Positions 1 through 64,000 of a stretch of DNA of 64,000 nucleotides are shown here, one piece after another. The stretch is from Clostridiaceae bacterium BRH_c20a. GTDB taxonomy: Bacteria; Bacillota; Peptococcia; Peptococcales; BICA1-8. The DNA lies in the NCBI GenBank assembly GCA_000961765.1, contig LADT01000009.1:1-64000 (forward strand). Direction: 5' to 3'. Position 1 is the stretch's first letter, and each line of letters begins with the position of its first letter. The notes under the pieces were generated by a model. It was given only the letters and a program-made list of their open reading frames with translations. It was not told the origin of the DNA and searched no databases. The position numbers and the translations under genes are program-made.

Positions 1-56
1 CTATGGTCTATGGTCTATGGTCTATGGTCTATGGTCTATGGTCTATGGTCTATGGT
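1..56. repeat. Heptanucleotide tandem repeat (CTATGGT)x8
   Basis: Eight perfect copies of CTATGGT open the window and probably continue beyond its edge. The same word recurs near 16292 and, inverted, near 23093. No gene is seen in 1-377 apart from this tract and the GCGTCTGACA array that follows. Confidence 0.95.
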
Positions 57-130
57 CTTATTTGACTTTATCAATTCGTTTATTTAGCGTCAACTATTAA
101 TGCTTTAAATTACTTTTAGGCTAAGATGTT

Positions 131-362
131 GCGTCTGACAATTACTACTGGATTAAGATTACGGGTCTGACACTTATATACTGGGTTATTATTATGCGTC
201 TGACATTACTTTTGGGGCATACTTTTGCGTCTGCTAAAGATTGTTTCAGATGCAGACTTCTAGAACAAACATGCAATGGTTGTGTCAGACGCAATATTTA
301 AACTTAAAAGTATTGTCAGACCAGTAATGTTACAGTGGTGTAAATCAGACGCAAAATCTATC
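131..362. repeat. Inverted array of GCGTCTGACA words, ~31-bp period (copy A)
   Basis: GCGTCTGACA or close variants start at 131, 163, 196 and 227. The reverse complement TGTCAGACGC recurs at 293, 324 and 355. The period is 31-33 bp and the two arms face each other around about position 246. Spacers between words are AT-rich and only loosely conserved. It lies downstream of era. Related arrays are at 1781, 5704 and 54086. A non-coding dispersed repeat is the safest label. Confidence 0.8.
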
Positions 363-377
363 CAATAGGATATCTTT

Positions 378-1265
378 TTAGAGTTCTTTTTGATATCCCA
401 GATTGCGTAAAACATTATCTTTATTGCGCCAGTCTTCTTTAACCTTAACCCACAGTTCTAAAAATACCTTATTACCTAGCAGAAACTCTATATCCTTGCG
501 GGCTTCTGAACCTATTTTCTTCAACAATTCACCTTTTTTGCCAATGACAATACCTTTCTGTGAATCCCTTTCTACAAAGATGGTGGCTCCAATATAAATA
601 GTATCATTACGGCGTTTTTCCATCATATCTAATATAACTGCTACACTGTGAGGTATTTCTTCCCGAGTAGAGCGCAATATTTTTTCTCTAATTAATTCAG
701 TAATTACTACCTGTTCCGGTTGATCGGTAACAGCATCATCGGGATAATATTTAGGTCCTTCAGGTAGATATTCCTTAGTTTTATTAATAAGTCTTGCAAT
801 ATTATCGCCTTGGAGAGCAGATATAGGAAAAACCTCGGCAAAATGCCCTCTTGATTGCCAGGAACTTATATTTTCAAGTATTTGTTCAGGCCTAAATAAG
901 TCGGTTTTATTTAGAATCAAAAATACCGGTGTCTTAATCTTAGCTAACTTATCTATTATGTACTGCTCACCAGCTCCAAAACTAGAACTAGTATCTACCA
1001 TATAATATATGATATCAACTTCTTCTAAAGTATTCTGTGCTATATCCACCATAAATTGTCCCAACCTATGCTTGGGTTTATGGATGCCGGGAGTATCCAA
1101 AAAAATTATTTGGGCTTCTTCCTGAGTCAGAATACCGGTTATTCTATTGCGAGTAGTCTGAGGCTTATCAGATATAATTGCAATTTTTCTATCCAGGATA
1201 CTATTTAAAAGGGTGGATTTCCCGGCATTAGGTCTGCCGATTATGGCTACAAAGCCAGATTTCAT
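378..1265 (-). CDS. era: GTPase Era
   Basis: Era is a GTP-binding protein that binds the 3' end of 16S rRNA and acts in maturation of the small ribosomal subunit. The 295-residue protein has the usual family length. The G1 loop GRPNAGKST is at residues 10-18, the G3 motif DTPG at 57-60 and G4 NKTD at 119-122. A C-terminal KH RNA-binding domain follows, including the segment around [11 protein letters not shown] and [18 protein letters not shown]. The ATG overlaps the stop of cdd by 4 bp and has a GAGGAGG site inside the end of cdd, so the two are translationally coupled. Gene order cdd-era is standard in Firmicutes. Confidence 0.97.
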
Positions 1266-1675
1266 AACTTTCGTTCCTCCTCAAGTTTAGCAGGGCTAAA
1301 TGCTAAAGGTAATAATTCCTTAGCTTTATAAATTTTATATTCACCAGATACATTAGCTAAAATGACATCTATATCCTCACCAAACTCGATAAATACTTGA
1401 CGGCAGGGACCACAGGGCGAAGTTATTTCCTCAGTATCAGTTGATATTGCAATAGCCTTAAATTTTCTAAATCCTTCCGAAACGGCTTTAAAAATTGCAG
1501 TTCGTTCTCCACAATTGGTAAGACTGTAGCTCGCATTTTCAATATTACAGCCGGTAAAAACCTGCCCATCCTCTGTTAAAATAGCAGCCCCTACCCGAAA
1601 TTGAGAGTAAGGAACATAGGCCATTTCTTTAGCTTCTGCAGCCTTTTGTACTAACTCTTCATAGCTAATCATCAT
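1262..1675 (-). CDS. cdd: Cytidine deaminase
   Basis: Hydrolytic deamination of cytidine and deoxycytidine to uridine forms, in pyrimidine salvage. The 137-residue protein has the zinc-site motifs of the homotetrameric family: C55-G-E57 (catalytic Glu) and PCGPC at 87-91 with C88 and C91. The substrate-binding CNIENASY segment is at 43-50. Two adjacent ATG codons follow the GAGGAGG site; the second (start 1672) has the more usual spacing, so the true start is uncertain by one codon. The stop overlaps era by 4 bp. Confidence 0.95.
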
Positions 1676-1780
1676 TTTCCTCCTCTGGAGTACTATCTTT
1701 TGGTCGGTGCTCAGTATACAGGGACCAGGGACCAGTGTCTAGTATTCAGCAATTATAAGCAATTATATTAGATAGAATTT

Positions 1781-1866
1781 GCGTCTGACAATTGCTATCA
1801 GGTAAATATTACTCGTCTGACATTACTTAAGGGTTATTTATTGCGTCTGACACAAGCATTACATGT
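1781..1866. repeat. GCGTCTGACA array, single arm (copy B)
   Basis: Word starts at 1781, 1813 and 1843 (period 32 and 30 bp), ending in the extended form GCGTCTGACACAAGCATTAC that is shared with copies C and D. It lies in the 321-bp gap upstream of cdd. The rest of that gap holds an 8-bp tandem repeat (CACTGTAG, about 1955-1975) and a degenerate CCTTAACCTAGCGAAGCG repeat at about 1903-1937. No gene is seen there. Confidence 0.75.
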
Positions 1867-1996
1867 TTATTTTGTAGTAGTATAGATTTTCTTTAGGTCC
1901 TTCTTAACCTTAACCTAGCGAAGCGAAACCTTAACCTATGCATTATTTCTGTTGCACTGTAGCACTGTAGCACTGACGTGCTGTATAACCCTTGAG

Positions 1997-3031
1997 CTAA
2001 TACGCTACATTAACATTGACTGGAACTACGCTTATCCAAGTATTACCTTCTTTCAGAGCAACCTCTTCTCCTTCGCTCTGGTAATACTTAGTCACACCGG
2101 CTTTTTTCTCCCAAATGCCCTGAATAACCTGACCTTCTGAAAAGAAGACAGCCTTGCCGGTACCATTTAGAGTTAGCTCTAGGCGACCTTCATCATCAAT
2201 TACCCGGGCATTTATCATCTGAATAATAACATTTTTCGCTGTAAGCTGTTCACCTGTATTTAGCCAATGGGTGACACCACCGGTAAATCTTAAATATCGT
2301 TTAGTGTTGTCATCATAGAGATATTCTGCCCGAAAATCGCTATGTTGGTAACTAATACTAATCTTGTTAGATATATTACCCTTAAATTCTTCTTTGGAGC
2401 TTAAATATTTAAAATCAAAAATTTGACCATTTTCCCTAAAACCCTCCTGTAACGCTACACGCCGTAAAGTATTAGCATCAGAATAAAGGTTATAGGGAGC
2501 TTCTCTTTCATTAATACGCCAAAAAGCCCGGTCCACGCCACCTTCTAAACCGTTCAAATTACCAATCTCACCAAATTTTGCAAAGGCCTGGGGACTCCCT
2601 CCCGCGTGAACAAAAATAGGATCATATTCTTTACTAATATCTATATTATAATCCCTGGCACTCCTAATGGGGCCGATTAGCTCTGGTTCATATCTTGAAA
2701 AAACTGCCATAAAACGAGTAGTTCCCCCTTCAATAGGTAACTCAAAAACTAAATCAGCTTCATTAAGACCAGATTGGGGGCGTGCATTTAGGTCATTATC
2801 AATTACTACTACCAGATTCCTTTTTCTAGGTAGCTCTAGCCAATTCTCATCTTCCTCGCTTACTTCCTCTGTAATCGGTAAACTAGGCAATTCTACTTCT
2901 GGTTCTACCTCTTCTTCAACCTGCTGATGGGGTTTTAGCAAATCACCTATATAAGTAAAGCCTGCAACTCCTGCTATTATCCCAAAAACTAATAAAATAA
3001 TAATAACAAAATTTTTTTTAAGCCAGTTCAT
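1997..3031 (-). CDS. DUF3048 (YerB-like) membrane-anchored protein
   Basis: 344 residues from the chosen start. One N-terminal membrane segment (about residues 5-27) anchors an extracytoplasmic domain of the DUF3048/YerB family, recognisable from the N-terminal block around RNLVVVIDNDLNARPQSGL and a C-terminal block. The family's biochemical role is not established. I chose the ATG at 3031 rather than upstream codons because GAGGAGG lies 9 nt ahead of it; this Shine-Dalgarno is inside the end of the DUF502 gene, which overlaps by 14 bp. No lipobox cysteine is present, unlike the Bacillus lipoprotein YerB. Confidence 0.8.
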   Translation of the reverse strand: MNWLKKNFVIIILLVFGIIAGVAGFTYIGDLLKPHQQVEEEVEPEVELPSLPITEEVSEEDENWLELPRKRNLVVVIDNDLNARPQSGLNEADLVFELPIEGGTTRFMAVFSRYEPELIGPIRSARDYNIDISKEYDPIFVHAGGSPQAFAKFGEIGNLNGLEGGVDRAFWRINEREAPYNLYSDANTLRRVALQEGFRENGQIFDFKYLSSKEEFKGNISNKISISYQHSDFRAEYLYDDNTKRYLRFTGGVTHWLNTGEQLTAKNVIIQMINARVIDDEGRLELTLNGTGKAVFFSEGQVIQGIWEKKAGVTKYYQSEGEEVALKEGNTWISVVPVNVNVAY

Positions 3032-3665
3032 CTTTTTTCTCCTCCTCATAAGGCGGTGCAAATACCCCGCCAGAGATAACCAGTTTTATCCCTTCTTCAA
3101 CTGTCATTTCTAGAGGAATTATATCTTCTTTAGGTACAAGTAATAAAAATCCTGAGGTGGGGTTAGGCGTAGTAGGCAGAAAGACATTTACCATTTCATG
3201 TTTAGTCTTTGCTTGGACTTCCCCTTTAGAAGTTCCTGTGATAAAAGCTAAAGCATACAGACCTTTACGGGGATACTCTAAGAGTACAACCTTTTGGAAA
3301 GCACCTTTATCCTGGCTCATAAATGCTTCCACAATCTGCTTGACAGCATTATAAATAGATTTAACAACTGGCAAAGAGAGCATCATGCGTTCAAAAAAGC
3401 TGATTACTTTTTTACCCATGAAATTTCTAGCTAAGATACCAGTTAAAATAATGAAGATAATAGTAATTACAAAACCTACACCAGAAAATTCCCTGCTAAG
3501 CTGTTGGAGATAATTAAGTCCCGGAATGTACTTTGCAAAAGGGACTTTTCCTAATATTAAACTGTCGATAAAATTAAACAAAAGTAAAAAAACATAAATA
3601 CTTACTACAGTGGGCAAAAGAACTGCCAACCCTGTCAGAAAATATTTTTGTATTTTTTTAATCAC
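3018..3665 (-). CDS. DUF502 family membrane protein
   Basis: 215 residues starting at a GTG preceded by AAGGAG. Two strong membrane segments (about residues 8-32 and 60-88) and a soluble C-terminal half with the family's conserved stretch around LLEYPRKGLYALAFITG and FLPTTPNPTSG. DUF502 proteins are widespread in bacteria and plants, without a proven reaction. The gene lies 17 bp after the CorC-like gene and overlaps the DUF3048 gene, so the three form an operon, probably for envelope functions. Confidence 0.8.
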   Translation of the reverse strand: MIKKIQKYFLTGLAVLLPTVVSIYVFLLLFNFIDSLILGKVPFAKYIPGLNYLQQLSREFSGVGFVITIIFIILTGILARNFMGKKVISFFERMMLSLPVVKSIYNAVKQIVEAFMSQDKGAFQKVVLLEYPRKGLYALAFITGTSKGEVQAKTKHEMVNVFLPTTPNPTSGFLLLVPKEDIIPLEMTVEEGIKLVISGGVFAPPYEEEKKDELA

Positions 3666-3682
3666 ACACCAACAACTCCTTA

Positions 3683-4939
3683 TTATATATCTTTTTCCTT
3701 CCAAACCTTAACTTTATCTACCCTCCGGCCTAAGGTTTTCTCTACTTTTATTTTAACATTTCCTAGGCTCAATTCCTCCCCCTCTTTGGGAAGATGACCT
3801 AATAAATGAAATACCAGGCCGCTTATGGTCTCAAAATCATCATCAGGCAAATCTATATTTAAGGATTCATTTATGTCATAAATACTTGCCCGAGCATCAA
3901 CCCTAATAGAATCATCAGTAAGCATGACAATAGATTCCTCTTCGATATCAAACTCATCCTGGATATCACCAATAATTTCTTCAATAACATCTTCAATTGT
4001 GACTAGCCCGGCAGTACCTCCATATTCATCAATAACAATAGCCATATGTACTTTCGCCAGCCTGAGCTCTGCCAATAAATCCCTTACCTTTTTCGTTTCC
4101 GGAATATAATAGGCAGGACGCATAAGCTTGCGGATTTCTAATGCAGTAAAATCCTTGTTAATGTTTTTTAACAAATCCTTTGCATAAATTATCCCAATTA
4201 TATTATCGGTAGTATCCTCATAGACGGGAATACGAGAATGCCCTGCATCAATAGCGATATTAACTACAATAGAAAATGACTCAGTTACATCAGTTACTAT
4301 CATATCAATTCTAGGTGTCATTATTTCTCTAACTAATGTATCATCAAATTCAAAAATGCTGTTGATCATGGCTCGCTCACTTTCAGCTATGAGGCCTTCC
4401 TCTTGACCAACGTTAACTAAAAGCTTGAGTTCATCCTCTGTGATGAAGGGACCCTGTTTTGCATCACTGCCAGTTAACTTAAGCATTAAATTAGTTAAGA
4501 CAGCCAGCACCTTAATTATGGGCATTAAAATTATGCTTAACACTCTAATAATATCAATTATATTTAAAGACCATTTTTCAGCATTCTGAGCTGCAATAGT
4601 TTTAGGCGCAACCTCACCAAAGATTAGCACTAGGATAGTCATAACCCCGGTAGCAATCCCCACGCCCCGGCTCCCGAAAATATCAATAGCCATAGAGGTA
4701 GCTATGGCGGATGCCCCAATATTTACTATGTTATTGCCAATTAAGATTGTAGCAATCAATCGATTTGGTTCATCAAGCATTTTCATAATAAGTTGGGCTT
4801 TTTTATTCCCTTCCTCTGCCATATGTAACACTCTAACTTTGTTGAGAGAAAACAAAGCAGTTTCAGTTGATGAAAAAAAGCCAGATAAAATTATTAATAT
4901 AAAAAGAATAAATGTTTGTAGTAAAATATCAATACTCAA
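3683..4939 (-). CDS. CNNM/CBS-domain (HlyC/CorC family) transporter-like protein
   Basis: 418 residues. The order is an N-terminal DUF21/CNNM membrane domain with about four helices (including SGFFSSTETALFSLNKVR), two CBS domains in the middle (around EIMTPRID and VHMAIVIDEYGG), and a C-terminal CorC_HlyC domain. Members are implicated in Mg2+/Co2+ export or resistance; the old hemolysin label is misleading. The start is the TTG at 4939, behind a GGGGAAGGGG ribosome site. Upstream in-frame codons run into a MITE-like repeat and are unlikely to be coding. Confidence 0.85.
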   Translation of the reverse strand: MSIDILLQTFILFILIILSGFFSSTETALFSLNKVRVLHMAEEGNKKAQLIMKMLDEPNRLIATILIGNNIVNIGASAIATSMAIDIFGSRGVGIATGVMTILVLIFGEVAPKTIAAQNAEKWSLNIIDIIRVLSIILMPIIKVLAVLTNLMLKLTGSDAKQGPFITEDELKLLVNVGQEEGLIAESERAMINSIFEFDDTLVREIMTPRIDMIVTDVTESFSIVVNIAIDAGHSRIPVYEDTTDNIIGIIYAKDLLKNINKDFTALEIRKLMRPAYYIPETKKVRDLLAELRLAKVHMAIVIDEYGGTAGLVTIEDVIEEIIGDIQDEFDIEEESIVMLTDDSIRVDARASIYDINESLNIDLPDDDFETISGLVFHLLGHLPKEGEELSLGNVKIKVEKTLGRRVDKVKVWKEKDI

Positions 4940-4972
4940 AAAAAATCCCCTTCCCCCATAATATAACGAGAC

Positions 4973-5204
4973 CACTGAAAAAGTCCAATTCCGTGTCATT
5001 GCTATGAAGCTATTGATTGTTGCTGTGTCATCCTGAGGGAGAAACGACCGAAAGATCTTAAGATTCTTCACTACGTAAGATCCTTCGCTGTCGCTCAGGT
5101 AAGCAGGGTATCAAAATCATGTGTTCAGATTTTGTTTGCATCGCTTAGTTTTTTCACCTAATGACAAGCTTGGCTATTTGCCATATTACTTAACTTTTTC
5201 AGTG
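4973..5204. mobile_element. MITE-like element with 12-bp perfect terminal inverted repeats
   Basis: CACTGAAAAAGT (4973-4984) and ACTTTTTCAGTG (5193-5204) are exact inverses. TAATATAACG occurs just outside both ends (4959-4968 and 5210-5219), which resembles a target duplication. Inside is the block TGTCATCCTGAGGGAG...CGAAAGATC, which recurs in a second copy at 32397-32586. There is no transposase frame, so it is non-autonomous. This accounts for most of the gap 4940-5257. Confidence 0.6.
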
Positions 5205-5257
5205 CCTTCTAATATAACGTCAGCAAATATGGCTAGTTGCCATTATCTATAGTGTTA

Positions 5258-5635
5258 TTAGGAAAGGTCTGAAAAATACCTATATAATTCAGGTAGAAAA
5301 ACAACCGCCCCAACTACTAAAGCGTTAAGGACGGCCACTAAAACTGCTCCTGCTGCTACATCTTTGGCTGCCTGAGCTAAAGGATGATGCTCACCGGTAT
5401 ATAAATCTATGGCTCTCTCAATTGAGGTATTTATCATTTCTAAAGTGAGTACTAAAGTAACACTAAATAATACTAACAACCATTGACTAGCAGATATCTG
5501 AAAAAACCAAGAAAGGACTAGTGCTAGTCCAGCCAATTTTAAGTGAATGCGAAAATGATTTTCATTTCTGACACAGTAGATAATACCACGTATGGCATTA
5601 GTGAGACTGTTTATAAAGTTTGATTTGTTTTTCAT
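5258..5635 (-). CDS. dgkA: Diacylglycerol kinase / undecaprenol kinase (DgkA family)
   Basis: Small integral-membrane lipid kinase that phosphorylates undecaprenol (Gram-positive members) or diacylglycerol. 125 residues with three membrane helices and the family signature EMINTSIERAIDL, in which the Glu and Asn belong to the active site. In Gram-positive bacteria it typically sits between ybeY and cdd/era, as here. ATG start with AGAGG 8 nt upstream. Which lipid is used cannot be told from sequence. Confidence 0.92.
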   Translation of the reverse strand: MKNKSNFINSLTNAIRGIIYCVRNENHFRIHLKLAGLALVLSWFFQISASQWLLVLFSVTLVLTLEMINTSIERAIDLYTGEHHPLAQAAKDVAAGAVLVAVLNALVVGAVVFLPELYRYFSDLS

Positions 5636-5703
5636 AGAAAATACCTCTGTAAGCGCTTATTCATGGACACTTATTGCCAGATATACTACTAGGCGAACAT
5701 ATT

Positions 5704-5903
5704 GCGTCTGAAATACACCCCTGCAACCTTATCGGTCTGACAATACTTTGGGGTTAATATCTTGCGTCTGACACAAGCATTGCATGTCTATTCCGTAGCC
5801 TTTTGAAGCTTATAGTCACTTATTAGTTTGTGTCAGACGCAATAGTATGCCCCCAAAGTAATGTCAGACGCGTAATGTTCACCCAGGAGTAATTGTCAGA
5901 CGC
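5704..5903. repeat. Inverted array of GCGTCTGACA words (copy C, both arms)
   Basis: Left-arm words start at 5704, 5733 and 5764; right-arm TGTCAGACGC words start at 5831, 5862 and 5894. The period is 29-32 bp. The right arm, read in reverse, closely follows the left arm of copy A, including spacer pieces such as ATTACTTTGGGGGCATACT. It fills the gap between dgkA and ybeY; no gene is seen there. Confidence 0.8.
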
Positions 5904-5931
5904 AATAGTCTATCCCTATAGAAGTCATCCG

Positions 5932-6414
5932 CTACTCCCTAGTCAGCCCTACTGCCTCTAGCAGTTCTTCCTCTCTGCGGCGCATAACCTTCTGATCCTC
6001 ATCGGTCATGTGGTCATAGCCTAGAAGGTGTAATAAACCGTGCACCATTAAATAGGCAATTTCCCGTTCCAGAGAATGATTATACTCTTGAGCTTGCCTC
6101 CAAGCAGTTTCAAGGGAGATTATTATATCACCCAAAAGAAGTTCTTCTTCACCATCTATTATAGTCAACTCATCTTCGCCAGCTTCTAAAAGGGCAAAGG
6201 AGAGAACATCAGTGGGCATGTCTTTCCCTCGATACTCTTTGTTCAATTCCTGAATTCCGTCATCATCCTTAAAAACCAGGCTGATTTCCGCCTGGGGATC
6301 AACATCCTCTAAAGACAGGCATTTTTCAGCAATTATTGAAAGGTCAGCCTCCCATTGGGGGTGCAGCGGGATTTTTTTCTGGTGGTTGGTTATTATCAGC
6401 GACACTTTTTTCAC
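5932..6414 (-). CDS. ybeY: Endoribonuclease YbeY
   Basis: Zinc-dependent single-strand endoribonuclease used in 16S rRNA 3'-end maturation and ribosome quality control. 160 residues with the metal motif HGLLHLLGYDH near residues 130-140. The start is a GTG (MKKVSLIITN...) lying inside the end of pgpH: the two genes overlap by 71 bp, in different frames. The usual family N-terminus matches this start, so the long overlap seems real. Order pgpH-ybeY-dgkA is conserved. Confidence 0.93.
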   Translation of the reverse strand: MKKVSLIITNHQKKIPLHPQWEADLSIIAEKCLSLEDVDPQAEISLVFKDDDGIQELNKEYRGKDMPTDVLSFALLEAGEDELTIIDGEEELLLGDIIISLETAWRQAQEYNHSLEREIAYLMVHGLLHLLGYDHMTDEDQKVMRRREEELLEAVGLTRE

Positions 6415-8530
6415 CTTTCTTTTCCATTGCTTTTAGCATATTCTCAGGATACTCTATCCTATGGTGGAAAATACCGTTTAATACCCGTACAAAAGCATTA
6501 GCTATTTTATCTAAGTCTTTAAAGGTAAGGTCACACTCGTCTAACTGTCCATCATTTAACCTGTCCTTAAGAATATTTCTGACTAGCCCTTCAATTTTTC
6601 CGGGTGTAGATTGTTTCATGGATCTTACTGCTGCCTCCACATTGTCAGCAAGCATTATGATAGCAGCCTCTTTACTTTGTGGCTTAGGAGCATCATAGCG
6701 ATAATCTTCTTCATTGACAGTATCTTCTTTTTCCGATTCAAGTGCTTTATGATAAAAGAATTTCACCATGCTGGTACCGTGATGCTGAGCTACCATATCA
6801 ATAATTATTTGGGGCAAACCATAGTTTTTACAAAGTTCCACACCATCTTTAACATGGGATGTAATAATCAGAGTACTTAATGGAGCAGCAATTTTATCAT
6901 GGGGGTTTTCTGTCATTTGGTTTTCCACAAAGAAATAAGGTCTTTTTATTTTTCCCGCATCATGATAATATGCACCTACTCTTACCAGCAAGGAATCAGC
7001 TCCTATGGCATCAGCAGCAGCTTCCCCTAAGTTGCCAACTAAAATACTGTGATGGTATGTGCCAGGTGCCTCCATAAGCACCTTTTTTAAAAGTGGATGA
7101 TTAGGAGTTGATAATTCTAGCAGCCGTACCGAAGTAGTAATGCCAAAACCGCTCTCCAAATAAGGCAATAAGCCAATAGTTAATATCGAAGAAAGAAGAC
7201 CATTAGCAATTCCAAAGCCAGAGCCAATAATAATTAACTGCCAGCTTAAGTTGTTTAATAGACCTAAAGAAAGCACACTGGCAATATTAACCAATGCTAT
7301 CCAAAGACCCGCCTTAGCTAAATCAGAGCGCTGGCTCAGATGGGAAACACTATAAACACCAACTAAACCGCCTGAAAGAGCAGTTAAAACAAAAGTCATA
7401 CTTCCTGTAAATAAGCCAACAAACATAGTGAAAACTATAGTAGTAAAAATAGCCAGCTTCGTATCTAAAAGAATAGCTATTAGCATTGTTCCTGCCGCGA
7501 TAGGAATCATATGGCCTACTTGTTCTGCTCGCTCAGGAACATTGCTCAGATTAATAGCCAAAATTAATTTCATTAGAACTAAAGTCACAACAACTAAAAG
7601 CATCATAAGAACTAAATAATTCTCATTACGGTATAGGTCCTTCTTATAATGCCTAAGGAACAAAGCCCCCAAGATCATCAGTAGTGCTGTAAAAATGGCA
7701 AGGCCCAAAAGAATATAAGTAGGTGAAGCATTATTCTTGTACCCCAACCATGTCAAAATGTTAACCTGCCGGTCTGTTAAAACATCGCCGGCACTTACTA
7801 TTCGCTCATTTTTTTGAATTACTACATTAACAGGCTCTACCTCTTCCATAGCCTGTTGTCCTTTTTCCTCAGTAGCCTTCTCGCTAAAGGCCAAATTAGG
7901 TCTAAATTCAATTGCGCTTAAAGCACCCTTGATTAATTCCCGGTAGGAATTGTTTATTTCCAAAAGTTCAACCTCAGATAAAATTTTATCCTTAACTATC
8001 TGTAAATTCTCATTACTAACTCCGGAGTTGTAAGTATTGCTCACTATTCTTATTGCCTGGGCTTCCAGACTTTCAATTTGTTTAGGTTCTAAATTAAGAA
8101 TTTCCTGCCATTGTTTTTCTGTAACAGTCCACTTCAAGGACTGCAAAGCATTTATTTTTTCATTTTCAGTTAATGAAGGGTTAATTATTACCCCTAAAAC
8201 CCTTTTGAAGTTAGAGCTGATTGGATTCTTCATTTTCTCGCCAACTTCAGGGTTGAGCTCATAAACAGGCATAACCTTTTGATAAGCTTCCTGCCTCTTT
8301 TTTTCCGTTGCTTCTTCATCTTCAAAAGTAAGATATCTATTGGCGGAGATATCAATAGGACTAACTTGTCCAACCTCTAACGGCATTTGTTCAGGTAAAA
8401 AATGCAAGGCAAAAATACCCAGTGTTATTGAGAAAAATAGGATACTCCAAAGAAACCTTCGTACTTTAGTATATCCTAACCAATGGGTCACTAATTTAGG
8501 CGGTTTTATATCAAACTTTTTAAAAGCCAT
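6344..8530 (-). CDS. pgpH: 7TM-HD family cyclic-di-AMP phosphodiesterase (PgpH type)
   Basis: 728 residues. A first membrane helix near residues 25-45 is followed by an extracytoplasmic 7TMR-HDED domain (about 55-270), a bundle of seven helices and a cytoplasmic HD hydrolase domain. The HD pair lies in GAYYHDAGKIKRP and a further metal His in QHHGT. Listeria PgpH hydrolyses c-di-AMP to pApA, so the same is expected here. The ATG at 8530 follows GGAGG by 10 nt; more upstream codons overlap phoH. The C-terminal tail is Pro/Gly/Asn-rich. Confidence 0.9.
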   Translation of the reverse strand: MAFKKFDIKPPKLVTHWLGYTKVRRFLWSILFFSITLGIFALHFLPEQMPLEVGQVSPIDISANRYLTFEDEEATEKKRQEAYQKVMPVYELNPEVGEKMKNPISSNFKRVLGVIINPSLTENEKINALQSLKWTVTEKQWQEILNLEPKQIESLEAQAIRIVSNTYNSGVSNENLQIVKDKILSEVELLEINNSYRELIKGALSAIEFRPNLAFSEKATEEKGQQAMEEVEPVNVVIQKNERIVSAGDVLTDRQVNILTWLGYKNNASPTYILLGLAIFTALLMILGALFLRHYKKDLYRNENYLVLMMLLVVVTLVLMKLILAINLSNVPERAEQVGHMIPIAAGTMLIAILLDTKLAIFTTIVFTMFVGLFTGSMTFVLTALSGGLVGVYSVSHLSQRSDLAKAGLWIALVNIASVLSLGLLNNLSWQLIIIGSGFGIANGLLSSILTIGLLPYLESGFGITTSVRLLELSTPNHPLLKKVLMEAPGTYHHSILVGNLGEAAADAIGADSLLVRVGAYYHDAGKIKRPYFFVENQMTENPHDKIAAPLSTLIITSHVKDGVELCKNYGLPQIIIDMVAQHHGTSMVKFFYHKALESEKEDTVNEEDYRYDAPKPQSKEAAIIMLADNVEAAVRSMKQSTPGKIEGLVRNILKDRLNDGQLDECDLTFKDLDKIANAFVRVLNGIFHHRIEYPENMLKAMEKKGEKSVADNNQPPEKNPAAPPMGG

Positions 8531-8537
8531 AGGGAGT

Positions 8538-9512
8538 TTACCTCCTCTCATCCACCTCTTCATTGTATAACTCATAGGCAGCTATTATCCTAGAAACAAC
8601 TGGATGTCTTACTATATCAGCTCGGGTTAGATACTGAAAACTTATGTCGGAGATGGAATGCAGAATTTTTTGGATCAAAACCAAACCAGACACATTATTT
8701 TTAGGCAGGTCTACCTGTGTAATATCACCAGTTACAACAGCCTTCGAACCAAAACCAATCCGGGTTAAAAACATCTTCATCTGTTCCGGGGTGGTATTTT
8801 GGGCTTCATCCAGAATAATAAAGGAATCATCAAGGGTCCTGCCCCGCATATAGGCTAATGGAGCAATTTCGATTATCCGCTTTTCCATATAGCGCTGTGC
8901 AGTCTCCATACCCAAGACATCGTAGAGACCATCATATAAAGGTCTTAAATATGGATCTACCTTGTCCTGCATATCACCGGGCAGAAAGCCCAGCTTCTCT
9001 CCAGCTTCAACAGCCGGTCTCGTCAAAATTATCCGCTGAACATCTTTGTTTCTAAGGGCTTTGACAGCCATAACAACAGCTAAATAAGTTTTACCGGTAC
9101 CAGCCGGACCAATACCAAAAACTATATCATTTTCCTTAATAGCTTTGATATATTTATACTGCCCCAGTGTTTTAGAGCGAATTTGTTTGCCGCGGGAAGT
9201 AATCTGCAGTACTTCCGATAGATACTGTGAAATCTTTTCATCAGTTTCCTGGGAAATTAAAGTTAAAGCATAATTTATATCGGTTAGATTAATTGCTTTG
9301 CTATTGATTAGCTCAATCAAATGGTCAAATAATTGTTTAGCCGCGTGGACCTCCTCCTGAGAGCCTGATAATACTATCTCGTCACCCCGAGTAACAATTT
9401 TTGCCGAGAGATTTTTCTCGATAAATTTAAGATTCATATCCTGCATACCAAAAAGCATTGCTGCTTGATTATTATCTTTTAAGGATATTTTTACTTGATG
9501 GTTATTGGACAA
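8538..9512 (-). CDS. phoH: PhoH family ATPase
   Basis: 324 residues. A small N-terminal KH-like region is followed by the PhoH P-loop domain. Walker A GPAGTGKT is at 135-142, and Walker B is in FIILDEAQNT. Family members are ATP-binding and probably RNA-linked; in Firmicutes the gene is always near ybeY. TTG start at 9512 with AGGAGGT 10 nt upstream. The gene ends 8 bp before pgpH and supplies its ribosome site. Confidence 0.9.
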   Translation of the reverse strand: MSNNHQVKISLKDNNQAAMLFGMQDMNLKFIEKNLSAKIVTRGDEIVLSGSQEEVHAAKQLFDHLIELINSKAINLTDINYALTLISQETDEKISQYLSEVLQITSRGKQIRSKTLGQYKYIKAIKENDIVFGIGPAGTGKTYLAVVMAVKALRNKDVQRIILTRPAVEAGEKLGFLPGDMQDKVDPYLRPLYDGLYDVLGMETAQRYMEKRIIEIAPLAYMRGRTLDDSFIILDEAQNTTPEQMKMFLTRIGFGSKAVVTGDITQVDLPKNNVSGLVLIQKILHSISDISFQYLTRADIVRHPVVSRIIAAYELYNEEVDERR

Positions 9513-9547
9513 AATTTACATGACCTCCTAAATAAGTGACTAGTGGC

Positions 9548-9700
9548 TAGACCCTACAGTGCTACAGTTCTACAGTGCTACAGTTCTACAGAAAAATCCT
9601 AGGTTAAGGTTTCGCTTCGCTAGGCTAAGGTTGAGCAAAATTAACATTAAAACACCTGCTTAGCCTTAACCTCAGCCTTAACCTGTCCCGAGGGGACATT
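9548..9700. repeat. 8-bp tandem repeat plus AGGTTAAGG-bounded dispersed element
   Basis: At 9550-9592 CTACAGTG/CTACAGTT units repeat. From 9598 an approximately 100-bp element begins CCTAGGTTAAGGTTTCGC and ends CCTTAACCTGTCCCGAGGGG near 9696. It matches the reverse complement of 27916-28024 along its length. No gene lies in this gap between yqfD and phoH. Confidence 0.7.
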
Positions 9701-9724
9701 ATTATATTATTATACCCCATTAAA

Positions 9725-10951
9725 TCAACGGGCGCCAACATCTGTTATGAGTTGGGGTACTGCAACATTCTCTATGCACTCCCAGATAACCTCTACTGCT
9801 ACGGAATTTTTATCTTCACTAGGCAGAAGATTAACGGATTTTTGTATTACCTTAACATCCGTAGATAAAATAGCCGTTAAATCTTTTTCTGCCCTCTTAA
9901 TAGCCTCCCGATAGGCTCCTTCAAGCCCATAACTATTTACCAAATGTTTTTCTTCCCAATAGATATTTGTAATTAATTCGACAGGCACATGGATATTCCT
10001 CCAAGGAATAATTTTATTGGAATTAGTTTCCAATGAATAATGCTCATAAGAAGGTGTCTTTTCTCCTTTTAATACTATCTGTTTTTCCCCGATTTTTAGA
10101 ACTACTTGTTCAAGCTTAGCCCCTGTTTTTATAATTTCCGTTTCTACAAGGGAGCAGGAATTTCTTCTGACATGCATTACTTTAGCTCTTACAATTCCCT
10201 TAGATCTCACTAACTGGGGTTGACCTCCATGAGTATATGTGCCATCATCATTCAAATGTATTTCGGGATAGACATAACCTGAAATAAGAATTTGGTCCCT
10301 TTCGATCCTATCCCCCTCTTTAACTTGAGGAGTGCCCAAAAGTACCAGCATTTCAGCAATCGTTCCCGCTTCCTTAGCTACTAAATGAGCAAATTTATGT
10401 TCATTAGTTTTAGGAATTAAGACCTTCTCCGATATTTCTATAGTTGCCTTTGTGCCTTGAATACTAATCCCTACCCAAGCCAGCTTTGGGTGTGAATCCT
10501 GCATACCAGCCTCAATTTTATCCAAATCAATCCTTTTTATAACTGTCCCCGACTTCAAACCCCATTGTGCTGCTAAATTTTTTATTTCATTTACTGTTAG
10601 ATCCTCTGCGCCTTTAACTTCAATAACCCAAATAAATGATGTTAAAATATATAGACTTAGTAAAAACATCATGCTTCCCATAGCTAAGGTTTTTCTGGCT
10701 TTTACCCTCTTTATATGAAAAGGTAGGCCGCAGCGTTCATAAATACTAACTCTACATCTGCACATTCGGGCTATTTTAGCCAGTGGTTTAAATGCATAAA
10801 GCCTAATTTTCAGACTAATTTTCCTTTCTCCGATTTGTACAATATCCCATAAAAAAATTCCCCGTGTTAAAGCCATGTTAATTACTTTCTCGGGAAATTG
10901 ACCTTCAATTATTATAATCAAATAACCTACCAAATAGGAATACCATCTCAA
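9725..10951 (-). CDS. yqfD: Sporulation protein YqfD
   Basis: 408 residues. Members are needed for efficient sporulation in Bacillus and are expressed in the mother cell; the mechanism is not known. One membrane helix near residues 92-115 separates a basic N-terminal cytoplasmic region from a large extracytoplasmic part. TTG start at 10951 with GGAGG 10 nt upstream. The gene precedes phoH as in other spore formers and follows yqfC. Confidence 0.88.
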   Translation of the reverse strand: MRWYSYLVGYLIIIIEGQFPEKVINMALTRGIFLWDIVQIGERKISLKIRLYAFKPLAKIARMCRCRVSIYERCGLPFHIKRVKARKTLAMGSMMFLLSLYILTSFIWVIEVKGAEDLTVNEIKNLAAQWGLKSGTVIKRIDLDKIEAGMQDSHPKLAWVGISIQGTKATIEISEKVLIPKTNEHKFAHLVAKEAGTIAEMLVLLGTPQVKEGDRIERDQILISGYVYPEIHLNDDGTYTHGGQPQLVRSKGIVRAKVMHVRRNSCSLVETEIIKTGAKLEQVVLKIGEKQIVLKGEKTPSYEHYSLETNSNKIIPWRNIHVPVELITNIYWEEKHLVNSYGLEGAYREAIKRAEKDLTAILSTDVKVIQKSVNLLPSEDKNSVAVEVIWECIENVAVPQLITDVGAR

Positions 10952-10966
10952 TTTTCTTCAACCTCC

Positions 10967-11045
10967 TCAGTTAAGGTTAAGGTTAAGGTTAAGGTTAAGC
11001 TTTTTCTTAGCCTCAACCTCAGCCTTAACCTGTTCCGTCAGGAAC
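10967..11045. repeat. (GGTTAA)n hexamer tract with inverted CCTTAACC arm
   Basis: At least four GGTTAA units at about 10973-11000, then TTAGCCTCAACCTCAGCC and CCTTAACCTG TTCC...GGAAC to 11043. The two arms can form a hairpin. It lies between yqfC and yqfD and belongs to the same family as the elements at 9598, 25333, 27916 and 30035. Confidence 0.65.
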
Positions 11046-11326
11046 TATCTCCCAAAGCCTACTTCCTGGATTCTCCCCTCAATATATATTTCCTCAACAC
11101 TAATATTTCGCAAAACCAAATTTTCCCCCTTAATAATTAACTGCCCCAATGAGGTACTCAGCCTTACTAATGCACTTGTATATTCAATAATACCCCGGTG
11201 ATTTTCAATATAAATTTGAATATCTCCGATTATAGTTAGTTTAGGTAAATCTAACATTACATCTCTAGGAATATCTAAAACACTAGAAAATCTATTTTTT
11301 AGCTTATTCTTGTTCATAAAAGGCAT
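11045..11326 (-). CDS. yqfC: Sporulation protein YqfC
   Basis: 93 residues, the usual size of YqfC. It is a small beta-rich sporulation protein made together with YqfD; the molecular role is unknown. The segment from about LDLPKLTIIGDIQIYIENH carries the family pattern. ATG start with a GGGGG ribosome site that is embedded in a hairpin (see 11334-11372). Yqf C and D adjacency is conserved. Confidence 0.85.
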   Translation of the reverse strand: MPFMNKNKLKNRFSSVLDIPRDVMLDLPKLTIIGDIQIYIENHRGIIEYTSALVRLSTSLGQLIIKGENLVLRNISVEEIYIEGRIQEVGFGR

Positions 11327-11333
11327 AAGAAAA

Positions 11334-11372
11334 CCCCCTTTTCCTAATAAATTTATGCAGGAAAAAAGGGGG
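11334..11372 (-). promoter_or_regulatory. Hairpin that covers the yqfC ribosome site (or terminator)
   Basis: On the minus strand CCCCCTTTTTTCCT (11372-11359) can pair with AGGAAAAGGGGG (11345-11334) with a 2-nt bulge. The 3' arm contains the only Shine-Dalgarno of yqfC, and TTTTCTT follows before the ATG. It could be an intrinsic terminator for the upstream DUF421 gene or a switch hiding the ribosome site. Confidence 0.6.
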
Positions 11373-11463
11373 ATATGCTAATAAGTAAATGGCTAGTGGC
11401 TAGTTTTTGGTGGTGAGCCACAAGCGAACGAAACCTTAACCTAGCGTAGCGAAATTTTAATTT

Positions 11464-12234
11464 CTATTTCTCATCTTTCTCACCAATATTTATAGTATCC
11501 ATGGTAAAGGGTATTTTAGGGTCATCTGAAACATCAATCATTCCTTTGATATCATCTTCATATAAATCTATGTATAAATTATGGTTTTTATCAACACTGG
11601 CTAAAGCAACCTTATTTAAAGACAAAATATCTTGCTTATTTAACTGTTTTTTCAACCATTTGCCATCTAAACCCATTCTCTCCAAATTAGAATAAATCAA
11701 CTGTCCATCAATAATAATTTCTACTGGTAAACCTTCAGAATCATAGGCAATATTTAAGTCTTCTCGTGTTGGAGTATCCTTATTTGCTTTTTTTAAAATG
11801 CTTATTTTCCCGCTTGTCTCAATAATTGCATACTCTAGATCATTTATATCAAATATATCCTTAGCACGAAGCTCTGAAGTGAATTCATCAATGTTATAAT
11901 GCATTTTTTTTAAGTTATTTTCTAGAATTTGGCCATCTTGTACAACAATCACCGGCTCACCAGCTATTATCTTTCTTAATGGCCTATTTTTTAAGGAAAT
12001 AATGGACATGGAAAAAGTTAACAACCCAAAGAAAACTAAACCAATTAAATGCTGCCACATTAGTTGATCCGTATCAGTTGCCATTGTTGCAGCAATAGAA
12101 CCAAAGGTAATGCCAGTGATATATTCATAATAGGTTAGTTGGGAAATTTGCTGTTTGCCCAATAGTTTTGTTATAAATAAAATTGTAAAGAAGGCCAAAC
12201 AAGTTTGAAGTAAAATTTTCAGCAATAGATTCAT
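11464..12234 (-). CDS. DUF421 (YetF-like) membrane protein
   Basis: 256 residues from the ATG behind GAGGG. Three N-terminal membrane helices are followed by two copies of the cytoplasmic DUF421 beta-rich unit (around EPVIVVQDGQILENNLKK and LPVEIIIDGQLIYSNL). This is the YetF/YcaP architecture, often present in spore formers and linked in Bacillus to germination-type membrane complexes. A second, shorter DUF421 protein is at 49836. No function is assigned. Confidence 0.8.
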   Translation of the reverse strand: MNLLLKILLQTCLAFFTILFITKLLGKQQISQLTYYEYITGITFGSIAATMATDTDQLMWQHLIGLVFFGLLTFSMSIISLKNRPLRKIIAGEPVIVVQDGQILENNLKKMHYNIDEFTSELRAKDIFDINDLEYAIIETSGKISILKKANKDTPTREDLNIAYDSEGLPVEIIIDGQLIYSNLERMGLDGKWLKKQLNKQDILSLNKVALASVDKNHNLYIDLYEDDIKGMIDVSDDPKIPFTMDTINIGEKDEK

Positions 12235-12288
12235 TATTAACCCTCGATCCACACTTTATTGCATATTGATATGTTGCCCTATACATCT

Positions 12289-12319
12289 AAAAAAAATAAG
12301 CCTGCATATGCAGACTTAT
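12289..12319 (-). terminator. Intrinsic terminator after the 173-residue protein
   Basis: ATAAGTCTGCATATGCAGGCTTAT-like hairpin (12296-12319), followed on the minus strand by eight T residues. It sits 5 bp beyond the stop of the 12324-12845 gene. Confidence 0.85.
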
Positions 12320-12323
12320 CCTT

Positions 12324-12845
12324 TTACCTATAATTAAATTTCTTTTTTGACCTCGGCGGTCCTAATACCTCAGACCAGATCATACCGTTTATTACTGATG
12401 TTTTATCCAAAGCAATACTCTGACCTTTAGCCTGCCACTGGCTTTCTTGAATTTCAATAACTGTAGGAGCAGTCATTTCCCTTACCTTGGGCATTTGTTT
12501 AACTGGTGATTTTTCCACTTTATCTTCATTAAAAACCGATTTGCTCTTTGCATTAATTTGTCTTTTTGTTTCTTTTACAACATCCCCACCGGGTATCTCT
12601 AAGGGAAACGGAAACCAACTCGGCATTGACATTGGCTCTGCTTTAGGCTCCGGCCTAGCTTCCCGTCTCACTTCTCTACTCTCTTGTTCTTTAACTAGAG
12701 GCCTGACCGTATTTTTCGACCATGGTTCACTTCTGCGGCGATCTTCAGACTTCCTCTTTGCAACTTTACTATTCTGTAGGCCTCTGAAAATAAACCACAG
12801 AAAAATAATAATCCCTAATGCATCAAACTTCAGGTCCACCACCAC
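12324..12845 (-). CDS. Membrane-anchored, disordered hypothetical protein
   Basis: 173 residues. A hydrophobic N-terminal helix (about 8-20) is followed by a highly charged, Pro-, Arg- and Glu-rich stretch with no predicted fold. A short motif near the C-terminus (GMIWSEVLGPPRSKK) looks conserved by its composition. I do not recognise a named family. The start is one of three consecutive GTG codons after GGAAGG; the third, 6 bp inside the given end, has the best spacing. It follows floA and has its own terminator, so it may be the last gene of the nfeD-floA operon. Confidence 0.65.
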   Translation of the reverse strand: MVVDLKFDALGIIIFLWFIFRGLQNSKVAKRKSEDRRRSEPWSKNTVRPLVKEQESREVRREARPEPKAEPMSMPSWFPFPLEIPGGDVVKETKRQINAKSKSVFNEDKVEKSPVKQMPKVREMTAPTVIEIQESQWQAKGQSIALDKTSVINGMIWSEVLGPPRSKKKFNYR

Positions 12846-12908
12846 CTTCCAAAAATTTCTCTTGGGTTTAGTTAGTTATCAGTGGGTAAGCTTATATACT
12901 ATACAGAT

Positions 12909-13052
12909 TGTCCGTGTGGCGGCTCTTGGGTAATTCATATCGTCCGTGCCACAGTGCCACCGAAAAATAATTTGGTATACTCGATGACACATCCCAGTAA
13001 TATGCCATGCATCGTGACACGTCAACAAATCTTAACATTCATGGTCACACGA
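12909..13052. repeat. Loose array of GTGNCAC-type words, ~31-bp period
   Basis: In the gap between floA and the 173-residue gene, GTCCGTG occurs at 12910 and 12942, and TCGATGACAC, TCGTGACAC and TGGTCACAC start at 12981, 13012 and 13042. The spacing of about 30-32 bp resembles the GCGTCTGACA arrays. The words are degenerate, so confidence is modest. Confidence 0.4.
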
Positions 13053-13073
13053 ACTACTCAGCTAGCTTATTAT

Positions 13074-14060
13074 CTATTCCTTGCCAGGGTTATCCGAGTT
13101 TGTAGTTTTAGCTATATTTTCCCGCATCGATGTATCAGCTAAGATATTTTGCATGTTAAAATAATCCATTACTCCAACTTTGCCTTCCCGTAAAGCTTGA
13201 GCCATTGCTCTAGGCACTTCTGCTTCCGCTTCTACAACCTTTGCTCTCATTTCCTGAACACGGGCCTTCATCTCTTGTTCCGTGGCCACAGCCATAGCCC
13301 GACGCTCTTCTGCTTTAGCTTGAGCTATTTTCTTATCGGCTTCTGCTTGGTCGGTTTGCAGTTCTGCTCCAATGTTTTTACCAACATCTACATCTGCAAT
13401 ATCAATGGACAATATTTCAAAGGCAGTACCAGAATCTAATCCTTTAGCAAGTACTGTTTTGGAAATGCTATCGGGGTTTTCTAATACATTCTTATGGGAA
13501 ACAGCACTACCAATAGTTGTGACAATACCTTCACCAACCCTGGCAATGATAGTCTCTTCACCTGCTCCCCCTACTAGACGCTCAATATTTGCTCTTACTG
13601 TGACCCTAGCTGTAGCTTTTACTTGAATACCATCTTTAGCCATAGCAGTTACTATAGGAGTCTCGATAACCTTAGGCGTAACAGAAACAGTAACAGCTTC
13701 TTTTACATTTCTACCTGCTAGGTCAATAGCCGCCGCCCGAGAAAAATTAAGGTCAATTCCTGCTCTTTGAGCCGCAATTAAAGCATCAACAACTCTGTCA
13801 ACATTACCGCCAGCTAGATAATGGGCTTCCAGCTTGGATGTGTCTACATCAATACCTGCTTTAACAGCTTTAATAAGTGGCATTACTATTTTCGAAGGTG
13901 CTACTCTCCTTAAACGCATTCCAATTAAAGTAAATAGACCTACTTTAACACCTGCAGCCAAAGCTGAAATCCACAGCCCTACCGGAATAAAGGTAAACAA
14001 AATGACAACCGCCAAAACAGCAAAAACAAACAAAACTAAAAGGGATATGTCTAAAAACAT
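13074..14060 (-). CDS. floA: Flotillin-like protein FloA (YqfA)
   Basis: 328 residues. FloA scaffolds functional membrane microdomains in Bacillus. The N-terminal hydrophobic region (about 5-45) forms a membrane hairpin or two helices, followed by the SPFH/band-7-like domain and a long Ala/Glu/Arg-rich coiled coil (about 225-300) with the repeated AEA/KAE pattern. The ATG at 14060 has AGGAGG 6 nt upstream; the further-upstream TTG lies in the ribosome site and is rejected. It follows nfeD by 11 bp, the usual pairing. Confidence 0.92.
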
Positions 14061-14071
14061 ATAATTCCTCC

Positions 14072-15382
14072 TCAATCAATAATTTTTTTAACTATTACCC
14101 TATTACCTTCTACTTTAATGATTTTTATCCTGCTTTCTCTTTCGATATATTCCCCTGAAGAAACAACGTCTATTCGTGTACCATCTGCTAGTTCCCCAGT
14201 TCCTGCCGGCCTTAGGTTTGTTAACGCCCTGCCTTCTTGACCAACATACTTTAATAAATCCTGACTACTTGCAATATAACCTTCCTCAGTAACTAATTTA
14301 TTACCCAAAATAATTCTTTTCCAAAAGTTCCTCGCTGTTAAGTACTTCATACTAACCAGGATTATAATAATTGTTCCAACTATAGCTATTGTTAAGGAAA
14401 CTAAGGCTGCCTCCAAGCTAGGAGAAACTAGAAATATACTTGTAATAAAAGCCAATAGTCCCCCTATCCCGAAAATACCGAAACCAGGAACAAAAGCTTC
14501 TACTACCATAAGGATTAATCCTAATACAAAAAGCAGAATAGCTTCCCACCCGGAAAACCCGGCAATAAGATGCCCTCCAAAAAACAAAACCAGTGATGCA
14601 AGTCCCACTATACCAAATAAGCCAAATCCAACACTAATTATTTCAATAATCAAACCGGCAATACCTATTGTCAAAAGAACGGGAGCAACGAATGGATTTG
14701 TGATCAGACGTGAGATTCTTTCAGCAATAGTAGGATCTGCAGAAATAATTTGGGCGTCTTCGAGACCAAGGATTTCTAAGAGTTCTGCTCGATTAGCAAC
14801 CTGATAATCAGCCATACCTAATCTGACAGCATCTTTAGGAGTAAGGGTTAATAATTTACCCTTGGCAATAATACCTTCGATTTCCATATCACGGTCAGCA
14901 AAAGCTTTGGCTATTTCCGGGTCGCGACCGTGGGCTTCAGCTACTGATGCCAGTTCTTCTTTCCAAGCGGAAAGGATTTTTTCATCGGCCCGCTCTGTGC
15001 CAACCCTTGGTTCTGCATCACCTAGGGTTGACCCTGGCTGCATAGCAATATGATCACTAGTTAAGGCTATATATGATCCCGCAGAAAGAGCCTGACTTTT
15101 CACAAGGGCTGCAGTAGGAATATCTGAACCCATAACGATATCCTTAATTTCTTTGGCAGCATCAATTCTCCCACCGGGAGTATCAATTTCTAAAATTATA
15201 AAATCTACATTTTCTTCCTTTGCATCTGTAAATGCCCTTTGCACAAAAGATGATAATCCCCTTTCCACTGTTTTTTCTATAGGAACAATCATGACTTTCT
15301 TGGGCGCAGCCTGAGCTATGGGCGAAATTAAGACAAGCAATATCAGTAGAGCTAAGGTTAAGGCAATAATCCTTTTGAACAA
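14072..15382 (-). CDS. nfeD: NfeD-type membrane serine protease
   Basis: 436 residues, the long form of NfeD (YqeZ-like). A signal peptide (about 1-25, ending AQA) is followed by a ClpP-like serine protease domain. The catalytic Ser is probably S100 in [10 protein letters not shown], and Lys in the DEKI segment near 135. Then come four to five membrane helices (about 230-345) and a C-terminal OB-fold NfeD domain. Partner of flotillin in membrane quality control, in line with floA directly downstream. TTG start behind AAAGGGG. Confidence 0.9.
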
Positions 15383-15496
15383 ATAAAATCACCCCTTTCC
15401 GTCAATTATTTTAGTGCTTCTATTAATTATACCCTAAAATAGTAACTAGTTACCAATGATTTAAAATAAAGCTCAAAGATTAAATTTAAATATAAA

Positions 15497-15526
15497 ATCT
15501 AAAAGGCAGTCCAAATAGACTGCCTT
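15497..15526 (-). terminator. Intrinsic terminator after rpsU
   Basis: AGGCAGTC (15504-15511) pairs with GACTGCCT (15518-15525). On the minus strand it is followed by TTTTAGATTT. It lies 30 bp after the rpsU stop and separates it from nfeD. Confidence 0.85.
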
Positions 15527-15554
15527 AGTTTAATAACTCACTATTAATCTGATT

Positions 15555-15737
15555 TTATGCAAATTTCTTTTTATTTTTTCTCGCTGCTTCTGATTTTTTC
15601 TTACGTTTAACACTAGGCTTTTCATAGTGTTCACGTTTACGGCACTCAGATAATACTCCGGATTTTTGGCATGACCTTTTAAATCTACGAAGTGCACTAT
15701 CTAAAGTTTCATTTTTACCTACAAAAACCTCACTCAC
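15555..15737 (-). CDS. rpsU: Ribosomal protein S21
   Basis: 60 residues, very basic, with the S21 signature ([14 protein letters not shown], then [15 protein letters not shown]). It belongs to the small ribosomal subunit near the mRNA exit platform. The GTG start at 15737 follows GGAGGGAGGG and gives the family's usual MSEVFVG-like N-terminus. It has its own terminator. Order hinT-rpsU is conserved. Confidence 0.96.
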
Positions 15738-15859
15738 TAATATCCCTCCCTCCACTACTAACCCTTAAGTAAGTTCAAATTAAACGGATTAGCCAACTAG
15801 GGGATTTTTAAAAATTACACATTGCTAATTATACTAAAATTTGCAAATATAATCAAGCA

Positions 15860-16204
15860 CTAACCTGGCGGCCATCTCATTTCTCTACCACCAATTAAGT
15901 GGAAATGAAGATGACCTACTGTCTGACCACCATTATCCCTACAATTATTAACAATGCGATAGCCTTCATCTTCAATCCCTTTTTCTTGAGCAATTTTTTG
16001 CATAGTTTTAAATAGAGTAGTAATTAGAAGAAAATCCTCTCCATGGACGGAAGCCATATCACTAATATGCTTTTTGGGAATGACCAATACATGGATAGGT
16101 GCTTGAGGCTGGATATCATTAAAAGCTAGTACTGATTCATCTTCATAAATAATCTGAGCTGGAATCTCTTTATTTACTATTTTACAAAATATGCAATCGG
16201 ACAT
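15860..16204 (-). CDS. hinT: HIT family purine nucleoside phosphoramidase
   Basis: 114 residues with zinc-binding CIFCKI at the N-terminus and the catalytic histidine triad GHLHFHLIGG near residues 97-106. HinT proteins hydrolyse adenosine 5'-monophosphoramidates. ATG start with AGGTGA. It is placed between mtaB and rpsU as in other Clostridia. Confidence 0.93.
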   Translation of the reverse strand: MSDCIFCKIVNKEIPAQIIYEDESVLAFNDIQPQAPIHVLVIPKKHISDMASVHGEDFLLITTLFKTMQKIAQEKGIEDEGYRIVNNCRDNGGQTVGHLHFHLIGGREMRWPPG

Positions 16205-16224
16205 ACTTTCACCTCCCCATGCAT

Positions 16225-16376
16225 AAACTACAGAACCTACAGTGCTACAGTGCTACAGTGCTACAGAAGAATACCTAGGTTAAGGTTAAGGTCTATGGTC
16301 TATGGTCTATCAACTATCAACTATCAACTATCAACTATCAACTATCAACTATCAACTATCAACTATCGACTATTAC
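16225..16376. repeat. Compound tandem repeats: CTACAGTG, GGTTAA, CTATGGT, CTATCAA
   Basis: Four different short tandem repeats lie head to tail between hinT and mtaB: CTACAGTG (about 16231-16265), GGTTAA (16279-16291), CTATGGT (16292-16306), then eight CTATCAA units plus variants (16307-16376). The first and third words occur elsewhere in the window. No gene is in this 264-bp gap. Confidence 0.9.
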
Positions 16377-16468
16377 CCACAGCCCATTCTCTCACTTAAT
16401 AATAATATACTCTTTAAAACTCCATAAGGTAATAACTACTCTTATTATTTATTTCTACATAAGTTGTT

Positions 16469-17791
16469 TTAGTTCCTGCTGTAATTAGGCTCACCCTGAA
16501 CATAATTTTTTTCCAGAGCTTTTAATTTTATAGGAACAATTATACCTTTTTCACCTTCACCCGAAAAAACAACCCTTAAGTTATTATCGGTATGCCCTTC
16601 CCAGCCACCCTGTGGCCAGGCGGTTTCAACCAGCACATCTAGTGTTTCGCCTAGATAATTAGTAGCAAAGGACTTAAAACCCTGCTCCGCCAATTCTAAC
16701 ATGGCTTTACTTCTTTTCTCTTTTTCCTGGGAAGAAACCTGTGCCGGAAATTTACTAGCAGGAGTTCCTTTACGGGGTGAATATTTGAATACATGCAATC
16801 CCATAAAACCTATTTCCTTTACAAAGGATAAACTGCTTGCAAAATTATTCTGCTCTTCACCAGGGAAGCCAACCATTATATCAGAGGAAATACCAATATC
16901 AGGGATTTTGTCTCTGATTTTTTTTACTATATCCCGAAAATCCTTTGTGGTGTATGGACGGTGCATTTGTTTTAAGATTTCATCATCACCATTTTGAAGT
17001 GGTATGTGTAAATCGCGGCAAAACCGAGGGTTTTCTTTCATAAGGCTAATCAATTCATCGACTATTTCAGTTGGTTCAATGGAGCCTAGCCTCAATCGTT
17101 CAATATTTGTTTGCTCTAAAAGCTGTTTACATAAATAGACTAAGTCTACCTTATTGGGCAAATCCTTACCATAAGCACCTAAATGAATCCCAGTGAGAAT
17201 TATTTCTTTAAAACCAGCAGCAGTTAACTTATTCGCCTCTAGGAGAGTATTTTCTATACTACGGCTTCGGGATGGCCCCCTGGCATAGGGAATAATACAA
17301 TAAGTACAAAACTGTTCACAGCCCTCTTGAACCTTTAAAAATGCCCTGGTCCGATTAATCAGACGATCAACAGGCAGCTCTTCAAAATCACTGACTGTTA
17401 GTATGTTACTCACATGGGTGACAGGTTTTTTCCCCTTCTTATGCTCTTGGATAAGGTCCACAATCCGAGCGCGATCCCGGGTCCCTACTATCAAGTCAAC
17501 ACCAGAAATCTGCTCCAGTTCACCTGGAGAGGTCTGCGCATAGCATCCGGTCACAACTATAAGCGCCTCTGGGTTAGTATTAATAGCACGTCGAATAACC
17601 TGACGGGATTTTCTATCACCCAAATGGGTCACAGTACAGGTATTGATAATATAAACATCAGCCACTTCATCAAAATCCACAACCTGATAAGCATGTTCTT
17701 TGAATAATGCTCCTAAGGCTTCTGTTTCATTTTGATTGACTTTACAGCCTAATGTATAAAAAGCAGCTTTGGGATTTGCCACATTTTTCAC
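16469..17791 (-). CDS. mtaB: tRNA threonylcarbamoyladenosine methylthiotransferase MtaB
   Basis: 440-residue radical SAM methylthiotransferase that converts t6A37 to ms2t6A37 in tRNA. Domains in order: UPF0004 with Cys in TLGCKVN, NTCTVT and TGCYAQ (second Fe-S cluster), radical SAM core with CEQFCTYC, and a C-terminal TRAM domain. GTG start; its GTGA overlaps the rsmE stop by 4 bp, so rsmE and mtaB are coupled. MtaB rather than MiaB is indicated by FYTLGCKVNQ and the rsmE neighbourhood. Confidence 0.93.
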   Translation of the reverse strand: MKNVANPKAAFYTLGCKVNQNETEALGALFKEHAYQVVDFDEVADVYIINTCTVTHLGDRKSRQVIRRAINTNPEALIVVTGCYAQTSPGELEQISGVDLIVGTRDRARIVDLIQEHKKGKKPVTHVSNILTVSDFEELPVDRLINRTRAFLKVQEGCEQFCTYCIIPYARGPSRSRSIENTLLEANKLTAAGFKEIILTGIHLGAYGKDLPNKVDLVYLCKQLLEQTNIERLRLGSIEPTEIVDELISLMKENPRFCRDLHIPLQNGDDEILKQMHRPYTTKDFRDIVKKIRDKIPDIGISSDIMVGFPGEEQNNFASSLSFVKEIGFMGLHVFKYSPRKGTPASKFPAQVSSQEKEKRSKAMLELAEQGFKSFATNYLGETLDVLVETAWPQGGWEGHTDNNLRVVFSGEGEKGIIVPIKLKALEKNYVQGEPNYSRN

Positions 17792-18528
17792 CCCAGATCA
17801 CCTAATTCATATAAAACCATAACTAATGCCGCTAAACCCGCTGTTTCAGTCCGCAAAATCCTTGGTCCTAAGGAAACCGTTTGTGCTCCTATAGCAAGAA
17901 GCTTATCCACCTCTTGTTGAGCGAGTCCGCCTTCTGGCCCTATCACTATGGTTAATTTATTTAAACCATTATTTTCTTGAAGGTAGCTTTTGATACCACG
18001 GGCAGTTTCGTTCTCCCACAAAACCAGAACAGGCTCATTATTACTGACTTTGGTTAGATATTCCTCCCAAGTGCAAATTTCCCCAATTTGCGGTACAGTA
18101 GCCCGCCTACACTGTTTACTGGCTTCCTGAGCAATTTTCTGCCATCTTTCATGTCGTTTTCCTTTTTTTCCATCATCTAGTTTAACCACAGTTCGCTCAG
18201 TTAAAACCGGTATTATTTTAGCGATCCCCACTTCAGTACATTTTTGGATAATCAGCTCCATTTTATCTCCTTTGGGAATACCTTGAACCAAGGTAACACC
18301 GATAAGAGAATCTCTGGTCGAGGATGTTACACCCTGAATTTCCCCAATCACCAAACCCACAGCTAAACTCCTGATTATTATTTCATACTCCAGCCCTGTC
18401 CCATCAAAAACAATAACCTTTTCCCCTTCCTTTAACCGTAAAACCTGTGTTAAATGATGGACATCTGAATCTTTGATTTGTATTTCTTCACCTTTTATAT
18501 TTTCTGGGGAAACGAAAAAACGCCGCAA
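17788..18528 (-). CDS. rsmE: 16S rRNA m3U1498 methyltransferase RsmE
   Basis: 246 residues. SPOUT-class methyltransferase that methylates N3 of U1498 in 16S rRNA. An N-terminal PUA-like domain (MRRFFVSPENIKG) is followed by the knotted domain with IGPEGGLAQQEV and LGPRILRTETA near residues 197-228. TTG start at 18528 after CAGGTGAG. It lies between prmA and mtaB, the standard order. Confidence 0.94.
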   Translation of the reverse strand: MRRFFVSPENIKGEEIQIKDSDVHHLTQVLRLKEGEKVIVFDGTGLEYEIIIRSLAVGLVIGEIQGVTSSTRDSLIGVTLVQGIPKGDKMELIIQKCTEVGIAKIIPVLTERTVVKLDDGKKGKRHERWQKIAQEASKQCRRATVPQIGEICTWEEYLTKVSNNEPVLVLWENETARGIKSYLQENNGLNKLTIVIGPEGGLAQQEVDKLLAIGAQTVSLGPRILRTETAGLAALVMVLYELGDLG

Positions 18529-18551
18529 TTAGCTCACCTGCCATTTCTTGG

Positions 18552-18647
18552 GGTCACGTCTATTCGTATTAACGTGGGCACGTGAGCGCGTCTAAAAAAG
18601 AGTTTATTTCTATTCGCGCCCACGCGCTCACGAATAGGCGAAAGACG
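18552..18647. repeat. GC-rich inverted repeat between rsmE and prmA
   Basis: CTATTCGT...GTGGGCACGTGAGCGCG (about 18560-18592) faces CGCGCCCACGCGCTCACGAATAG (about 18615-18637). The arms match imperfectly. Composition is clearly more GC-rich than its surroundings. It is probably a small dispersed palindromic repeat; no coding frame. Confidence 0.6.
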
Positions 18648-18659
18648 CAGTAGCCCAGC

Positions 18660-19589
18660 CTACCGCTGGGCTACTATAGCTACCCAGCCTGCTTCCTCTT
18701 TTATTTCAATTATTTTAAAATTATATCGTTCCAAAGCCTCAAGTACATCTTCTTTTCTCTCATCAATTATTCCAGAGGCAATAAACAAACCCTGTGGCTT
18801 TAACTTTCCCACGACATCTGGTATAAGACGTTTTATAATATCAGCAACAATATTAGCCACAATCAGATCAGCTTTGCCCCAGGCTTTAGCTAAAAGGTCA
18901 CTATGACTTACACTTATAATATTTTGCAGATTATTCAGTTCAACATTACTACAAGCAGCTTCCACTGCTACAGTATCATAATCCAAAGCCTGTACTGATT
19001 TAGCACCCAATAGAGCTGCTGAAATACCTAGAATACCGCTGCCTGTCCCTACATCAAATAACTCCATATCTGGTCTAACATACTCTTCTAATAATTTTAT
19101 GCATAAAGCAGTAGTAGCATGATTTCCAGTACCAAAAGCCATTCCCGGGTCTAGCTCAATCACCAAATCTCCGGGACCTGACTCATAGTTTTCCCAGGAT
19201 GGTTTGATAACTATTTTTTCACCTATTTTTTCCGGCTTAAAATAAGCTTTCCAGGAATTAGCCCAATCCTCTTCCTGAACCTCAGTAACATTAAGTTCTA
19301 TGGAAGCACCTTCCATCCTTACCTTCAGATATTCAAGCTCCTGTTTTAATTCCTCTAGTTTAGCAATTAAAAAGTTATCCATAGGTAAGTAACCTTTTAC
19401 TAATACCTCTTGGCGCTGTAAAATCTCTTGGGAAAACTCATGATCGTCCCATTGCCCCCGCTGAGCATACATAGCAATTAGCTGGGGGTCTTCAATTACT
19501 ACTCCCCCAGCCCCCAGCTCATGAAAAATATTGGCAATACCTTCAATTACACCCTGCCCAGTGGTTATTTTAACCTCTAACCAATCCAT
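18660..19589 (-). CDS. prmA: Ribosomal protein L11 methyltransferase
   Basis: 309 residues. SAM-dependent methylation of L11 at several amino groups. The N-terminal substrate-recognition domain includes VQEEDWANSWKAYFKP. The Rossmann core has LFDVGTGSGILGISAA, with DPGMAFGTGNHATT just before it. ATG start with AGGGAGA. It follows dnaJ by 12 bp, the usual position in the heat-shock gene cluster. Confidence 0.95.
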   Translation of the reverse strand: MDWLEVKITTGQGVIEGIANIFHELGAGGVVIEDPQLIAMYAQRGQWDDHEFSQEILQRQEVLVKGYLPMDNFLIAKLEELKQELEYLKVRMEGASIELNVTEVQEEDWANSWKAYFKPEKIGEKIVIKPSWENYESGPGDLVIELDPGMAFGTGNHATTALCIKLLEEYVRPDMELFDVGTGSGILGISAALLGAKSVQALDYDTVAVEAACSNVELNNLQNIISVSHSDLLAKAWGKADLIVANIVADIIKRLIPDVVGKLKPQGLFIASGIIDERKEDVLEALERYNFKIIEIKEEAGWVAIVAQR

Positions 19590-19601
19590 AATATATCTCC
19601 C

Positions 19602-20732
19602 TTATCCTTTGAATGCATCTTTAACCCGTTCAAAAAAGCCCTTTTCCTTGTTTGCCCCGGTTTCCTCAACCTTATTCTGTTCTTCATTAAATGTACTGTC
19701 CAACTTTTTTAGCAGCTCTTTTTGTTCACTAGTTAAATTTTTGGGAGTAACTATTTTTACTTTAACATGTTGATCGCCAGTACCATAACCTTGGACATTT
19801 TTAATACCTTTACCCTTCAATCGAAATACAGTATCAGTTTGGACACCCTCAGGTACTTTAAATTTAACCTTTCCGTGCAAAGTGGGTATTTCAACTTCCG
19901 CACCCAAAGCAGCTTCCACAAAATTAATTGGCTGTTCATAATAAATGTCATCTTCATGTCGCATAAAGAACTTATGTTTTTTAACAGTAATAAAGATATA
20001 TAAATCCCCTGGAGGTCCCCCTAATTCACCTGCTTCACCTTCTCCACCCATTCGCAAGCGTGATTCAGTATCAACACCAGCAGGAATTTTAATTTGCACC
20101 TTCTTATTTTTCCTTATTTTACCTTTACCGTTACATTCAAGACAAGGTTGCTTTATTACTTTACCTTCCCCTTCACATTCTGGGCAGGTACGAATTGTTT
20201 GGAATTGTCCTAAAGGGGTGCGCTGAGTCTGGGCTACTTGACCTGTACCGCGACACCGAGAACAGGTTTCGGAGCGAGTACCCTTTTTAGCTCCTGAACC
20301 TTCGCATTCAGAGCAGATTTCCCAACGGGGAAGATTTATAGTTTTCTCAGTACCAAAAGCAGCCTCTTCAAACTCAATAGTTAAATCATAACGGAGATCT
20401 GCACCCTTACGGGGACCTTTGCGGGTCTGCCCGCCAAAACCGCCGCCAAAAAACATGTCAAATATGTCCCCAAAGCCTCCAAAGTCCTGCCCGCCAAAAC
20501 CATTTGGATCAAAGCCTGCATGACCTAGCTGATCATACCTAGCCTTTTTATCCGGGTCAGAGAGTATCTCATAAGCCTCCGTCACTTCTTTAAATTTTGA
20601 TTCCGCCTCTTTATCCCCCGGATTAACATCAGGGTGATATTGCCGGGCTAGCTTACGATAAGCCTTTTTTAGATCAGTCTCATTGGCATCTTTTCCAACA
20701 CCTAGTACCTCATAATAATCGCGCTTGGCCAT
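19602..20732 (-). CDS. dnaJ: Chaperone DnaJ
   Basis: 376 residues, type I Hsp40. J domain with the HPD triad (residues about 33-35 in YHPDVNPG), a Gly/Phe-rich linker, four CxxCxGxG zinc repeats ([32 protein letters not shown]), and the C-terminal substrate domain. It delivers clients to DnaK and stimulates its ATPase. AGGAGG upstream of ATG. It is separated from dnaK by 420 bp holding a strong terminator and repeats, so it probably has its own promoter or read-through. Confidence 0.97.
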
Positions 20733-20775
20733 CCCGGTTCACCTCCTCTTAAAAAATTGTCTAAAGGACAATTTT

Positions 20776-20808
20776 TAGTTACTAGTGACTGGTGACTAGT
20801 GACTAGAA
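20776..20808. repeat. ACTAGTG/ACTGGTG heptad repeat
   Basis: About four 7-bp units (ACTAGTG, ACTGGTG) upstream of dnaJ. The same unit recurs at 27827-27872 and near 44755. Confidence 0.75.
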
Positions 20809-20889
20809 ATGCCCAAAACCTAGTTATTGTAACTCATACATTAGTTTTCTTAGAATATCATTGAAAATACCTTATTAACAAACCTCTAA

Positions 20890-20960
20890 TGTCACTACGA
20901 AGGCTTTAGCCTGTGGCAATCTCTTAGGTCGGAGATCGCCACGCTACCCTCGCGATGACA
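20890..20960. repeat. Palindromic intergenic repeat TGTCACTACGAAGG...CGCGATGACA
   Basis: A 71-bp imperfect hairpin: GTGGCAATCTC and GAGATCGCCAC form the inner stem, TGTCACTACGA and CGCGATGACA the outer one. This type (TGTCATTGCGAGGAG...GTGGCAATCTC) is a common dispersed element in Clostridia genomes. No frame. Confidence 0.7.
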
Positions 20961-21045
20961 AGAAGAGATGATATTTCCCTATATTTTTGGTGTTTCCGAA
21001 AGGTGACATGGGTATTTCGTGGTTACAAAACATTTTTAATCATAC

Positions 21046-21084
21046 AAGAAAATTGGGCAGGGCATTTCCCTGCCAATTTTCTTT
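21046..21084 (-). terminator. Strong intrinsic terminator after dnaK
   Basis: AAGAAAATTGGGCAGGG and CCCTGCCAATTTTCTT (21046-21062 and 21068-21083) form a long stem with a small loop, 70 bp after the dnaK stop. It may cut dnaJ expression relative to dnaK. Confidence 0.8.
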
Positions 21085-21152
21085 TGCTATTGTAAACCTG
21101 TATCTTGCTGAGTATCCCAAGAACTAGTTACCAGTCACTAGCCCCTAAGCTG

Positions 21153-22985
<1,833 letters not shown>

Positions 22986-23029
22986 CTATCATTACCTCCT
23001 AATATAAATAAAATTTGTAAATTTTATTT

Positions 23030-23145
23030 GGCCGATAGTCGATAGACAAATATTAATTGACCATCGACTATAGACTATAGACTAGACTATAGACCATAGA
23101 CCATAGACCATAGACTTACTTTTAAATTGACCATCGACCACGCCT
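23030..23145. repeat. CTATAGA/CCATAGA heptad repeats
   Basis: Repeated ACTATAG and ACCATAG units, flanked by two ATTGACCATCGAC copies, between grpE and dnaK. CCATAGA is the reverse complement of the CTATGGT repeat at position 1. No gene is seen. Confidence 0.8.
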
Positions 23146-23157
23146 TATTTATTTTCC

Positions 23158-23730
23158 TTAATTCTTTGCTACCTTAACCATACTAGGGCGAAGCACTTTA
23201 TCCTTAAACATATATCCACAACGAAGCTCTTCTATGATAGCATTATCGGGAACTGATTCGTCTTCAGTGTGCATTACAGCCTCGTGTTTTTGTGGATCAA
23301 ATGTTTGGCCAATAGTATTAATTGGCTCCAAGCCAGCCTGAGATAAAAGTTGAATCAACTGCTTATATACCATTTCCATACCAGCGAGAAACCTTTTTAC
23401 ATCTTCACTTGGGTCTTTGACCTCTAAAGCCCTTTGGAAATTATCAAGAACTAGCAATAGCTCAGAGACTAAATTACTATTTGCATATTTAGCCAGCTCT
23501 TCTTTTTCTATCCTGGTCCTTTTTCTGAAATTATCAAAGTCAGCAGCAATTCGCATTAAACGCTGATTAAGATCTGCGGCTTGCTCTCGAAGCTGTTCTA
23601 CTTCACTTAGATCCTCTTGGCAATCAACTGCTAGACCTTCATTTTCACTTTCTAAATTTCGCGATTCATCAACTTCCTGTTCTAAAATATCTGAATCTCT
23701 TTCTGCTTTTTCCGTCAATTTCGTCACCAC
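23158..23730 (-). CDS. grpE: Nucleotide exchange factor GrpE
   Basis: 190 residues. An acidic N-terminus is followed by a long coiled coil (about 40-90, around QRLMRIAADFDNFRKRTR) and a C-terminal beta domain with PSMVKVAKN at the end. It releases ADP from DnaK. Starts at one of two adjacent GTG codons after AGGTGG. It lies 10 bp after the chaperonin gene, so the two are certainly cotranscribed. Confidence 0.95.
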   Translation of the reverse strand: MVTKLTEKAERDSDILEQEVDESRNLESENEGLAVDCQEDLSEVEQLREQAADLNQRLMRIAADFDNFRKRTRIEKEELAKYANSNLVSELLLVLDNFQRALEVKDPSEDVKRFLAGMEMVYKQLIQLLSQAGLEPINTIGQTFDPQKHEAVMHTEDESVPDNAIIEELRCGYMFKDKVLRPSMVKVAKN

Positions 23731-23740
23731 CTATAAATCT

Positions 23741-25306
23741 TTATTTATCATCTTTCAAATCAGACTGGGCAGCAGTTTCTTTTTTACGAATGATTGTATC
23801 AATGCGCAAAATAGCTTCTGCAACTTCACCAGCAGCTTTTAAAGCATATATCTTAACCAGGGTCGGGTCAACAACACCAAGCTCAAGCATATCAGTCACA
23901 TCTCCGGAATCACAATTAGTTCCTAAGGAGAATTTATGTTGTTCAACCTGAGCTTGAGTAACATCCCCCAATTTCTCCAATGGGTTAAAACCGGCATTAG
24001 CAACAATTTGGAGAAAGGGCCGCTGTAAAGCAGCGGTGACACAGTTAATCCCAAAGGCTGCCATACCTCGCAAATCTTTCTTTAATTCATCAACTTCTCT
24101 GGCCACCTGAAGTTCCAAGGAACCCCCGCCAGGAACTATCCCTCCTTTTATAGCTGCCTGAATAGCAGATGCAGCATCTTTGGCAATTCGCTCCCTTTCA
24201 CCCACTATTTCCTGAGTAGAAGCACTTACTAAAACTGTTGCCATCGGCTTAGCCCGACCACCTAAAACCCGAATATGTTCTAATTTTTCATTTTCATAAA
24301 CCCCAGTTGCCATACCTAAGAAATTGGCTATTTCCTCAGTAGATTTTTTTAAGCCAGTTCTTTTAATCATCCGGGCACCGGTATGCTCAGCTGCATTACG
24401 CAGTTCTTTATTGGCTACTCTTTGAGCAACTATAAGCCCCGCATCAGCCAAAATCTCCTCAGCTAAATCATCTACACCCCGGTCTACTAAAACTACATTT
24501 ACCCCCAGACTAATTATTTTAAGCAAATTTGTCTTAAATTCTTCCCTAATCTCAAGATATCGTGCAAAACCAGATTCTGTAGCTAAAGCTTCATCATCCA
24601 TTTCCTCTGGCTCTAGAGCATCATCGATCACTAGAATTTTTACTTCACCTGAGATCTCTCTAGGCATCTGTTTATTAATTCGTTCTTTATTAATCAAGAC
24701 TCCTAAGAAAACTTCATTTTCTGCCCCTTCTATTGCCTTAATGATATCTGAAAGCTTAAGATTAGAATCTGCAAGCTTTTCTTGACCAATAATTTGAGCA
24801 GCCTTGACAACCAACTGGGCAATATCCTCATGCTCACGACCCGCAATCATAGCTATATTATGTAGCAGTGGATCATCTAGACCCTTTAGTACTTGGCTCT
24901 TTTCTTGAATACCACAAATAGCAGCCTTTACTCCCTTACGCAATCCTTCAATTACCCGTGCAACAGGTACCCCTTGTGCAACTTGATTGAAGCCTTCCGT
25001 AACCATTTCTCCGGCCATTAATGTGGCAGTGGTAGTTCCATCACCAATTTCTTGCTGTTGGGCCTTGGCGATATTTATCATCATCCTAGCTGCCGGGTGG
25101 TTTACTTCCATTAAGTTTAGAATTGTTACCCCATCATTAGTTATTACTACATCCCCAAACTGATCAACAAGCATAGTATCGAGACCTTTAGGTCCAATTG
25201 TCCCTTGGACTGCTCCCGCAATAGCCCGGACGGCATTAACGTTAGTTTCTAAAGCACTATGCTTTGTATCGACTTCGGAGTTTGTGATTATACTTTTTAC
25301 ATTCAA
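23741..25306 (-). CDS. Group III (archaeal-type, thermosome-like) chaperonin
   Basis: 521 residues of the TCP-1/thermosome fold, not Gro[11 protein letters not shown] is at 36-43, ITNDGVTIL at 55-63, the ATPase loop GDGTTTAT at 88-95, [18 protein letters not shown] in the middle and [12 protein letters not shown] in the C-terminal equatorial half. Group III chaperonins are archaeal-like chaperonins found in some bacteria, described from Carboxydothermus, where they also lie in the dnaK operon; they work without a GroES lid. The C-terminus lacks the GGM tail of GroEL. TTG start after AGGAGGG. Between hrcA and grpE, hence under the CIRCE upstream of hrcA. Confidence 0.92.
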
Positions 25307-25332
25307 ATTGGTCCCTCCTAGTGTCCCTATCT

Positions 25333-25522
25333 GGACAGGTTAAGGTTAAGGCTAAGGTTAAGGTTAAGGTTAAGGTAAAAATAGGATTAATACTAAGATT
25401 GAAGATTCCGCTTCGCTAGACGAAGAAATAATAATCAAACTAAATTTTACAATAGTGAAATCTATGTCACTAGTTATTTTACTCAACCTTAGCCTAGCGA
25501 AGCGAAGCCTTAACCTAGGGTT
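25333..25522. repeat. ~190-bp AGGTTAAGG-bounded dispersed element, reverse orientation
   Basis: Starts GGACAGGTTAAGG with six or so (GGTTAA) units and ends CCTTAACCTAGGG. Its reverse complement follows 30035-30219 along nearly its full length, including TTCGTCTAGC and AAATAACTAGTGA blocks. It fills the gap between the chaperonin and hrcA. No frame is seen. Confidence 0.8.
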
Positions 25523-25556
25523 TAATGGGTCGAAGCCCCTTAATATATATTTCCAA

Positions 25557-26582
25557 TTATAATCTTTTTAATGAGATAGAAAGATTTTCCGTTAAAAATT
25601 CCAAGATAGACATAGCTTGAGCATACTGCATCCGGGTTGGTCCTAAAAGACCAATTGTTCCAAAAGTTTTTCCATCAAGCTTATAGGTTGCAGTGATTAT
25701 ACTGCACTCTTTAATGCTATCGTGTTTATTTTCGGTACCTATTCTAACCTGGATACCCCCTTCTCCTTCGTCCTTTAGCATACTAGAAACTACATCCTCA
25801 TTTTCTAAAAGTTCCAGAATGTTTTTGACCTTGGAAATATCCTTAAATTCCGGCTGATTCAAAATATTTAATGCGCCAGCAAGATATACCTTATCTTCTG
25901 CCTCATCACATAAAAGGGAATCCAAGAACTCTAACGCTAAAGAAAATACTTTATGCTGTCCTAAAAGCTGGGACTGTACCGCTTTTAAAATAATTTTATC
26001 CCAGTCCTTTACCGCTATACCTTTAAACTTTTCATTTAACACAGCAGAAACAATCTCTAAATCTGTTTTTGTTACCGCTTCGGGAATATCTATTATTCTA
26101 TTCTCTATTCTGCCTCCATTAGTTACAATAATAATCAAAGCTTTTCCCGGTTCTACCTGCATTAACTGAATAAGCTGGAGGGTACTCTTACCAAATTGAG
26201 GGGCTACTACTAAAGAAGTATAACTAGTCATAGACGACAATATCTTCAGGGATAACTGTATCAGCTCTTCTATCTGCTTCATTTTCGTTTGGTAGCTTTG
26301 CTCAATAAGAACTTTAGCCTCTTTGGCCAGAACATTCCTTTCCATTATGCAGTCTACATAATAACGATAGCCCGCATCAGAAGGTACCCTTCCAGCTGAA
26401 GTATGGGGCTGTTCAATAAATCCCAACTCTTCCAAATCAGCCATCTCATTTCTAACAGTTGCAGGACTGACTCCTAAATTATATTTACGGGCGATTGTTC
26501 TGGAACCAACGGGCTCAGCGGTAGCAATATAGTCTATTATTATAGCCTCCAATACCTTGCGCTTACGAGCATCTAATTCCAC
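25557..26582 (-). CDS. hrcA: Heat-inducible transcription repressor HrcA
   Basis: 341 residues. N-terminal winged helix (RKRKVLEAIIIDYIATAEPVG ... SPATVRNEMADLEELGFI) and a C-terminal GAF-like dimerisation region. HrcA binds CIRCE and, folded by a chaperonin, represses heat-shock operons. The GTG at 26582 has AAAGGAG 8 nt upstream; a GTG three codons earlier lies inside the ribosome site and is rejected. First gene of hrcA-chaperonin-grpE-dnaK-dnaJ. Since no groEL is in this window, the thermosome-like protein may be the feedback partner here. Confidence 0.95.
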   Translation of the reverse strand: MELDARKRKVLEAIIIDYIATAEPVGSRTIARKYNLGVSPATVRNEMADLEELGFIEQPHTSAGRVPSDAGYRYYVDCIMERNVLAKEAKVLIEQSYQTKMKQIEELIQLSLKILSSMTSYTSLVVAPQFGKSTLQLIQLMQVEPGKALIIIVTNGGRIENRIIDIPEAVTKTDLEIVSAVLNEKFKGIAVKDWDKIILKAVQSQLLGQHKVFSLALEFLDSLLCDEAEDKVYLAGALNILNQPEFKDISKVKNILELLENEDVVSSMLKDEGEGGIQVRIGTENKHDSIKECSIITATYKLDGKTFGTIGLLGPTRMQYAQAMSILEFLTENLSISLKRL

Positions 26583-26598
26583 AGGAATCACTCCTTTG

Positions 26599-26625
26599 TT
26601 AGCACTCTCCTTAGTTGAGTGCTAA
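26599..26625 (-). promoter_or_regulatory. CIRCE operator
   Basis: TTAGCACTC (26599-26607), 9-nt spacer, GAGTGCTAA (26617-26625): a perfect CIRCE, the HrcA binding site, 16 bp upstream of the hrcA start. Confidence 0.97.
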
Positions 26626-26636
26626 TATCTAATTAA

Positions 26637-26666
26637 AAAATATCACTTTTTCCCCTAGTTTGTCAA
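26637..26666 (-). promoter_or_regulatory. Sigma-A type promoter of the heat-shock operon
   Basis: On the minus strand TTGACA (26666-26661), 18-nt spacer, TATTTT (26642-26637), directly upstream of CIRCE. The -35 overlaps the hemW stop codon. Confidence 0.6.
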
Positions 26667-27811
26667 TTGTCATATAGGAATTCTTCAAATACTAGGTTAC
26701 CCAAATAGAGTCCCAAATGTGTTAGCTTTATATAACCATTATTTAACTCTATTAATCCTTTAGATAAGCATTTTTTTATTGCTCTAGGAAAAACACTGCG
26801 GGCATCCTGGCCAAAGCGGCAATAAAAATCATTCAGGTTAACTCCTTCAAGTAGCCGTAATCCCATAAACATAGTTTCTGACATCAAGGTAGGTAAAGTT
26901 AATTCTTCGCTGATACTAGGGGGGTTATCGCCTTTTTCTAACATACTAATATACGAGGATAACACTCCTAAATTTTCTACTCTATGTGGCGGTAAGAAAG
27001 AGTGGGCACCAGGGCCTAGCCCCAGATAAGGTTTAGTATGCCAATAAATTCTATTGTGACGGCATTCATAGCCCAGTTTAGCAAAATTAGCTACCTCATA
27101 GTGCCTAAACCCGTTCTTTCCTAAATAACTGTCGGCTAGTTTATACATATTTAGCGCCAGCTCATCATCAAACTCCTGCAATGCTCCTTCTTCCATCTGT
27201 TGTCCAAAGGGTGTGCCTCTTTCTATTTTAAGCTGATAGGAGGAGATGTGTTCCAAATTTAACTCTAGAGCCTTTATTAGTGTTCTTTCCCAATCCTTGA
27301 GGTCTTGACCCGGTAATCCATACATTAAATCAAAATTAACATTAGTAAACCCTACTTCTCGAGCCAAGGCATAGCTTGCATATATATCTTCAGGTGAATG
27401 TACCCTTCCTAGCTTTTTTAACATTTCCTTATTAAATGATTGTACCCCAAAGGAAAGTCTATTTACTCCTGCCTCAAATAAATGCCGAAGCTTTTCTTTA
27501 TTAACAGTTCCCGGATTTGCTTCGACGCTAATTTCCGCTCCTTGATCTATTGGGAAATTAGCCTGAATAAATTCAAGCAATTGAACAAGAAGCCCACTTG
27601 ACAGACAAGTGGGCGTTCCTCCGCCAAAAAAAATACTTTTTAAGTTGACTTCTAAATCCAGCTTTTTTTTATTTAGAAGAGCTTCCTTTTTTAAAGCCTC
27701 TATATATCTATGCTGTAGCTCATCGGTGCATCCAGTGAAACTTAAAAAATCGCAATAGTTGCATTTGACCTTACAAAAAGGGATATGCACGTAAAGGGCT
27801 TCTACCTTCAT
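26663..27811 (-). CDS. hemW: HemW-like radical SAM protein
   Basis: 382 residues. The radical SAM motif is CKVKCNYCDF near residues 13-22. The protein resembles coproporphyrinogen III oxidase HemN but begins without the HemN N-terminal extension and has the HemW-type C-terminal domain. HemW is considered a heme chaperone. ATG start after AAGGAGA. Located between lepA and hrcA as in most Firmicutes. Confidence 0.93.
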   Translation of the reverse strand: MKVEALYVHIPFCKVKCNYCDFLSFTGCTDELQHRYIEALKKEALLNKKKLDLEVNLKSIFFGGGTPTCLSSGLLVQLLEFIQANFPIDQGAEISVEANPGTVNKEKLRHLFEAGVNRLSFGVQSFNKEMLKKLGRVHSPEDIYASYALAREVGFTNVNFDLMYGLPGQDLKDWERTLIKALELNLEHISSYQLKIERGTPFGQQMEEGALQEFDDELALNMYKLADSYLGKNGFRHYEVANFAKLGYECRHNRIYWHTKPYLGLGPGAHSFLPPHRVENLGVLSSYISMLEKGDNPPSISEELTLPTLMSETMFMGLRLLEGVNLNDFYCRFGQDARSVFPRAIKKCLSKGLIELNNGYIKLTHLGLYLGNLVFEEFLYDN

Positions 27812-27826
27812 CTCTTGTCTCCTTGA

Positions 27827-27912
27827 ATAGTGACTAGTGACTGGTGACTGGTGACTAGTGGCTAGTTATAGTATTCGGGCCCAGGGCCCAGTGCCCAGTG
27901 CTCAGTGCCCAG
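27827..27912. repeat. Heptad repeats ACTAGTG/ACTGGTG and CAGTGCC
   Basis: Five or six 7-bp GTGACT(A/G)-type units, then four CAGTGCC/CAGTGCT units. Both words occur at other loci (20776; 47205; 54035). It begins 16 bp upstream of hemW. Confidence 0.85.
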
Positions 27913-27915
27913 AAT

Positions 27916-28024
27916 AGTCCCTAAAGGGACAGGTTAAAGTCGAGGTTAATGTTAAGCAGGTGTTTTTTTTGATGTTGATTTTACTCAACCTTAGCCTAGC
28001 GAAGCGAAACCTTAACCTAGGGTT
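27916..28024. repeat. ~100-bp AGGTTAAGG-bounded dispersed element
   Basis: Begins AGTCCCTAAAGGGACAGG and ends AGCGAAGCGAAACCTTAACC followed by TAGGG. It matches the reverse complement of 9598-9700. An 8-bp CTGTAGCA repeat follows at 28026-28050. The gap between hemW and lepA holds nothing else that I can identify. Confidence 0.75.
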
Positions 28025-28108
28025 TATTCTGTAGCACTGTAGCACTGTAGAACGGACATTCTGTATAGCCCATGAGCTTTAGCACGCCTTGATGAATAAT
28101 TCATAGAA

Positions 28109-29908
28109 TTATTCATCAAGGCTCAATACTGCCATAAACGCTTCCTGGGGTATTTCCACATTACCCACCTGTTTCATCCGCTTTTTACCTTCTTTTTGTT
28201 TTTCTAACAGTTTACGTTTCCGGCTGATGTCACCGCCGTAGCACTTATCAATAACGTTTTTCCTCATTGCCTTTACACTTTCCCGGGCGATAACTTTAGA
28301 GCCAATGGCTGCCTGGATAGGGACCTCAAACATCTGACGGGGGATTATGCTCCGCAGCTTAACTACCAAAGCTCGACCCCGAAGATAAGCTTTATCCTTG
28401 TGGACAATACAAGACAAGGCATCGACTGGTTCATTATTAACTAGAATATCCAGTTTAACCAAGCTAGACTCTTTATAGCCCTTAAGTTCATAATCTAGTG
28501 AAGCATAACCTTTAGTCCTCGTTTTAAGCTGGTCAAAAAAATCAAAAACAATTTCACTTAAAGGTAATTCATATTTTAACATAACCCTGGTCTCAGAAAG
28601 ATACTCCATATTGGTAAAGGTACCTCTTCTTTCCTGTGAAAGTTCCATAACCGCGCCGACAAAATCAGAAGGTACCATCATGGAGGCTTCTACAATGGGC
28701 TCCTCCAAAGTTTCTATGGTTTGGACAGCGGGGAGATTAGCTGGATTATCAATCATTAAGATTTCCCCATTGGTTTTAACCACCCGATAGATAACACTAG
28801 GTGCTGTTGTTATCATATTTAGATCATATTCCCGCTCTAAGCGTTCCTGGATTATTTCCATATGCAAAAGTCCTAAAAAACCGCACCGAAAGCCAAAGCC
28901 TAAGGCCGTAGATGTCTCCGGTTCATAAAGTAGAGAAGCATCATTAAGTTTAAGCTTATCCAAAGCATCTCTTAGATCAGTGTATTGATTATTCTCAACA
29001 GGATATAAGCCGCAAAAAACCATCGGAGTTGCTTTACGGTAACCAACCAGTGGCTCTAAAGCAGGGTTCTCAGCACTGGTTATAGTATCTCCCGCCTGAG
29101 TATCCTTAACATTTTTAATACTGGCAGCCACAAATCCTACTTCACCAGGGCTTAGCTCGTCAACTAAAGTCATAGCTGGTGCAAAAACACCAACCTCATT
29201 TACTTCAAAGATTTTTCCAGTAGACATTATCTTAATTTTCATACCCTTTTTCAGGCTTCCTTGAACAATTCTAACATAAGAAATTGCTCCTCTATAGGGG
29301 TCATAGTGGGAATCAAAAATCAAAGCTTGGAGAGGCTCTTCTATTTCCCCTTCAGGTGCAGGAACTTTTTTAACAATAGCTTCTAGAATTTCTGGAATGC
29401 CGATACCTTCTTTAGCAGAACAAAGAATCGCCTCGCTAGCGTCCAAACCGATAATATCTTCTATTTCCTTTTTAACTCTCTCGGGTTCAGCACTTGGTAA
29501 GTCAATTTTATTAATGACTGGTATTATCTCTAAATTATGATCCAACGCTAGATAAACATTAGCTAAAGTTTGGGCTTCAATACCTTGAGCAGCATCCACA
29601 ACAAGGATGGCCCCTTCGCAGGCTGCCAAGCTCCGTGATACCTCATAGGTAAAATCAACATGACCTGGAGTATCAATTAAATTAAGAACATATTCCTTTC
29701 CATCACTAGCCTTATACTTCAACCTTACTGCCTGTAGCTTAATTGTTATACCTCGTTCCCGTTCTAGGGCCATAGTGTCTAGAACCTGCTCAACCATCTC
29801 TCTCTTGGTTAGTGCACCGGTATATTCTAAAATTCTATCTGCCAAGGTAGATTTACCATGGTCAATATGGGCAATAATGCAAAAATTCCTTACTCTTTCT
29901 TGCTTCAC
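28109..29908 (-). CDS. lepA: Elongation factor 4 (LepA)
   Basis: 599 residues. Translational GTPase; back-translocation and initiation roles have been proposed. G1 is in [10 protein letters not shown] (13-22), G3 in DTPGHVDF, and G4 NKID. The unique LepA C-terminal domain ([21 protein letters not shown]-like segment near 540) is present. GTG start after GGAGGGG. Order lepA-hemW-hrcA is typical. Confidence 0.97.
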
Positions 29909-30034
29909 CTGGGCCCCTCCTTTATTTAAACGAAGCTAAACAACATTAAAATTTATTATAACAAATATGTGCGCTAGTTACCAGCACTCTTATAACTTAA
30001 AGGCTATACTGCACGTCGGTGCTACAGTATACCC

Positions 30035-30219
30035 ATAGGTTAAGGTTTCGCTTCGCTAGGCTAAGGTTGAGAAAATAACTAGTGACTTGAATTTCACTAC
30101 TGTATATTTATCGTTAGATATTATTTCTTCGTCTAGCTAAGCGGAATTTTCAATCTTAGTCTTAATACTATTTATACTTAACCTTAACCTGAGCCTTAAC
30201 CTGTCCCGTTAGGGACATT
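30035..30219. repeat. ~185-bp AGGTTAAGG-bounded dispersed element, forward orientation
   Basis: Begins ATAGGTTAAGGTTTCGC, ends CCTTAACCTGTCCCGTTAGGG. It matches the reverse complement of 25333-25522. The rest of the 312-bp gap between murJ and lepA shows no gene. Confidence 0.8.
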
Positions 30220-30220
30220 G

Positions 30221-31816
30221 TCACTGGTCACTCTGAGCACTGGGCACGTTTTTTTTCTTCTTAAATCTCCTCATAAGAATCCCTACAGCCATTTCAGCTT
30301 CTTCCATCTTCATAAGAGTAACAATGACTATATAGACAGCTGCACCGGTACCTATACCTATGAGCACTTGCAATATTTGCATCAGTTTATTTTGCATATC
30401 AAAATTAATTTCAAATAGATAAGCAGCAAAATAGACGGCTATTCCCATAATAAGTGCCGCTGTCAATGTTTTAGCAAAAGATAGCAGCATTTGCCTGCCA
30501 TCTATATGACCAATTTTGTTGCGCAAATAAAAGAGCAATAAAACCATATTAGCCAAACCAGCTATCGAATAAGCCAAAGCAAGACCACCGTGACCAAGGG
30601 GTTTGATAAGCATAAAATTTAAAGCAATATTAATCAATATTGTTATTATTCCAACAGTTACAGGGGTTTTAGTATCCTGAAGAGCATAGAAGGCTCGATT
30701 AAGTACCTGCTGAGCCGAGTATCCGATAAGACCCAGGGAATAAAACAATAAAGCATAAGCGGTAGCTTGAGTATTAAGGGGAGTGAACTCCCCTTGTTGA
30801 AACATAGCTCGAACAACGGGTACCCGTAGAGCAATTAACCCTACTGCTGCCGGCAAAGTTATAAAAATAACCGTCCTAATCCCTAAAGACACAGTTTTTT
30901 TAAACTCCTTGTCCTCATTACGGGCAGCGTGGCCTGTTAACGTTGGAAAAACAGCTACCGCAACAGCAATAGCAAAAACCCCAATTGGCAGCTGCATTAT
31001 CCTCTGAGCTGCCCGAAGTGCCGAAATCATCCCATGAGGTAACGAGGATGCTAAAAACTGATTAACAAAAAGGTTAAAATGGGTAACAGATAAACCTATA
31101 AAAACAGGCACCATAAGAATAAAAATTTTTCGTACACCAGGATGCTTTAGGTTGATTAACGGCTTATAACGTAAACCAATTTTAACTAAAGCAGGAACCT
31201 GAACCAGGAAGTTAAGAGCAGCCCCTATGACCACGCCAATGGAGAAGCCCAGTATTCCCAACCGCTCAATCAATAATATACCCACAATTATTATACCTAA
31301 ATTATACAGAACCGAACCGAGAGCTGGAGCAAAAAAATGCTTGTATGAGTGCAGTATTCCCTGGGAAATGCCATTTAAGGCCATAAAAAAGCTTTGAGCA
31401 AACATAACCCTTGTTAAAAGCACTGTAAGGTTAAAGGCTTCATTAGTAAAGCCGGGAACCAATATCCTGACAAGTTGAGGCGTAAAAATTAAACCCAGAG
31501 TTATACCTAACAGCATAAGTAGCATTACAATATTAAATATTGTACTTGCAGCCTCCCAGCCTTCCTCCTCCTTATTGGTAGCAATGTATCCAGAGAACAC
31601 AGGGATAAAAGCGGAACTAAGAGCTCCACCAACTAAAAGATAGTATAAGAAATCAGGAATAGAAAAAGCAGCATTATAAGCATCAGTCCGGAAATCCTGT
31701 CCGAATTTCGTATAAATTACTACATCCCGAATATATCCAAATAAACGGGAAAGGGCCATAGCAACCATAATAGTCCCTGCGGCCCTGGCTACTCCTCCAG
31801 ATTTAATTTTTGTCAT
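30221..31816 (-). CDS. murJ: Lipid II flippase MurJ
   Basis: 531 residues with about 14 membrane helices over the entire length. The N-terminal signature MVAMALSRLFGYIRDVVIYTKFG with the conserved Arg residues, and the N-x-x-F/ALQDTKTPV element further on, define the MurJ/MviN family. It moves lipid II across the membrane for peptidoglycan synthesis. The ATG at 31816 is preferred to the GTG in the ribosome site. Last 10 residues are basic and polar. Confidence 0.92.
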   Translation of the reverse strand: MTKIKSGGVARAAGTIMVAMALSRLFGYIRDVVIYTKFGQDFRTDAYNAAFSIPDFLYYLLVGGALSSAFIPVFSGYIATNKEEEGWEAASTIFNIVMLLMLLGITLGLIFTPQLVRILVPGFTNEAFNLTVLLTRVMFAQSFFMALNGISQGILHSYKHFFAPALGSVLYNLGIIIVGILLIERLGILGFSIGVVIGAALNFLVQVPALVKIGLRYKPLINLKHPGVRKIFILMVPVFIGLSVTHFNLFVNQFLASSLPHGMISALRAAQRIMQLPIGVFAIAVAVAVFPTLTGHAARNEDKEFKKTVSLGIRTVIFITLPAAVGLIALRVPVVRAMFQQGEFTPLNTQATAYALLFYSLGLIGYSAQQVLNRAFYALQDTKTPVTVGIITILINIALNFMLIKPLGHGGLALAYSIAGLANMVLLLFYLRNKIGHIDGRQMLLSFAKTLTAALIMGIAVYFAAYLFEINFDMQNKLMQILQVLIGIGTGAAVYIVIVTLMKMEEAEMAVGILMRRFKKKKNVPSAQSDQ

Positions 31817-31831
31817 TTCTTTCACCTAGCT

Positions 31832-32197
31832 TTAATTAAAATCTTTACCTGCTTTTGATAAATCCTGCCGTAATTTTTCTATGCCTTGACCCCAATGCTG
31901 AAGCAGATAATCAGCCCGCGGCGCTAAGTTAAATTTTACAGTACCCCAGGAATTTTGTATAGAAGATTTAACAGAAGAATAGCTTTTTAGAACAGGCTCG
32001 ATTGAATATTGGTAACTATCCCCCAAAACATCTAGACAGATAATATTGCTTTCAAAAGAAGTGAGCATAAATGGAGGTTTTATATCCCAATTAGTAGCAA
32101 CCACTAGTTGATTTGCCGAAATATTAGTTCCTATAACTACCAGGCATAGCAAAAAGAACATAGAAAGAATAATCTTACAGTAATATTTCCAATCCAT
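31832..32197 (-). CDS. Hypothetical exported/anchored protein
   Basis: 121 residues. One hydrophobic N-terminal segment (about 7-27) followed by a soluble extracytoplasmic portion with several Trp and Tyr. No family recognised. It lies 15 bp upstream of murJ on the same strand, with an AGGAGGTAC ribosome site, and is very probably cotranscribed with it. A link with cell-wall assembly or sporulation is possible but is only suggested by position. Confidence 0.6.
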   Translation of the reverse strand: MDWKYYCKIILSMFFLLCLVVIGTNISANQLVVATNWDIKPPFMLTSFESNIICLDVLGDSYQYSIEPVLKSYSSVKSSIQNSWGTVKFNLAPRADYLLQHWGQGIEKLRQDLSKAGKDFN

Positions 32198-32396
32198 CTT
32201 AGTACCTCCTGTACCAAATTGCAGTGCAATTTGGCAAGGTTCCGCTTCGCTAGATTAAGGTTTCGCTTCACTTTGTTACGCTAGGTTAAGATTACATATT
32301 TATTTTGTCTAACCTCATTTGCATATTTCATATTTTTGCCATATGTGATTTAAGTTATTCTAACAAAAATATAATAATATCAAAAACAAGCTAAGG

Positions 32397-32586
32397 AGAC
32401 CTCTGAAAAATTCAAACAATATGGCAAATAACCAAGATTGTCATTGCTTATGAGAGCTACTGGTGGTTCTTGTGTCATCCTGAGGGAGGAACGATCGAAG
32501 GATCTGAGTATTTAAGCGGCTTTAAAGATTCTTCATTTCACTTCGTTTCATTCAGACACAAATCGAGGCTTTTTCAGTGCCTTTGA
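32397..32586. mobile_element. Second copy of the TGAAAAA-ended MITE-like element
   Basis: Left end GGAGACCTCTGAAAAA and right end CTTTTTCAGTGCCTTT are imperfect inverses. Internal blocks AATATGGCAAATA and TGTCATCCTGAGGGAGGAAC are shared with 4973-5204. It accounts for most of the 433-bp gap 32198-32630, together with a degenerate TTCGCTAGATTAAGG repeat at 32236-32290. Confidence 0.55.
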
Positions 32587-32630
32587 TTAGGATTAATAAG
32601 ATATGTAATATCATCCTTATTTTGTCTTTT

Positions 32631-33770
32631 TTACTGCGCCTTAATTACTTCTGCTATTACCTGGGCGAAAAGTGCTGCACTGTATTGAGCCTCTTCTAAA
32701 GTATTTAGGTCACTCCCCATCTCTAAAATAAGAGAGCCGGGGTGAAGATTCTGATTATATCTGCGGTTATCTAAAATTCTCAAATCTCTTAGTAACCCCG
32801 GATAAAGCTCATTAGCTCTCTTTTCTAATTTTTGAGCGAAAGCCAAATTCTGCCTCCATTTTTCATGTTCGGTACCTAAAACGATCATAATGGATGCTGC
32901 TTTTTTCCCGTTTATAGTTACTGTTGTTGTAGATTTTTCCTTGAATCCTGCATCTCTGTGGATATCAAAAACTGCCCGAATGGATTTGTTGGCTTTTAAT
33001 AAAGCTTGTGCTGTCTGCATGGAATTAATATATGACCTGGCCCAATCAGGATAATCATGGATAATTTCCGAACGAACTGTTTTTAATCCATATCTCTCCT
33101 GCAGACTTTCTTCAAGTACCTTAGCCACCTTAGCTACTCCAGCATTTTTTCCTTCCAGTTTACTTTTTCCATCTGTTGGCTGATAGGTTTCAGCATTATG
33201 GGTGGTATATAGGAGAACGACCGGGTCCTTTGTCAATTCTACCGGTTGGCCGGGGTCAATTTCAAAATGCCAGTCGTTAAGTCCTGGCGGTGTATCTAAA
33301 TAAAAGTCCTCTTCCCCGACTTCATTTGGAGGAAGTAATTCATCTCCGGCTTGAACAGCCAAAATATCCTCGCTTGCTAAGACTGCCATCTCAGATTTTA
33401 AAATCGTAGTGGGGTCACTACTATTTAAATCAGTAATATATGTTAATCCTAACAACAACAGCCTTTGAAGATTTAAGCTAATACCGCCTTTTGTCGGCAT
33501 GTAGACCAAAGGGCAACCTTCTCCTAATATTTCCCTCATTTTTAATTCTGAAATGTCTAAAAGATCTAATACTTTAGCCATTTCCAAGAGGATAGGTTTA
33601 GGTTTATAATTTAAATTATCCGTGTTAACAGATAATGTCCTTTCCCAATTTAAATTGTTAATTAACAACATGATTAAAATAAAAAGCAAGCCTGCACCCA
33701 GAAAAAAGTACAGCTTGGACCTTTTTTTTCCGTATCTATTTAAAGACAGTTTTTTCTTTTTTAGAAACAA
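32631..33770 (-). CDS. spoIIP: Stage II sporulation protein P
   Basis: 379 residues. SpoIIP is the cell-wall amidase/endopeptidase of the engulfment complex with SpoIID and SpoIIM. A basic N-terminus, a membrane anchor (about 22-42) and a C-terminal amidase domain with metal ligands in YTTHNAETY, the DIHRDAGF segment and the ILEMGSDLN region. TTG start after AGGGAGGGG. In spore formers it commonly lies between rpsT (or gpr) and lepA, matching its place here. Direct evidence that the organism sporulates. Confidence 0.93.
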   Translation of the reverse strand: MFLKKKKLSLNRYGKKRSKLYFFLGAGLLFILIMLLINNLNWERTLSVNTDNLNYKPKPILLEMAKVLDLLDISELKMREILGEGCPLVYMPTKGGISLNLQRLLLLGLTYITDLNSSDPTTILKSEMAVLASEDILAVQAGDELLPPNEVGEEDFYLDTPPGLNDWHFEIDPGQPVELTKDPVVLLYTTHNAETYQPTDGKSKLEGKNAGVAKVAKVLEESLQERYGLKTVRSEIIHDYPDWARSYINSMQTAQALLKANKSIRAVFDIHRDAGFKEKSTTTVTINGKKAASIMIVLGTEHEKWRQNLAFAQKLEKRANELYPGLLRDLRILDNRRYNQNLHPGSLILEMGSDLNTLEEAQYSAALFAQVIAEVIKAQ

Positions 33771-33853
33771 AAATAACCCCTCCCTGTCTGATACGCAACT
33801 ATAGTTGATATATATGTGTTAGAGGAAGGGGTTATGTATTGCTTTTTCTAATC

Positions 33854-34183
33854 TTATCTTAATTCCGTTGGAACAAAAGCATCAACTAAGCCTATGACTA
33901 AAGCTGCTAAAAGAGAGCCTATTAGAGACACGGAAAGCTGATTAGGAATAATAAACTGGGCAATATAAATTACAACTGCCGCTGATAAAAAACCAATAAT
34001 ACCCCTGCTTTTAGGAGATCTCTTCTCACCTAATAAACTTTCTGCTGCCCAGCCCAAAACAGCAATTATTACAGCTGCAAATAATGCACCCGAGAAACCA
34101 TTTACACTTATTCCAGGTAATACCCAGCTAACTACCAATAAGACCAAAGCAGATACAATAAACCTTACTATTGTGCCAATCAA
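33854..34183 (-). CDS. Phage-holin-4-type small membrane protein (YvlD-like)
   Basis: 109 residues, three to four membrane helices with the Gly-rich pattern of the Phage_holin_4_2 family, which is common as a chromosomal envelope protein outside phages. The TTG at 34183 has AAAGGAGG 8 nt upstream; an ATG-based longer reading starts ahead of the ribosome site and is rejected. Divergent from rpsT. Confidence 0.75.
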   Translation of the reverse strand: MIGTIVRFIVSALVLLVVSWVLPGISVNGFSGALFAAVIIAVLGWAAESLLGEKRSPKSRGIIGFLSAAVVIYIAQFIIPNQLSVSLIGSLLAALVIGLVDAFVPTELR

Positions 34184-34330
34184 AATGTTCACCTCCTTTA
34201 ATCCTTTAATCAGATACAATCTTTAAAACTTAGAGCATATAAGCTTTTATAGATTTATCAATAGTTTGTACCAAAGATTATATTAATATAATCTTTTTAT
34301 TTGCCATCCGCATAACTATCCGCTTAATAG

Positions 34331-34359
34331 TTGCATTTTAAAGAAGCGCATGGTACAAT
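34331..34359 (+). promoter_or_regulatory. Sigma-A promoter of rpsT
   Basis: TTGCAT (34331-34336), exactly 17 nt, TACAAT (34354-34359), about 65 bp upstream of the rpsT start. Confidence 0.7.
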
Positions 34360-34423
34360 GTAGTCTGTTGAAAAAATATGGAATTAGATAGATATGTTTA
34401 TATTTTTGAGGGAGGTGACATCC

Positions 34424-34690
34424 TTGGCTAATATTAAATCCGCATTAAAACGCGCAAAAAAAGCAACAGCGAGAGCTTTAAGAAACCGTTCAGCAAAGTC
34501 CACAGTTAAAACTTCTATCAAACGTTTAGAAGAAGCTGTGAAAGCTGTTAATGTTGATGATGCAAAATTACAGTTGCAAAAAACTATCAAAGTTATTGAT
34601 AAAGCTGCTTCTAAAGGTATTTTGCATAAAAATAACGCTGCTAACAAAAAATCCCGCTTAACAAAGCTGGTTAATAAGATAGCTGGTTAA
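34424..34690 (+). CDS. rpsT: Ribosomal protein S20
   Basis: 88 residues, Lys/Ala-rich and helical: LANIKSALKRAKKATARAL at the N-terminus and NNAANKKSRLTKLVNKIAG at the end. Primary 16S rRNA binder in the small subunit. TTG start at 34424 with GGAGGTGA 6 nt upstream; the upstream ATG lies ahead of the ribosome site. Plus-strand, own promoter and terminator. In many Firmicutes it lies next to holA; here about 10 kb separates them. Confidence 0.96.
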   Translation: MANIKSALKRAKKATARALRNRSAKSTVKTSIKRLEEAVKAVNVDDAKLQLQKTIKVIDKAASKGILHKNNAANKKSRLTKLVNKIAG

Positions 34691-34693
34691 TTA

Positions 34694-34718
34694 AAGTCGC
34701 CCTAAGGCGACTTTTTTG
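34694..34718 (+). terminator. Intrinsic terminator after rpsT
   Basis: AAGTCGCC CTAA GGCGACTT followed by T residues, just after the rpsT stop. Confidence 0.93.
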
Positions 34719-34724
34719 TTTCAA

Positions 34725-34901
34725 TTAATAGTGCCAAATATTAAATATTTTAAAAAAGGCAATTAAAATCCAAACCAATCCCAAAATTCTAAGAAGTGTA
34801 ATTGTTTCTTTTCTACATTTTTTATTAGGATTAAAAGTTTTAAATGTACCATGACCCCCACTGATTAATGTCTTGATCAGCAGGGAACTGCCAATACTCA
34901 T
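34725..34901 (-). CDS. Possible small membrane protein (58 residues)
   Basis: An open frame from the ATG at 34901 encodes 58 residues with a basic middle (FNPNKKCRKE) and a hydrophobic C-terminal helix (about 36-52, LLRILGLVWILIAFF). No clear ribosome site is seen, so it may be the remnant of a longer protein. It sits at the edge of the island next to rpsT. Low confidence. Confidence 0.3.
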   Translation of the reverse strand: MSIGSSLLIKTLISGGHGTFKTFNPNKKCRKETITLLRILGLVWILIAFFKIFNIWHY

Positions 34902-34951
34902 TATATACCAGTAAGATGTTCGTTATAAGCCATGGGTAGTCGGTGTTATAG

Positions 34952-35644
34952 CTATTTATATATAGTACCCGATGGGCTATTTACATATTTAATAATCCTC
35001 TCTATAGGTAAATTCATTTGTGCTTTGTAGAGCTTTAAAAAAAATGATCTATCTTTTATATAATTTTTATCTACATAATTAATTTGTATTTTATCAGTAT
35101 TATATTCATTATTTTGAAGATAATTTAAAATATTATCTACAAGCTCTATGAAACCTTTTTTGGTTTGAACGTAAGTTTCATCCTTATTTTGCAGTGTTAT
35201 ATATATAATATCCATTTTTTTTAAATTATTCATTCTAAAAATATTTATCTTTAATCTAGATAATAAGGTGCTTTCCTTAATTAATAATGCAGGAGAATGT
35301 TCTTTTATTATCCTTTTAATTTCTTCATCAAATAAATTATCTTTTATTTGATTATACCTACCATCCGATAAAGCGTTAACCTTCCAATAGTATTCGATAT
35401 TGGTATAAACGCTACCATTTTTATTTAAAATTTTTGTGTGATACTGAGAATTTACCCAATTATAATATATTTTATCTATACTTAATTCTTGCTTCGGATA
35501 TTGATTAGTTATATAACTATTAACTACATTTCTAACAAATAAACTACCAAATGGCAAGCCGAAAAACTCCAACAATAAAATTATTATGAATAAAAAAAAT
35601 AAAACAGTTATTAATGGTTTTAAAAACCTTTTAGAAGTTTTCAT
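34952..35644 (-). CDS. Hypothetical membrane-anchored protein, possibly YfjL-like
   Basis: 230 residues. One membrane anchor (about 10-30) with FFGLPFG after it, then an extracytoplasmic part rich in Asn, Lys and Tyr. The pattern FGLPxG...YITNQYPKQEL...YYNWVNSQYHTKI is reminiscent of YfjL/DUF3139-type small exported proteins; that is inference from memory of the family. ATG at 35644 with AGGAGG 6 nt upstream. The codon bias is strongly AT-rich compared with the housekeeping genes. Confidence 0.55.
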   Translation of the reverse strand: MKTSKRFLKPLITVLFFLFIIILLLEFFGLPFGSLFVRNVVNSYITNQYPKQELSIDKIYYNWVNSQYHTKILNKNGSVYTNIEYYWKVNALSDGRYNQIKDNLFDEEIKRIIKEHSPALLIKESTLLSRLKINIFRMNNLKKMDIIYITLQNKDETYVQTKKGFIELVDNILNYLQNNEYNTDKIQINYVDKNYIKDRSFFLKLYKAQMNLPIERIIKYVNSPSGTIYK

Positions 35645-35662
35645 ATTAGGCCTCCTAAACGC

Positions 35663-35721
35663 AACCGGGGGACGGTTCTTGTCTTGCTTAATATTAAGCA
35701 AGACAAGAACCGCCCCCGGTT
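35663..35721. repeat. 59-bp near-perfect palindrome (AACCGGGGGACGGTTCTTGT type)
   Basis: AACCGGGGGACGGTTCTTGT...AATATT...ACAAGAACCGCCCCCGGTT: two ~29-bp arms differ by one base. It resembles GGGGACGGTTCT palindromes dispersed in Clostridia. It overlaps the 3' end of the gene at 35694-36155 and ends 18 bp before the start of the next gene. Confidence 0.85.
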
Positions 35722-36155
35722 TTCCCAGTTTTCCCATAGACTGAAATTTCTAACTTTGGTATTTGATTAACATTTATTTTATTTCCATTAATTATAATAT
35801 TCTTAGCCTTTTTGTTATAGGTTGATATCAAAATTACTCTATCATTAAATTGAGCTTCTTTCCTACTAATCTCCATATTAATACTTTCTTTATCGCTGCC
35901 GGCGTTAAAGCTTTTAATTATACTCCCGCTGACATAAATATAGTACTCATCACTTTTCCTTGATTTTTCTATTTTGGTAATATGGATTTCTTCCTTACTT
36001 TCATTATGACCATTTACCCATTTTTTAATTTGTTCACTACATTCATTTACGGGAATCATTTTTAAGCTATAGTGGATACTTCTAGGTTGTAGCATAACTA
36101 GAGATAATAATATAAAACTTAAAATAACAAAAAAGGCCTTATAACTATACCTCAT
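35694..36155 (-). CDS. Hypothetical membrane-anchored protein with repeat-derived C-terminus
   Basis: 153 residues. One N-terminal membrane helix (about 7-25), then a lysine- and serine-rich extracytoplasmic region. No family recognised. The last eight codons (TGGGSCLA) and the stop are encoded by one arm of the 59-bp palindrome, so the original C-terminus may have been altered by insertion. ATG at 36155 follows GGGAGG. Probably an operon with the next gene downstream. Confidence 0.5.
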   Translation of the reverse strand: MRYSYKAFFVILSFILLSLVMLQPRSIHYSLKMIPVNECSEQIKKWVNGHNESKEEIHITKIEKSRKSDEYYIYVSGSIIKSFNAGSDKESINMEISRKEAQFNDRVILISTYNKKAKNIIINGNKINVNQIPKLEISVYGKTGKTGGGSCLA

Positions 36156-36248
36156 ATTTTTGCCTCCCACTTTAATTGCATATATACCCTTTTTAACCAA
36201 TAATTTGGCATTTTTCTTTCATTTACCTTAATTAAAGGGGTAGTAGAC

Positions 36249-36893
36249 TTGCAACTTCTTTTTTTACTATCGTCTTCTTCTAGTATTATAATTGTTTTTA
36301 TAACCCTAATGCTATTAACTATACTTTATTACATGGAATACTCTGTACCTAACAATACAAAAAGTATAGAAAACTATCTCGAGAAATATGTTGAAGGGGA
36401 AAATGTTAAGCTGCTTGACATGAAGAAAATTGATAACTACTATCCGATTCTTTTTAAATTCAATAAAAATACTCTCGCGGAAGCTACATTAGAAAAAGGT
36501 ATTAACGGAAGACTTAAGATAGCTGGTACTCATTATGCAGAAGAAGATAAAATCACTTCAACTGGATTTGGCACTAATAAAGCTCAATATCAAGTAATTT
36601 TAGGTAAAAACCCCGGCAATATAAAAACGGTAATTTTAACCGATGGCATAAATGTTTATCCTCCAAAATATAAAACTACTATAGATAATTATTTATTTTA
36701 TATACATGAGATTCCTGTTAACAATAATCATCTAAAGTCAATTTTCATAGATCTAAATGGCAATCAAATTTCAAAACCTGAAATAAGTAGGACAGGTCGT
36801 TCAAGCTCCATCGCTAATGAAGAATTTATTCTTCATTTTTTTATATTAATTTCAGCTATGTTAATCTTATTAAAAGTAAATTTAAAGAGGTAG
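36249..36893 (+). CDS. Hypothetical two-helix membrane protein
   Basis: 214 residues on the plus strand, unlike its neighbours. A membrane helix at each end (about 8-28 and 193-210) encloses an extracytoplasmic domain of mixed composition with several Tyr and Asn. No family recognised. TTG start with AAAGGGG 8 nt upstream. It is convergent with the ABC transporter operon and divergent from the 153-residue gene. Confidence 0.55.
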   Translation: MQLLFLLSSSSSIIIVFITLMLLTILYYMEYSVPNNTKSIENYLEKYVEGENVKLLDMKKIDNYYPILFKFNKNTLAEATLEKGINGRLKIAGTHYAEEDKITSTGFGTNKAQYQVILGKNPGNIKTVILTDGINVYPPKYKTTIDNYLFYIHEIPVNNNHLKSIFIDLNGNQISKPEISRTGRSSSIANEEFILHFFILISAMLILLKVNLKR

Positions 36894-36920
36894 TAGGCCT
36901 AAGGATGAGAAATACCTGGA

Positions 36921-37592
36921 CTAGATCTTCTCATTTTCAATAATCCCACCATTATTTAACTCGATTACCCTATGGCAATTGTCAGCTATTTCATAATCAT
37001 GGGTTACTATTATTGTGGTAGTACTTTTATGGATATCTTTAAAAATATTCATTACATTTCTTTTATTTTCACTATCTAATGATCCGGTAGGCTCATCCGC
37101 TAATATTAGGCGAGGTTTGTTAATTATGGCTCTTGCTATTGCTACGCGCTGACACTCTCCCCCGGAAAGCTGTGTAGGATAATTGGATAATTGGTCTTTT
37201 ATATTTAGATAGCTGGCGATTTCCAGGACATAATTTTCAAGTTGAGCTTTGCTTTTTAGGCTGTATTTTAACGGAAGTGCGATATTATCGTAGACTGTCA
37301 TATCTTCGATAAGGGCATGATTCTGAACGATGAAACCAATATTATTTCTTCTAAAGTGAGCTAGCTTATTTGCTTTAAACTCAATCAACGTATTATCAAA
37401 ATAGTAGTGACCGCTATTTGGCTTATCAATTCCACCCAAAATGTTTAGTAATGTAGATTTACCAGCCCCGCTAGGACCTATGATTGCTACTAGCTCACCT
37501 TTTTTTATAAATAAGTCGATTTCTTTTAAAGCATACTTTTTATTTCCCCCAAAATTATGATATATTTTTGTTATTTTATCCAACTGTATCAA
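36921..37592 (-). CDS. ABC transporter ATP-binding protein (MacB/LolD type)
   Basis: 223 residues. Walker A GPSGAGKST at 39-47, signature LSGGECQRVAIARA, Walker B LILADEPTGSLD, H-loop VTHD. The QRVAIARA/LDSENKR pattern belongs to the MacB/LolD/FtsE group, which powers FtsX-like permeases in peptide export or bacitracin-type resistance. TTG start after GGAGGCG. It closes an operon begun by the secreted peptide and two membrane proteins upstream. Confidence 0.9.
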   Translation of the reverse strand: MIQLDKITKIYHNFGGNKKYALKEIDLFIKKGELVAIIGPSGAGKSTLLNILGGIDKPNSGHYYFDNTLIEFKANKLAHFRRNNIGFIVQNHALIEDMTVYDNIALPLKYSLKSKAQLENYVLEIASYLNIKDQLSNYPTQLSGGECQRVAIARAIINKPRLILADEPTGSLDSENKRNVMNIFKDIHKSTTTIIVTHDYEIADNCHRVIELNNGGIIENEKI

Positions 37593-37595
37593 ATT

Positions 37596-38876
37596 TTAGC
37601 GCCTCCTTAATGCGTTACCTAGGTGGTAATTATTCACAAGCAGGTTAAGAGTAAATATTGCTGCTATAAGGCTAAAAAATATAATAGTAAAACCCATGGC
37701 CATGTTTTCAGAAGATATGTAAAAGAAATCCCTTCCAATAATTAATAAAGCCATAATTAGACTAATTAAATAACAGAATATAACATATGAATACATTTTA
37801 ACCTTTATTATACTTAAAGAAGCACCACAGATTAAATTGATGCTTATTTTTTTAGCCTCTCGATGAAACTTTTGCATTAAAACAAGGATTAATGTAAAGA
37901 TCGCAAGTAACAATAAGAAGATACTAATGATAAAAACAATCTTTTTAGTAAGCAAAGCCGTAACTCCTTGATTTACCATGCTGACATCCTTTTTATTAGT
38001 TCCCACAGTATATTTCAGATCATAAGTGTTGGCAATACTATGAACAATTGCATAATAGTCCAGGCCTTCATCTATTAAATAACCTGAATTTTTCTGGTCA
38101 TATAGTATCTTTTGGAAAAACTCTTCTTCCGGGTCTTGGGGATCATATTGACAGTTTAATGAAGGCAGAATAATATAATTGTCCAAATAAAGTATGCTGC
38201 CATTGATGGGAATAGATGCGGTTTTGTCAAAAAAACCACTAACCTCCAAATTGATTATTTTAGTCAGATATTCTATCTGTATTAAATCACCTATTTCGTA
38301 AACTGTTGAATAATTACTGCCTAAAATACATGGTATTGTAGTTTTATCTGGTTGGTAATTATAAGCATCATCACTAAAATCTTCCCCAGCAGCTAGAATA
38401 TTTTTTAAAAAAAGATTGTAAGCTTTACTGTCAACCTGAATTGCATATAAAGGCGTTATGTAGACTTGTCCAGCAGGTGTTTTAATCAATCGATTCTTCA
38501 TTGTTGGATCCATGTCATAAGCAACGACAAAGTTATTCTTTCCATTATAATAACCCCAATAGGCAACATGCTGTTTAGTTATTTCAAAAAAATTCAGACC
38601 ATCTGTTGTCTGTAAGTCATGATTAAACTGCTTAAGCCGGGTGAGAAATCCTTCCTTTTTCAAGGCCTCGGTAAAACTACTCCCTTTAGAATCATATGTA
38701 TCGGATATTTTTATATATTGATTATCAACATAGGTATGGTAATATTTTTTAGATTTTTCCTCTATAGTATCATTTATTAAAAAAGAATTTAAGATTAAGG
38801 TTATCACAAGAGTTAATAAGGTAATAATAGCAATTGAACCGACTAACAGTTTTTTATCTTTTAAAGCAAAGGACAT
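37596..38876 (-). CDS. FtsX-like permease of the peptide-linked ABC transporter
   Basis: 426 residues. An N-terminal membrane helix (about 9-32) is followed by a large extracytoplasmic domain (about 35-305) and three C-terminal helices, the MacB/FtsX topology. A short gap of 3 bp separates it from the ATPase gene. In lactococcin-972-type loci a long integral membrane protein has this role; here two proteins seem to share it. Substrate not determined. Confidence 0.75.
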   Translation of the reverse strand: MSFALKDKKLLVGSIAIITLLTLVITLILNSFLINDTIEEKSKKYYHTYVDNQYIKISDTYDSKGSSFTEALKKEGFLTRLKQFNHDLQTTDGLNFFEITKQHVAYWGYYNGKNNFVVAYDMDPTMKNRLIKTPAGQVYITPLYAIQVDSKAYNLFLKNILAAGEDFSDDAYNYQPDKTTIPCILGSNYSTVYEIGDLIQIEYLTKIINLEVSGFFDKTASIPINGSILYLDNYIILPSLNCQYDPQDPEEEFFQKILYDQKNSGYLIDEGLDYYAIVHSIANTYDLKYTVGTNKKDVSMVNQGVTALLTKKIVFIISIFLLLLAIFTLILVLMQKFHREAKKISINLICGASLSIIKVKMYSYVIFCYLISLIMALLIIGRDFFYISSENMAMGFTIIFFSLIAAIFTLNLLVNNYHLGNALRRR

Positions 38877-38889
38877 TCTTTATCTCCCC

Positions 38890-39861
38890 CTAATTCTTAT
38901 AGAATTTACCTAATGCATAAATAAAAAATGCTATATTTATTATTATTAAATATAAAAATAACTGAATTAATAAAGTCAACAACGGCAACCCGGTACCCAA
39001 CAAATATAGAATAAACCATTCCAACAAAATAACCAGTATAACAATAATGTTGTTAATAAGATACTTTTCTGTAATAAATTTTAACAAATTCCATATGCTG
39101 AAGCCTAAGAGAATTCCGATATATATTTCCCATTTTAGTGCTTGAAAGGCGAATGAACAATAAAATATTATAGACAAGCTGAGTATTAAAATAATCATTT
39201 TATTTATATTTTCATATTGGTCAGAGAGGGTAATAATCCGGTCTAAAGGATTATGGTTTTCATCTATTACATAAATATCAAAACAATCCTTAATTTTTTC
39301 TATAGTAGAGTCAATTTTAGTAGTAAACTGTCCGTCCAAATAAAAATATGTGTACCTGGGCAGGGTATTCAACGAAGTTAAATTTAGAAATACGACATTA
39401 TCCAAAGCAGCGTTATTATCATAAGCCGTAATTCCAATTATTTGAAATTTTCTTTCAAATAGTTCAATAAATTGATCCTTATAATATGGTGAATCAACTA
39501 TATTTTTACCAATAATGGCTGCAGAGGTCTCTCCGGCAAAGTCATCTTCATTAAATAATCTACCCTCAATAAGATTGGGGGCAAATATACTTTCTTTTAA
39601 CAAAACTCCTATAACCTTGCCACCATCTATTTTGCAAATATTACAATATAATACTGTATGATCCATTACTTGATAAAGCTTAAGAATATCCTCTTTATCT
39701 AAGTCCTGCCGAATGATAAATTTCACAGCATTATTACTTCTATAATAATTACTGATTTTTGTTTGTTCTTCTATTATCGTCTGAGCCAGAACATTAAGAA
39801 GAATTAAATTCATAAAAATAAACATCAATACATATAATCCAAAACGGTATAATCTATTCAA
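38890..39861 (-). CDS. Second membrane subunit with MacB-PCD-like domain
   Basis: 323 residues. N-terminal helix (about 5-25), extracytoplasmic domain with the pattern ILEGRLFNEDDFAGE...AAIIGKNIV (as PNLIEGRLFNEDD in this protein), then about four C-terminal helices with many Ile and Leu. It resembles a second FtsX-like half-transporter. TTG start after GGAG. Thirteen bp separate it from the next gene, so they are one operon. Confidence 0.65.
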   Translation of the reverse strand: MNRLYRFGLYVLMFIFMNLILLNVLAQTIIEEQTKISNYYRSNNAVKFIIRQDLDKEDILKLYQVMDHTVLYCNICKIDGGKVIGVLLKESIFAPNLIEGRLFNEDDFAGETSAAIIGKNIVDSPYYKDQFIELFERKFQIIGITAYDNNAALDNVVFLNLTSLNTLPRYTYFYLDGQFTTKIDSTIEKIKDCFDIYVIDENHNPLDRIITLSDQYENINKMIILILSLSIIFYCSFAFQALKWEIYIGILLGFSIWNLLKFITEKYLINNIIVILVILLEWFILYLLGTGLPLLTLLIQLFLYLIIINIAFFIYALGKFYKN

Positions 39862-39896
39862 ATTACTCCATCCAATCTATATCCAAGGAATTGTGG

Positions 39897-39925
39897 CATG
39901 TGCTGGTTTTAATCACCAGCACATG
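39897..39925. promoter_or_regulatory. Perfect 11-bp hairpin between peptide and transporter genes
   Basis: CATGTGCTGGT, 7-nt loop, ACCAGCACATG. It lies between the secreted peptide stop (39957) and the next gene start (39861). No T-run follows, so it may be an mRNA processing/stability element that makes the peptide more abundant than the transporter. Confidence 0.7.
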
Positions 39926-39956
39926 TTGTAAAACACCACCTAAATTTTTTTACAAA

Positions 39957-40376
39957 TTAACTAATGCCGTACCAAACTCTTACTACGGAATGTTTATAAG
40001 TTTCTTCGGTCTCATTCCATATTTTACCGTAACCCCAATTTCTACCAGACTCAACCCCTTCAATGCCATCATTCATGTAATATGTTACTTTTGTGTAATG
40101 ATAAATATCTTCTCCAGATATTTGATCAATTAATCTTGTCCATCCCCAAGCGTACCATAGACCACTGGACGTCTGCGTATCCCCTTTATCCGCATAAACA
40201 TCATAAGTTGCAAGAGGCATGATAGCTGTGCCGTCGGTACTAAATTGCACTTCATGTTCACCATATGGAAGCAATGGTGTTAATATCTTATCAGAAGCCA
40301 TAACCGGCATTGCTGTAACCATAATTAACAAAGTAACCAAAGAAATAATAATAGGATACTTATTTGTTTTCATCAT
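39957..40376 (-). CDS. Secreted bacteriocin-like peptide precursor (lactococcin-972-like?)
   Basis: 139 residues with a clear signal peptide (about 1-27, ending PVMA). The mature ~112 residues are rich in Trp, Tyr and Gly and contain no Cys. The C-terminal part SSGLWYAWGW...YHYTKVTYY...GYGKIW...HSVVRVWYG follows the H-x-x-x-V ... aromatic-end pattern of lactococcin 972 and its relatives, which are also encoded beside an ABC ATPase and a large membrane protein. This assignment is an inference. ATG start after AAGGAG. First large gene of the operon behind the 21-bp repeats. Confidence 0.5.
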   Translation of the reverse strand: MMKTNKYPIIISLVTLLIMVTAMPVMASDKILTPLLPYGEHEVQFSTDGTAIMPLATYDVYADKGDTQTSSGLWYAWGWTRLIDQISGEDIYHYTKVTYYMNDGIEGVESGRNWGYGKIWNETEETYKHSVVRVWYGIS

Positions 40377-40418
40377 AATAATTCATTCTCCTTCCATAAA
40401 CGAATAAATTGATTTAAA

Positions 40419-40502
40419 TTAGTCATTCCAAATCTCATGCCTTGCTCGGCATTTTTGGATGGGGAATAAAGCTTCTTTATCGGGGGCCCTTATCCTTAGC
40501 AT
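40419..40502 (-). CDS. Micro-ORF (27 residues) in the peptide operon leader
   Basis: ATG at 40502 preceded by a near-ideal AAAGGAGGTGG site, encoding 27 residues, basic and with one Cys, ending just 42 bp before the secreted peptide. The same leader, ribosome site and first codons occur at 44540-44566, but there the frame stops after 8 residues. It may be a leader peptide or a small product. Low confidence as a protein, high for the ribosome site. Confidence 0.4.
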   Translation of the reverse strand: MLRIRAPDKEALFPIQKCRARHEIWND

Positions 40503-40582
40503 TTTTCCCACCTCCTTTCAAAAATGTCTAATTTCAAGTTGCACTTACCAATTTCTTGCACAATAGCCCCCTTTCCTTTCCG

Positions 40583-40636
40583 GCTTGTCCCAATCCTCGC
40601 TTTCCTTGTCTGAGACTTCGTTTTGCTTGTCTGAAA
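40583..40636 (-). promoter_or_regulatory. Triple 21-bp-period direct repeat (locus 2), probable LytTR regulator site
   Basis: Plus-strand words GCTTGTCCCAAT (40583), CCTTGTCTGAGA (40604) and GCTTGTCTGAAA (40625) are exactly 21 bp apart. They lie between the agrA terminator and the secreted-peptide operon. LytTR regulators bind 9-bp repeats spaced by 12-13 bp, that is a 21-22 bp period. Confidence 0.75.
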
Positions 40637-40644
40637 TTGCATCC

Positions 40645-40676
40645 TATAAAAATAAAATCCGGGGCGACACCCCGGA
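40645..40676 (-). terminator. Intrinsic terminator of the agr operon
   Basis: TCCGGGG CGACA CCCCGGA, followed on the minus strand by TTTTATTTTT. It lies 16 bp after the LytTR regulator stop. Confidence 0.92.
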
Positions 40677-40691
40677 TAACTATAAATAACT

Positions 40692-41447
40692 TCATATATT
40701 GAGTTTTTCTTGTAATACTTTGAATTTTTCTTCCGTCATATATGCTACTTCTTTAAACTTATCTGTGAATATTACCAGGTAGTTCCCTCTAGACCAAGGC
40801 TGAATTTCTTGAAGCATATCCAAATTTATAATATAGCTTCGGTGACACCGGAAAAAATTTTTGCTTGTCAATCTTTTCTCTAGTATGTCTAGAGATTCGT
40901 TTGTTGACATTTTTTCTTCATTCATTGTATGAATTACGGTTTTGCGTTTTTCTCTGGAGATAAATACAATTTTTTCTTTTTCCAGAAAAACCACAATACC
41001 TTCAATTTTAATTCCGACCTTTTTTGAAATGTCACCGGAGAATGCTATACTATTTTGCCTGGAAACAGCTCTTTCTCTTACCGCTATCAGCTCACGAATT
41101 TTTTCAATGTTTTGTTCTATTCGCTCTAATTTATACGGCTTAATAAGATAATCAAAGGCATACATCTCAAAAGCTTCTGGCATGTATTCACTATATCCTG
41201 TTGCATAGATAAGAAAAACATCTGGCTGAATGTCTAGAATTTCTTTAGCTGCTTGTATTCCGTCTTTTTCAGGAAGATCAATATCCATAAAGATTACATC
41301 GGGTTCTAATTCAACAGTTAAATTTATAGCATCATTGCCGTTTTTCGCTTCTCCAACTATTTGCACACCCGAAATACTATTTATGGTTTTTTTTAGAATC
41401 AAACTCATATTAGGATCGTCTTCTACGACCAGTACTTTTAACTTCAT
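40692..41447 (-). CDS. LytTR-family response regulator (AgrA-like)
   Basis: 251 residues. An N-terminal receiver domain (VLVVEDDPN at 5-13, phospho-Asp in VIFMDIDLPEKDG near 56, Lys in LIKPY) and a C-terminal LytTR DNA-binding domain (FFRCHRSYIINLDMLQEIQPW). Regulators of this group control agr/bacteriocin regulons from paired direct repeats. It ends the operon with sensor, AgrB and AgrD, and is followed by a strong terminator. ATG after AGAGG. Confidence 0.92.
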   Translation of the reverse strand: MKLKVLVVEDDPNMSLILKKTINSISGVQIVGEAKNGNDAINLTVELEPDVIFMDIDLPEKDGIQAAKEILDIQPDVFLIYATGYSEYMPEAFEMYAFDYLIKPYKLERIEQNIEKIRELIAVRERAVSRQNSIAFSGDISKKVGIKIEGIVVFLEKEKIVFISREKRKTVIHTMNEEKMSTNESLDILEKRLTSKNFFRCHRSYIINLDMLQEIQPWSRGNYLVIFTDKFKEVAYMTEEKFKVLQEKLNI

Positions 41448-41460
41448 GAAAAACCTCTTT

Positions 41461-41592
41461 CTAACCCTGCAGTTTTCTAGGGACTCTAGGTTGATGCCAG
41501 AGACCTAAACTAGTTGGCACAACTGCGATTTGAGCTACAAACGTAACCACAGCAGCAAGTCCTAATAATAGCTTATGACTAATCTTAAACAT
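41461..41592 (-). CDS. agrD: AgrD-like autoinducer peptide precursor (Ser-type)
   Basis: 43 residues, too short for usual ORF calling. An amphipathic/hydrophobic N-terminus (about 1-27) is followed by TSLGLWHQPRVPRKL, which aligns with the cyclic lactone autoinducer pattern ...xxCxxxxYQPKxPKxL; the ring-forming position is Ser28 here. A Ser-type ring would be a lactone rather than a thiolactone. The start codon is 4 nt from the agrB stop, and the GGGGGTGA ribosome site is inside the agrB end. Followed by the LytTR regulator. Confidence 0.88.
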   Translation of the reverse strand: MFKISHKLLLGLAAVVTFVAQIAVVPTSLGLWHQPRVPRKLQG

Positions 41593-41596
41593 ATTT

Positions 41597-42253
41597 TCAC
41601 CCCCTTTTAAGAATAGTTTTATCTAGGTATAAATCAATAGCTGTAACTGTTCTAGATACTACAGGTAAAAGACCCAAAGCTTGAACCAGTATACCAAATA
41701 GTACAGCTATTATATAAGACCGAATAACTTCTATAACCTCTATAGGAACTATCATCAGATTTATAGCCATGACGATAAAAGAAATGGTTAACCATATTAA
41801 TGAAAGCTTTTTCATTTCCTTTTTTTTCTTTTTAGAAAGTGGTTTATTCTCCGAATCCACCGGTGCATATTTAAGGGTTATGTAGAAACTTATGAGAAAC
41901 ACAGCACCTGCCAACAAATAAAAAATGAATAAAGGAAATGCAATATTGCCAAATTCCTGAGAAATTTTGCCTAGGGATAAGATTAGAACTAAACTGAAAA
42001 CAAAACAGCGTCCGTATGTATTAAAATGGATTCCTCCAGATAAGGAGCGGTAGCTAACAGAGAAAAACGTAATTAGCAAAACATAAGGAAAAATTCCTAA
42101 AACAAGGGAGAGTAAAACCAAGACGGTTATTTTAATAACCTCTCCGATTAGTACTTCGAACCCATACCGTAATACATCCGCTTCCTCTTCATCATAATTT
42201 AGTCTTTCAGCCAGATGATTTGCCAGTGTTAGAGATAATTTGTTTATTCCCAT
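41597..42253 (-). CDS. agrB: AgrB-like autoinducer peptide processing protease
   Basis: 218 residues, four to six membrane helices. Catalytic pair H76 (LSGGIHF) and C83 (YGRCF), the same 7-residue spacing as H77/C84 of Staphylococcus aureus AgrB. The conserved PVDSENKPLSKKKKKE segment is present. It cuts and cyclises AgrD. ATG start close to the kinase stop; the gene is followed after 4 bp by agrD. Confidence 0.93.
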   Translation of the reverse strand: MGINKLSLTLANHLAERLNYDEEEADVLRYGFEVLIGEVIKITVLVLLSLVLGIFPYVLLITFFSVSYRSLSGGIHFNTYGRCFVFSLVLILSLGKISQEFGNIAFPLFIFYLLAGAVFLISFYITLKYAPVDSENKPLSKKKKKEMKKLSLIWLTISFIVMAINLMIVPIEVIEVIRSYIIAVLFGILVQALGLLPVVSRTVTAIDLYLDKTILKRG

Positions 42254-42263
42254 GGTCCCTCCA

Positions 42264-43115
42264 TTAAACCATTTTTATAAATGCTTGAAAATTGGTGGCC
42301 CGCTCATTACTGGTAATATTAAGAGTTCCACCGTACTTCTCGACAATTTGTTTAACAATATAGAGTCCCATCCCTAGATGCTCTTTTTTAGTGGAAAAAC
42401 CGGGATCAAAAATTTTATTGATGGCTGATTGGCTTATGGGTAAACCATTATTAATTACAGATAATATGTATTCCTCTCCCCTTTGAGAAATAATTAGTTT
42501 GACCTTGGGGTTTTTTATGGAACACTCGGTAACTGCTTCCAATGCATTGTCCAAAAGATTTCCTAATAGTTCGTTTAGTTCCGAGGTTTTTACAGGGATT
42601 TTTTTCAGACTGGCTGTATTAGTAACCTCAAATTGCACATTATGGGATTCCATTTGGGCAGCTTTTACATGCAATAGAGCACTTACTCCCGGATTATCTA
42701 CACTAATAATGGCATTGGTTACTGCTACTTCTTCCAAAATTCCTTGCAGATAATCCTTAACTTCTACATATGCTTCTACACATAAAAAGCCGTATACGGT
42801 TTGCAGATGATGGTTAAATTCATGCCGCTGTCTGCGCATCGTTTGCATTAAAGCCTCTAAATGCTTTAGGCTCTCTAATCTAGCCCGGTTTTCGGCCTCC
42901 TCCTGGATATTAACGGAAATTCGAATAAACATTATTACACTAGTTACTGCCAACAAAAAAAGAACTGCGTTCATAGGGAAAATTAAAATTGTCAAATTAC
43001 CTGTAGTAAATGCATTAGTTCCAGCTATATATACGCTTAAATTTAAAAGAGCCAGGATTAATAGCTCAAACACAACAATGATTATTATGGGAATGATATT
43101 GTTTAATCTATCCAT
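42264..43115 (-). CDS. Sensor histidine kinase of GHKL/SpoOB type (AgrC-like)
   Basis: 283 residues. Only two N-terminal membrane helices (about 8-29 and 42-64), fewer than the five to seven of a full AgrC. The phospho-acceptor H lies in RRQRHEFNHHLQ, followed by a GHKL ATPase domain with NLLDNALEA, and GMGLYIVKQIVEKYGG. The upstream six-helix protein overlaps it by 13 bp and could supply the missing receptor part. Partner of the LytTR regulator at 40692. Confidence 0.9.
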   Translation of the reverse strand: MDRLNNIIPIIIIVVFELLILALLNLSVYIAGTNAFTTGNLTILIFPMNAVLFLLAVTSVIMFIRISVNIQEEAENRARLESLKHLEALMQTMRRQRHEFNHHLQTVYGFLCVEAYVEVKDYLQGILEEVAVTNAIISVDNPGVSALLHVKAAQMESHNVQFEVTNTASLKKIPVKTSELNELLGNLLDNALEAVTECSIKNPKVKLIISQRGEEYILSVINNGLPISQSAINKIFDPGFSTKKEHLGMGLYIVKQIVEKYGGTLNITSNERATNFQAFIKMV

Positions 43116-43609
43116 TCAAATCTTCCTTTACAACGATTAGAGTAATAGCTTCCTAAATCTATAATTTTTAAGTCATAAAAATACAGAAGCAAAACGATAA
43201 AGAAAACTATCAGTCCTTGAGGTAAAAAAAATAATATTTGTAAGGAAGGGGTAGCCAGTACCTGCTCTAATGGAATTCCCGTTAAGTGTAATAATAGTGG
43301 CCCTAAAGTAGCATCAATAACCATATAAAAGGAAGCACTGACCAGTATGCAAGTTAAGGCAATAAGATAAGGAACTCTAATTATTAACCAGATCACCAAA
43401 GCAAATATGGGTATTTGTAACATGGTATGAATACCAAAGGCCAGCGGCAATAAACGAATACAATAGGAAACCATAGCTTGGAGTGCCCCAATCAATACAA
43501 GCCTTCGGAAACTCAACTTTATCCCAAATAGTTGCAAACCCACTGCTGTCAGGAGTATTTCCTCCGGTAATGAAATTAGTAGTACTGTGATCAATGGCAT
43601 TGTATCCAT
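43103..43609 (-). CDS. Polytopic membrane protein, candidate receptor half of a split AgrC
   Basis: 168 residues with five to six membrane helices and short loops, no soluble domain. I recognise no named family. The gene overlaps the kinase gene by 13 bp, the kinase lacks most AgrC membrane helices, and the sum of the two gives an AgrC-like topology; thus I infer that it senses the peptide. ATG at 43609 with GGAGGGG 8 nt upstream. First gene of the agr operon. Confidence 0.65.
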   Translation of the reverse strand: MDTMPLITVLLISLPEEILLTAVGLQLFGIKLSFRRLVLIGALQAMVSYCIRLLPLAFGIHTMLQIPIFALVIWLIIRVPYLIALTCILVSASFYMVIDATLGPLLLHLTGIPLEQVLATPSLQILFFLPQGLIVFFIVLLLYFYDLKIIDLGSYYSNRCKGRFEWID

Positions 43610-43662
43610 TTTAAATTCCCCTCCCCACAATAATTATCTAAATTTCTTAATTATCCTACTTG

Positions 43663-43716
43663 CCTTGTCTGAAACCTCGTTTTCCTTGTCCGAATCCTCG
43701 TTTTCCTTGTCTGAAA
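43663..43716 (-). promoter_or_regulatory. Triple 21-bp-period direct repeat (locus 1) before the agr operon
   Basis: Plus-strand CCTTGTCTGAAA (43663), CCTTGTCCGAAT (43684), CCTTGTCTGAAA (43705), exactly 21 bp apart, with CCTCGTTTT between them also repeated. They lie between the riboswitch terminator and the first agr gene; self-activation is likely. Confidence 0.78.
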
Positions 43717-43729
43717 TTGCAGTAACAAT

Positions 43730-43772
43730 GCAAAATAAAAAATCTGCCCCACCATTAACCGATGGAACAGAT
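43730..43772 (-). terminator. Terminator of the riboswitch expression platform
   Basis: On the minus strand ATCTGTTCCATC ... GGTGGGGCAGAT followed by TTTTTATTTT. It starts about 15 nt after the aptamer, so an aptamer-terminator switch is probable. Confidence 0.8.
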
Positions 43773-43784
43773 AAAAAATATCTT

Positions 43785-43880
43785 CCTTCGGCAGCCCGGC
43801 GGTCATGGTAGAAATCATCTACTTTAGATCCGTAGCTTTGTGTCCCTGACTTTCATCAGGTTTACCAGTAACAAGAAAAT
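43785..43880 (-). ncRNA. GEMM (cyclic-di-GMP-I type) riboswitch aptamer
   Basis: Minus strand: GGTAAACC, then CCTGAT-GAAA-GTCAGG (stem with GAAA tetraloop), GGGACACAAAGC, CTACGGATCTAAA, a variable stem near GTAGATGATTTCTAC, and CATGACCGCCGGGCTGCC. This is the order of the GEMM-I consensus (GGGCAAACC ... GAAA ... GGGACGCAAAGC ... CGG-CUAA ... GGGUUACC). Whether it prefers c-di-GMP or cyclic GMP-AMP cannot be read here. The 3' terminator suggests transcription control of the agr operon. Confidence 0.85.
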
Positions 43881-43929
43881 AAATTTTCCCCACTTCTTTA
43901 AATAAAGATTTAATTGTTTATTTTTGTTA

Positions 43930-43938
43930 ATTATAACA
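43930..43938 (-). promoter_or_regulatory. Extended -10 promoter of the riboswitch transcript
   Basis: On the minus strand TGTTATAAT (TG-n-TATAAT), about 50 nt upstream of the aptamer. The -35 region is weak, as is usual with an extended -10. Confidence 0.55.
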
Positions 43939-43974
43939 TCAACCGGGCATTTAGTTTGTCGTTTCTTGTAAAAA

Positions 43975-44006
43975 TATATAAAAAAATACAGGAAATCTCA
44001 TTCCTG
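43975..44006 (-). terminator. Intrinsic terminator after the 66-residue membrane protein
   Basis: CAGGAA TGAGAT TTCCTG followed by TATTTTTTTATAT on the minus strand. Confidence 0.75.
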
Positions 44007-44084
44007 CAAAAGACAAATTAGATATAATTTTTAACGGAAAATTTGGGCACATAAAAGCTCAACTAAGCGGATACTAGCAACTGT

Positions 44085-44285
44085 TTATTTTTTCTTACTT
44101 AGAATATATCTTTTATATAATAAATAAATCAAAAAACTTAATGGAAAAAAGAAAACTAATGTAAATACAAACCAAAAAATAGCTTGAATATGCTTAACAT
44201 TTTTTCTTCTGATATCAAAAAAAACCCAGAATGCACAACTTAACGAAGTAAGGATTAAAATAGATTCCAATATACCAATGTCCAA
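44085..44285 (-). CDS. Small PLDc_N-like membrane protein
   Basis: 66 residues, two membrane helices (about 5-22 and 35-58) ending FFFPLSFLIYLLYKRYILSKKK. The second helix with its aromatic/Pro pattern and basic end resembles the PLDc_N module, which occurs as a stand-alone in some bacteriocin immunity proteins. TTG start after AAGGGGGAGG. Downstream of the third 21-bp repeat set and its micro-ORF; an immunity role is a guess. Confidence 0.55.
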   Translation of the reverse strand: MDIGILESILILTSLSCAFWVFFDIRRKNVKHIQAIFWFVFTLVFFFPLSFLIYLLYKRYILSKKK

Positions 44286-44539
44286 TTTTCCTCCCCCTTG
44301 AGTTAATTTGTTTTCTTAGCGTATAAATATATTATGAATAAATCCAAAATATATTTACTTTATATACTATTCTATAATAGATTGGTATAATTTTTATTTT
44401 CTCCTGTGTTCCTGATAAAAATTTTAAAATTTATCGTAAAAACCTAAACTATATTATGATACCTTTCTTAGTAAAAAAATTTCATTATATAAAAGATCAT
44501 CATTTAAAACTAATGCCTTTTAGATTAGAATAAAGCTTT

Positions 44540-44566
44540 TTATTCTGTATCCATAATTCTTTGCAT
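44540..44566 (-). other. Duplicate leader with 8-codon micro-ORF
   Basis: AAAGGAGGTGG followed by ATG and eight codons (MQRIMDTE) and a stop. The stretch 44530-44640 aligns with 40470-40575 (TTGCAAGAAATTGGTAA, the ribosome site, AAGCTTTATTC), where the frame is 27 codons long. It looks like a decayed copy. No other gene is seen in 44286-44539. Confidence 0.5.
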
Positions 44567-44648
44567 TTCTCCACCTCCTTTCCAAATATCATTTAATTGC
44601 GAAATCATATTTACCAATTTCTTGCAAACTAGGCCTCTTTCCTTTCCA

Positions 44649-44702
44649 GCTTGTCCCAATCCTCTTTTTGCTTGTCTGAAACTTCGTTTTCCTTGTCTGA
44701 AT
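44649..44702 (-). promoter_or_regulatory. Triple 21-bp-period direct repeat (locus 3)
   Basis: Plus-strand GCTTGTCCCAAT (44649), GCTTGTCTGAAA (44670), CCTTGTCTGAAT (44691), exactly 21 bp apart; same order as locus 2, directly after the holA terminator. It is followed by the duplicated leader. Confidence 0.75.
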
Positions 44703-44708
44703 TTGCGC

Positions 44709-44743
44709 AAAAAAAATCGAGCCAAATAATTAGCCCGATTTTC
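44709..44743 (-). terminator. Intrinsic terminator after holA
   Basis: AAATCGGGC TAATTATTT GGCTCGATTT stem followed by eight T residues on the minus strand. Confidence 0.88.
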
Positions 44744-44776
44744 AATCCACTAGTCACCAGTAACCAGTCACTTTAT

Positions 44777-45796
44777 TTACTTATAGCACAGCCCAATAAC
44801 CAAATTCTCCATTAACTCCGAAGGGTCCCCACCGCTGGATTTCAAAAGGACTTCCGTTTCTAAGAGCTTCTCCAGCGCTTTTACCAGTTGTTCCACCGGA
44901 AAATTCCTGCCTTGACTTAATACCTTATTGAGTACAAAGGGCTGGATTGAGAGCTTTTCTCGGATTTGCTTTTCCGAAAAACCCTGACTAATCATATCCT
45001 TAGCTGCTAAAATTAAACGATACTGGCGGACTAAAAGCCCTAAGAGTTTCATAGGTGCTTCACCCATAACCAAGCTCATCTGCAATAGCTCTAAGGCTTT
45101 TCCTCCTTTTCTTTCCGCAATACTGTCAATTAAATTAAAAACATTTATTTCCGAATTCCTAGTTACTATTTCTTGAACCATAGGCAGGGTAATAACAGGG
45201 GAATCTTGACAGTACAAAGACAGCTTTTCCAGTTCGTTTTGCATTGTTTCTAAGCCTTCACCGGCTAATAATGCTATGTAATTAAATGCTGCACGCTCTA
45301 TTGTTTTCCCTTTATCTTTAAGAAAAGCCTCAACCCAACGTTCCAGATTTTCTCCCGTCAAGCCTGCAAATTCTACAGTCTGCCCCTTTTCTTCCACAGC
45401 TTTAAAAATTTTCTTTCTTTTATCTGCTTTACCTATTATACGAAAAACCAAACAACAGGCGGTATTAGCGTTAGCTAGATACTGTAGTAATGGACCTTCA
45501 TCAAATTTATTTTCAGAGTTCTTAGTAGTAGCAGTAAAATACACTGCATTATCTACAACCACTACCCTTTTTTCAGCCATAACCGGCATGGTATTAGCCA
45601 AGTCAACTATTCGATGGATACTTACCTTTTCTCCATCTATTTTATCAAAGTTAAAAGCCTCCAGTTCCGGAGGTAAAAGTTTGGCTTTTAATTTACCCAA
45701 ATAGCTATCCATCAGTAACTTTTCCGTACCATAAAAAAGATAAACAGGAGCTAAAACGCCCCTATTTATGCTCTTCAATAATGCTATATGCTCCAT
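44777..45796 (-). CDS. holA: DNA polymerase III subunit delta
   Basis: 339 residues. Clamp-loader delta subunit that opens the beta clamp. The N-terminal domain includes PVYLFYGTEKLLMDSY and the AAA+-like fold with RVVVVDNAVYF. The C-terminal domain contains the collar helices. ATG start with AGGAGG. The family normally neighbours comEC and rpsT; here comEC is nearby, rpsT is 10 kb away. Confidence 0.93.
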   Translation of the reverse strand: MEHIALLKSINRGVLAPVYLFYGTEKLLMDSYLGKLKAKLLPPELEAFNFDKIDGEKVSIHRIVDLANTMPVMAEKRVVVVDNAVYFTATTKNSENKFDEGPLLQYLANANTACCLVFRIIGKADKRKKIFKAVEEKGQTVEFAGLTGENLERWVEAFLKDKGKTIERAAFNYIALLAGEGLETMQNELEKLSLYCQDSPVITLPMVQEIVTRNSEINVFNLIDSIAERKGGKALELLQMSLVMGEAPMKLLGLLVRQYRLILAAKDMISQGFSEKQIREKLSIQPFVLNKVLSQGRNFPVEQLVKALEKLLETEVLLKSSGGDPSELMENLVIGLCYK

Positions 45797-45875
45797 ATAA
45801 ATCCTCCTAAAAAACGGCCTTGCAGTTTTTTTAGTTTATTGACTATGGACTATCGACAATAGTCTTTGAAATAAA

Positions 45876-47090
45876 CTAATATCGATAAGGGCTAACTCTT
45901 CTTGATGATCCAAACATACTTGTTTTGTTTCTACGTTTTAAATACCGCCGGCTAAGCCGGAAGATAATCTGCAGAACAAATAAAGCGGCCAAGCCGTTAA
46001 CTATTGCTCTAGTCCAGTCAAAAGGCTTTTTTACTTCATCCTGGGACTTTACAGGAATTCGCTCTGTTTCTTCACCATTGATATAGATTATTAACTCTCC
46101 TAGAACCTTCTCTGCTTCAATTGGTAGAGATAAGTCGCTAAGCACTAATCTTTTTTCCACATTAGTTTCTTCATTACTATTAACGGCAATAGATGCTGAG
46201 CGAGCAGGCACCAGGTTGACCTCCTGGTCATTAGCTACCTTTAAGGTAGCTACCACTTCATTCCCCTTAGTAAGGCTTAGATTCTGGAAATTAGCAAAGC
46301 CATATTCTAAAAGTGCTTTAGCATCATCCCATATTCTAGCATCACTGCTCCCTAGAATAACGGATATAAGCTCCTGATTATCTCTTTTAGCTGAAGCTGC
46401 CAAGGTGTAGCGAGCTGCACTAGTATATCCCGGTTTGATTCCCGTGCTTTCATCCATTCGCCACAAAAACTTATTAATGTTAATTAGTCGGGTTTGCCAT
46501 TCTTCACCCACCCAGTCATAAGTTTTCCCTTGGGCCAACTCCCGAAATTTAGGGTTTTGCATAGCATACTTACTAATCAAGGCCAGGTCATAGGCTGTGG
46601 TCAAATGACCTTCAGCAGTCAAACCATGAGGATTAATGAAATTAGAATTATCAGCACCTATTTCCTTAGCTTTTTCATTCATCATTTGAGCAAATTTTTC
46701 CTGACTGCCACCAATATGTTCAGCAATAGCCAAAGCTGCATCATTAGCGGAATGAATCATGGCAGCATTCAGAAGCTTTTCTAGCTCAATTTTCTCTCCT
46801 TCCCGGAGGTACACTTTAGTTCCCTCAACTAACGGGACATTTTTGCTAATCGTTACCATATCTTGCAAGTTGCCCTTCTCCAGAGCTATAATTGTTGTCA
46901 TTATTTTAGTAGTACTGGCTGGATTAAGCTTTTGGTCAATTTCTTTACCGTATAAAACCTGTCCCGTTTTTCCGTCTATCAGTATGTACGCATTTCCCTC
47001 TATGTTAGGTGCTGCCCACAATTTCATACTTACTCCCACTGTTACAAATAATAATACTAAAAACATTACCAAGACTCTGCGCAAACTCAT
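45876..47090 (-). CDS. D-alanyl-D-alanine carboxypeptidase (DacF-like PBP)
   Basis: About 404 residues. Signal peptide/anchor (about 5-27), SxxK serine S60-T-T-K63, SxN at S115-A-N117, third motif K220-P-G in STGIKPGYTSAARYT, then a beta-rich domain and a C-terminal membrane helix near 370-388. It trims the D-Ala of muropeptides. The third box is normally KTG; CCG (Pro) is plainly present here. The start lies among GTG/ATG/TTG near 47084-47093; the ribosome site covers the first GTG. DacF relatives act in sporulation. Confidence 0.88.
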   Translation of the reverse strand: MSLRRVLVMFLVLLFVTVGVSMKLWAAPNIEGNAYILIDGKTGQVLYGKEIDQKLNPASTTKIMTTIIALEKGNLQDMVTISKNVPLVEGTKVYLREGEKIELEKLLNAAMIHSANDAALAIAEHIGGSQEKFAQMMNEKAKEIGADNSNFINPHGLTAEGHLTTAYDLALISKYAMQNPKFRELAQGKTYDWVGEEWQTRLININKFLWRMDESTGIKPGYTSAARYTLAASAKRDNQELISVILGSSDARIWDDAKALLEYGFANFQNLSLTKGNEVVATLKVANDQEVNLVPARSASIAVNSNEETNVEKRLVLSDLSLPIEAEKVLGELIIYINGEETERIPVKSQDEVKKPFDWTRAIVNGLAALFVLQIIFRLSRRYLKRRNKTSMFGSSRRVSPYRY

Positions 47091-47186
47091 CACCTCTCGA
47101 AGCTACTTTTAGTGCATAAAATATTATAGCATAAAGTATCCCTCTATTGATTAAGCAGATTCTGTAAATTGCCTAGAGGCTAGTGG

Positions 47187-47345
47187 CTAGTTAATTATAT
47201 TCGTGCCCAGTGACCAGTGCACAGTGCCCTGAAAGTCTTTTGGATTAAGAAATATATTCCTTAATCTAGCGTAGCGGAATCTTAATCTAACGAAACGAAT
47301 GTGGAGTGTAATCTTCTTTCTGTATAACTGTAGCACTGTAGACTC
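47187..47345. repeat. CAGTGCC heptads, CTGTAGCA octamers and a degenerate TTAATCTAGCG repeat
   Basis: Repeats of CAGTG(A/C)C near 47205-47232, CCTTAATCTAGCGTAGCGG near 47258-47300, and CTGTAGCACTGTAG near 47328. These words recur across the window. The 282-bp gap between comEC and dacF holds no gene. Confidence 0.7.
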
Positions 47346-47372
47346 GGAAAAGTTCCTGCATCAAAAACTATC

Positions 47373-49706
47373 TCAAATGGAACTTTTCCCAGAAAGCATT
47401 GTCTTTACCCAAATATCTTCACCATCAGTTTCAAAAATAAGCGCTCCCTGTTTATCGGTCCTATATACATTAATCCCAGCATCCTCTAGACCCTCTAAAA
47501 CCTCACTATGGGGGTGACCATACCTATTACCCCTGCCCACGGAAATAACAGCTGCCGCTGGATTTAATTCTTGGTAAAAATTTTCTACATATGAACCTCT
47601 GCTCCCATGATGGGGAATTTTTATTATCTCTATCACCCGATTTAAAGGTAATAATTTCAACAATACTTCTTTATCAACATCACCGGTAAATAGAAAATCC
47701 TGTTTTCCGTAAATACAATTAACGATTAATGAAGCGTTATTACTATCTAAGTTTTCCATTTTATTAATATCTGGTGCAATTACCTGAAATTTCACCTCCG
47801 GCTGGAGCTTTAAAGTTATACCTTGTTTCCCTTCTATTATCCGAGTCTCCTTTTTTTCTGCTAGATCCTTTAATTCCGCTAGTTCCTGACTTTGGTCAAC
47901 ATCAGGTGGAACCAACAGCGTTTCCACAGTAAACTCCTGCATAACCTTATAAAGCCCATTAATATGGTCAGCATCAGGATGGGAGAGAATAACTAAAGCC
48001 ACCTTATTAACACCTTTATACCGAAGATATTGGGTAACTGTCGTACTACCGGGTCCACCATCAATAATAACGTACTGGTTATAGGGGGTTTTTATTACGG
48101 CTCCATCACCCTGGCCTACATCGAGAAAAGCCACTTCCAGAGGCAAAGGTCTTGGTATAGTCCCAACCAGGAGTATAAATATCAGAATAAAAACTAAAGA
48201 CAGCTTTATTTTAAAAGGGATTTTTGGAATTTTTTCCTTGAATCTATCGACCTCTCGTAAACCAATTAAGAACAAATAATAACAACCAATAAATATTAAG
48301 GAGGGCCGAGCTAAGTAGACATGTCCTTCAGAAAAAACCCGGGTAAAATAGTCAATAAAGCCAGATAAGGTATAGGCTATTCCTCCAGCTAGAAAGATAA
48401 AAGGCTGAGCCAGTTTTACCCAGATAGATGCAAATAAAAGCGCACCAAATAATAGAGGAACCAGAATTGATACTATTGGTACAACGATCAGATTCATTAG
48501 AGGTGCTAAAAGGGAAAGGGTATTGAAGTGGTACAAGGTTATAGGTAATGCTGCCATTTGTGCTGCAACGGGCACTCCTATAACTAATGCTCCTTTATTC
48601 GGCAAAAAACTAAATAGCCTTCGGGCTAAGGGTAAAAAATAAAATAATCCCCAGGTAGTTATAAAGGATAGCTGAAAGCCAATAGTGAATATACTCAAAG
48701 GGTCAGATAAGATAATTAGCAAAGCAGCCGCAGCTAAAATCGTATAAAAATCTTTAAACTTAAGCCACTTGACCGAAAGTATTGCCAGCATCCCCATTAT
48801 TGAAGCCCTAACAACAGATGGAGTAAATCCAACCAGCAAACTGTAGCTTCCTAATAAGATGATTGCCCCGGTAACGGTAATAGTAGGTGAAAGCTTAAGA
48901 AATCTGGCTGTTCCTAGATAAAAGGCCAAAACTACCCCTACATGTAATCCACTAACTGCAAATACGTGGGCTATGCCCATCCTTTGGGCAGTAGAATAGA
49001 AATCTGCATCTATCGCTTTCTTATCCCCCAGAAGGAGTCCAATCAGCATACCCGCTTCCGCTTTAGGCAGATTATTATTAATTAAATTGTAGACTTCTTC
49101 CCGGGCTAATGCTGTATATCTCTGTAATCCCCTAGACTTTTCTAATACCTGTCCTACTTTAATGGCACTAAGTTTATAGCCTATTCCTTTTTGCCGCCAA
49201 TATTCCTGCTCGGAAAAACCGCCGGGATTAACTTGAGGTAGGGGTTTTTCTAGCTTACCCTGAACTTCTAATCGATCCCCCCACCGATAAATATTGGAGT
49301 CACCCCAGGCAGTTTTCACAACAACTTCAACGGCAGCTTTTAAAGGCGCTCCGTTGATACTTGTTATTTCCAAAACTACCTGGTTATCTCGAGGGGTAAT
49401 ATCGGCAACTTGGCCTGTAACCTTAATTATTTGATTATCCCAGTCCTCTAAACTATGTGAATCCTTCTCATTCCAGTCTATCCAGGCAAAACCAGTTACA
49501 AAGAGTAAGGCTATTAGCATAACTTTTACTAAGTATGGTTTATGTAGAAATAAAAACACGGACACTAGAAGTATGCTTAATAAAACCCATAGGGACCAAA
49601 TATAATTGATATGGGTAAAATGCCCAGCAATTATTCCAAATATCAAAAAAACAGAAGCCCAGACCAGATTTCTGTTTAAGTTTAAATTTTCTTTTAATAA
49701 GCTCAT
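47373..49706 (-). CDS. comEC: DNA internalisation protein ComEC/Rec2
   Basis: 777 residues. N-terminal membrane and OB-fold part, a central competence domain with about 10 helices (VFAVSGLHVGVVLAFYL) and a C-terminal metallo-beta-lactamase domain (SHPDADHINGL, HHGSRGS, DVGQGDG). It forms the membrane channel for single-stranded DNA in transformation. ATG start after AGGGAAG. comEA lies upstream but is separated by a plus-strand gene. Confidence 0.95.
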   Translation of the reverse strand: MSLLKENLNLNRNLVWASVFLIFGIIAGHFTHINYIWSLWVLLSILLVSVFLFLHKPYLVKVMLIALLFVTGFAWIDWNEKDSHSLEDWDNQIIKVTGQVADITPRDNQVVLEITSINGAPLKAAVEVVVKTAWGDSNIYRWGDRLEVQGKLEKPLPQVNPGGFSEQEYWRQKGIGYKLSAIKVGQVLEKSRGLQRYTALAREEVYNLINNNLPKAEAGMLIGLLLGDKKAIDADFYSTAQRMGIAHVFAVSGLHVGVVLAFYLGTARFLKLSPTITVTGAIILLGSYSLLVGFTPSVVRASIMGMLAILSVKWLKFKDFYTILAAAALLIILSDPLSIFTIGFQLSFITTWGLFYFLPLARRLFSFLPNKGALVIGVPVAAQMAALPITLYHFNTLSLLAPLMNLIVVPIVSILVPLLFGALLFASIWVKLAQPFIFLAGGIAYTLSGFIDYFTRVFSEGHVYLARPSLIFIGCYYLFLIGLREVDRFKEKIPKIPFKIKLSLVFILIFILLVGTIPRPLPLEVAFLDVGQGDGAVIKTPYNQYVIIDGGPGSTTVTQYLRYKGVNKVALVILSHPDADHINGLYKVMQEFTVETLLVPPDVDQSQELAELKDLAEKKETRIIEGKQGITLKLQPEVKFQVIAPDINKMENLDSNNASLIVNCIYGKQDFLFTGDVDKEVLLKLLPLNRVIEIIKIPHHGSRGSYVENFYQELNPAAAVISVGRGNRYGHPHSEVLEGLEDAGINVYRTDKQGALIFETDGEDIWVKTMLSGKSSI

Positions 49707-49835
49707 ACTTCCCTCACAACATCAAACCTCGATTTTTATTTAATAGGTGTTTTATTAGCAAAACTCCTGCCATTTTGGATATTAATTTGAGTTTTGAAAA
49801 TAATAAATATAATAGGCTAATTTTTAAAGAAAGGA

Positions 49836-50456
49836 TTGAAACTACTGGACTATTCTTGGATTTGGAAAGCAGTAATTATCGTATTTGTTGGAACTACTTT
49901 ACTAAGGTTCGCCGGCAGAAAATCAATTGCCCAAATGACCACATCGCAAACTGTAATCATGATTGCCATTGGAACACTACTGATTCAACCGATAAGCGGG
50001 AGAAATATTTGGGTTACCTTTCTAACAGCTGGTCTACTTGTAACAACTTTATTTGTATTGGAGTACACCCAATTAAAATTTAATTTTGCAGAAAAGTTGC
50101 TTACCGGCAAGTCTAAAGTTATTATAGAAAACGGAATTCTTAATGAAAAAAATCTAAGTAAACTTCGTTTAACAGTGGATCAACTGGAGATGCAGTTAAG
50201 ACAGCAAAGCGTTAATAGAATTGGTGATGTTAAATGGGCCACAATAGAGCCTAATGGTAGAATAGCCGTTTTATTAATGGAAAAGGCCCAACCCGCTACG
50301 AAAGGAGATATTCTAAATTTGATTACTCTAATAAATACGAAAATACCTATTATACCCAACAACTATCAACCTAGCCAAACTAAAGATATACAAGATTTAT
50401 TTTCAGAAATAGTTGAGAAGGATGGAACTACAACCATAACTGATAGATTACAATAA
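49836..50456 (+). CDS. DUF421 (YetF-like) membrane protein, short form
   Basis: 206 residues: three membrane helices then one DUF421 unit with SKVIIENGILNEKNLSK and a tail. Paralogue of the protein at 11464, with one unit fewer. It lies on the plus strand between comEA and comEC, which are normally adjacent, so it was probably inserted. TTG start; the ribosome site GAAAGGA is close to it, so the start is uncertain. Confidence 0.75.
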   Translation: MKLLDYSWIWKAVIIVFVGTTLLRFAGRKSIAQMTTSQTVIMIAIGTLLIQPISGRNIWVTFLTAGLLVTTLFVLEYTQLKFNFAEKLLTGKSKVIIENGILNEKNLSKLRLTVDQLEMQLRQQSVNRIGDVKWATIEPNGRIAVLLMEKAQPATKGDILNLITLINTKIPIIPNNYQPSQTKDIQDLFSEIVEKDGTTTITDRLQ

Positions 50457-50477
50457 AATAATAAACTTCGATTTGTT

Positions 50478-50527
50478 GGGGACACTCCTGTTTACATAAC
50501 TATCCATTATTCAACTGGTGTGTCACC
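50478..50527. repeat. GGGGACACTCC...GGTGTGTCACC inverted repeat
   Basis: GGGGACACTCC (50478-50488) and GGTGTGTCACC (50517-50527) are inverse with two mismatches. The same ends bound the longer element at 60031-60148. Confidence 0.5.
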
Positions 50528-50532
50528 TTTCC

Positions 50533-51171
50533 TTAAATGGTTAAATCGCTTTTGATTTTATCAAAAGTTGCCTGGCCTATTCCTTTGACATTCATTAATT
50601 CTTCCACAGATTTAAATCCGCCCTGGCTATTACGATAGTCAATTATAGCCTGGGCTTTAACTGGTCCTATTCCTGTAAGACTGTCTAACTGATCCAACGT
50701 AGCTCTGTTTAAGCTTATTTTTCCATTGCTGGTTGGTACCGGTAAAGAATTAGTTGGCGAATTATTATTGATAGCTGGTAGAGTTACAAGGTTTTCGCCT
50801 TTTTTAAAAACGGTTATCTTATCCTGGTCATTTAAAATTGCTGCCCGGTTAAGATAGGTATCCACATCTGCTTCTTCTGTAGGAAAAGCTAATTTAAGGG
50901 CCTCATCTAATCTTGCTCCCTCGTCCAACTCATAAATACCGGGTCTTTCTACCTCCCCGGCGATATGAATAAATATTTTCTTTTTTTCTTTTATCTCCGC
51001 TGATTCTAATTCTGGTTCTACCTCTTGTGTCTGCTCATCAATAACTATCTCTACGGGGGTTTTAATAAGTCTCCCTTGGGCATATTTTGCTCCACCCCAA
51101 AATGAGAAAGCGATCGTTAAAACTAGAAGTACTACTAAACCTTGTTTATTTAGCTTAATATCTTCGAACAT
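50533..51171 (-). CDS. comEA: Competence protein ComEA
   Basis: 212 residues. Short cytoplasmic start, one membrane helix (about 12-28), SLBB-like domain (IFIHIAGEVERPGIYELDEG) and two C-terminal helix-hairpin-helix motifs (LDSLTGIGPVKAQAIIDYR, LMNVKGIGQATFDKIK) that bind incoming double-stranded DNA. ATG at 51171 behind GAGGTGG. Head of the comEA-comEC pair, which is broken by the DUF421 gene. Confidence 0.93.
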   Translation of the reverse strand: MFEDIKLNKQGLVVLLVLTIAFSFWGGAKYAQGRLIKTPVEIVIDEQTQEVEPELESAEIKEKKKIFIHIAGEVERPGIYELDEGARLDEALKLAFPTEEADVDTYLNRAAILNDQDKITVFKKGENLVTLPAINNNSPTNSLPVPTSNGKISLNRATLDQLDSLTGIGPVKAQAIIDYRNSQGGFKSVEELMNVKGIGQATFDKIKSDLTI

Positions 51172-51253
51172 ATCTCCACCTCTATATCGCAAAAACCCTT
51201 TAGACAGAAAATACTATATTTTCTTAATAAATCCTGCTAAAATACAATATTTT

Positions 51254-52576
51254 CTAAAAAATATTAGGAGGAATACCTTTTTTGATATCATGCCGATAAA
51301 CCAGGTTTACAAAAAAATAAAACAAATGATTTAAAGGCTTTTTAAAGAAGTTTTTGTTAATCAGGGTTCTATTAATAATTGACCGCAGGCTAAAAACCTG
51401 ATTATATAGTTTCCAATAGGCCTCTGTCAGCTCTTCAGGTGTCATATTTCCCGGAATATGCACAGCCTCGGTGCCATTATAAGAATAAATATTTCTATTA
51501 TAGATTTTATTTTTTGCTTCTAATTTCTTAAACAAATCGGTTCCGGGAATGGGAGTTAGAATATAGAAGCGGGGTACAATAATTTTATTTTCATCAATGA
51601 AACGGGCAGTATCTAGGATACTTTCCACCGTGTCGGCATCTGTACCTACAACCATTTCTGTACTAACTTCGATACCTGCATCTCTAATCTTGGTAATTAA
51701 TTCAGGATATTCCGAAGTTTTTGCCCAGCCTTTATTTAATTCTGTAAGGCTTTCCTGTTTAATACTTTCAAGACCAAAGCTGAGGGCAATGCAGCCGCTG
51801 TCGGCAATAATTTTTAGCAGCCTATCATTTTTAGCTACATTTATAGAGCATTGACTCATCCACTGCATTTTGAGCTTTTTAATTTCCCGGCATAGCTCAT
51901 ACATATATGCTTCATCTGAAGCTATGTTATCATCTAGTAAAAGTATTTTTTTAAATCCTAAAGATTTTATATGCTGTATATCCCTTATTACCTCTGGTAT
52001 ACTTCTGCGGATATATCTCCCTCGATACAGGCAATATACCGAGCAAAAGGAACAAATATTTGGGCAGCCTCTACCAGCCTGAACCGGTAGAAAATCACCA
52101 ATATTTTTCTTTTGTAACAAATCATACCTAGGTAGAGGCATTTTTTCCAGAGAAATAAGTTCCTGACGGTAATATGGCTTTAAAGTACCCTTTTCAATAT
52201 CCTTGAGTACTTCCCCCCACACCCCTTCAGCATCTCCGATAACAACACTATCGCAGTATTTTTTTGCCTCTTCTGGCATCAGGCTCACCATATACCCACC
52301 TAAAATTACAGTTTTCCCTCGTTTTCTAAACTCCTTAGCAATATCTAGAGTACGAATAACAGCATGGCCCATGCTACTAATACCAATGACATCAGCATCG
52401 GTTTCAAATGGGATATCCTCAATAGTCTCTAAAATCAGCTCAATCTCCCATTCCTTTGGTGTAAATGCAGCCAAAAGAGGAAGAGATAACCCAACGAAAT
52501 ACAGTTTTTCTCTTTTAATTAATTCCCCATTTTTAACATAGGGAGTAGGCTGAATCAGTAATAGTTTCTTTTTCAT
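51254..52576 (-). CDS. B12-binding-domain radical SAM protein (1 of 4)
   Basis: 440 residues. An N-terminal Rossmann-like cobalamin-binding-type domain (about 1-140, ends with ILGGYMVSL) followed by a radical SAM domain with C171-x3-C175-x2-C178 in RGCPNICSFC. No DxHxxG cobalamin motif is visible. It is the most divergent of the four copies, lacking the EPLxLEYLAA start. Two bp from the next gene; ATG with GAAGGGA. Reaction unknown: methylation, cyclisation or another B12/SAM chemistry. Confidence 0.8.
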   Translation of the reverse strand: MKKKLLLIQPTPYVKNGELIKREKLYFVGLSLPLLAAFTPKEWEIELILETIEDIPFETDADVIGISSMGHAVIRTLDIAKEFRKRGKTVILGGYMVSLMPEEAKKYCDSVVIGDAEGVWGEVLKDIEKGTLKPYYRQELISLEKMPLPRYDLLQKKNIGDFLPVQAGRGCPNICSFCSVYCLYRGRYIRRSIPEVIRDIQHIKSLGFKKILLLDDNIASDEAYMYELCREIKKLKMQWMSQCSINVAKNDRLLKIIADSGCIALSFGLESIKQESLTELNKGWAKTSEYPELITKIRDAGIEVSTEMVVGTDADTVESILDTARFIDENKIIVPRFYILTPIPGTDLFKKLEAKNKIYNRNIYSYNGTEAVHIPGNMTPEELTEAYWKLYNQVFSLRSIINRTLINKNFFKKPLNHLFYFFVNLVYRHDIKKGIPPNIF

Positions 52577-52578
52577 AA

Positions 52579-53943
52579 CTATCCCTTCACCATTAATTTG
52601 ATATAAATCAATAAAAACTTCAGTGAACCCTTTATCAATCTTAAAACAGTGCCTAGACCAAATTGTTGAATCACATAAGACGGGTTATTTAACAGCAAAT
52701 TGACATAAAGATTAGTTTTCAGAACTTCAAAATAGTAATGTCGTAGGCTAAGCTTACTGGGTTTGATGCTGACAACAGAAAAACTCCACTGGTCATAGTC
52801 ATCCGGAGCAAATAAAATCCGTTCTTTATATTTATTATATAGTAAAGTACCGGGTAAAGCTGTCAACGGAGTTAAGGTAGATATTTCCGGGGCCAGCTCT
52901 TTTACATATTTTCTAAACTGCAAAAAGTCTTTAGTATTCCAATCGGGATTGAGAATAAAGGAAGCCCAACAAGCAATGCCCAGTTCTTTAAGAATTTCCG
53001 CAGCTAAGATATTTTCTTTTATAGTTGCCTTTTTGTTATAACCTGCTAGTTCTTCCGCTTTAAAGGATTCATAGCCTACCAGACAAGCCCGCAGGCCATT
53101 TTTACTTAGCCTATTTAAAGTCTCCCGGTGGTGAATAATACTCTCTACACTAGCGTAGCAGATAAAGTTTTTCTGGATATTGTCTGATTCCAATAAATGG
53201 CAAAAATTTTCTAATCTCTCTTGGCTGTAAAGGAAATTGTTATCGATTATCATGATACTTGGTTCAGCTATTCTTTGGATCTGAGCTATAATATTTTCCA
53301 TAGGCTCATCCTGCTCTTGTCCCCCTTCTATCTTCCAGCGCAGACAGAAACTGCAATGGGAGCTGCATCCCCGGGAGGTCTGGAGTAATGCACAGGGCTG
53401 ATAGCCAAAATAGGTATAGTGGCTGCGGTATTTTTCAGTAGCTTCCCGGTCAGGGGTAATATACTCATTAATTCCCGATACATCAGTACTTTGAAAGCTG
53501 TTTTCTCTACTATGGACTCCATCAATCAAAGGAACCTTTTCTCCATTTTCCAGATAGTAAAACAGCTTCCTGATATTATCTTGGGTTGTATATTTTACTA
53601 TATGATCAATTTCTCCACAGAAAAAATTCTCCGGGGCCAGAAAAGCTTGGGTACCCCCTGCTAAAATAATAACTCTCTCATCAATTTCCTTAGTCTTAAG
53701 GGCGAGTTCCTTGACACCCCGAACATCGACACATAGGGAAGTAAAGCCCACTATCTGTGGCTTAAAGCCTATCAGCTCTTGGCTAAAATCTTCCTTCCCA
53801 ACCATTAGGTCCAGTATTTTTACTTCATGCTTGTCCCGCAATATAGCAGCAATACATTCTAAACCCAAAGGCTCAGAAAACATAAATTCCCCTAGAGTTA
53901 TGGACTTTTTTCTTCTTTTTGGTCTTACTAAGAGAATACGCAT
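52579..53943 (-). CDS. B12-binding-domain radical SAM protein (2 of 4)
   Basis: 454 residues. N-terminal EPLGLECIAA segment (residues 24-33) and ILDLMVGKEDFSQ typical of the BchE/HpnR type, then C193-x3-C197-x2-C200 in RGCSSHCSFC. Its C-terminal third, including KPSKLSLRHYYFEVLK, aligns with copies 3 and 4, so these are tandem duplicates. GGAGC before the ATG. It is separated from copy 3 by about 420 bp of repeats. Confidence 0.82.
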   Translation of the reverse strand: MRILLVRPKRRKKSITLGEFMFSEPLGLECIAAILRDKHEVKILDLMVGKEDFSQELIGFKPQIVGFTSLCVDVRGVKELALKTKEIDERVIILAGGTQAFLAPENFFCGEIDHIVKYTTQDNIRKLFYYLENGEKVPLIDGVHSRENSFQSTDVSGINEYITPDREATEKYRSHYTYFGYQPCALLQTSRGCSSHCSFCLRWKIEGGQEQDEPMENIIAQIQRIAEPSIMIIDNNFLYSQERLENFCHLLESDNIQKNFICYASVESIIHHRETLNRLSKNGLRACLVGYESFKAEELAGYNKKATIKENILAAEILKELGIACWASFILNPDWNTKDFLQFRKYVKELAPEISTLTPLTALPGTLLYNKYKERILFAPDDYDQWSFSVVSIKPSKLSLRHYYFEVLKTNLYVNLLLNNPSYVIQQFGLGTVLRLIKGSLKFLLIYIKLMVKG

Positions 53944-53987
53944 GGAAAGCTCCTCGCTTTGACTTTTTGGCCAGTTTTTTGGGTCTC

Positions 53988-54330
53988 GTGCTCAGTGGCT
54001 ATTTTTTTAGACAGTCTCTGGGGTTTGGTGCCCGGTGACCAGTGTTCAGTGCCCACAAGGACAATAGCTAATGGGTTGAGATGTTGCGTCTGACAATTTG
54101 CCGGGAAGTCAAATTTAAAGGTCTGCATACTACCGGGTAACATATTGCGTCTGACACAAGCATTGAAGGATATTTTACAAGTCAGTAGTGGCAATTACGA
54201 TACACGACAACACGTGTCACAAGAAATACTTAATCTAGCGAAGCGAAATCTTAATCTAACGTAACGAAGTGGAGTGTAATCTTTTTCTGTAGCACTGTAG
54301 CACTGTAGCACTGTCATACGGTATATACCT
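53988..54330. repeat. Mosaic of repeats incl. GCGTCTGACA array (copy D)
   Basis: 417-bp gap inside the radical SAM cluster. Heptad CAGTG words at about 53990-54050; GCGTCTGACA words at 54086, 54118 (as GGTCTGCA) and 54147 (32 and 29 bp apart); a degenerate TTAATCTAGCGAAGCGAAATC repeat at 54229; CTGTAGCA octamers at 54287-54310. No gene. Confidence 0.75.
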
Positions 54331-54360
54331 TCAGCCGTCACACCTACATCCAGTATAGCC

Positions 54361-55701
54361 TCAAATTGAAAGTATCTTCTTAATATATTGCCAGATAATT
54401 CGACTAACCCCCAGTGAGAGTTTAACATTGGCTAGAAGGCCGTACTTCATATTCTTCTTTAGACTCCTTGGCTTTAGAGTTAGCTTAAAATAAATCTTTA
54501 AGATATTATAATAATAACTTCTTATGGATAATTTGCTGGGCTTAACGACCAAATTGGCCAAATCCCACTGTTCATATTTCTCTCTAGGTATTATTAATTG
54601 CTCCTTATACCGATCATAGAGAGGGGTCCCTGGTAGGGGAGTGAAGGGCTGGAGGTTAATAAACTGCAAATCCCATTTTTTTAGCCACTTATATAAATAA
54701 TCAAAATCCTCTGTATCCCAATCTATTCCTAAAATAAAGGTTCCGTAGCAGTCAACATTATATTTCGCCAAGACCTCTATGGCTTTTTCGTTTACAGCTT
54801 TACTGCTTTTTTTATTATATAGCTCTAATTCTTCCTCTTTAGCTGTTTCTAGTCCTACTATCACTGCCCGTAAGCCCATAATAGCAAATCTCTCTATTGT
54901 TTTTTCATTTTGGGCAATAAAGTCAGCCCGCCCGTAGATTAGGAATCTTTTTTTTATTCCTTCCTGCTCTAATAAATCACAAAATTTTTCCACCCGTTTT
55001 TTTGAGTAGAGAAAATTATCATCAACAATATAAATTTCTGGCTCTTTAATCCTTTTTATTTCCTCAATAACATCGGCAACATCTCGCTCATAATACTTAT
55101 CCCCAGTAACCTGCCGACAAAAGCAAAAGCTGCAGGTATAGGGGCAGCCATATGATGTCTTCACTAATGCACAGGGGTTATGAAAAACATAATAGTAGCT
55201 AGCGCGATACCGTTGTGTTATCTTGCGATTAGGATGAATATTTGGTACATTTTCAGCTTTTTCACCGTAGAAAAGAGTATCTTGCTGTTCTTTATATACA
55301 CCCTGCTCAATATCATCCACCAGCTCTGAAAAAACCTCTATCCCATTACCTGTAACAATAAAATCTATATTTTTACCAAAAAAGTCCTCGGCAACAACCT
55401 CAGCATGGACACCGCCTACAATTATTTTAATCCCTGGATTTATTTTCTTGATGACCCCAGCATACTCTTTAATAATATTTACATGGGAGATATATGCGGT
55501 TAATGCAACTACCTCCGGCTGATAATCTTTTATAAAATAAGCTAAAGACCTTTTTTCTAAGATCATATCCACTAGCACAACCTGATGCTTCCCTTTTACT
55601 GCAGCCGCTAAATACTCAAGCTCTAAAGGCTCGCAAATCATAATACTCTGTAAACCGATAGTATCCTTATGGGGTTTGGGTCTAACTAATAAAATCCTCA
55701 T
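54361..55701 (-). CDS. B12-binding-domain radical SAM protein (3 of 4)
   Basis: 446 residues. EPLELEYLAAA at 24-34, IIVGGVHAE at 93-101, C186-x3-C190-x2-C193 in YGCPYTCSFC. The KTSYGC and NPCALV elements are shared with copies 2 and 4. C-terminus KPSKLSIRSYYYNILK. Overlaps the methyltransferase stop by 4 bp (ATGA), so they are coupled. Confidence 0.83.
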   Translation of the reverse strand: MRILLVRPKPHKDTIGLQSIMICEPLELEYLAAAVKGKHQVVLVDMILEKRSLAYFIKDYQPEVVALTAYISHVNIIKEYAGVIKKINPGIKIIVGGVHAEVVAEDFFGKNIDFIVTGNGIEVFSELVDDIEQGVYKEQQDTLFYGEKAENVPNIHPNRKITQRYRASYYYVFHNPCALVKTSYGCPYTCSFCFCRQVTGDKYYERDVADVIEEIKRIKEPEIYIVDDNFLYSKKRVEKFCDLLEQEGIKKRFLIYGRADFIAQNEKTIERFAIMGLRAVIVGLETAKEEELELYNKKSSKAVNEKAIEVLAKYNVDCYGTFILGIDWDTEDFDYLYKWLKKWDLQFINLQPFTPLPGTPLYDRYKEQLIIPREKYEQWDLANLVVKPSKLSIRSYYYNILKIYFKLTLKPRSLKKNMKYGLLANVKLSLGVSRIIWQYIKKILSI

Positions 55702-56339
55702 TTTTTATCTCCATTTTGTAGTGTGCTTAAAAAGATACTAGGCACGAAAAAACTATTTTCTAATCCCTTTTGATTTAATAAATTAAGCTCTGCTTTTTGC
55801 ACTAATTCTCTAACCTGCCCATTTGAAGGATAAGATGCCTTACCGGTAGTTAATTTCACCAGCTTCATTACTACTTTATCATAAAAATTATTTTCCGAGG
55901 CCTGGACTAAAAATAAATAGCCCCCGGGCTTTACCACCCGCTTAAACTCCTGTAGGGCCTTTAGTTTATTTTGATAATAGGGAAAGGAGTGACAGCAGGT
56001 CAAAAAGTCAAAATGGTTATCAAGAAAAGGTAAATTTAACGCATCTCCAACAATTACTTTTCCATTGGTAACCTTTTTGCTAGCAAGCGCTATCATTTGC
56101 TCTGAACTGTCTATGCCAATTAACGCTAAATTATGATGGCGAAGTTCCTCCTTGATATCCTCCAAAAGCTGTCCAGTACCACAACCCACATCTAGCAAGT
56201 TAATCTCTTCTTCAAAATCAGCAGCTATATATTTCTGAAGTTCAGCTACTACTAAATCTCGAGTAGGCATTAGGGAATATTTTTGGACCCATAATTTTTC
56301 ATAACGGTCAGCCCAAAAATCCCAGATATTTTGTGACAT
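55698..56339 (-). CDS. Class I SAM-dependent methyltransferase
   Basis: 213 residues. Motif I LLDVGCGTGQLLE at about 48-60, acidic IGIDSSEQM, and DALNLPFLDNHFDFLTCC. Small-molecule methyltransferase fold (Methyltransf_11/25 type). ATG after GGAGG. It is fused by overlap into the radical SAM operon and probably modifies the same product. Confidence 0.85.
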   Translation of the reverse strand: MSQNIWDFWADRYEKLWVQKYSLMPTRDLVVAELQKYIAADFEEEINLLDVGCGTGQLLEDIKEELRHHNLALIGIDSSEQMIALASKKVTNGKVIVGDALNLPFLDNHFDFLTCCHSFPYYQNKLKALQEFKRVVKPGGYLFLVQASENNFYDKVVMKLVKLTTGKASYPSNGQVRELVQKAELNLLNQKGLENSFFVPSIFLSTLQNGDKK

Positions 56340-56380
56340 TGGGAAACCTCCAAATCATCGACTATTGGGTTGGGATATTT

Positions 56381-56526
56381 GGATGCATCCGATGCAAGTT
56401 AAGATTACAGGATGCATCTACTCAAAGGTCTAGCTTAAGGGATGCTAATTGACAATCATCGGATGCATCGTGCAGAATTGCTTAAAAGCAGATGCATCCC
56501 AAAAAACTGTCATTCATCTGATGCCA
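56381..56526. repeat. Array of GGATGCATC palindromes, ~30-bp period
   Basis: GGATGCATCC at 56381, GGATGCATCT at 56410, GGATGCTAAT at 56440, GGATGCATCG at 56461, AGATGCATCC at 56490 and CTGATGCC near 56518 (one interval is 21 bp). The words are self-complementary. It fills the 174-bp gap between two cluster genes. Confidence 0.75.
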
Positions 56527-57848
56527 CCTATTATTAAATTAAGAATTGATTTAATAATAGGTCTTATATTACTCCTCAAACGTCTAACATCACTATAAGC
56601 CAGTAAATATAATTTATAAAATTCCAAATAAAACCTAGTAACACTCAATTTTGTTGGTTTGATATTCAAGTGTAAAAAGTCGTTATTTTCATACTTATTC
56701 TCTGGGATTATTAGCCTTTCTTGATATTTTTCATAGCCAGGTACTCCTTTTAGAGGGGTAAAAATAGAGAACATGCATAAATCCAGTGCCATTTTTTTCA
56801 CAATAGCACTTAGGCGTTTAAAATCTTCTAATCCATAATCCTCATTAACTATAAACAATCCACAGCTCTTAATGCCATTCTTCCTTAAAAGTTCAATTGC
56901 CTGCAAGTTACTGTGAGTGGAAGTCTTTTTATTATAATTATTTAAAGTTTCATCATCTACAGCCTCAAGGCCCACTATTATCTCTGATATCCCACTAGCC
57001 TTAAGCTTAGACAAAATATCCTGATGGGCACAAATAAGGTCGGCTCGGCCGTAGATGCTAAAATCTTTTTTAATGTTATACACTGAAATCAATCTGCAAA
57101 ATTCTAATAATCTATTTTTATCTACTAGAAAGTCGTCATCGATAATAAAAATTTTCTCCTGCTCTAAATCACTTATCTCCCTAACTACTTTAGTAATATC
57201 CCGAGTAGAATACTCTCCACCATTGAGACAAGCACAATAGCAAAAATTACAGCTGTAAGGACAGCCCCAGGCTGTTTTTACTAAGGCACATTGTTCTTTC
57301 CCAAAATATCGAAACTTATCTTTATAAAGGTGCAAGTGTGTTCGATCAGGGAGAGGTAGAGTATTAGGAACTAATGACTCACCTTGATTTTTAATCCATT
57401 CATTATCTTTTTTGAAACATATATTTTTAACCGGCTGCCAACAGCCTTGATTTTGCAAATTTAATAGAACATCCCGAAAGGCTTGTAAGGGATTAGCATG
57501 TATTATTATATCAATATTAAAATCGTAGAAATCCCGCCAATTAAGTTCGGCATGGATACCCCCCACCACAACCTTAATATTTGTTCCATACTCTTTTACA
57601 ATTTCAGCATATTCTTTAATTAAATTAACGTGGATTGTATAGCCAGTAATAGCTACAACATCTGGCTGGTTATCTTTTAAAAACGAAGAGAAAGGTTGTC
57701 TCTCCAATAAACCATCATATATCCTATAATTAAAATTCAGTTCATTCGCTACTGCAGCTAGATATTCTAATTCCAAAGGCTCAAAACGGACTGTCTTTAA
57801 TTTAGCAAATAAATTTTGGGGCTTGGGCCTAACTAGTAAAATTTTCAT
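56514..57848 (-). CDS. B12-binding-domain radical SAM protein (4 of 4)
   Basis: 444 residues from the ATG at 57848, behind GGGGGAAACAG. EPLELEYLAAV at 23-33, VVVGGIHAE at 93-101, C196-x3-C200-x2-C203 in WGCPYSCNFC. The longer in-frame reading adds a spurious hydrophobic N-terminus and is not used. C-terminus KPTKLSVTRFYLEFYK like its paralogues. It overlaps the preceding GNAT-like gene by 20 bp. Confidence 0.83.
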   Translation of the reverse strand: MKILLVRPKPQNLFAKLKTVRFEPLELEYLAAVANELNFNYRIYDGLLERQPFSSFLKDNQPDVVAITGYTIHVNLIKEYAEIVKEYGTNIKVVVGGIHAELNWRDFYDFNIDIIIHANPLQAFRDVLLNLQNQGCWQPVKNICFKKDNEWIKNQGESLVPNTLPLPDRTHLHLYKDKFRYFGKEQCALVKTAWGCPYSCNFCYCACLNGGEYSTRDITKVVREISDLEQEKIFIIDDDFLVDKNRLLEFCRLISVYNIKKDFSIYGRADLICAHQDILSKLKASGISEIIVGLEAVDDETLNNYNKKTSTHSNLQAIELLRKNGIKSCGLFIVNEDYGLEDFKRLSAIVKKMALDLCMFSIFTPLKGVPGYEKYQERLIIPENKYENNDFLHLNIKPTKLSVTRFYLEFYKLYLLAYSDVRRLRSNIRPIIKSILNLIIGGIR

Positions 57849-58842
57849 CTGTTTCCCCCATCTTAAAGACACGAAAATCATATATAGGTATTTGATAACT
57901 AAACAAATTAATGTATTGATTAGCAAGCTTATCCAATAAGAAATTAGAATGACTAATATACATGCCCTTAGTAAAGAGCTCACTGCCTAGCTTTAGCTTT
58001 GTTTCTTCCGCCGTTTGACCTAAATCTATGGTCTTAAACCTATTATCAATGGCAAAGTCAATAATCTCTAGGAGTAAATTAAGGTAAATATCAAAGGTAC
58101 TGTTTAATTTATGGCTAAATCCAATAAAGAGAAAGATTAATTCTCTACCATTATCCACGACTTGGGCAAAGCCCAGTTTTTGTTCTTTATGAGTGGCTAT
58201 AATTATTATTGATGGCAAAGGCTGTTGTTGGAAAAATTCAAAATTCAATTTTTCAAGCTTTGCGTGGGAATTTAAGTATACTTCTTCATAAAGCTGATAA
58301 TAATCTCTATCAAAAGCATGGGGCTTAATATAATCTACTTTAACATCCTGCCATTTTTTTTTAGCTTTTTTTATTCTATAACGATATGGGCTACGTAGAG
58401 ATTCTAAATATTGATTAAAGCTTGACCAAAGCACCTCCATTTTACAGCTAGGCAGGGTATTTCCCCCCTTAGCAGGAAGGCCTAAAGCACTGTTTAAAAT
58501 CAGCTTGGCTCCTTTTTTTGCCTGAAAATGAGCTAATACAAACTTCTCATACCCTGAACAAACACTAAATCCCTCTTTTGCAACAGAGCAGGGTATGCCC
58601 ATAATTGTTACCGGAATTTTTAAAGTAAAAATACTATAGGTAAAGATATCAGGCTTTAAGCGATAATCAACATATGCCGCCTTCAGTTGATCTGTTTCCA
58701 GCAACATATTATATGTCTGCTGACAGGGATTGACCGTTTCTAAATGTTGGAGAAAGCGTCTCTTGAGAAATATATTTTCACCAGCCAGTTGGTCCCACTG
58801 TTTTGGAAGTTCTTCCGTACAATTTACTGTTAACCACTTCAT
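57829..58842 (-). CDS. FemAB/GNAT-fold acyltransferase-like protein (BioF2/GNAT_6 type)
   Basis: 337 residues. The C-terminal half (YRYRIKKAKKKW ... LGFAQVVDNGRELIFLFIGF ... IDLGQTAEETKLKLGSE) has the GNAT_6/FemAB-like pattern of proteins that transfer acyl or aminoacyl groups. The N-terminal half shows the first half-fold. ATG start; ends overlapping the radical SAM gene and starts overlapping the next GNAT by 4 bp. Confidence 0.7.
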   Translation of the reverse strand: MKWLTVNCTEELPKQWDQLAGENIFLKRRFLQHLETVNPCQQTYNMLLETDQLKAAYVDYRLKPDIFTYSIFTLKIPVTIMGIPCSVAKEGFSVCSGYEKFVLAHFQAKKGAKLILNSALGLPAKGGNTLPSCKMEVLWSSFNQYLESLRSPYRYRIKKAKKKWQDVKVDYIKPHAFDRDYYQLYEEVYLNSHAKLEKLNFEFFQQQPLPSIIIIATHKEQKLGFAQVVDNGRELIFLFIGFSHKLNSTFDIYLNLLLEIIDFAIDNRFKTIDLGQTAEETKLKLGSELFTKGMYISHSNFLLDKLANQYINLFSYQIPIYDFRVFKMGETDENFTS

Positions 58843-59924
58843 ATGAGTACCTCATAGGCTTTAAACTTTTTATATTCCTGGCAGCCAAAATCCTCCCACC
58901 GAATACCCAAGCTCCGGGATTTGATATTGTTTTCCTCTACCCAACCCGCCTCACAGATTTTATATTTATCCTTTACTACACTATATAATAAATCAAAAAA
59001 TCCCAGCACTGCACCGGAGCCTTGGTACTTTTGGCCCACAGCAATCTCCGCAATTTTAAACTTATCAATTTTCCCTAAACCCATTTTATACTGAACCAAG
59101 GCTTTTAATCCTAAACCTTTTCCCTGGGGGAGTAATTGATTGAAATCAGGATACCAGAGCATCATCCCTATAGGCTGACCCTCCTTTTCGGCAAAAATTA
59201 AGTTTTCACCTTTTAAAAACCATCGAAAAGGGTGAAACAGTTCTAGATCCTCTTTAACAGTCCGATCTGCCCACCAAAGATGGTCACGAAAACATAAATT
59301 ATTGAGATAGGTATATATTTCTATTTCTCTATCCAATCGAGACAAATCAGCAAAGCGAAAGGTAAACCCTTTCTGTTTAATTCTACTAAGAATTGGCTTT
59401 TCTTTTTCCATATTAAACCTGTCAATTTCTACCGAAAACGAAGAAAAATTATATTCTCTACATCCTGAAAAAAAGGAGGAATAATAATCGGGATTATAGG
59501 CCAGCCCAAAGGTAGGTGTTTCATTAAAATGGGAAGCTAAGAAACCCACCCTATAATTCAAATGGGCATCTAAACCAATAACTATTCTTTTCAATCCTTT
59601 TTTTTCTGCTAGTTTCTTTGCTTCTGAGATAATTAAATTTACAGCCTTTTGGGCATCTCTTTTCGCCTCAAAAAAACTTACTATTAGCATATCTTCCTGT
59701 TTATAATCAATTATAAATGCCGCTCTAGCTAACATTCCACCATTGTTTTCCACCCAAACAGGATAAACCCTGGCATGCTCTAAATAGGCTGTTTTCTTAG
59801 ATAGAAACATTTGAGCAATAGAAGACATAGCATCCCGATACAAAGGATCATCTCTATATACTTCTTTAGTAAACCCTATGAATTTTTTTAGATCATCCTT
59901 AGTAGAAAGATATTTCAGTTTCAT
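58839..59924 (-). CDS. GNAT-like acyltransferase
   Basis: 361 residues. LDAHLNYRVGFL and EIAVGQKYQGSGAVLGFF segments fit a GNAT-type acyl-CoA fold of the YghO sort. It begins the cluster (AAAGGAAG before the ATG). With the gene above it forms a pair of acyl-transfer enzymes, suggesting the pathway product carries an acyl or amide group. Confidence 0.7.
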   Translation of the reverse strand: MKLKYLSTKDDLKKFIGFTKEVYRDDPLYRDAMSSIAQMFLSKKTAYLEHARVYPVWVENNGGMLARAAFIIDYKQEDMLIVSFFEAKRDAQKAVNLIISEAKKLAEKKGLKRIVIGLDAHLNYRVGFLASHFNETPTFGLAYNPDYYSSFFSGCREYNFSSFSVEIDRFNMEKEKPILSRIKQKGFTFRFADLSRLDREIEIYTYLNNLCFRDHLWWADRTVKEDLELFHPFRWFLKGENLIFAEKEGQPIGMMLWYPDFNQLLPQGKGLGLKALVQYKMGLGKIDKFKIAEIAVGQKYQGSGAVLGFFDLLYSVVKDKYKICEAGWVEENNIKSRSLGIRWEDFGCQEYKKFKAYEVLI

Positions 59925-59956
59925 AGTACCAAACTTCCTTTACGCACCAATATAAT

Positions 59957-60148
59957 AGGACGGTAGTTATCTTATCCATAAAAGGCAAGTAACTACCGTC
60001 CCTACTTTATTATTTATATTATATATCATTGGGGACATACCTGTCCAAGTTTGAAGTTCTAAATTTGATTTAAGCTATGCTCCGTAGTATGACATGAATC
60101 CAACCTCTAAAATCAAACATCTAATCTCGTCGAGTAGGGTGTGTCCCC
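59957..60148. repeat. GGGACGGTAGTTA hairpin and GGGGACATACC...GGTGTGTCCCC element
   Basis: AGGACGGTAGTTA (59957-59969) faces TAACTACCGTCCC (59990-60002); GGGGACATACC (60031-60041) faces GGTGTGTCCCC (60138-60148). The second ends 6 bp after the ilvD stop (60155). Both resemble the short palindromic elements with GGGGAC ends elsewhere in the window. The gap holds no gene. Confidence 0.6.
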
Positions 60149-60154
60149 TTTCCA

Positions 60155-61828
60155 CTAAATGTCGTCCCGCATTACTGCTCCTGTACTAGCTGAAGTAACT
60201 AAAGCAGCATATCTCTTCAGATAAGAATTAGGCATAGCTTGAGTAGCTGGTTTTACCCACTTAGCCCTTCTGTCTGCCAATTCTTCATCGGAAAGTTTAA
60301 CATTTAAAGTACGCTTGTTTATATCTAGCTGAATAATATCCCCTTCTTCTAGTAAACCAATAGGTCCACCTTCGGCAGCTTCCGGCGAAACATGACCTAC
60401 AGAAGCTCCATTGGAGCCACCGGAGAAGCGACCATCTGTGATTAAAGCACAATGGGCACTCAACCCCAAACCGGTTATAGCTGCAGTAGGGCTTAACATT
60501 TCCCGCATACCTGGTCCACCTTTAGGCCCTTCATAGCGGACTACCACTACATCACCTTTTTGAATTTTCTTACCCATGATAGCCTCAAAGGCTTCTTCCT
60601 CAGAATTAAAGACTCTAGCCGGACCTTCATGGACAAACATTTCTTTGGCGACTGCACCCTGCTTGATAACAGCACCTTCGGGAGCTAAGTTTCCTTTTAG
60701 AACAACAATCCCGCCTGTTTTGGAATAGGCTTTATCTATTGGTCTAATAACCACTTCATCTGCTACATAGGCTTGTTCAGCTATTTCCGCTACTGTTAGC
60801 CCGCTAACATTCAAAGCTTGACCATCAATTAACCCGGCTTCATGCAGTCTTTTCATAACTGCCGGTATACCACCTGCCTCATGGAGGTCACTTATCCGGT
60901 GTTCACTAGCCGGACTTAGTTTAGCAAGATGGGGTATTACAGCACTAATTTTATCAAACTCCTCTAAGTCCAAACTTACTTGAGCCTGATTGGCAATTGC
61001 CATCAAATGCAGCACAGTATTGGTTGAGCCACCAATGGCCATATCAACAGCAATAGCATTTTTAAAGGCATTAGCAGTCATAATGTCTCTTGGTTTAATA
61101 TCTTTTTCTAAAAGTTCCATAATGGTAATACCTGCTTTTTTCCCTAAGGCTCTCCGAGCACCATAAGGAGCTGGAATAGTCCCATTACCAGGTAAAGCCA
61201 ATCCTAAAACTTCTGCTAAACAATTCATGGTGTTGGCAGTATACATCCCAGCACAGCTTCCACAAGATGGACAAGCTGATTGGGCCATCTCCTCTAGAGT
61301 TTCCTCACTAATTTTACCACTAGCACAAGTTCCCACTGCCTCAAAGGTTCCTTTTATCAGGTCTGTATCTTCACCCTTATAACGGCCGGTTAACATAGGA
61401 CCACCACTGACATAAACTGAAGCTACATTTAACCGCGCAGCAGCCATCAGCATTCCGGGCACTATTTTATCACAATTGCCTATTAAAACCATGGCATCAA
61501 ACATATGACCCATCATCATAGCCTCAATAGAATCAGCTATTAATTCCCGGCTAGCCAAAGGATACTTCATACCACTGTGATTCATAGCAATTCCGTCACA
61601 AATTCCAATTGTGGGGAATTCTATAGGGGTACCCCCAGCGGAAGCTATTCCCAGTTTTACAGCTTGTGCTATTTCATCCAAATGGAAATGCCCAGGAATA
61701 ACCTCATTATGGGCATTAACAACTGCAACTAACGGTTTTTTTAAGTCTTCTGACAGATAGCCCATAGCATAAAACAAGGACCTATGGGGTGCTCTGGCAA
61801 TTCCTTTTGTTACTTCATGACTTCTCAT
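60155..61828 (-). CDS. ilvD: Dihydroxy-acid dehydratase
   Basis: 557 residues. Dehydrates 2,3-dihydroxy-acids to 2-oxo-acids in valine and isoleucine synthesis. Fe-S ligands in IGNCDKI, the [18 protein letters not shown] segment and a nearby Cys. The C-terminus has [20 protein letters not shown]. The ATG at 61828 is preferred to the preceding TTG because of the AGGAGG spacing of 8 nt. Alone among its pathway in this window; 110 bp downstream of dctM. Confidence 0.95.
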
Positions 61829-61863
61829 CAATTTTGCCTCCTTTTACTAAATAATTAGCCAAT

Positions 61864-61922
61864 TATATAATCTTCAAGCTAATGGACAATAGACTATACT
61901 ATCGACAATTAGCAATGAGTTA
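61864..61922. repeat. Degenerate GACTAT/CGACAATTAG repeats
   Basis: GGACAATAGACTATACTATCGACAATTAGCAATG resembles the CTATAGA/CGACTAT repeats of 23030-23145. It occupies the gap between ilvD and dctM. Confidence 0.5.
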
Positions 61923-61939
61923 TTATTTTGCAATACTTT

Positions 61940-63199
61940 TTATATAATCACATCAAAGAACAAGGGTACATAGGTAATTACAAGTAAAACAAAAACCAAA
62001 ATTACCATTAGTGGGATTACAGCCTTGCTTATTTTCTCTATTGGTATTTCTGAAATAGTGCTGGCTACATATAAGTTGATAGCTACCGGAGGAGTTATCA
62101 TACCTATCGCTAAGCCCATAACCATAATTAGACCAAAGTGAACTAAGTCTATACCTAGTTGGTTTACCAATGGTAAAAACACGGGAGTAAGAATAATTAA
62201 GGCTGATGCTGTCTCCATAAATATACCTGCTAGCAAAATTATAACATTAATTAATAACAAAAGGACTAGCTTATTTTCCGACAACGATAGGATAGTATTG
62301 GCAATCATGGAAGGAATCTGCCAATTAGCTAAAATCCAGCTTAGAGTACTAGATGTTGCAATAATAAACATTATTACCGACATGGTAATAGCAGAACGAG
62401 TAACTATCTTAAATATGTCCCGCCACTGCATATCCTTATAAATGAATATGGCTACAAATAAGGCCCAGTCAACAGCAATTACCGCAGCTTCCGAAGGAGT
62501 AAAAAATCCGGTGAAAATTCCTCCTAAGATAATAACTGGCGTCATTAAGCCCCATACTGCACCTTTAAAAGTCTTCCAGATATTCGCAGCGGAAAACTTA
62601 GCACCAGTTGGATAATTGTTTTTATGGGCAACATAAAGGGCTGCGGCAATTAAACTCAAACCCATCAAAGCCCCTGGAATAAACCCGTTCAAAAATAACC
62701 TTGCTACTGATTGGTCAGCGATAACTGCATAGAGAATCATAGGGACTGAAGGTGGAATCACTACACCGGTACATCCACCAGCTGCGATTAAAGCAGCAGA
62801 AAACTCACCACTATAATTTTTTTTGCGAAGTTCAGGTATTAAAGGTGTACCTACTGCGGCCGTAGTCGCTGCTCCTGAGCCGGAAATGGCGGCAAAAAAC
62901 ATAGAGGCCATTACCGCAACAACCCATAATCCGCCTTTTAAAAACCCTAATATAGAATCGGCAAACTGCACCAGTTTTTCTGAAACCTTACCATGGGCCA
63001 ATAAATCACCAGCTAAAATAAAAAAGGGCACTGCAACTAAAGGAAAGGAGTCAGCCCCGGCAAACATCCTTTGGGGTAAAACAATTAATGAGGTATCCTG
63101 ACTCATTAATACTACCATGGATGTTAAACCTATACCGATTGCTACAGGAACACCTAAAAATAGCAATACTAAAAAAGTTCCAAATAAGAGGGTAATCAC
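61940..63199 (-). CDS. dctM: TRAP transporter large permease subunit (DctM)
   Basis: 419 residues, about 12 membrane helices; family segments GVPVAIGIGL, ISGSGAATTAAVGTPLIPEL, CTGVVIPPSVPMILYAVI and MVMGLAIGMITPPVAINLYV. It is the main translocation subunit of a Na+-coupled tripartite carboxylate-type importer. GTG start; GTGA overlaps the dctQ stop by 4 bp. Substrate cannot be told. Confidence 0.95.
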   Translation of the reverse strand: MITLLFGTFLVLLFLGVPVAIGIGLTSMVVLMSQDTSLIVLPQRMFAGADSFPLVAVPFFILAGDLLAHGKVSEKLVQFADSILGFLKGGLWVVAVMASMFFAAISGSGAATTAAVGTPLIPELRKKNYSGEFSAALIAAGGCTGVVIPPSVPMILYAVIADQSVARLFLNGFIPGALMGLSLIAAALYVAHKNNYPTGAKFSAANIWKTFKGAVWGLMTPVIILGGIFTGFFTPSEAAVIAVDWALFVAIFIYKDMQWRDIFKIVTRSAITMSVIMFIIATSSTLSWILANWQIPSMIANTILSLSENKLVLLLLINVIILLAGIFMETASALIILTPVFLPLVNQLGIDLVHFGLIMVMGLAIGMITPPVAINLYVASTISEIPIEKISKAVIPLMVILVFVLLVITYVPLFFDVII

Positions 63200-63699
63200 T
63201 GTACTTCACCCCCATTTCTAAACCCAATAAATTCTTTAGAAATACCTGCTAAAGAATGAATTATCATAATACATAAGCTAACGGGGATACAATAGTATAT
63301 ATACTTCATTGGTAATGATAGAGCAGGGGAAATTTGAAAAACCTGCATTTTAATCATCTGTGACCCATAATAAACAACAAAACTAAAAAATACAATGGAT
63401 AAAATATTCATTAGAATGTTAAACATACTCTTTACCTTTTTCCCAAAGGCTTCAATAAAAAAGGTTAAAGCAATATGATTTCCCCTTTTGTAGGCCATGG
63501 TGGCACCAAAAAATGTTCCCCATACCAGTAAATAGCGGGACAACTCCTCACTCCATGATAAAGCTGTAAAGAAAACCCTAAAAACAACCTGAGATGTGGT
63601 AACAAGAACTAATCCTGCAATTATTACAAAAACCAGCCGTGTCACCAACCAGTCTGTTTTCTGGCTTAATAAATCAAAGAAGTCAACTACTTTGTTCAT
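63196..63699 (-). CDS. dctQ: TRAP transporter small permease subunit (DctQ)
   Basis: 167 residues with four helices and the DctQ pattern SWSEELSRYLLVWGTFFGATMAYKRGNHIAL. It supports DctM in the membrane. ATG start after GGGGG. Confidence 0.93.
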   Translation of the reverse strand: MNKVVDFFDLLSQKTDWLVTRLVFVIIAGLVLVTTSQVVFRVFFTALSWSEELSRYLLVWGTFFGATMAYKRGNHIALTFFIEAFGKKVKSMFNILMNILSIVFFSFVVYYGSQMIKMQVFQISPALSLPMKYIYYCIPVSLCIMIIHSLAGISKEFIGFRNGGEVQ

Positions 63700-63770
63700 A
63701 AACTACCCCCGGTTATAAAAAATATTTTTATTGGCACCTTGTTGTATTAAGGTGCCAATAAGTTTTATTT

Positions 63771-64000
63771 CTATTTAGCTTTGTTAATTTCCTCAATCAA
63801 AGATCCAAACTTACTGCCATATTTTTCATATACTGGTTTTACTGCTTCCTGGAAGGCTGGAATATCCGCGTTTTCTTCAATTTCCATACCGTTATCTCTT
63901 AGGACTTGCAATTGCTTCTCCATTTCATCAGCAATCCAATCCCTAGTCATTTGAGCAGTTTCTTTTGCAACACTAACCATTATCTCTTGAGTTTCTTTAT
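63771..64000 (-). CDS. dctP: TRAP transporter substrate-binding protein (DctP), C-terminal part
   Basis: The frame stays open through the window edge (KETQEIMVSVAKETAQMTRDW...), so only the last ~76 residues are present and the 5' end lies beyond 64000. Helical tail with EEINKAK at the end. Extracytoplasmic binding protein that delivers the substrate to DctQM. Confidence 0.88.
   Translation of the reverse strand, partial: KETQEIMVSVAKETAQMTRDWIADEMEKQLQVLRDNGMEIEENADIPAFQEAVKPVYEKYGSKFGSLIEEINKAK

Follow-up and report, generated by a model that had tools for sequence, protein, structure and literature searches.

A conserved seven-gene operon of anaerobic bacteria with four B12-binding radical SAM enzymes and a possible acyl or lipid-like product

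In the radical SAM enzymes HpnR (TIGR04367) and BchE (TIGR02026), a B12-binding domain is followed by the radical SAM domain. Chemistry other than methylation is possible in this class, as BchE shows (PMC13142503), and in OxsB and TsrM the lower face of the cobalamin is determined by the loop that follows strand 3 (PMC13331322). Radical SAM enzymes also act on lipid chains, as in the membrane-spanning lipid synthases Mss and Tes (PMC13274423, PMC8941075). Among transferases built from two GNAT units, FemX, MprF, and Sbb17 are aminoacyl transferases with the Fem fold, and tandem GNATs include GlmA (5kf1) and a protein from the clavulanate cluster (2wpw). The operon compared with these systems here encodes four B12-binding radical SAM proteins, a methyltransferase, and two double-GNAT transferases, and no published description of it was found in the open-access literature.

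The window is a 64,000-nucleotide stretch from Clostridiaceae bacterium BRH_c20a (contig LADT01000009.1). A first-pass annotation had placed a seven-gene cluster at 51254–59924, and an ORF check recovers all seven ORFs on the minus strand, intact and at the positions then given. Read from 59924 down to 51254, they are GNAT361 (58839–59924), a tandem GNAT acyltransferase and the first gene of the operon; Fem337 (57829–58842), a Fem/Acetyltransf_6-type transferase; R1 (56514–57848), a B12-binding radical SAM protein of the HpnR/BchE-like class; MT (55698–56339), a class I SAM methyltransferase (Methyltransf_11, 84.4 bits); and the B12-binding radical SAM proteins R2 (54361–55701), R3 (52579–53943), and R4 (51254–52576). 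The tight packing noted earlier also holds, with overlaps of 4 bp (GNAT361/Fem337), 20 bp (Fem337/R1), and 4 bp (MT/R2), a 2-bp spacing between R3 and R4, and two repeat-carrying gaps. The R2–R3 gap (53944–54360, 417 bp) contains TGTCAGACGCAA boxes and a CTACAGTG-type tandem repeat, and a search of this gap for a conserved ORF found none; the R1–MT gap (56340–56513, 174 bp) contains GATGCATC-type repeats, as read from the sequence. R1 most likely begins with the ATG at 57848; the GTG at 57983, which would lengthen the protein, is a less likely start.

The upstream neighbor of the operon is ilvD, and predicted ComEA- and ComEC-like genes lie downstream. Between ilvD and the operon, a strong hairpin is found on the minus strand at 59955–60003 (−36.2 kcal/mol and a z score of −4.65 for the 116-nt stretch 59925–60040). 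This hairpin, for which no Rfam family was matched, is probably a terminator or attenuator, and a search upstream of the operon for a B12 riboswitch found none. Elsewhere in the window, a c-di-GMP-I riboswitch is found on the minus strand at 43787–43876 (77 bits). The TGTCAGACGCAA box is dispersed and intergenic, with 11 copies against 0.04 expected, mostly in pairs ~60–65 bp apart (129–140, 194–205, 283–294, 1779–1852, 5702–5773, 5831–5905, and 54084–54156). Many tandem arrays of 6–8-bp units (CTATGGT, CTACAGTG, CTATCAA, and others), apparently intergenic, are also present (1–58, 9554–9591, 16237–16266, 16307–16373, 23066–23116, 27824–27912, and 54287–54314).

All four radical SAM proteins score above the Pfam gathering cut-offs for the radical SAM domain and for the N-terminal B12-binding Rossmann domain PF02310 (57.9 and 53.4 bits for R1, 61.1 and 66.0 for R2, 47.3 and 54.9 for R3, and 61.8 and 38.8 for R4), and the presence of the latter domain suggests that R1–R4 bind cobalamin. 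The CxxxCxxC motif of the radical SAM core is intact in R1 (residues 196/200/203), R2, R3, and R4 and is kept in at least 95% of homologues, so that the loss of Cys motifs named in the first-pass annotation as a possible objection is not observed; in R2 the motif extends to an invariant CxxxCxxCxC. Asp45 and Gly96–Gly97 are conserved in R1–R3. In R2 the loop after strand 3 has conserved Tyr70 and His73, and in R4, across 78 aligned sequences, Cys182 and the loop Met69–Gly70–His71 are conserved. By analogy with OxsB and TsrM, Tyr70/His73 of R2 and Met69/His71 of R4 are candidate lower-face residues of the cobalamin. Judged by its sequence, each of the four enzymes may methylate or oxidize.

R1, R2, and R3 share 33–40% identity with one another, whereas R4 shares only 23–28% with them and is therefore not a fourth duplicate, as the earlier description of four paralogues would have it. 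In a tree that included the nearest outside relatives from 399 genomes, R1–R3 form one clade apart from those relatives (SH-aLRT 99.8) and R4 lies far off; a larger tree, built from 299 sequences, recovers R2, R3, and R4 each as a monophyletic group and R3 as the sister of R2. R1–R3 are therefore, as far as trees and identities indicate, three in-cluster duplicates, in line with the first-pass view of duplicates kept in one operon, and are older than the spread of the cluster over phyla; R4, the most conserved gene of the cluster (median identity 64%), is by the same evidence an independent recruit from a separate lineage. The EPLxLEYLAA stretch that had been cited for duplication lies in the B12-binding domain and is in our view a class-level feature, a version of which is also kept by related singletons. 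The nearest outside relatives of R2 (L138, L139, L141, L144, and L146) are single genes of ~470 aa in contexts unrelated to the cluster that offer no clue to a substrate, and several outside R2-like genes adjoin a second conserved gene of ~450–476 aa, a separate two-gene unit. Distant relatives of R4 on Synechocystis and Paraclostridium plasmids share no partners with the cluster.

Similar to HpnR and BchE, R1–R3 have the B12-binding domain before the radical SAM domain, and they align with both over nearly their full length, yet they fall far below the NCBIfam cut-offs. Of the curated families, HpnR is matched best by R1–R3, at 176, 175.5, and 141.7 bits against a cut-off of 650, and the best BchE score is 142.1 bits against 481; the likeness to BchE and HpnR suggested earlier thus stands for the class and fails for the families. 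The operon further differs from these systems in having three paralogues in a genome without a hopanoid cyclase. Among the best curated matches of R4 are PhpK (97.4 bits; cut-off 600; best of the other three, R1 at 102.9), HpnJ (85 bits, below cut-off), and AprD4 (50.6 bits; cut-off 500), and ApyD scores 83 bits. Unlike PhpK, HpnJ, and AprD4, R4 has the conserved Cys182, the Met69–Gly70–His71 loop, and fixed partner genes. Its nearest solved structure by sequence is AprD4 (6fd2). The gene setting differs from that of Mss and Tes, and R2 and R4 have no sequence match to tetraether synthase (Tes) among solved structures.

The two transferases are both confidently predicted to adopt double-GNAT folds (AlphaFold2 pLDDT 93 for GNAT361 and 94 for Fem337), in agreement with the two GNAT-like enzymes first proposed, and Fem337 is of the Fem/MprF type. 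Each window copy scores just under the Pfam cut-offs and is clear as a family: Acetyltransf_1 is matched in 17 of 24 relatives of GNAT361, and Acetyltransf_6 in 26 of 31 relatives of Fem337 at E ≤ 0.01, with FemAB_like in eight. The family Pfam match together with the double-GNAT fold places Fem337 in the FemAB/Acetyltransf_6 group. The best Foldseek matches of GNAT361 are tandem GNATs such as GlmA and 2wpw (TM-score 0.5–0.6, identity ~12%), and the conserved residues His121, Asn123, Tyr204, Trp257–Asp260, and Trp328 are its own. The Foldseek neighbors of the Fem337 model are Sbb17, FemX, and MprF (identity 10–13%), and a sequence search for a relative in the PDB found none. From these folds, the pair would transfer acyl and aminoacyl groups to form amides or esters, and radical chemistry at unactivated carbons would follow. 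Distant relatives of GNAT361 lie in unrelated single-gene contexts that give no hint of a substrate.

The search of other genomes that had been proposed reveals a conserved, co-occurring unit. Among 399 genomes sampled from the phylum, orthologues of R4, Fem337, and R2 are found in exactly the same eight, always adjacent within a few kilobases, and no copies of the three are scattered without the cluster. Fem337 is strictly cluster-specific, its ninth match scoring only 49 bits; R2 scores above 440 bits in the eight genomes and 311 in the next best. GNAT361 orthologues occur in nine genomes, the eight plus a lone copy in G411. A scan of one genome per species across 84,980 species gave 147 relatives of R4, of which the best 80 are labeled Bacillota, Kiritimatiellota, Lentisphaerota, Fibrobacterota, Thermodesulfobacteriota, Fidelibacterota, KSB1, Melainabacteria, and Actinomycetota; single phylum labels may be contamination because many carriers are metagenome bins. 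GNAT361, Fem337, and R4 are together in 64 of these 80 loci, in seven phyla, with a median gap of −1 bp over 367 adjacent gene pairs. Most of the loci without the complete trio are cut by contig ends; Electrothrix (L092) and KSB1 (L112) have neither GNAT361 nor Fem337 near R4. Pairwise identities correlate between the cluster genes (Spearman 0.37–0.82). The seven genes almost certainly constitute one functional unit. That they are unrelated neighbors joined by chance or misassembly has a vanishingly small probability: the window copy is interrupted by repeat-filled gaps, but the same set of genes lies side by side in different phyla and co-occurs exactly in the 399-genome sample, which has already refuted this explanation.

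There is considerable variability around the conserved core. R2 is present in 63 of the 64 clusters and R3 in 31. MT is found in 44 loci and a further radical SAM subfamily, R1b, in 18, never both and in two neither (counts that ignore kinship), and R3 is never found with R1b. The R1b variant occurs mostly in Lachnospiraceae and also in Acetivibrio, which is placed elsewhere in the R4 tree. An acyl-AMP ligase (16 of 64 complete loci) and an acyl carrier protein (14 of 64) lie upstream, mainly in the R1b variant, and the carrier protein gene often overlaps the start of GNAT361. In two families, a FeeM-like N-acyl amino acid synthase and a phosphatidylserine (PS) decarboxylase homologue lie between R4 and R1. 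The three FeeM-type genomes contain two PS decarboxylases and the other six cluster genomes tested contain one; the cluster-borne copy is therefore extra, and in two of the three a CDP-alcohol transferase adjoins the non-cluster copy. DegV follows R4 in five loci. The accessory genes are found in a minority of loci and few lineages, and the window lacks the ligase, carrier protein, FeeM, cluster-type PS decarboxylase, and DegV. A PLP decarboxylase (c7), considered as a polyamine hint, was set aside as too rare, being beside the cluster in few loci and in mixed orientation. In two related Clostridia bins (L031 and L032), a serpin lipoprotein gene is directly upstream of the cluster.

Among the accessory genes, the ligase with its carrier protein, FeeM with PS decarboxylase, and DegV suggest a product that is acylated and lipid-like. 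Of the lipid- or polyprenoid-like substrate first proposed, these genes of other loci would favor the lipid-like part; the polyprenoid part is not supported, as the genome gave no SQHop_cyclase match and no prenyl enzyme was seen among the conserved cluster genes. Our preferred reading, held with not quite even confidence, is a dedicated operon of anaerobes for an acyl or lipid-like pathway; the acyl substrate, the reaction types, and the order of steps are what we infer. The tandem GNAT would acylate an amine or amino acid, with acyl-ACP (or acyl-CoA) as the donor. The Fem-type transferase would attach another aminoacyl or acyl group. Next, R4 would catalyze the committed radical step, which all versions share. 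R1, R2, and optionally R3 would each act at a separate unactivated carbon in the acyl chain or core, by cobalamin-dependent methylation or oxidative ring or bond formation. MT would methylate a heteroatom, and the version without MT has extra R1-type enzymes. A bolder proposal, to be taken more tentatively still, is that the product represents a new class of acyl metabolites or lipids tailored by radical chemistry. Many phyla of anaerobes, rumen Lachnospiraceae among them, would share this class and make it with three to five modular B12 radical SAM enzymes, a methyltransferase being exchangeable for further ones.

Several observations stand against the acyl or lipid-like reading: the accessory genes are scarce and missing from the window cluster, the likeness to HpnR and BchE is at the level of class, and isolated GNAT relatives occur elsewhere. 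In addition, R4 is closest among solved structures to AprD4, whose substrate is an aminoglycoside, and the proteins nearest in fold to GNAT361 and Fem337, the glucosamine acetyltransferase GlmA and Sbb17 with streptothrisamine, act on glucosamine and streptothrisamine, so that by these relatives a sugar core would fit equally well. The product would then resemble an amino-sugar or aminocyclitol antibiotic, with GNAT361 acylating an amine, Fem337 adding an amino acid from aminoacyl-tRNA, R4 catalyzing an AprD4-like deoxygenation, and R1–R3 C-methylating. Overall we consider this unlikely: sugar-forming, glycosyl, or aminotransferase families do not recur in the clusters, R4 scores a tenth of the AprD4 cut-off, identity to the GlmA- and Sbb17-type folds is only 10–13%, and the carrier protein, ligase, FeeM, and PS decarboxylase are left unexplained. 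A role in remodeling membrane phospholipids, by chain methylation, coupling, or head-group change, rather than in making a free small molecule, would draw on the second PS decarboxylase of two families, on the lipid-linked acceptors of the FemX and MprF folds, and on some carriers being bins of Butyrivibrio, for which membrane-spanning lipids of the diabolic-acid type are reported (PMC13274423). We regard it as improbable, since R2 and R4 do not match tetraether synthase, a lipid enzyme common to all clusters is absent, and the window cluster is without PS decarboxylase.

Another reading considered was a RiPP pathway, with a peptide precursor as the substrate. Many B12 radical SAM enzymes belong to RiPP pathways, and ApyD is among the families that R4 matches, but the 64 clusters contain no conserved small ORF in their gaps or flanks except the carrier protein and a ligase tail, and peptidase or transporter families do not recur, making a RiPP very unlikely. 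Nor were ketosynthase or condensation domains of PKS or NRPS found among the core and accessory proteins scanned, with flanking proteins scanned in part, so the first-pass view that no peptide precursor, PKS, or NRPS is present is borne out for the 64 clusters and the scanned proteins. Modification of a hopanoid or polyprenoid in the manner of HpnR or HpnJ has a slimmer chance yet: no curated family matches R1–R3 better than HpnR, but the scores are far under its cut-off, and searching the genome with PF13243 (SQHop_cyclase_C) gave no match; the control was positive in known genomes. The missing cyclase already largely refutes this hypothesis, and it was rejected.

The operon is intact and strictly co-inherited, encodes several B12 radical SAM enzymes but no known core synthase, and lies outside the usual cluster classes, and could therefore be missed by class-based genome mining. 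Since named cultured anaerobes carry it (Alkaliphilus transvaalensis, Clostridium tunisiense, Geosporobacter, Sedimentibacter, Acetivibrio mesophilus, and Candidatus Formimonas warabiya), the product is directly findable. The R1–R3 duplicates and the exchange of MT for R1b provide a natural set for asking how B12 radical SAM enzymes gain different target sites. Two records call for comment. At L033 (4851–6083, genome G055), R4 is shortened by an in-frame stop that is either an assembly error or decay, the gene being intact in the genus-mate G139. The record of L129, from Acetoanaerobium noterae, is filed as a plasmid, and its size of 2.6 Mb suggests a chromosome.
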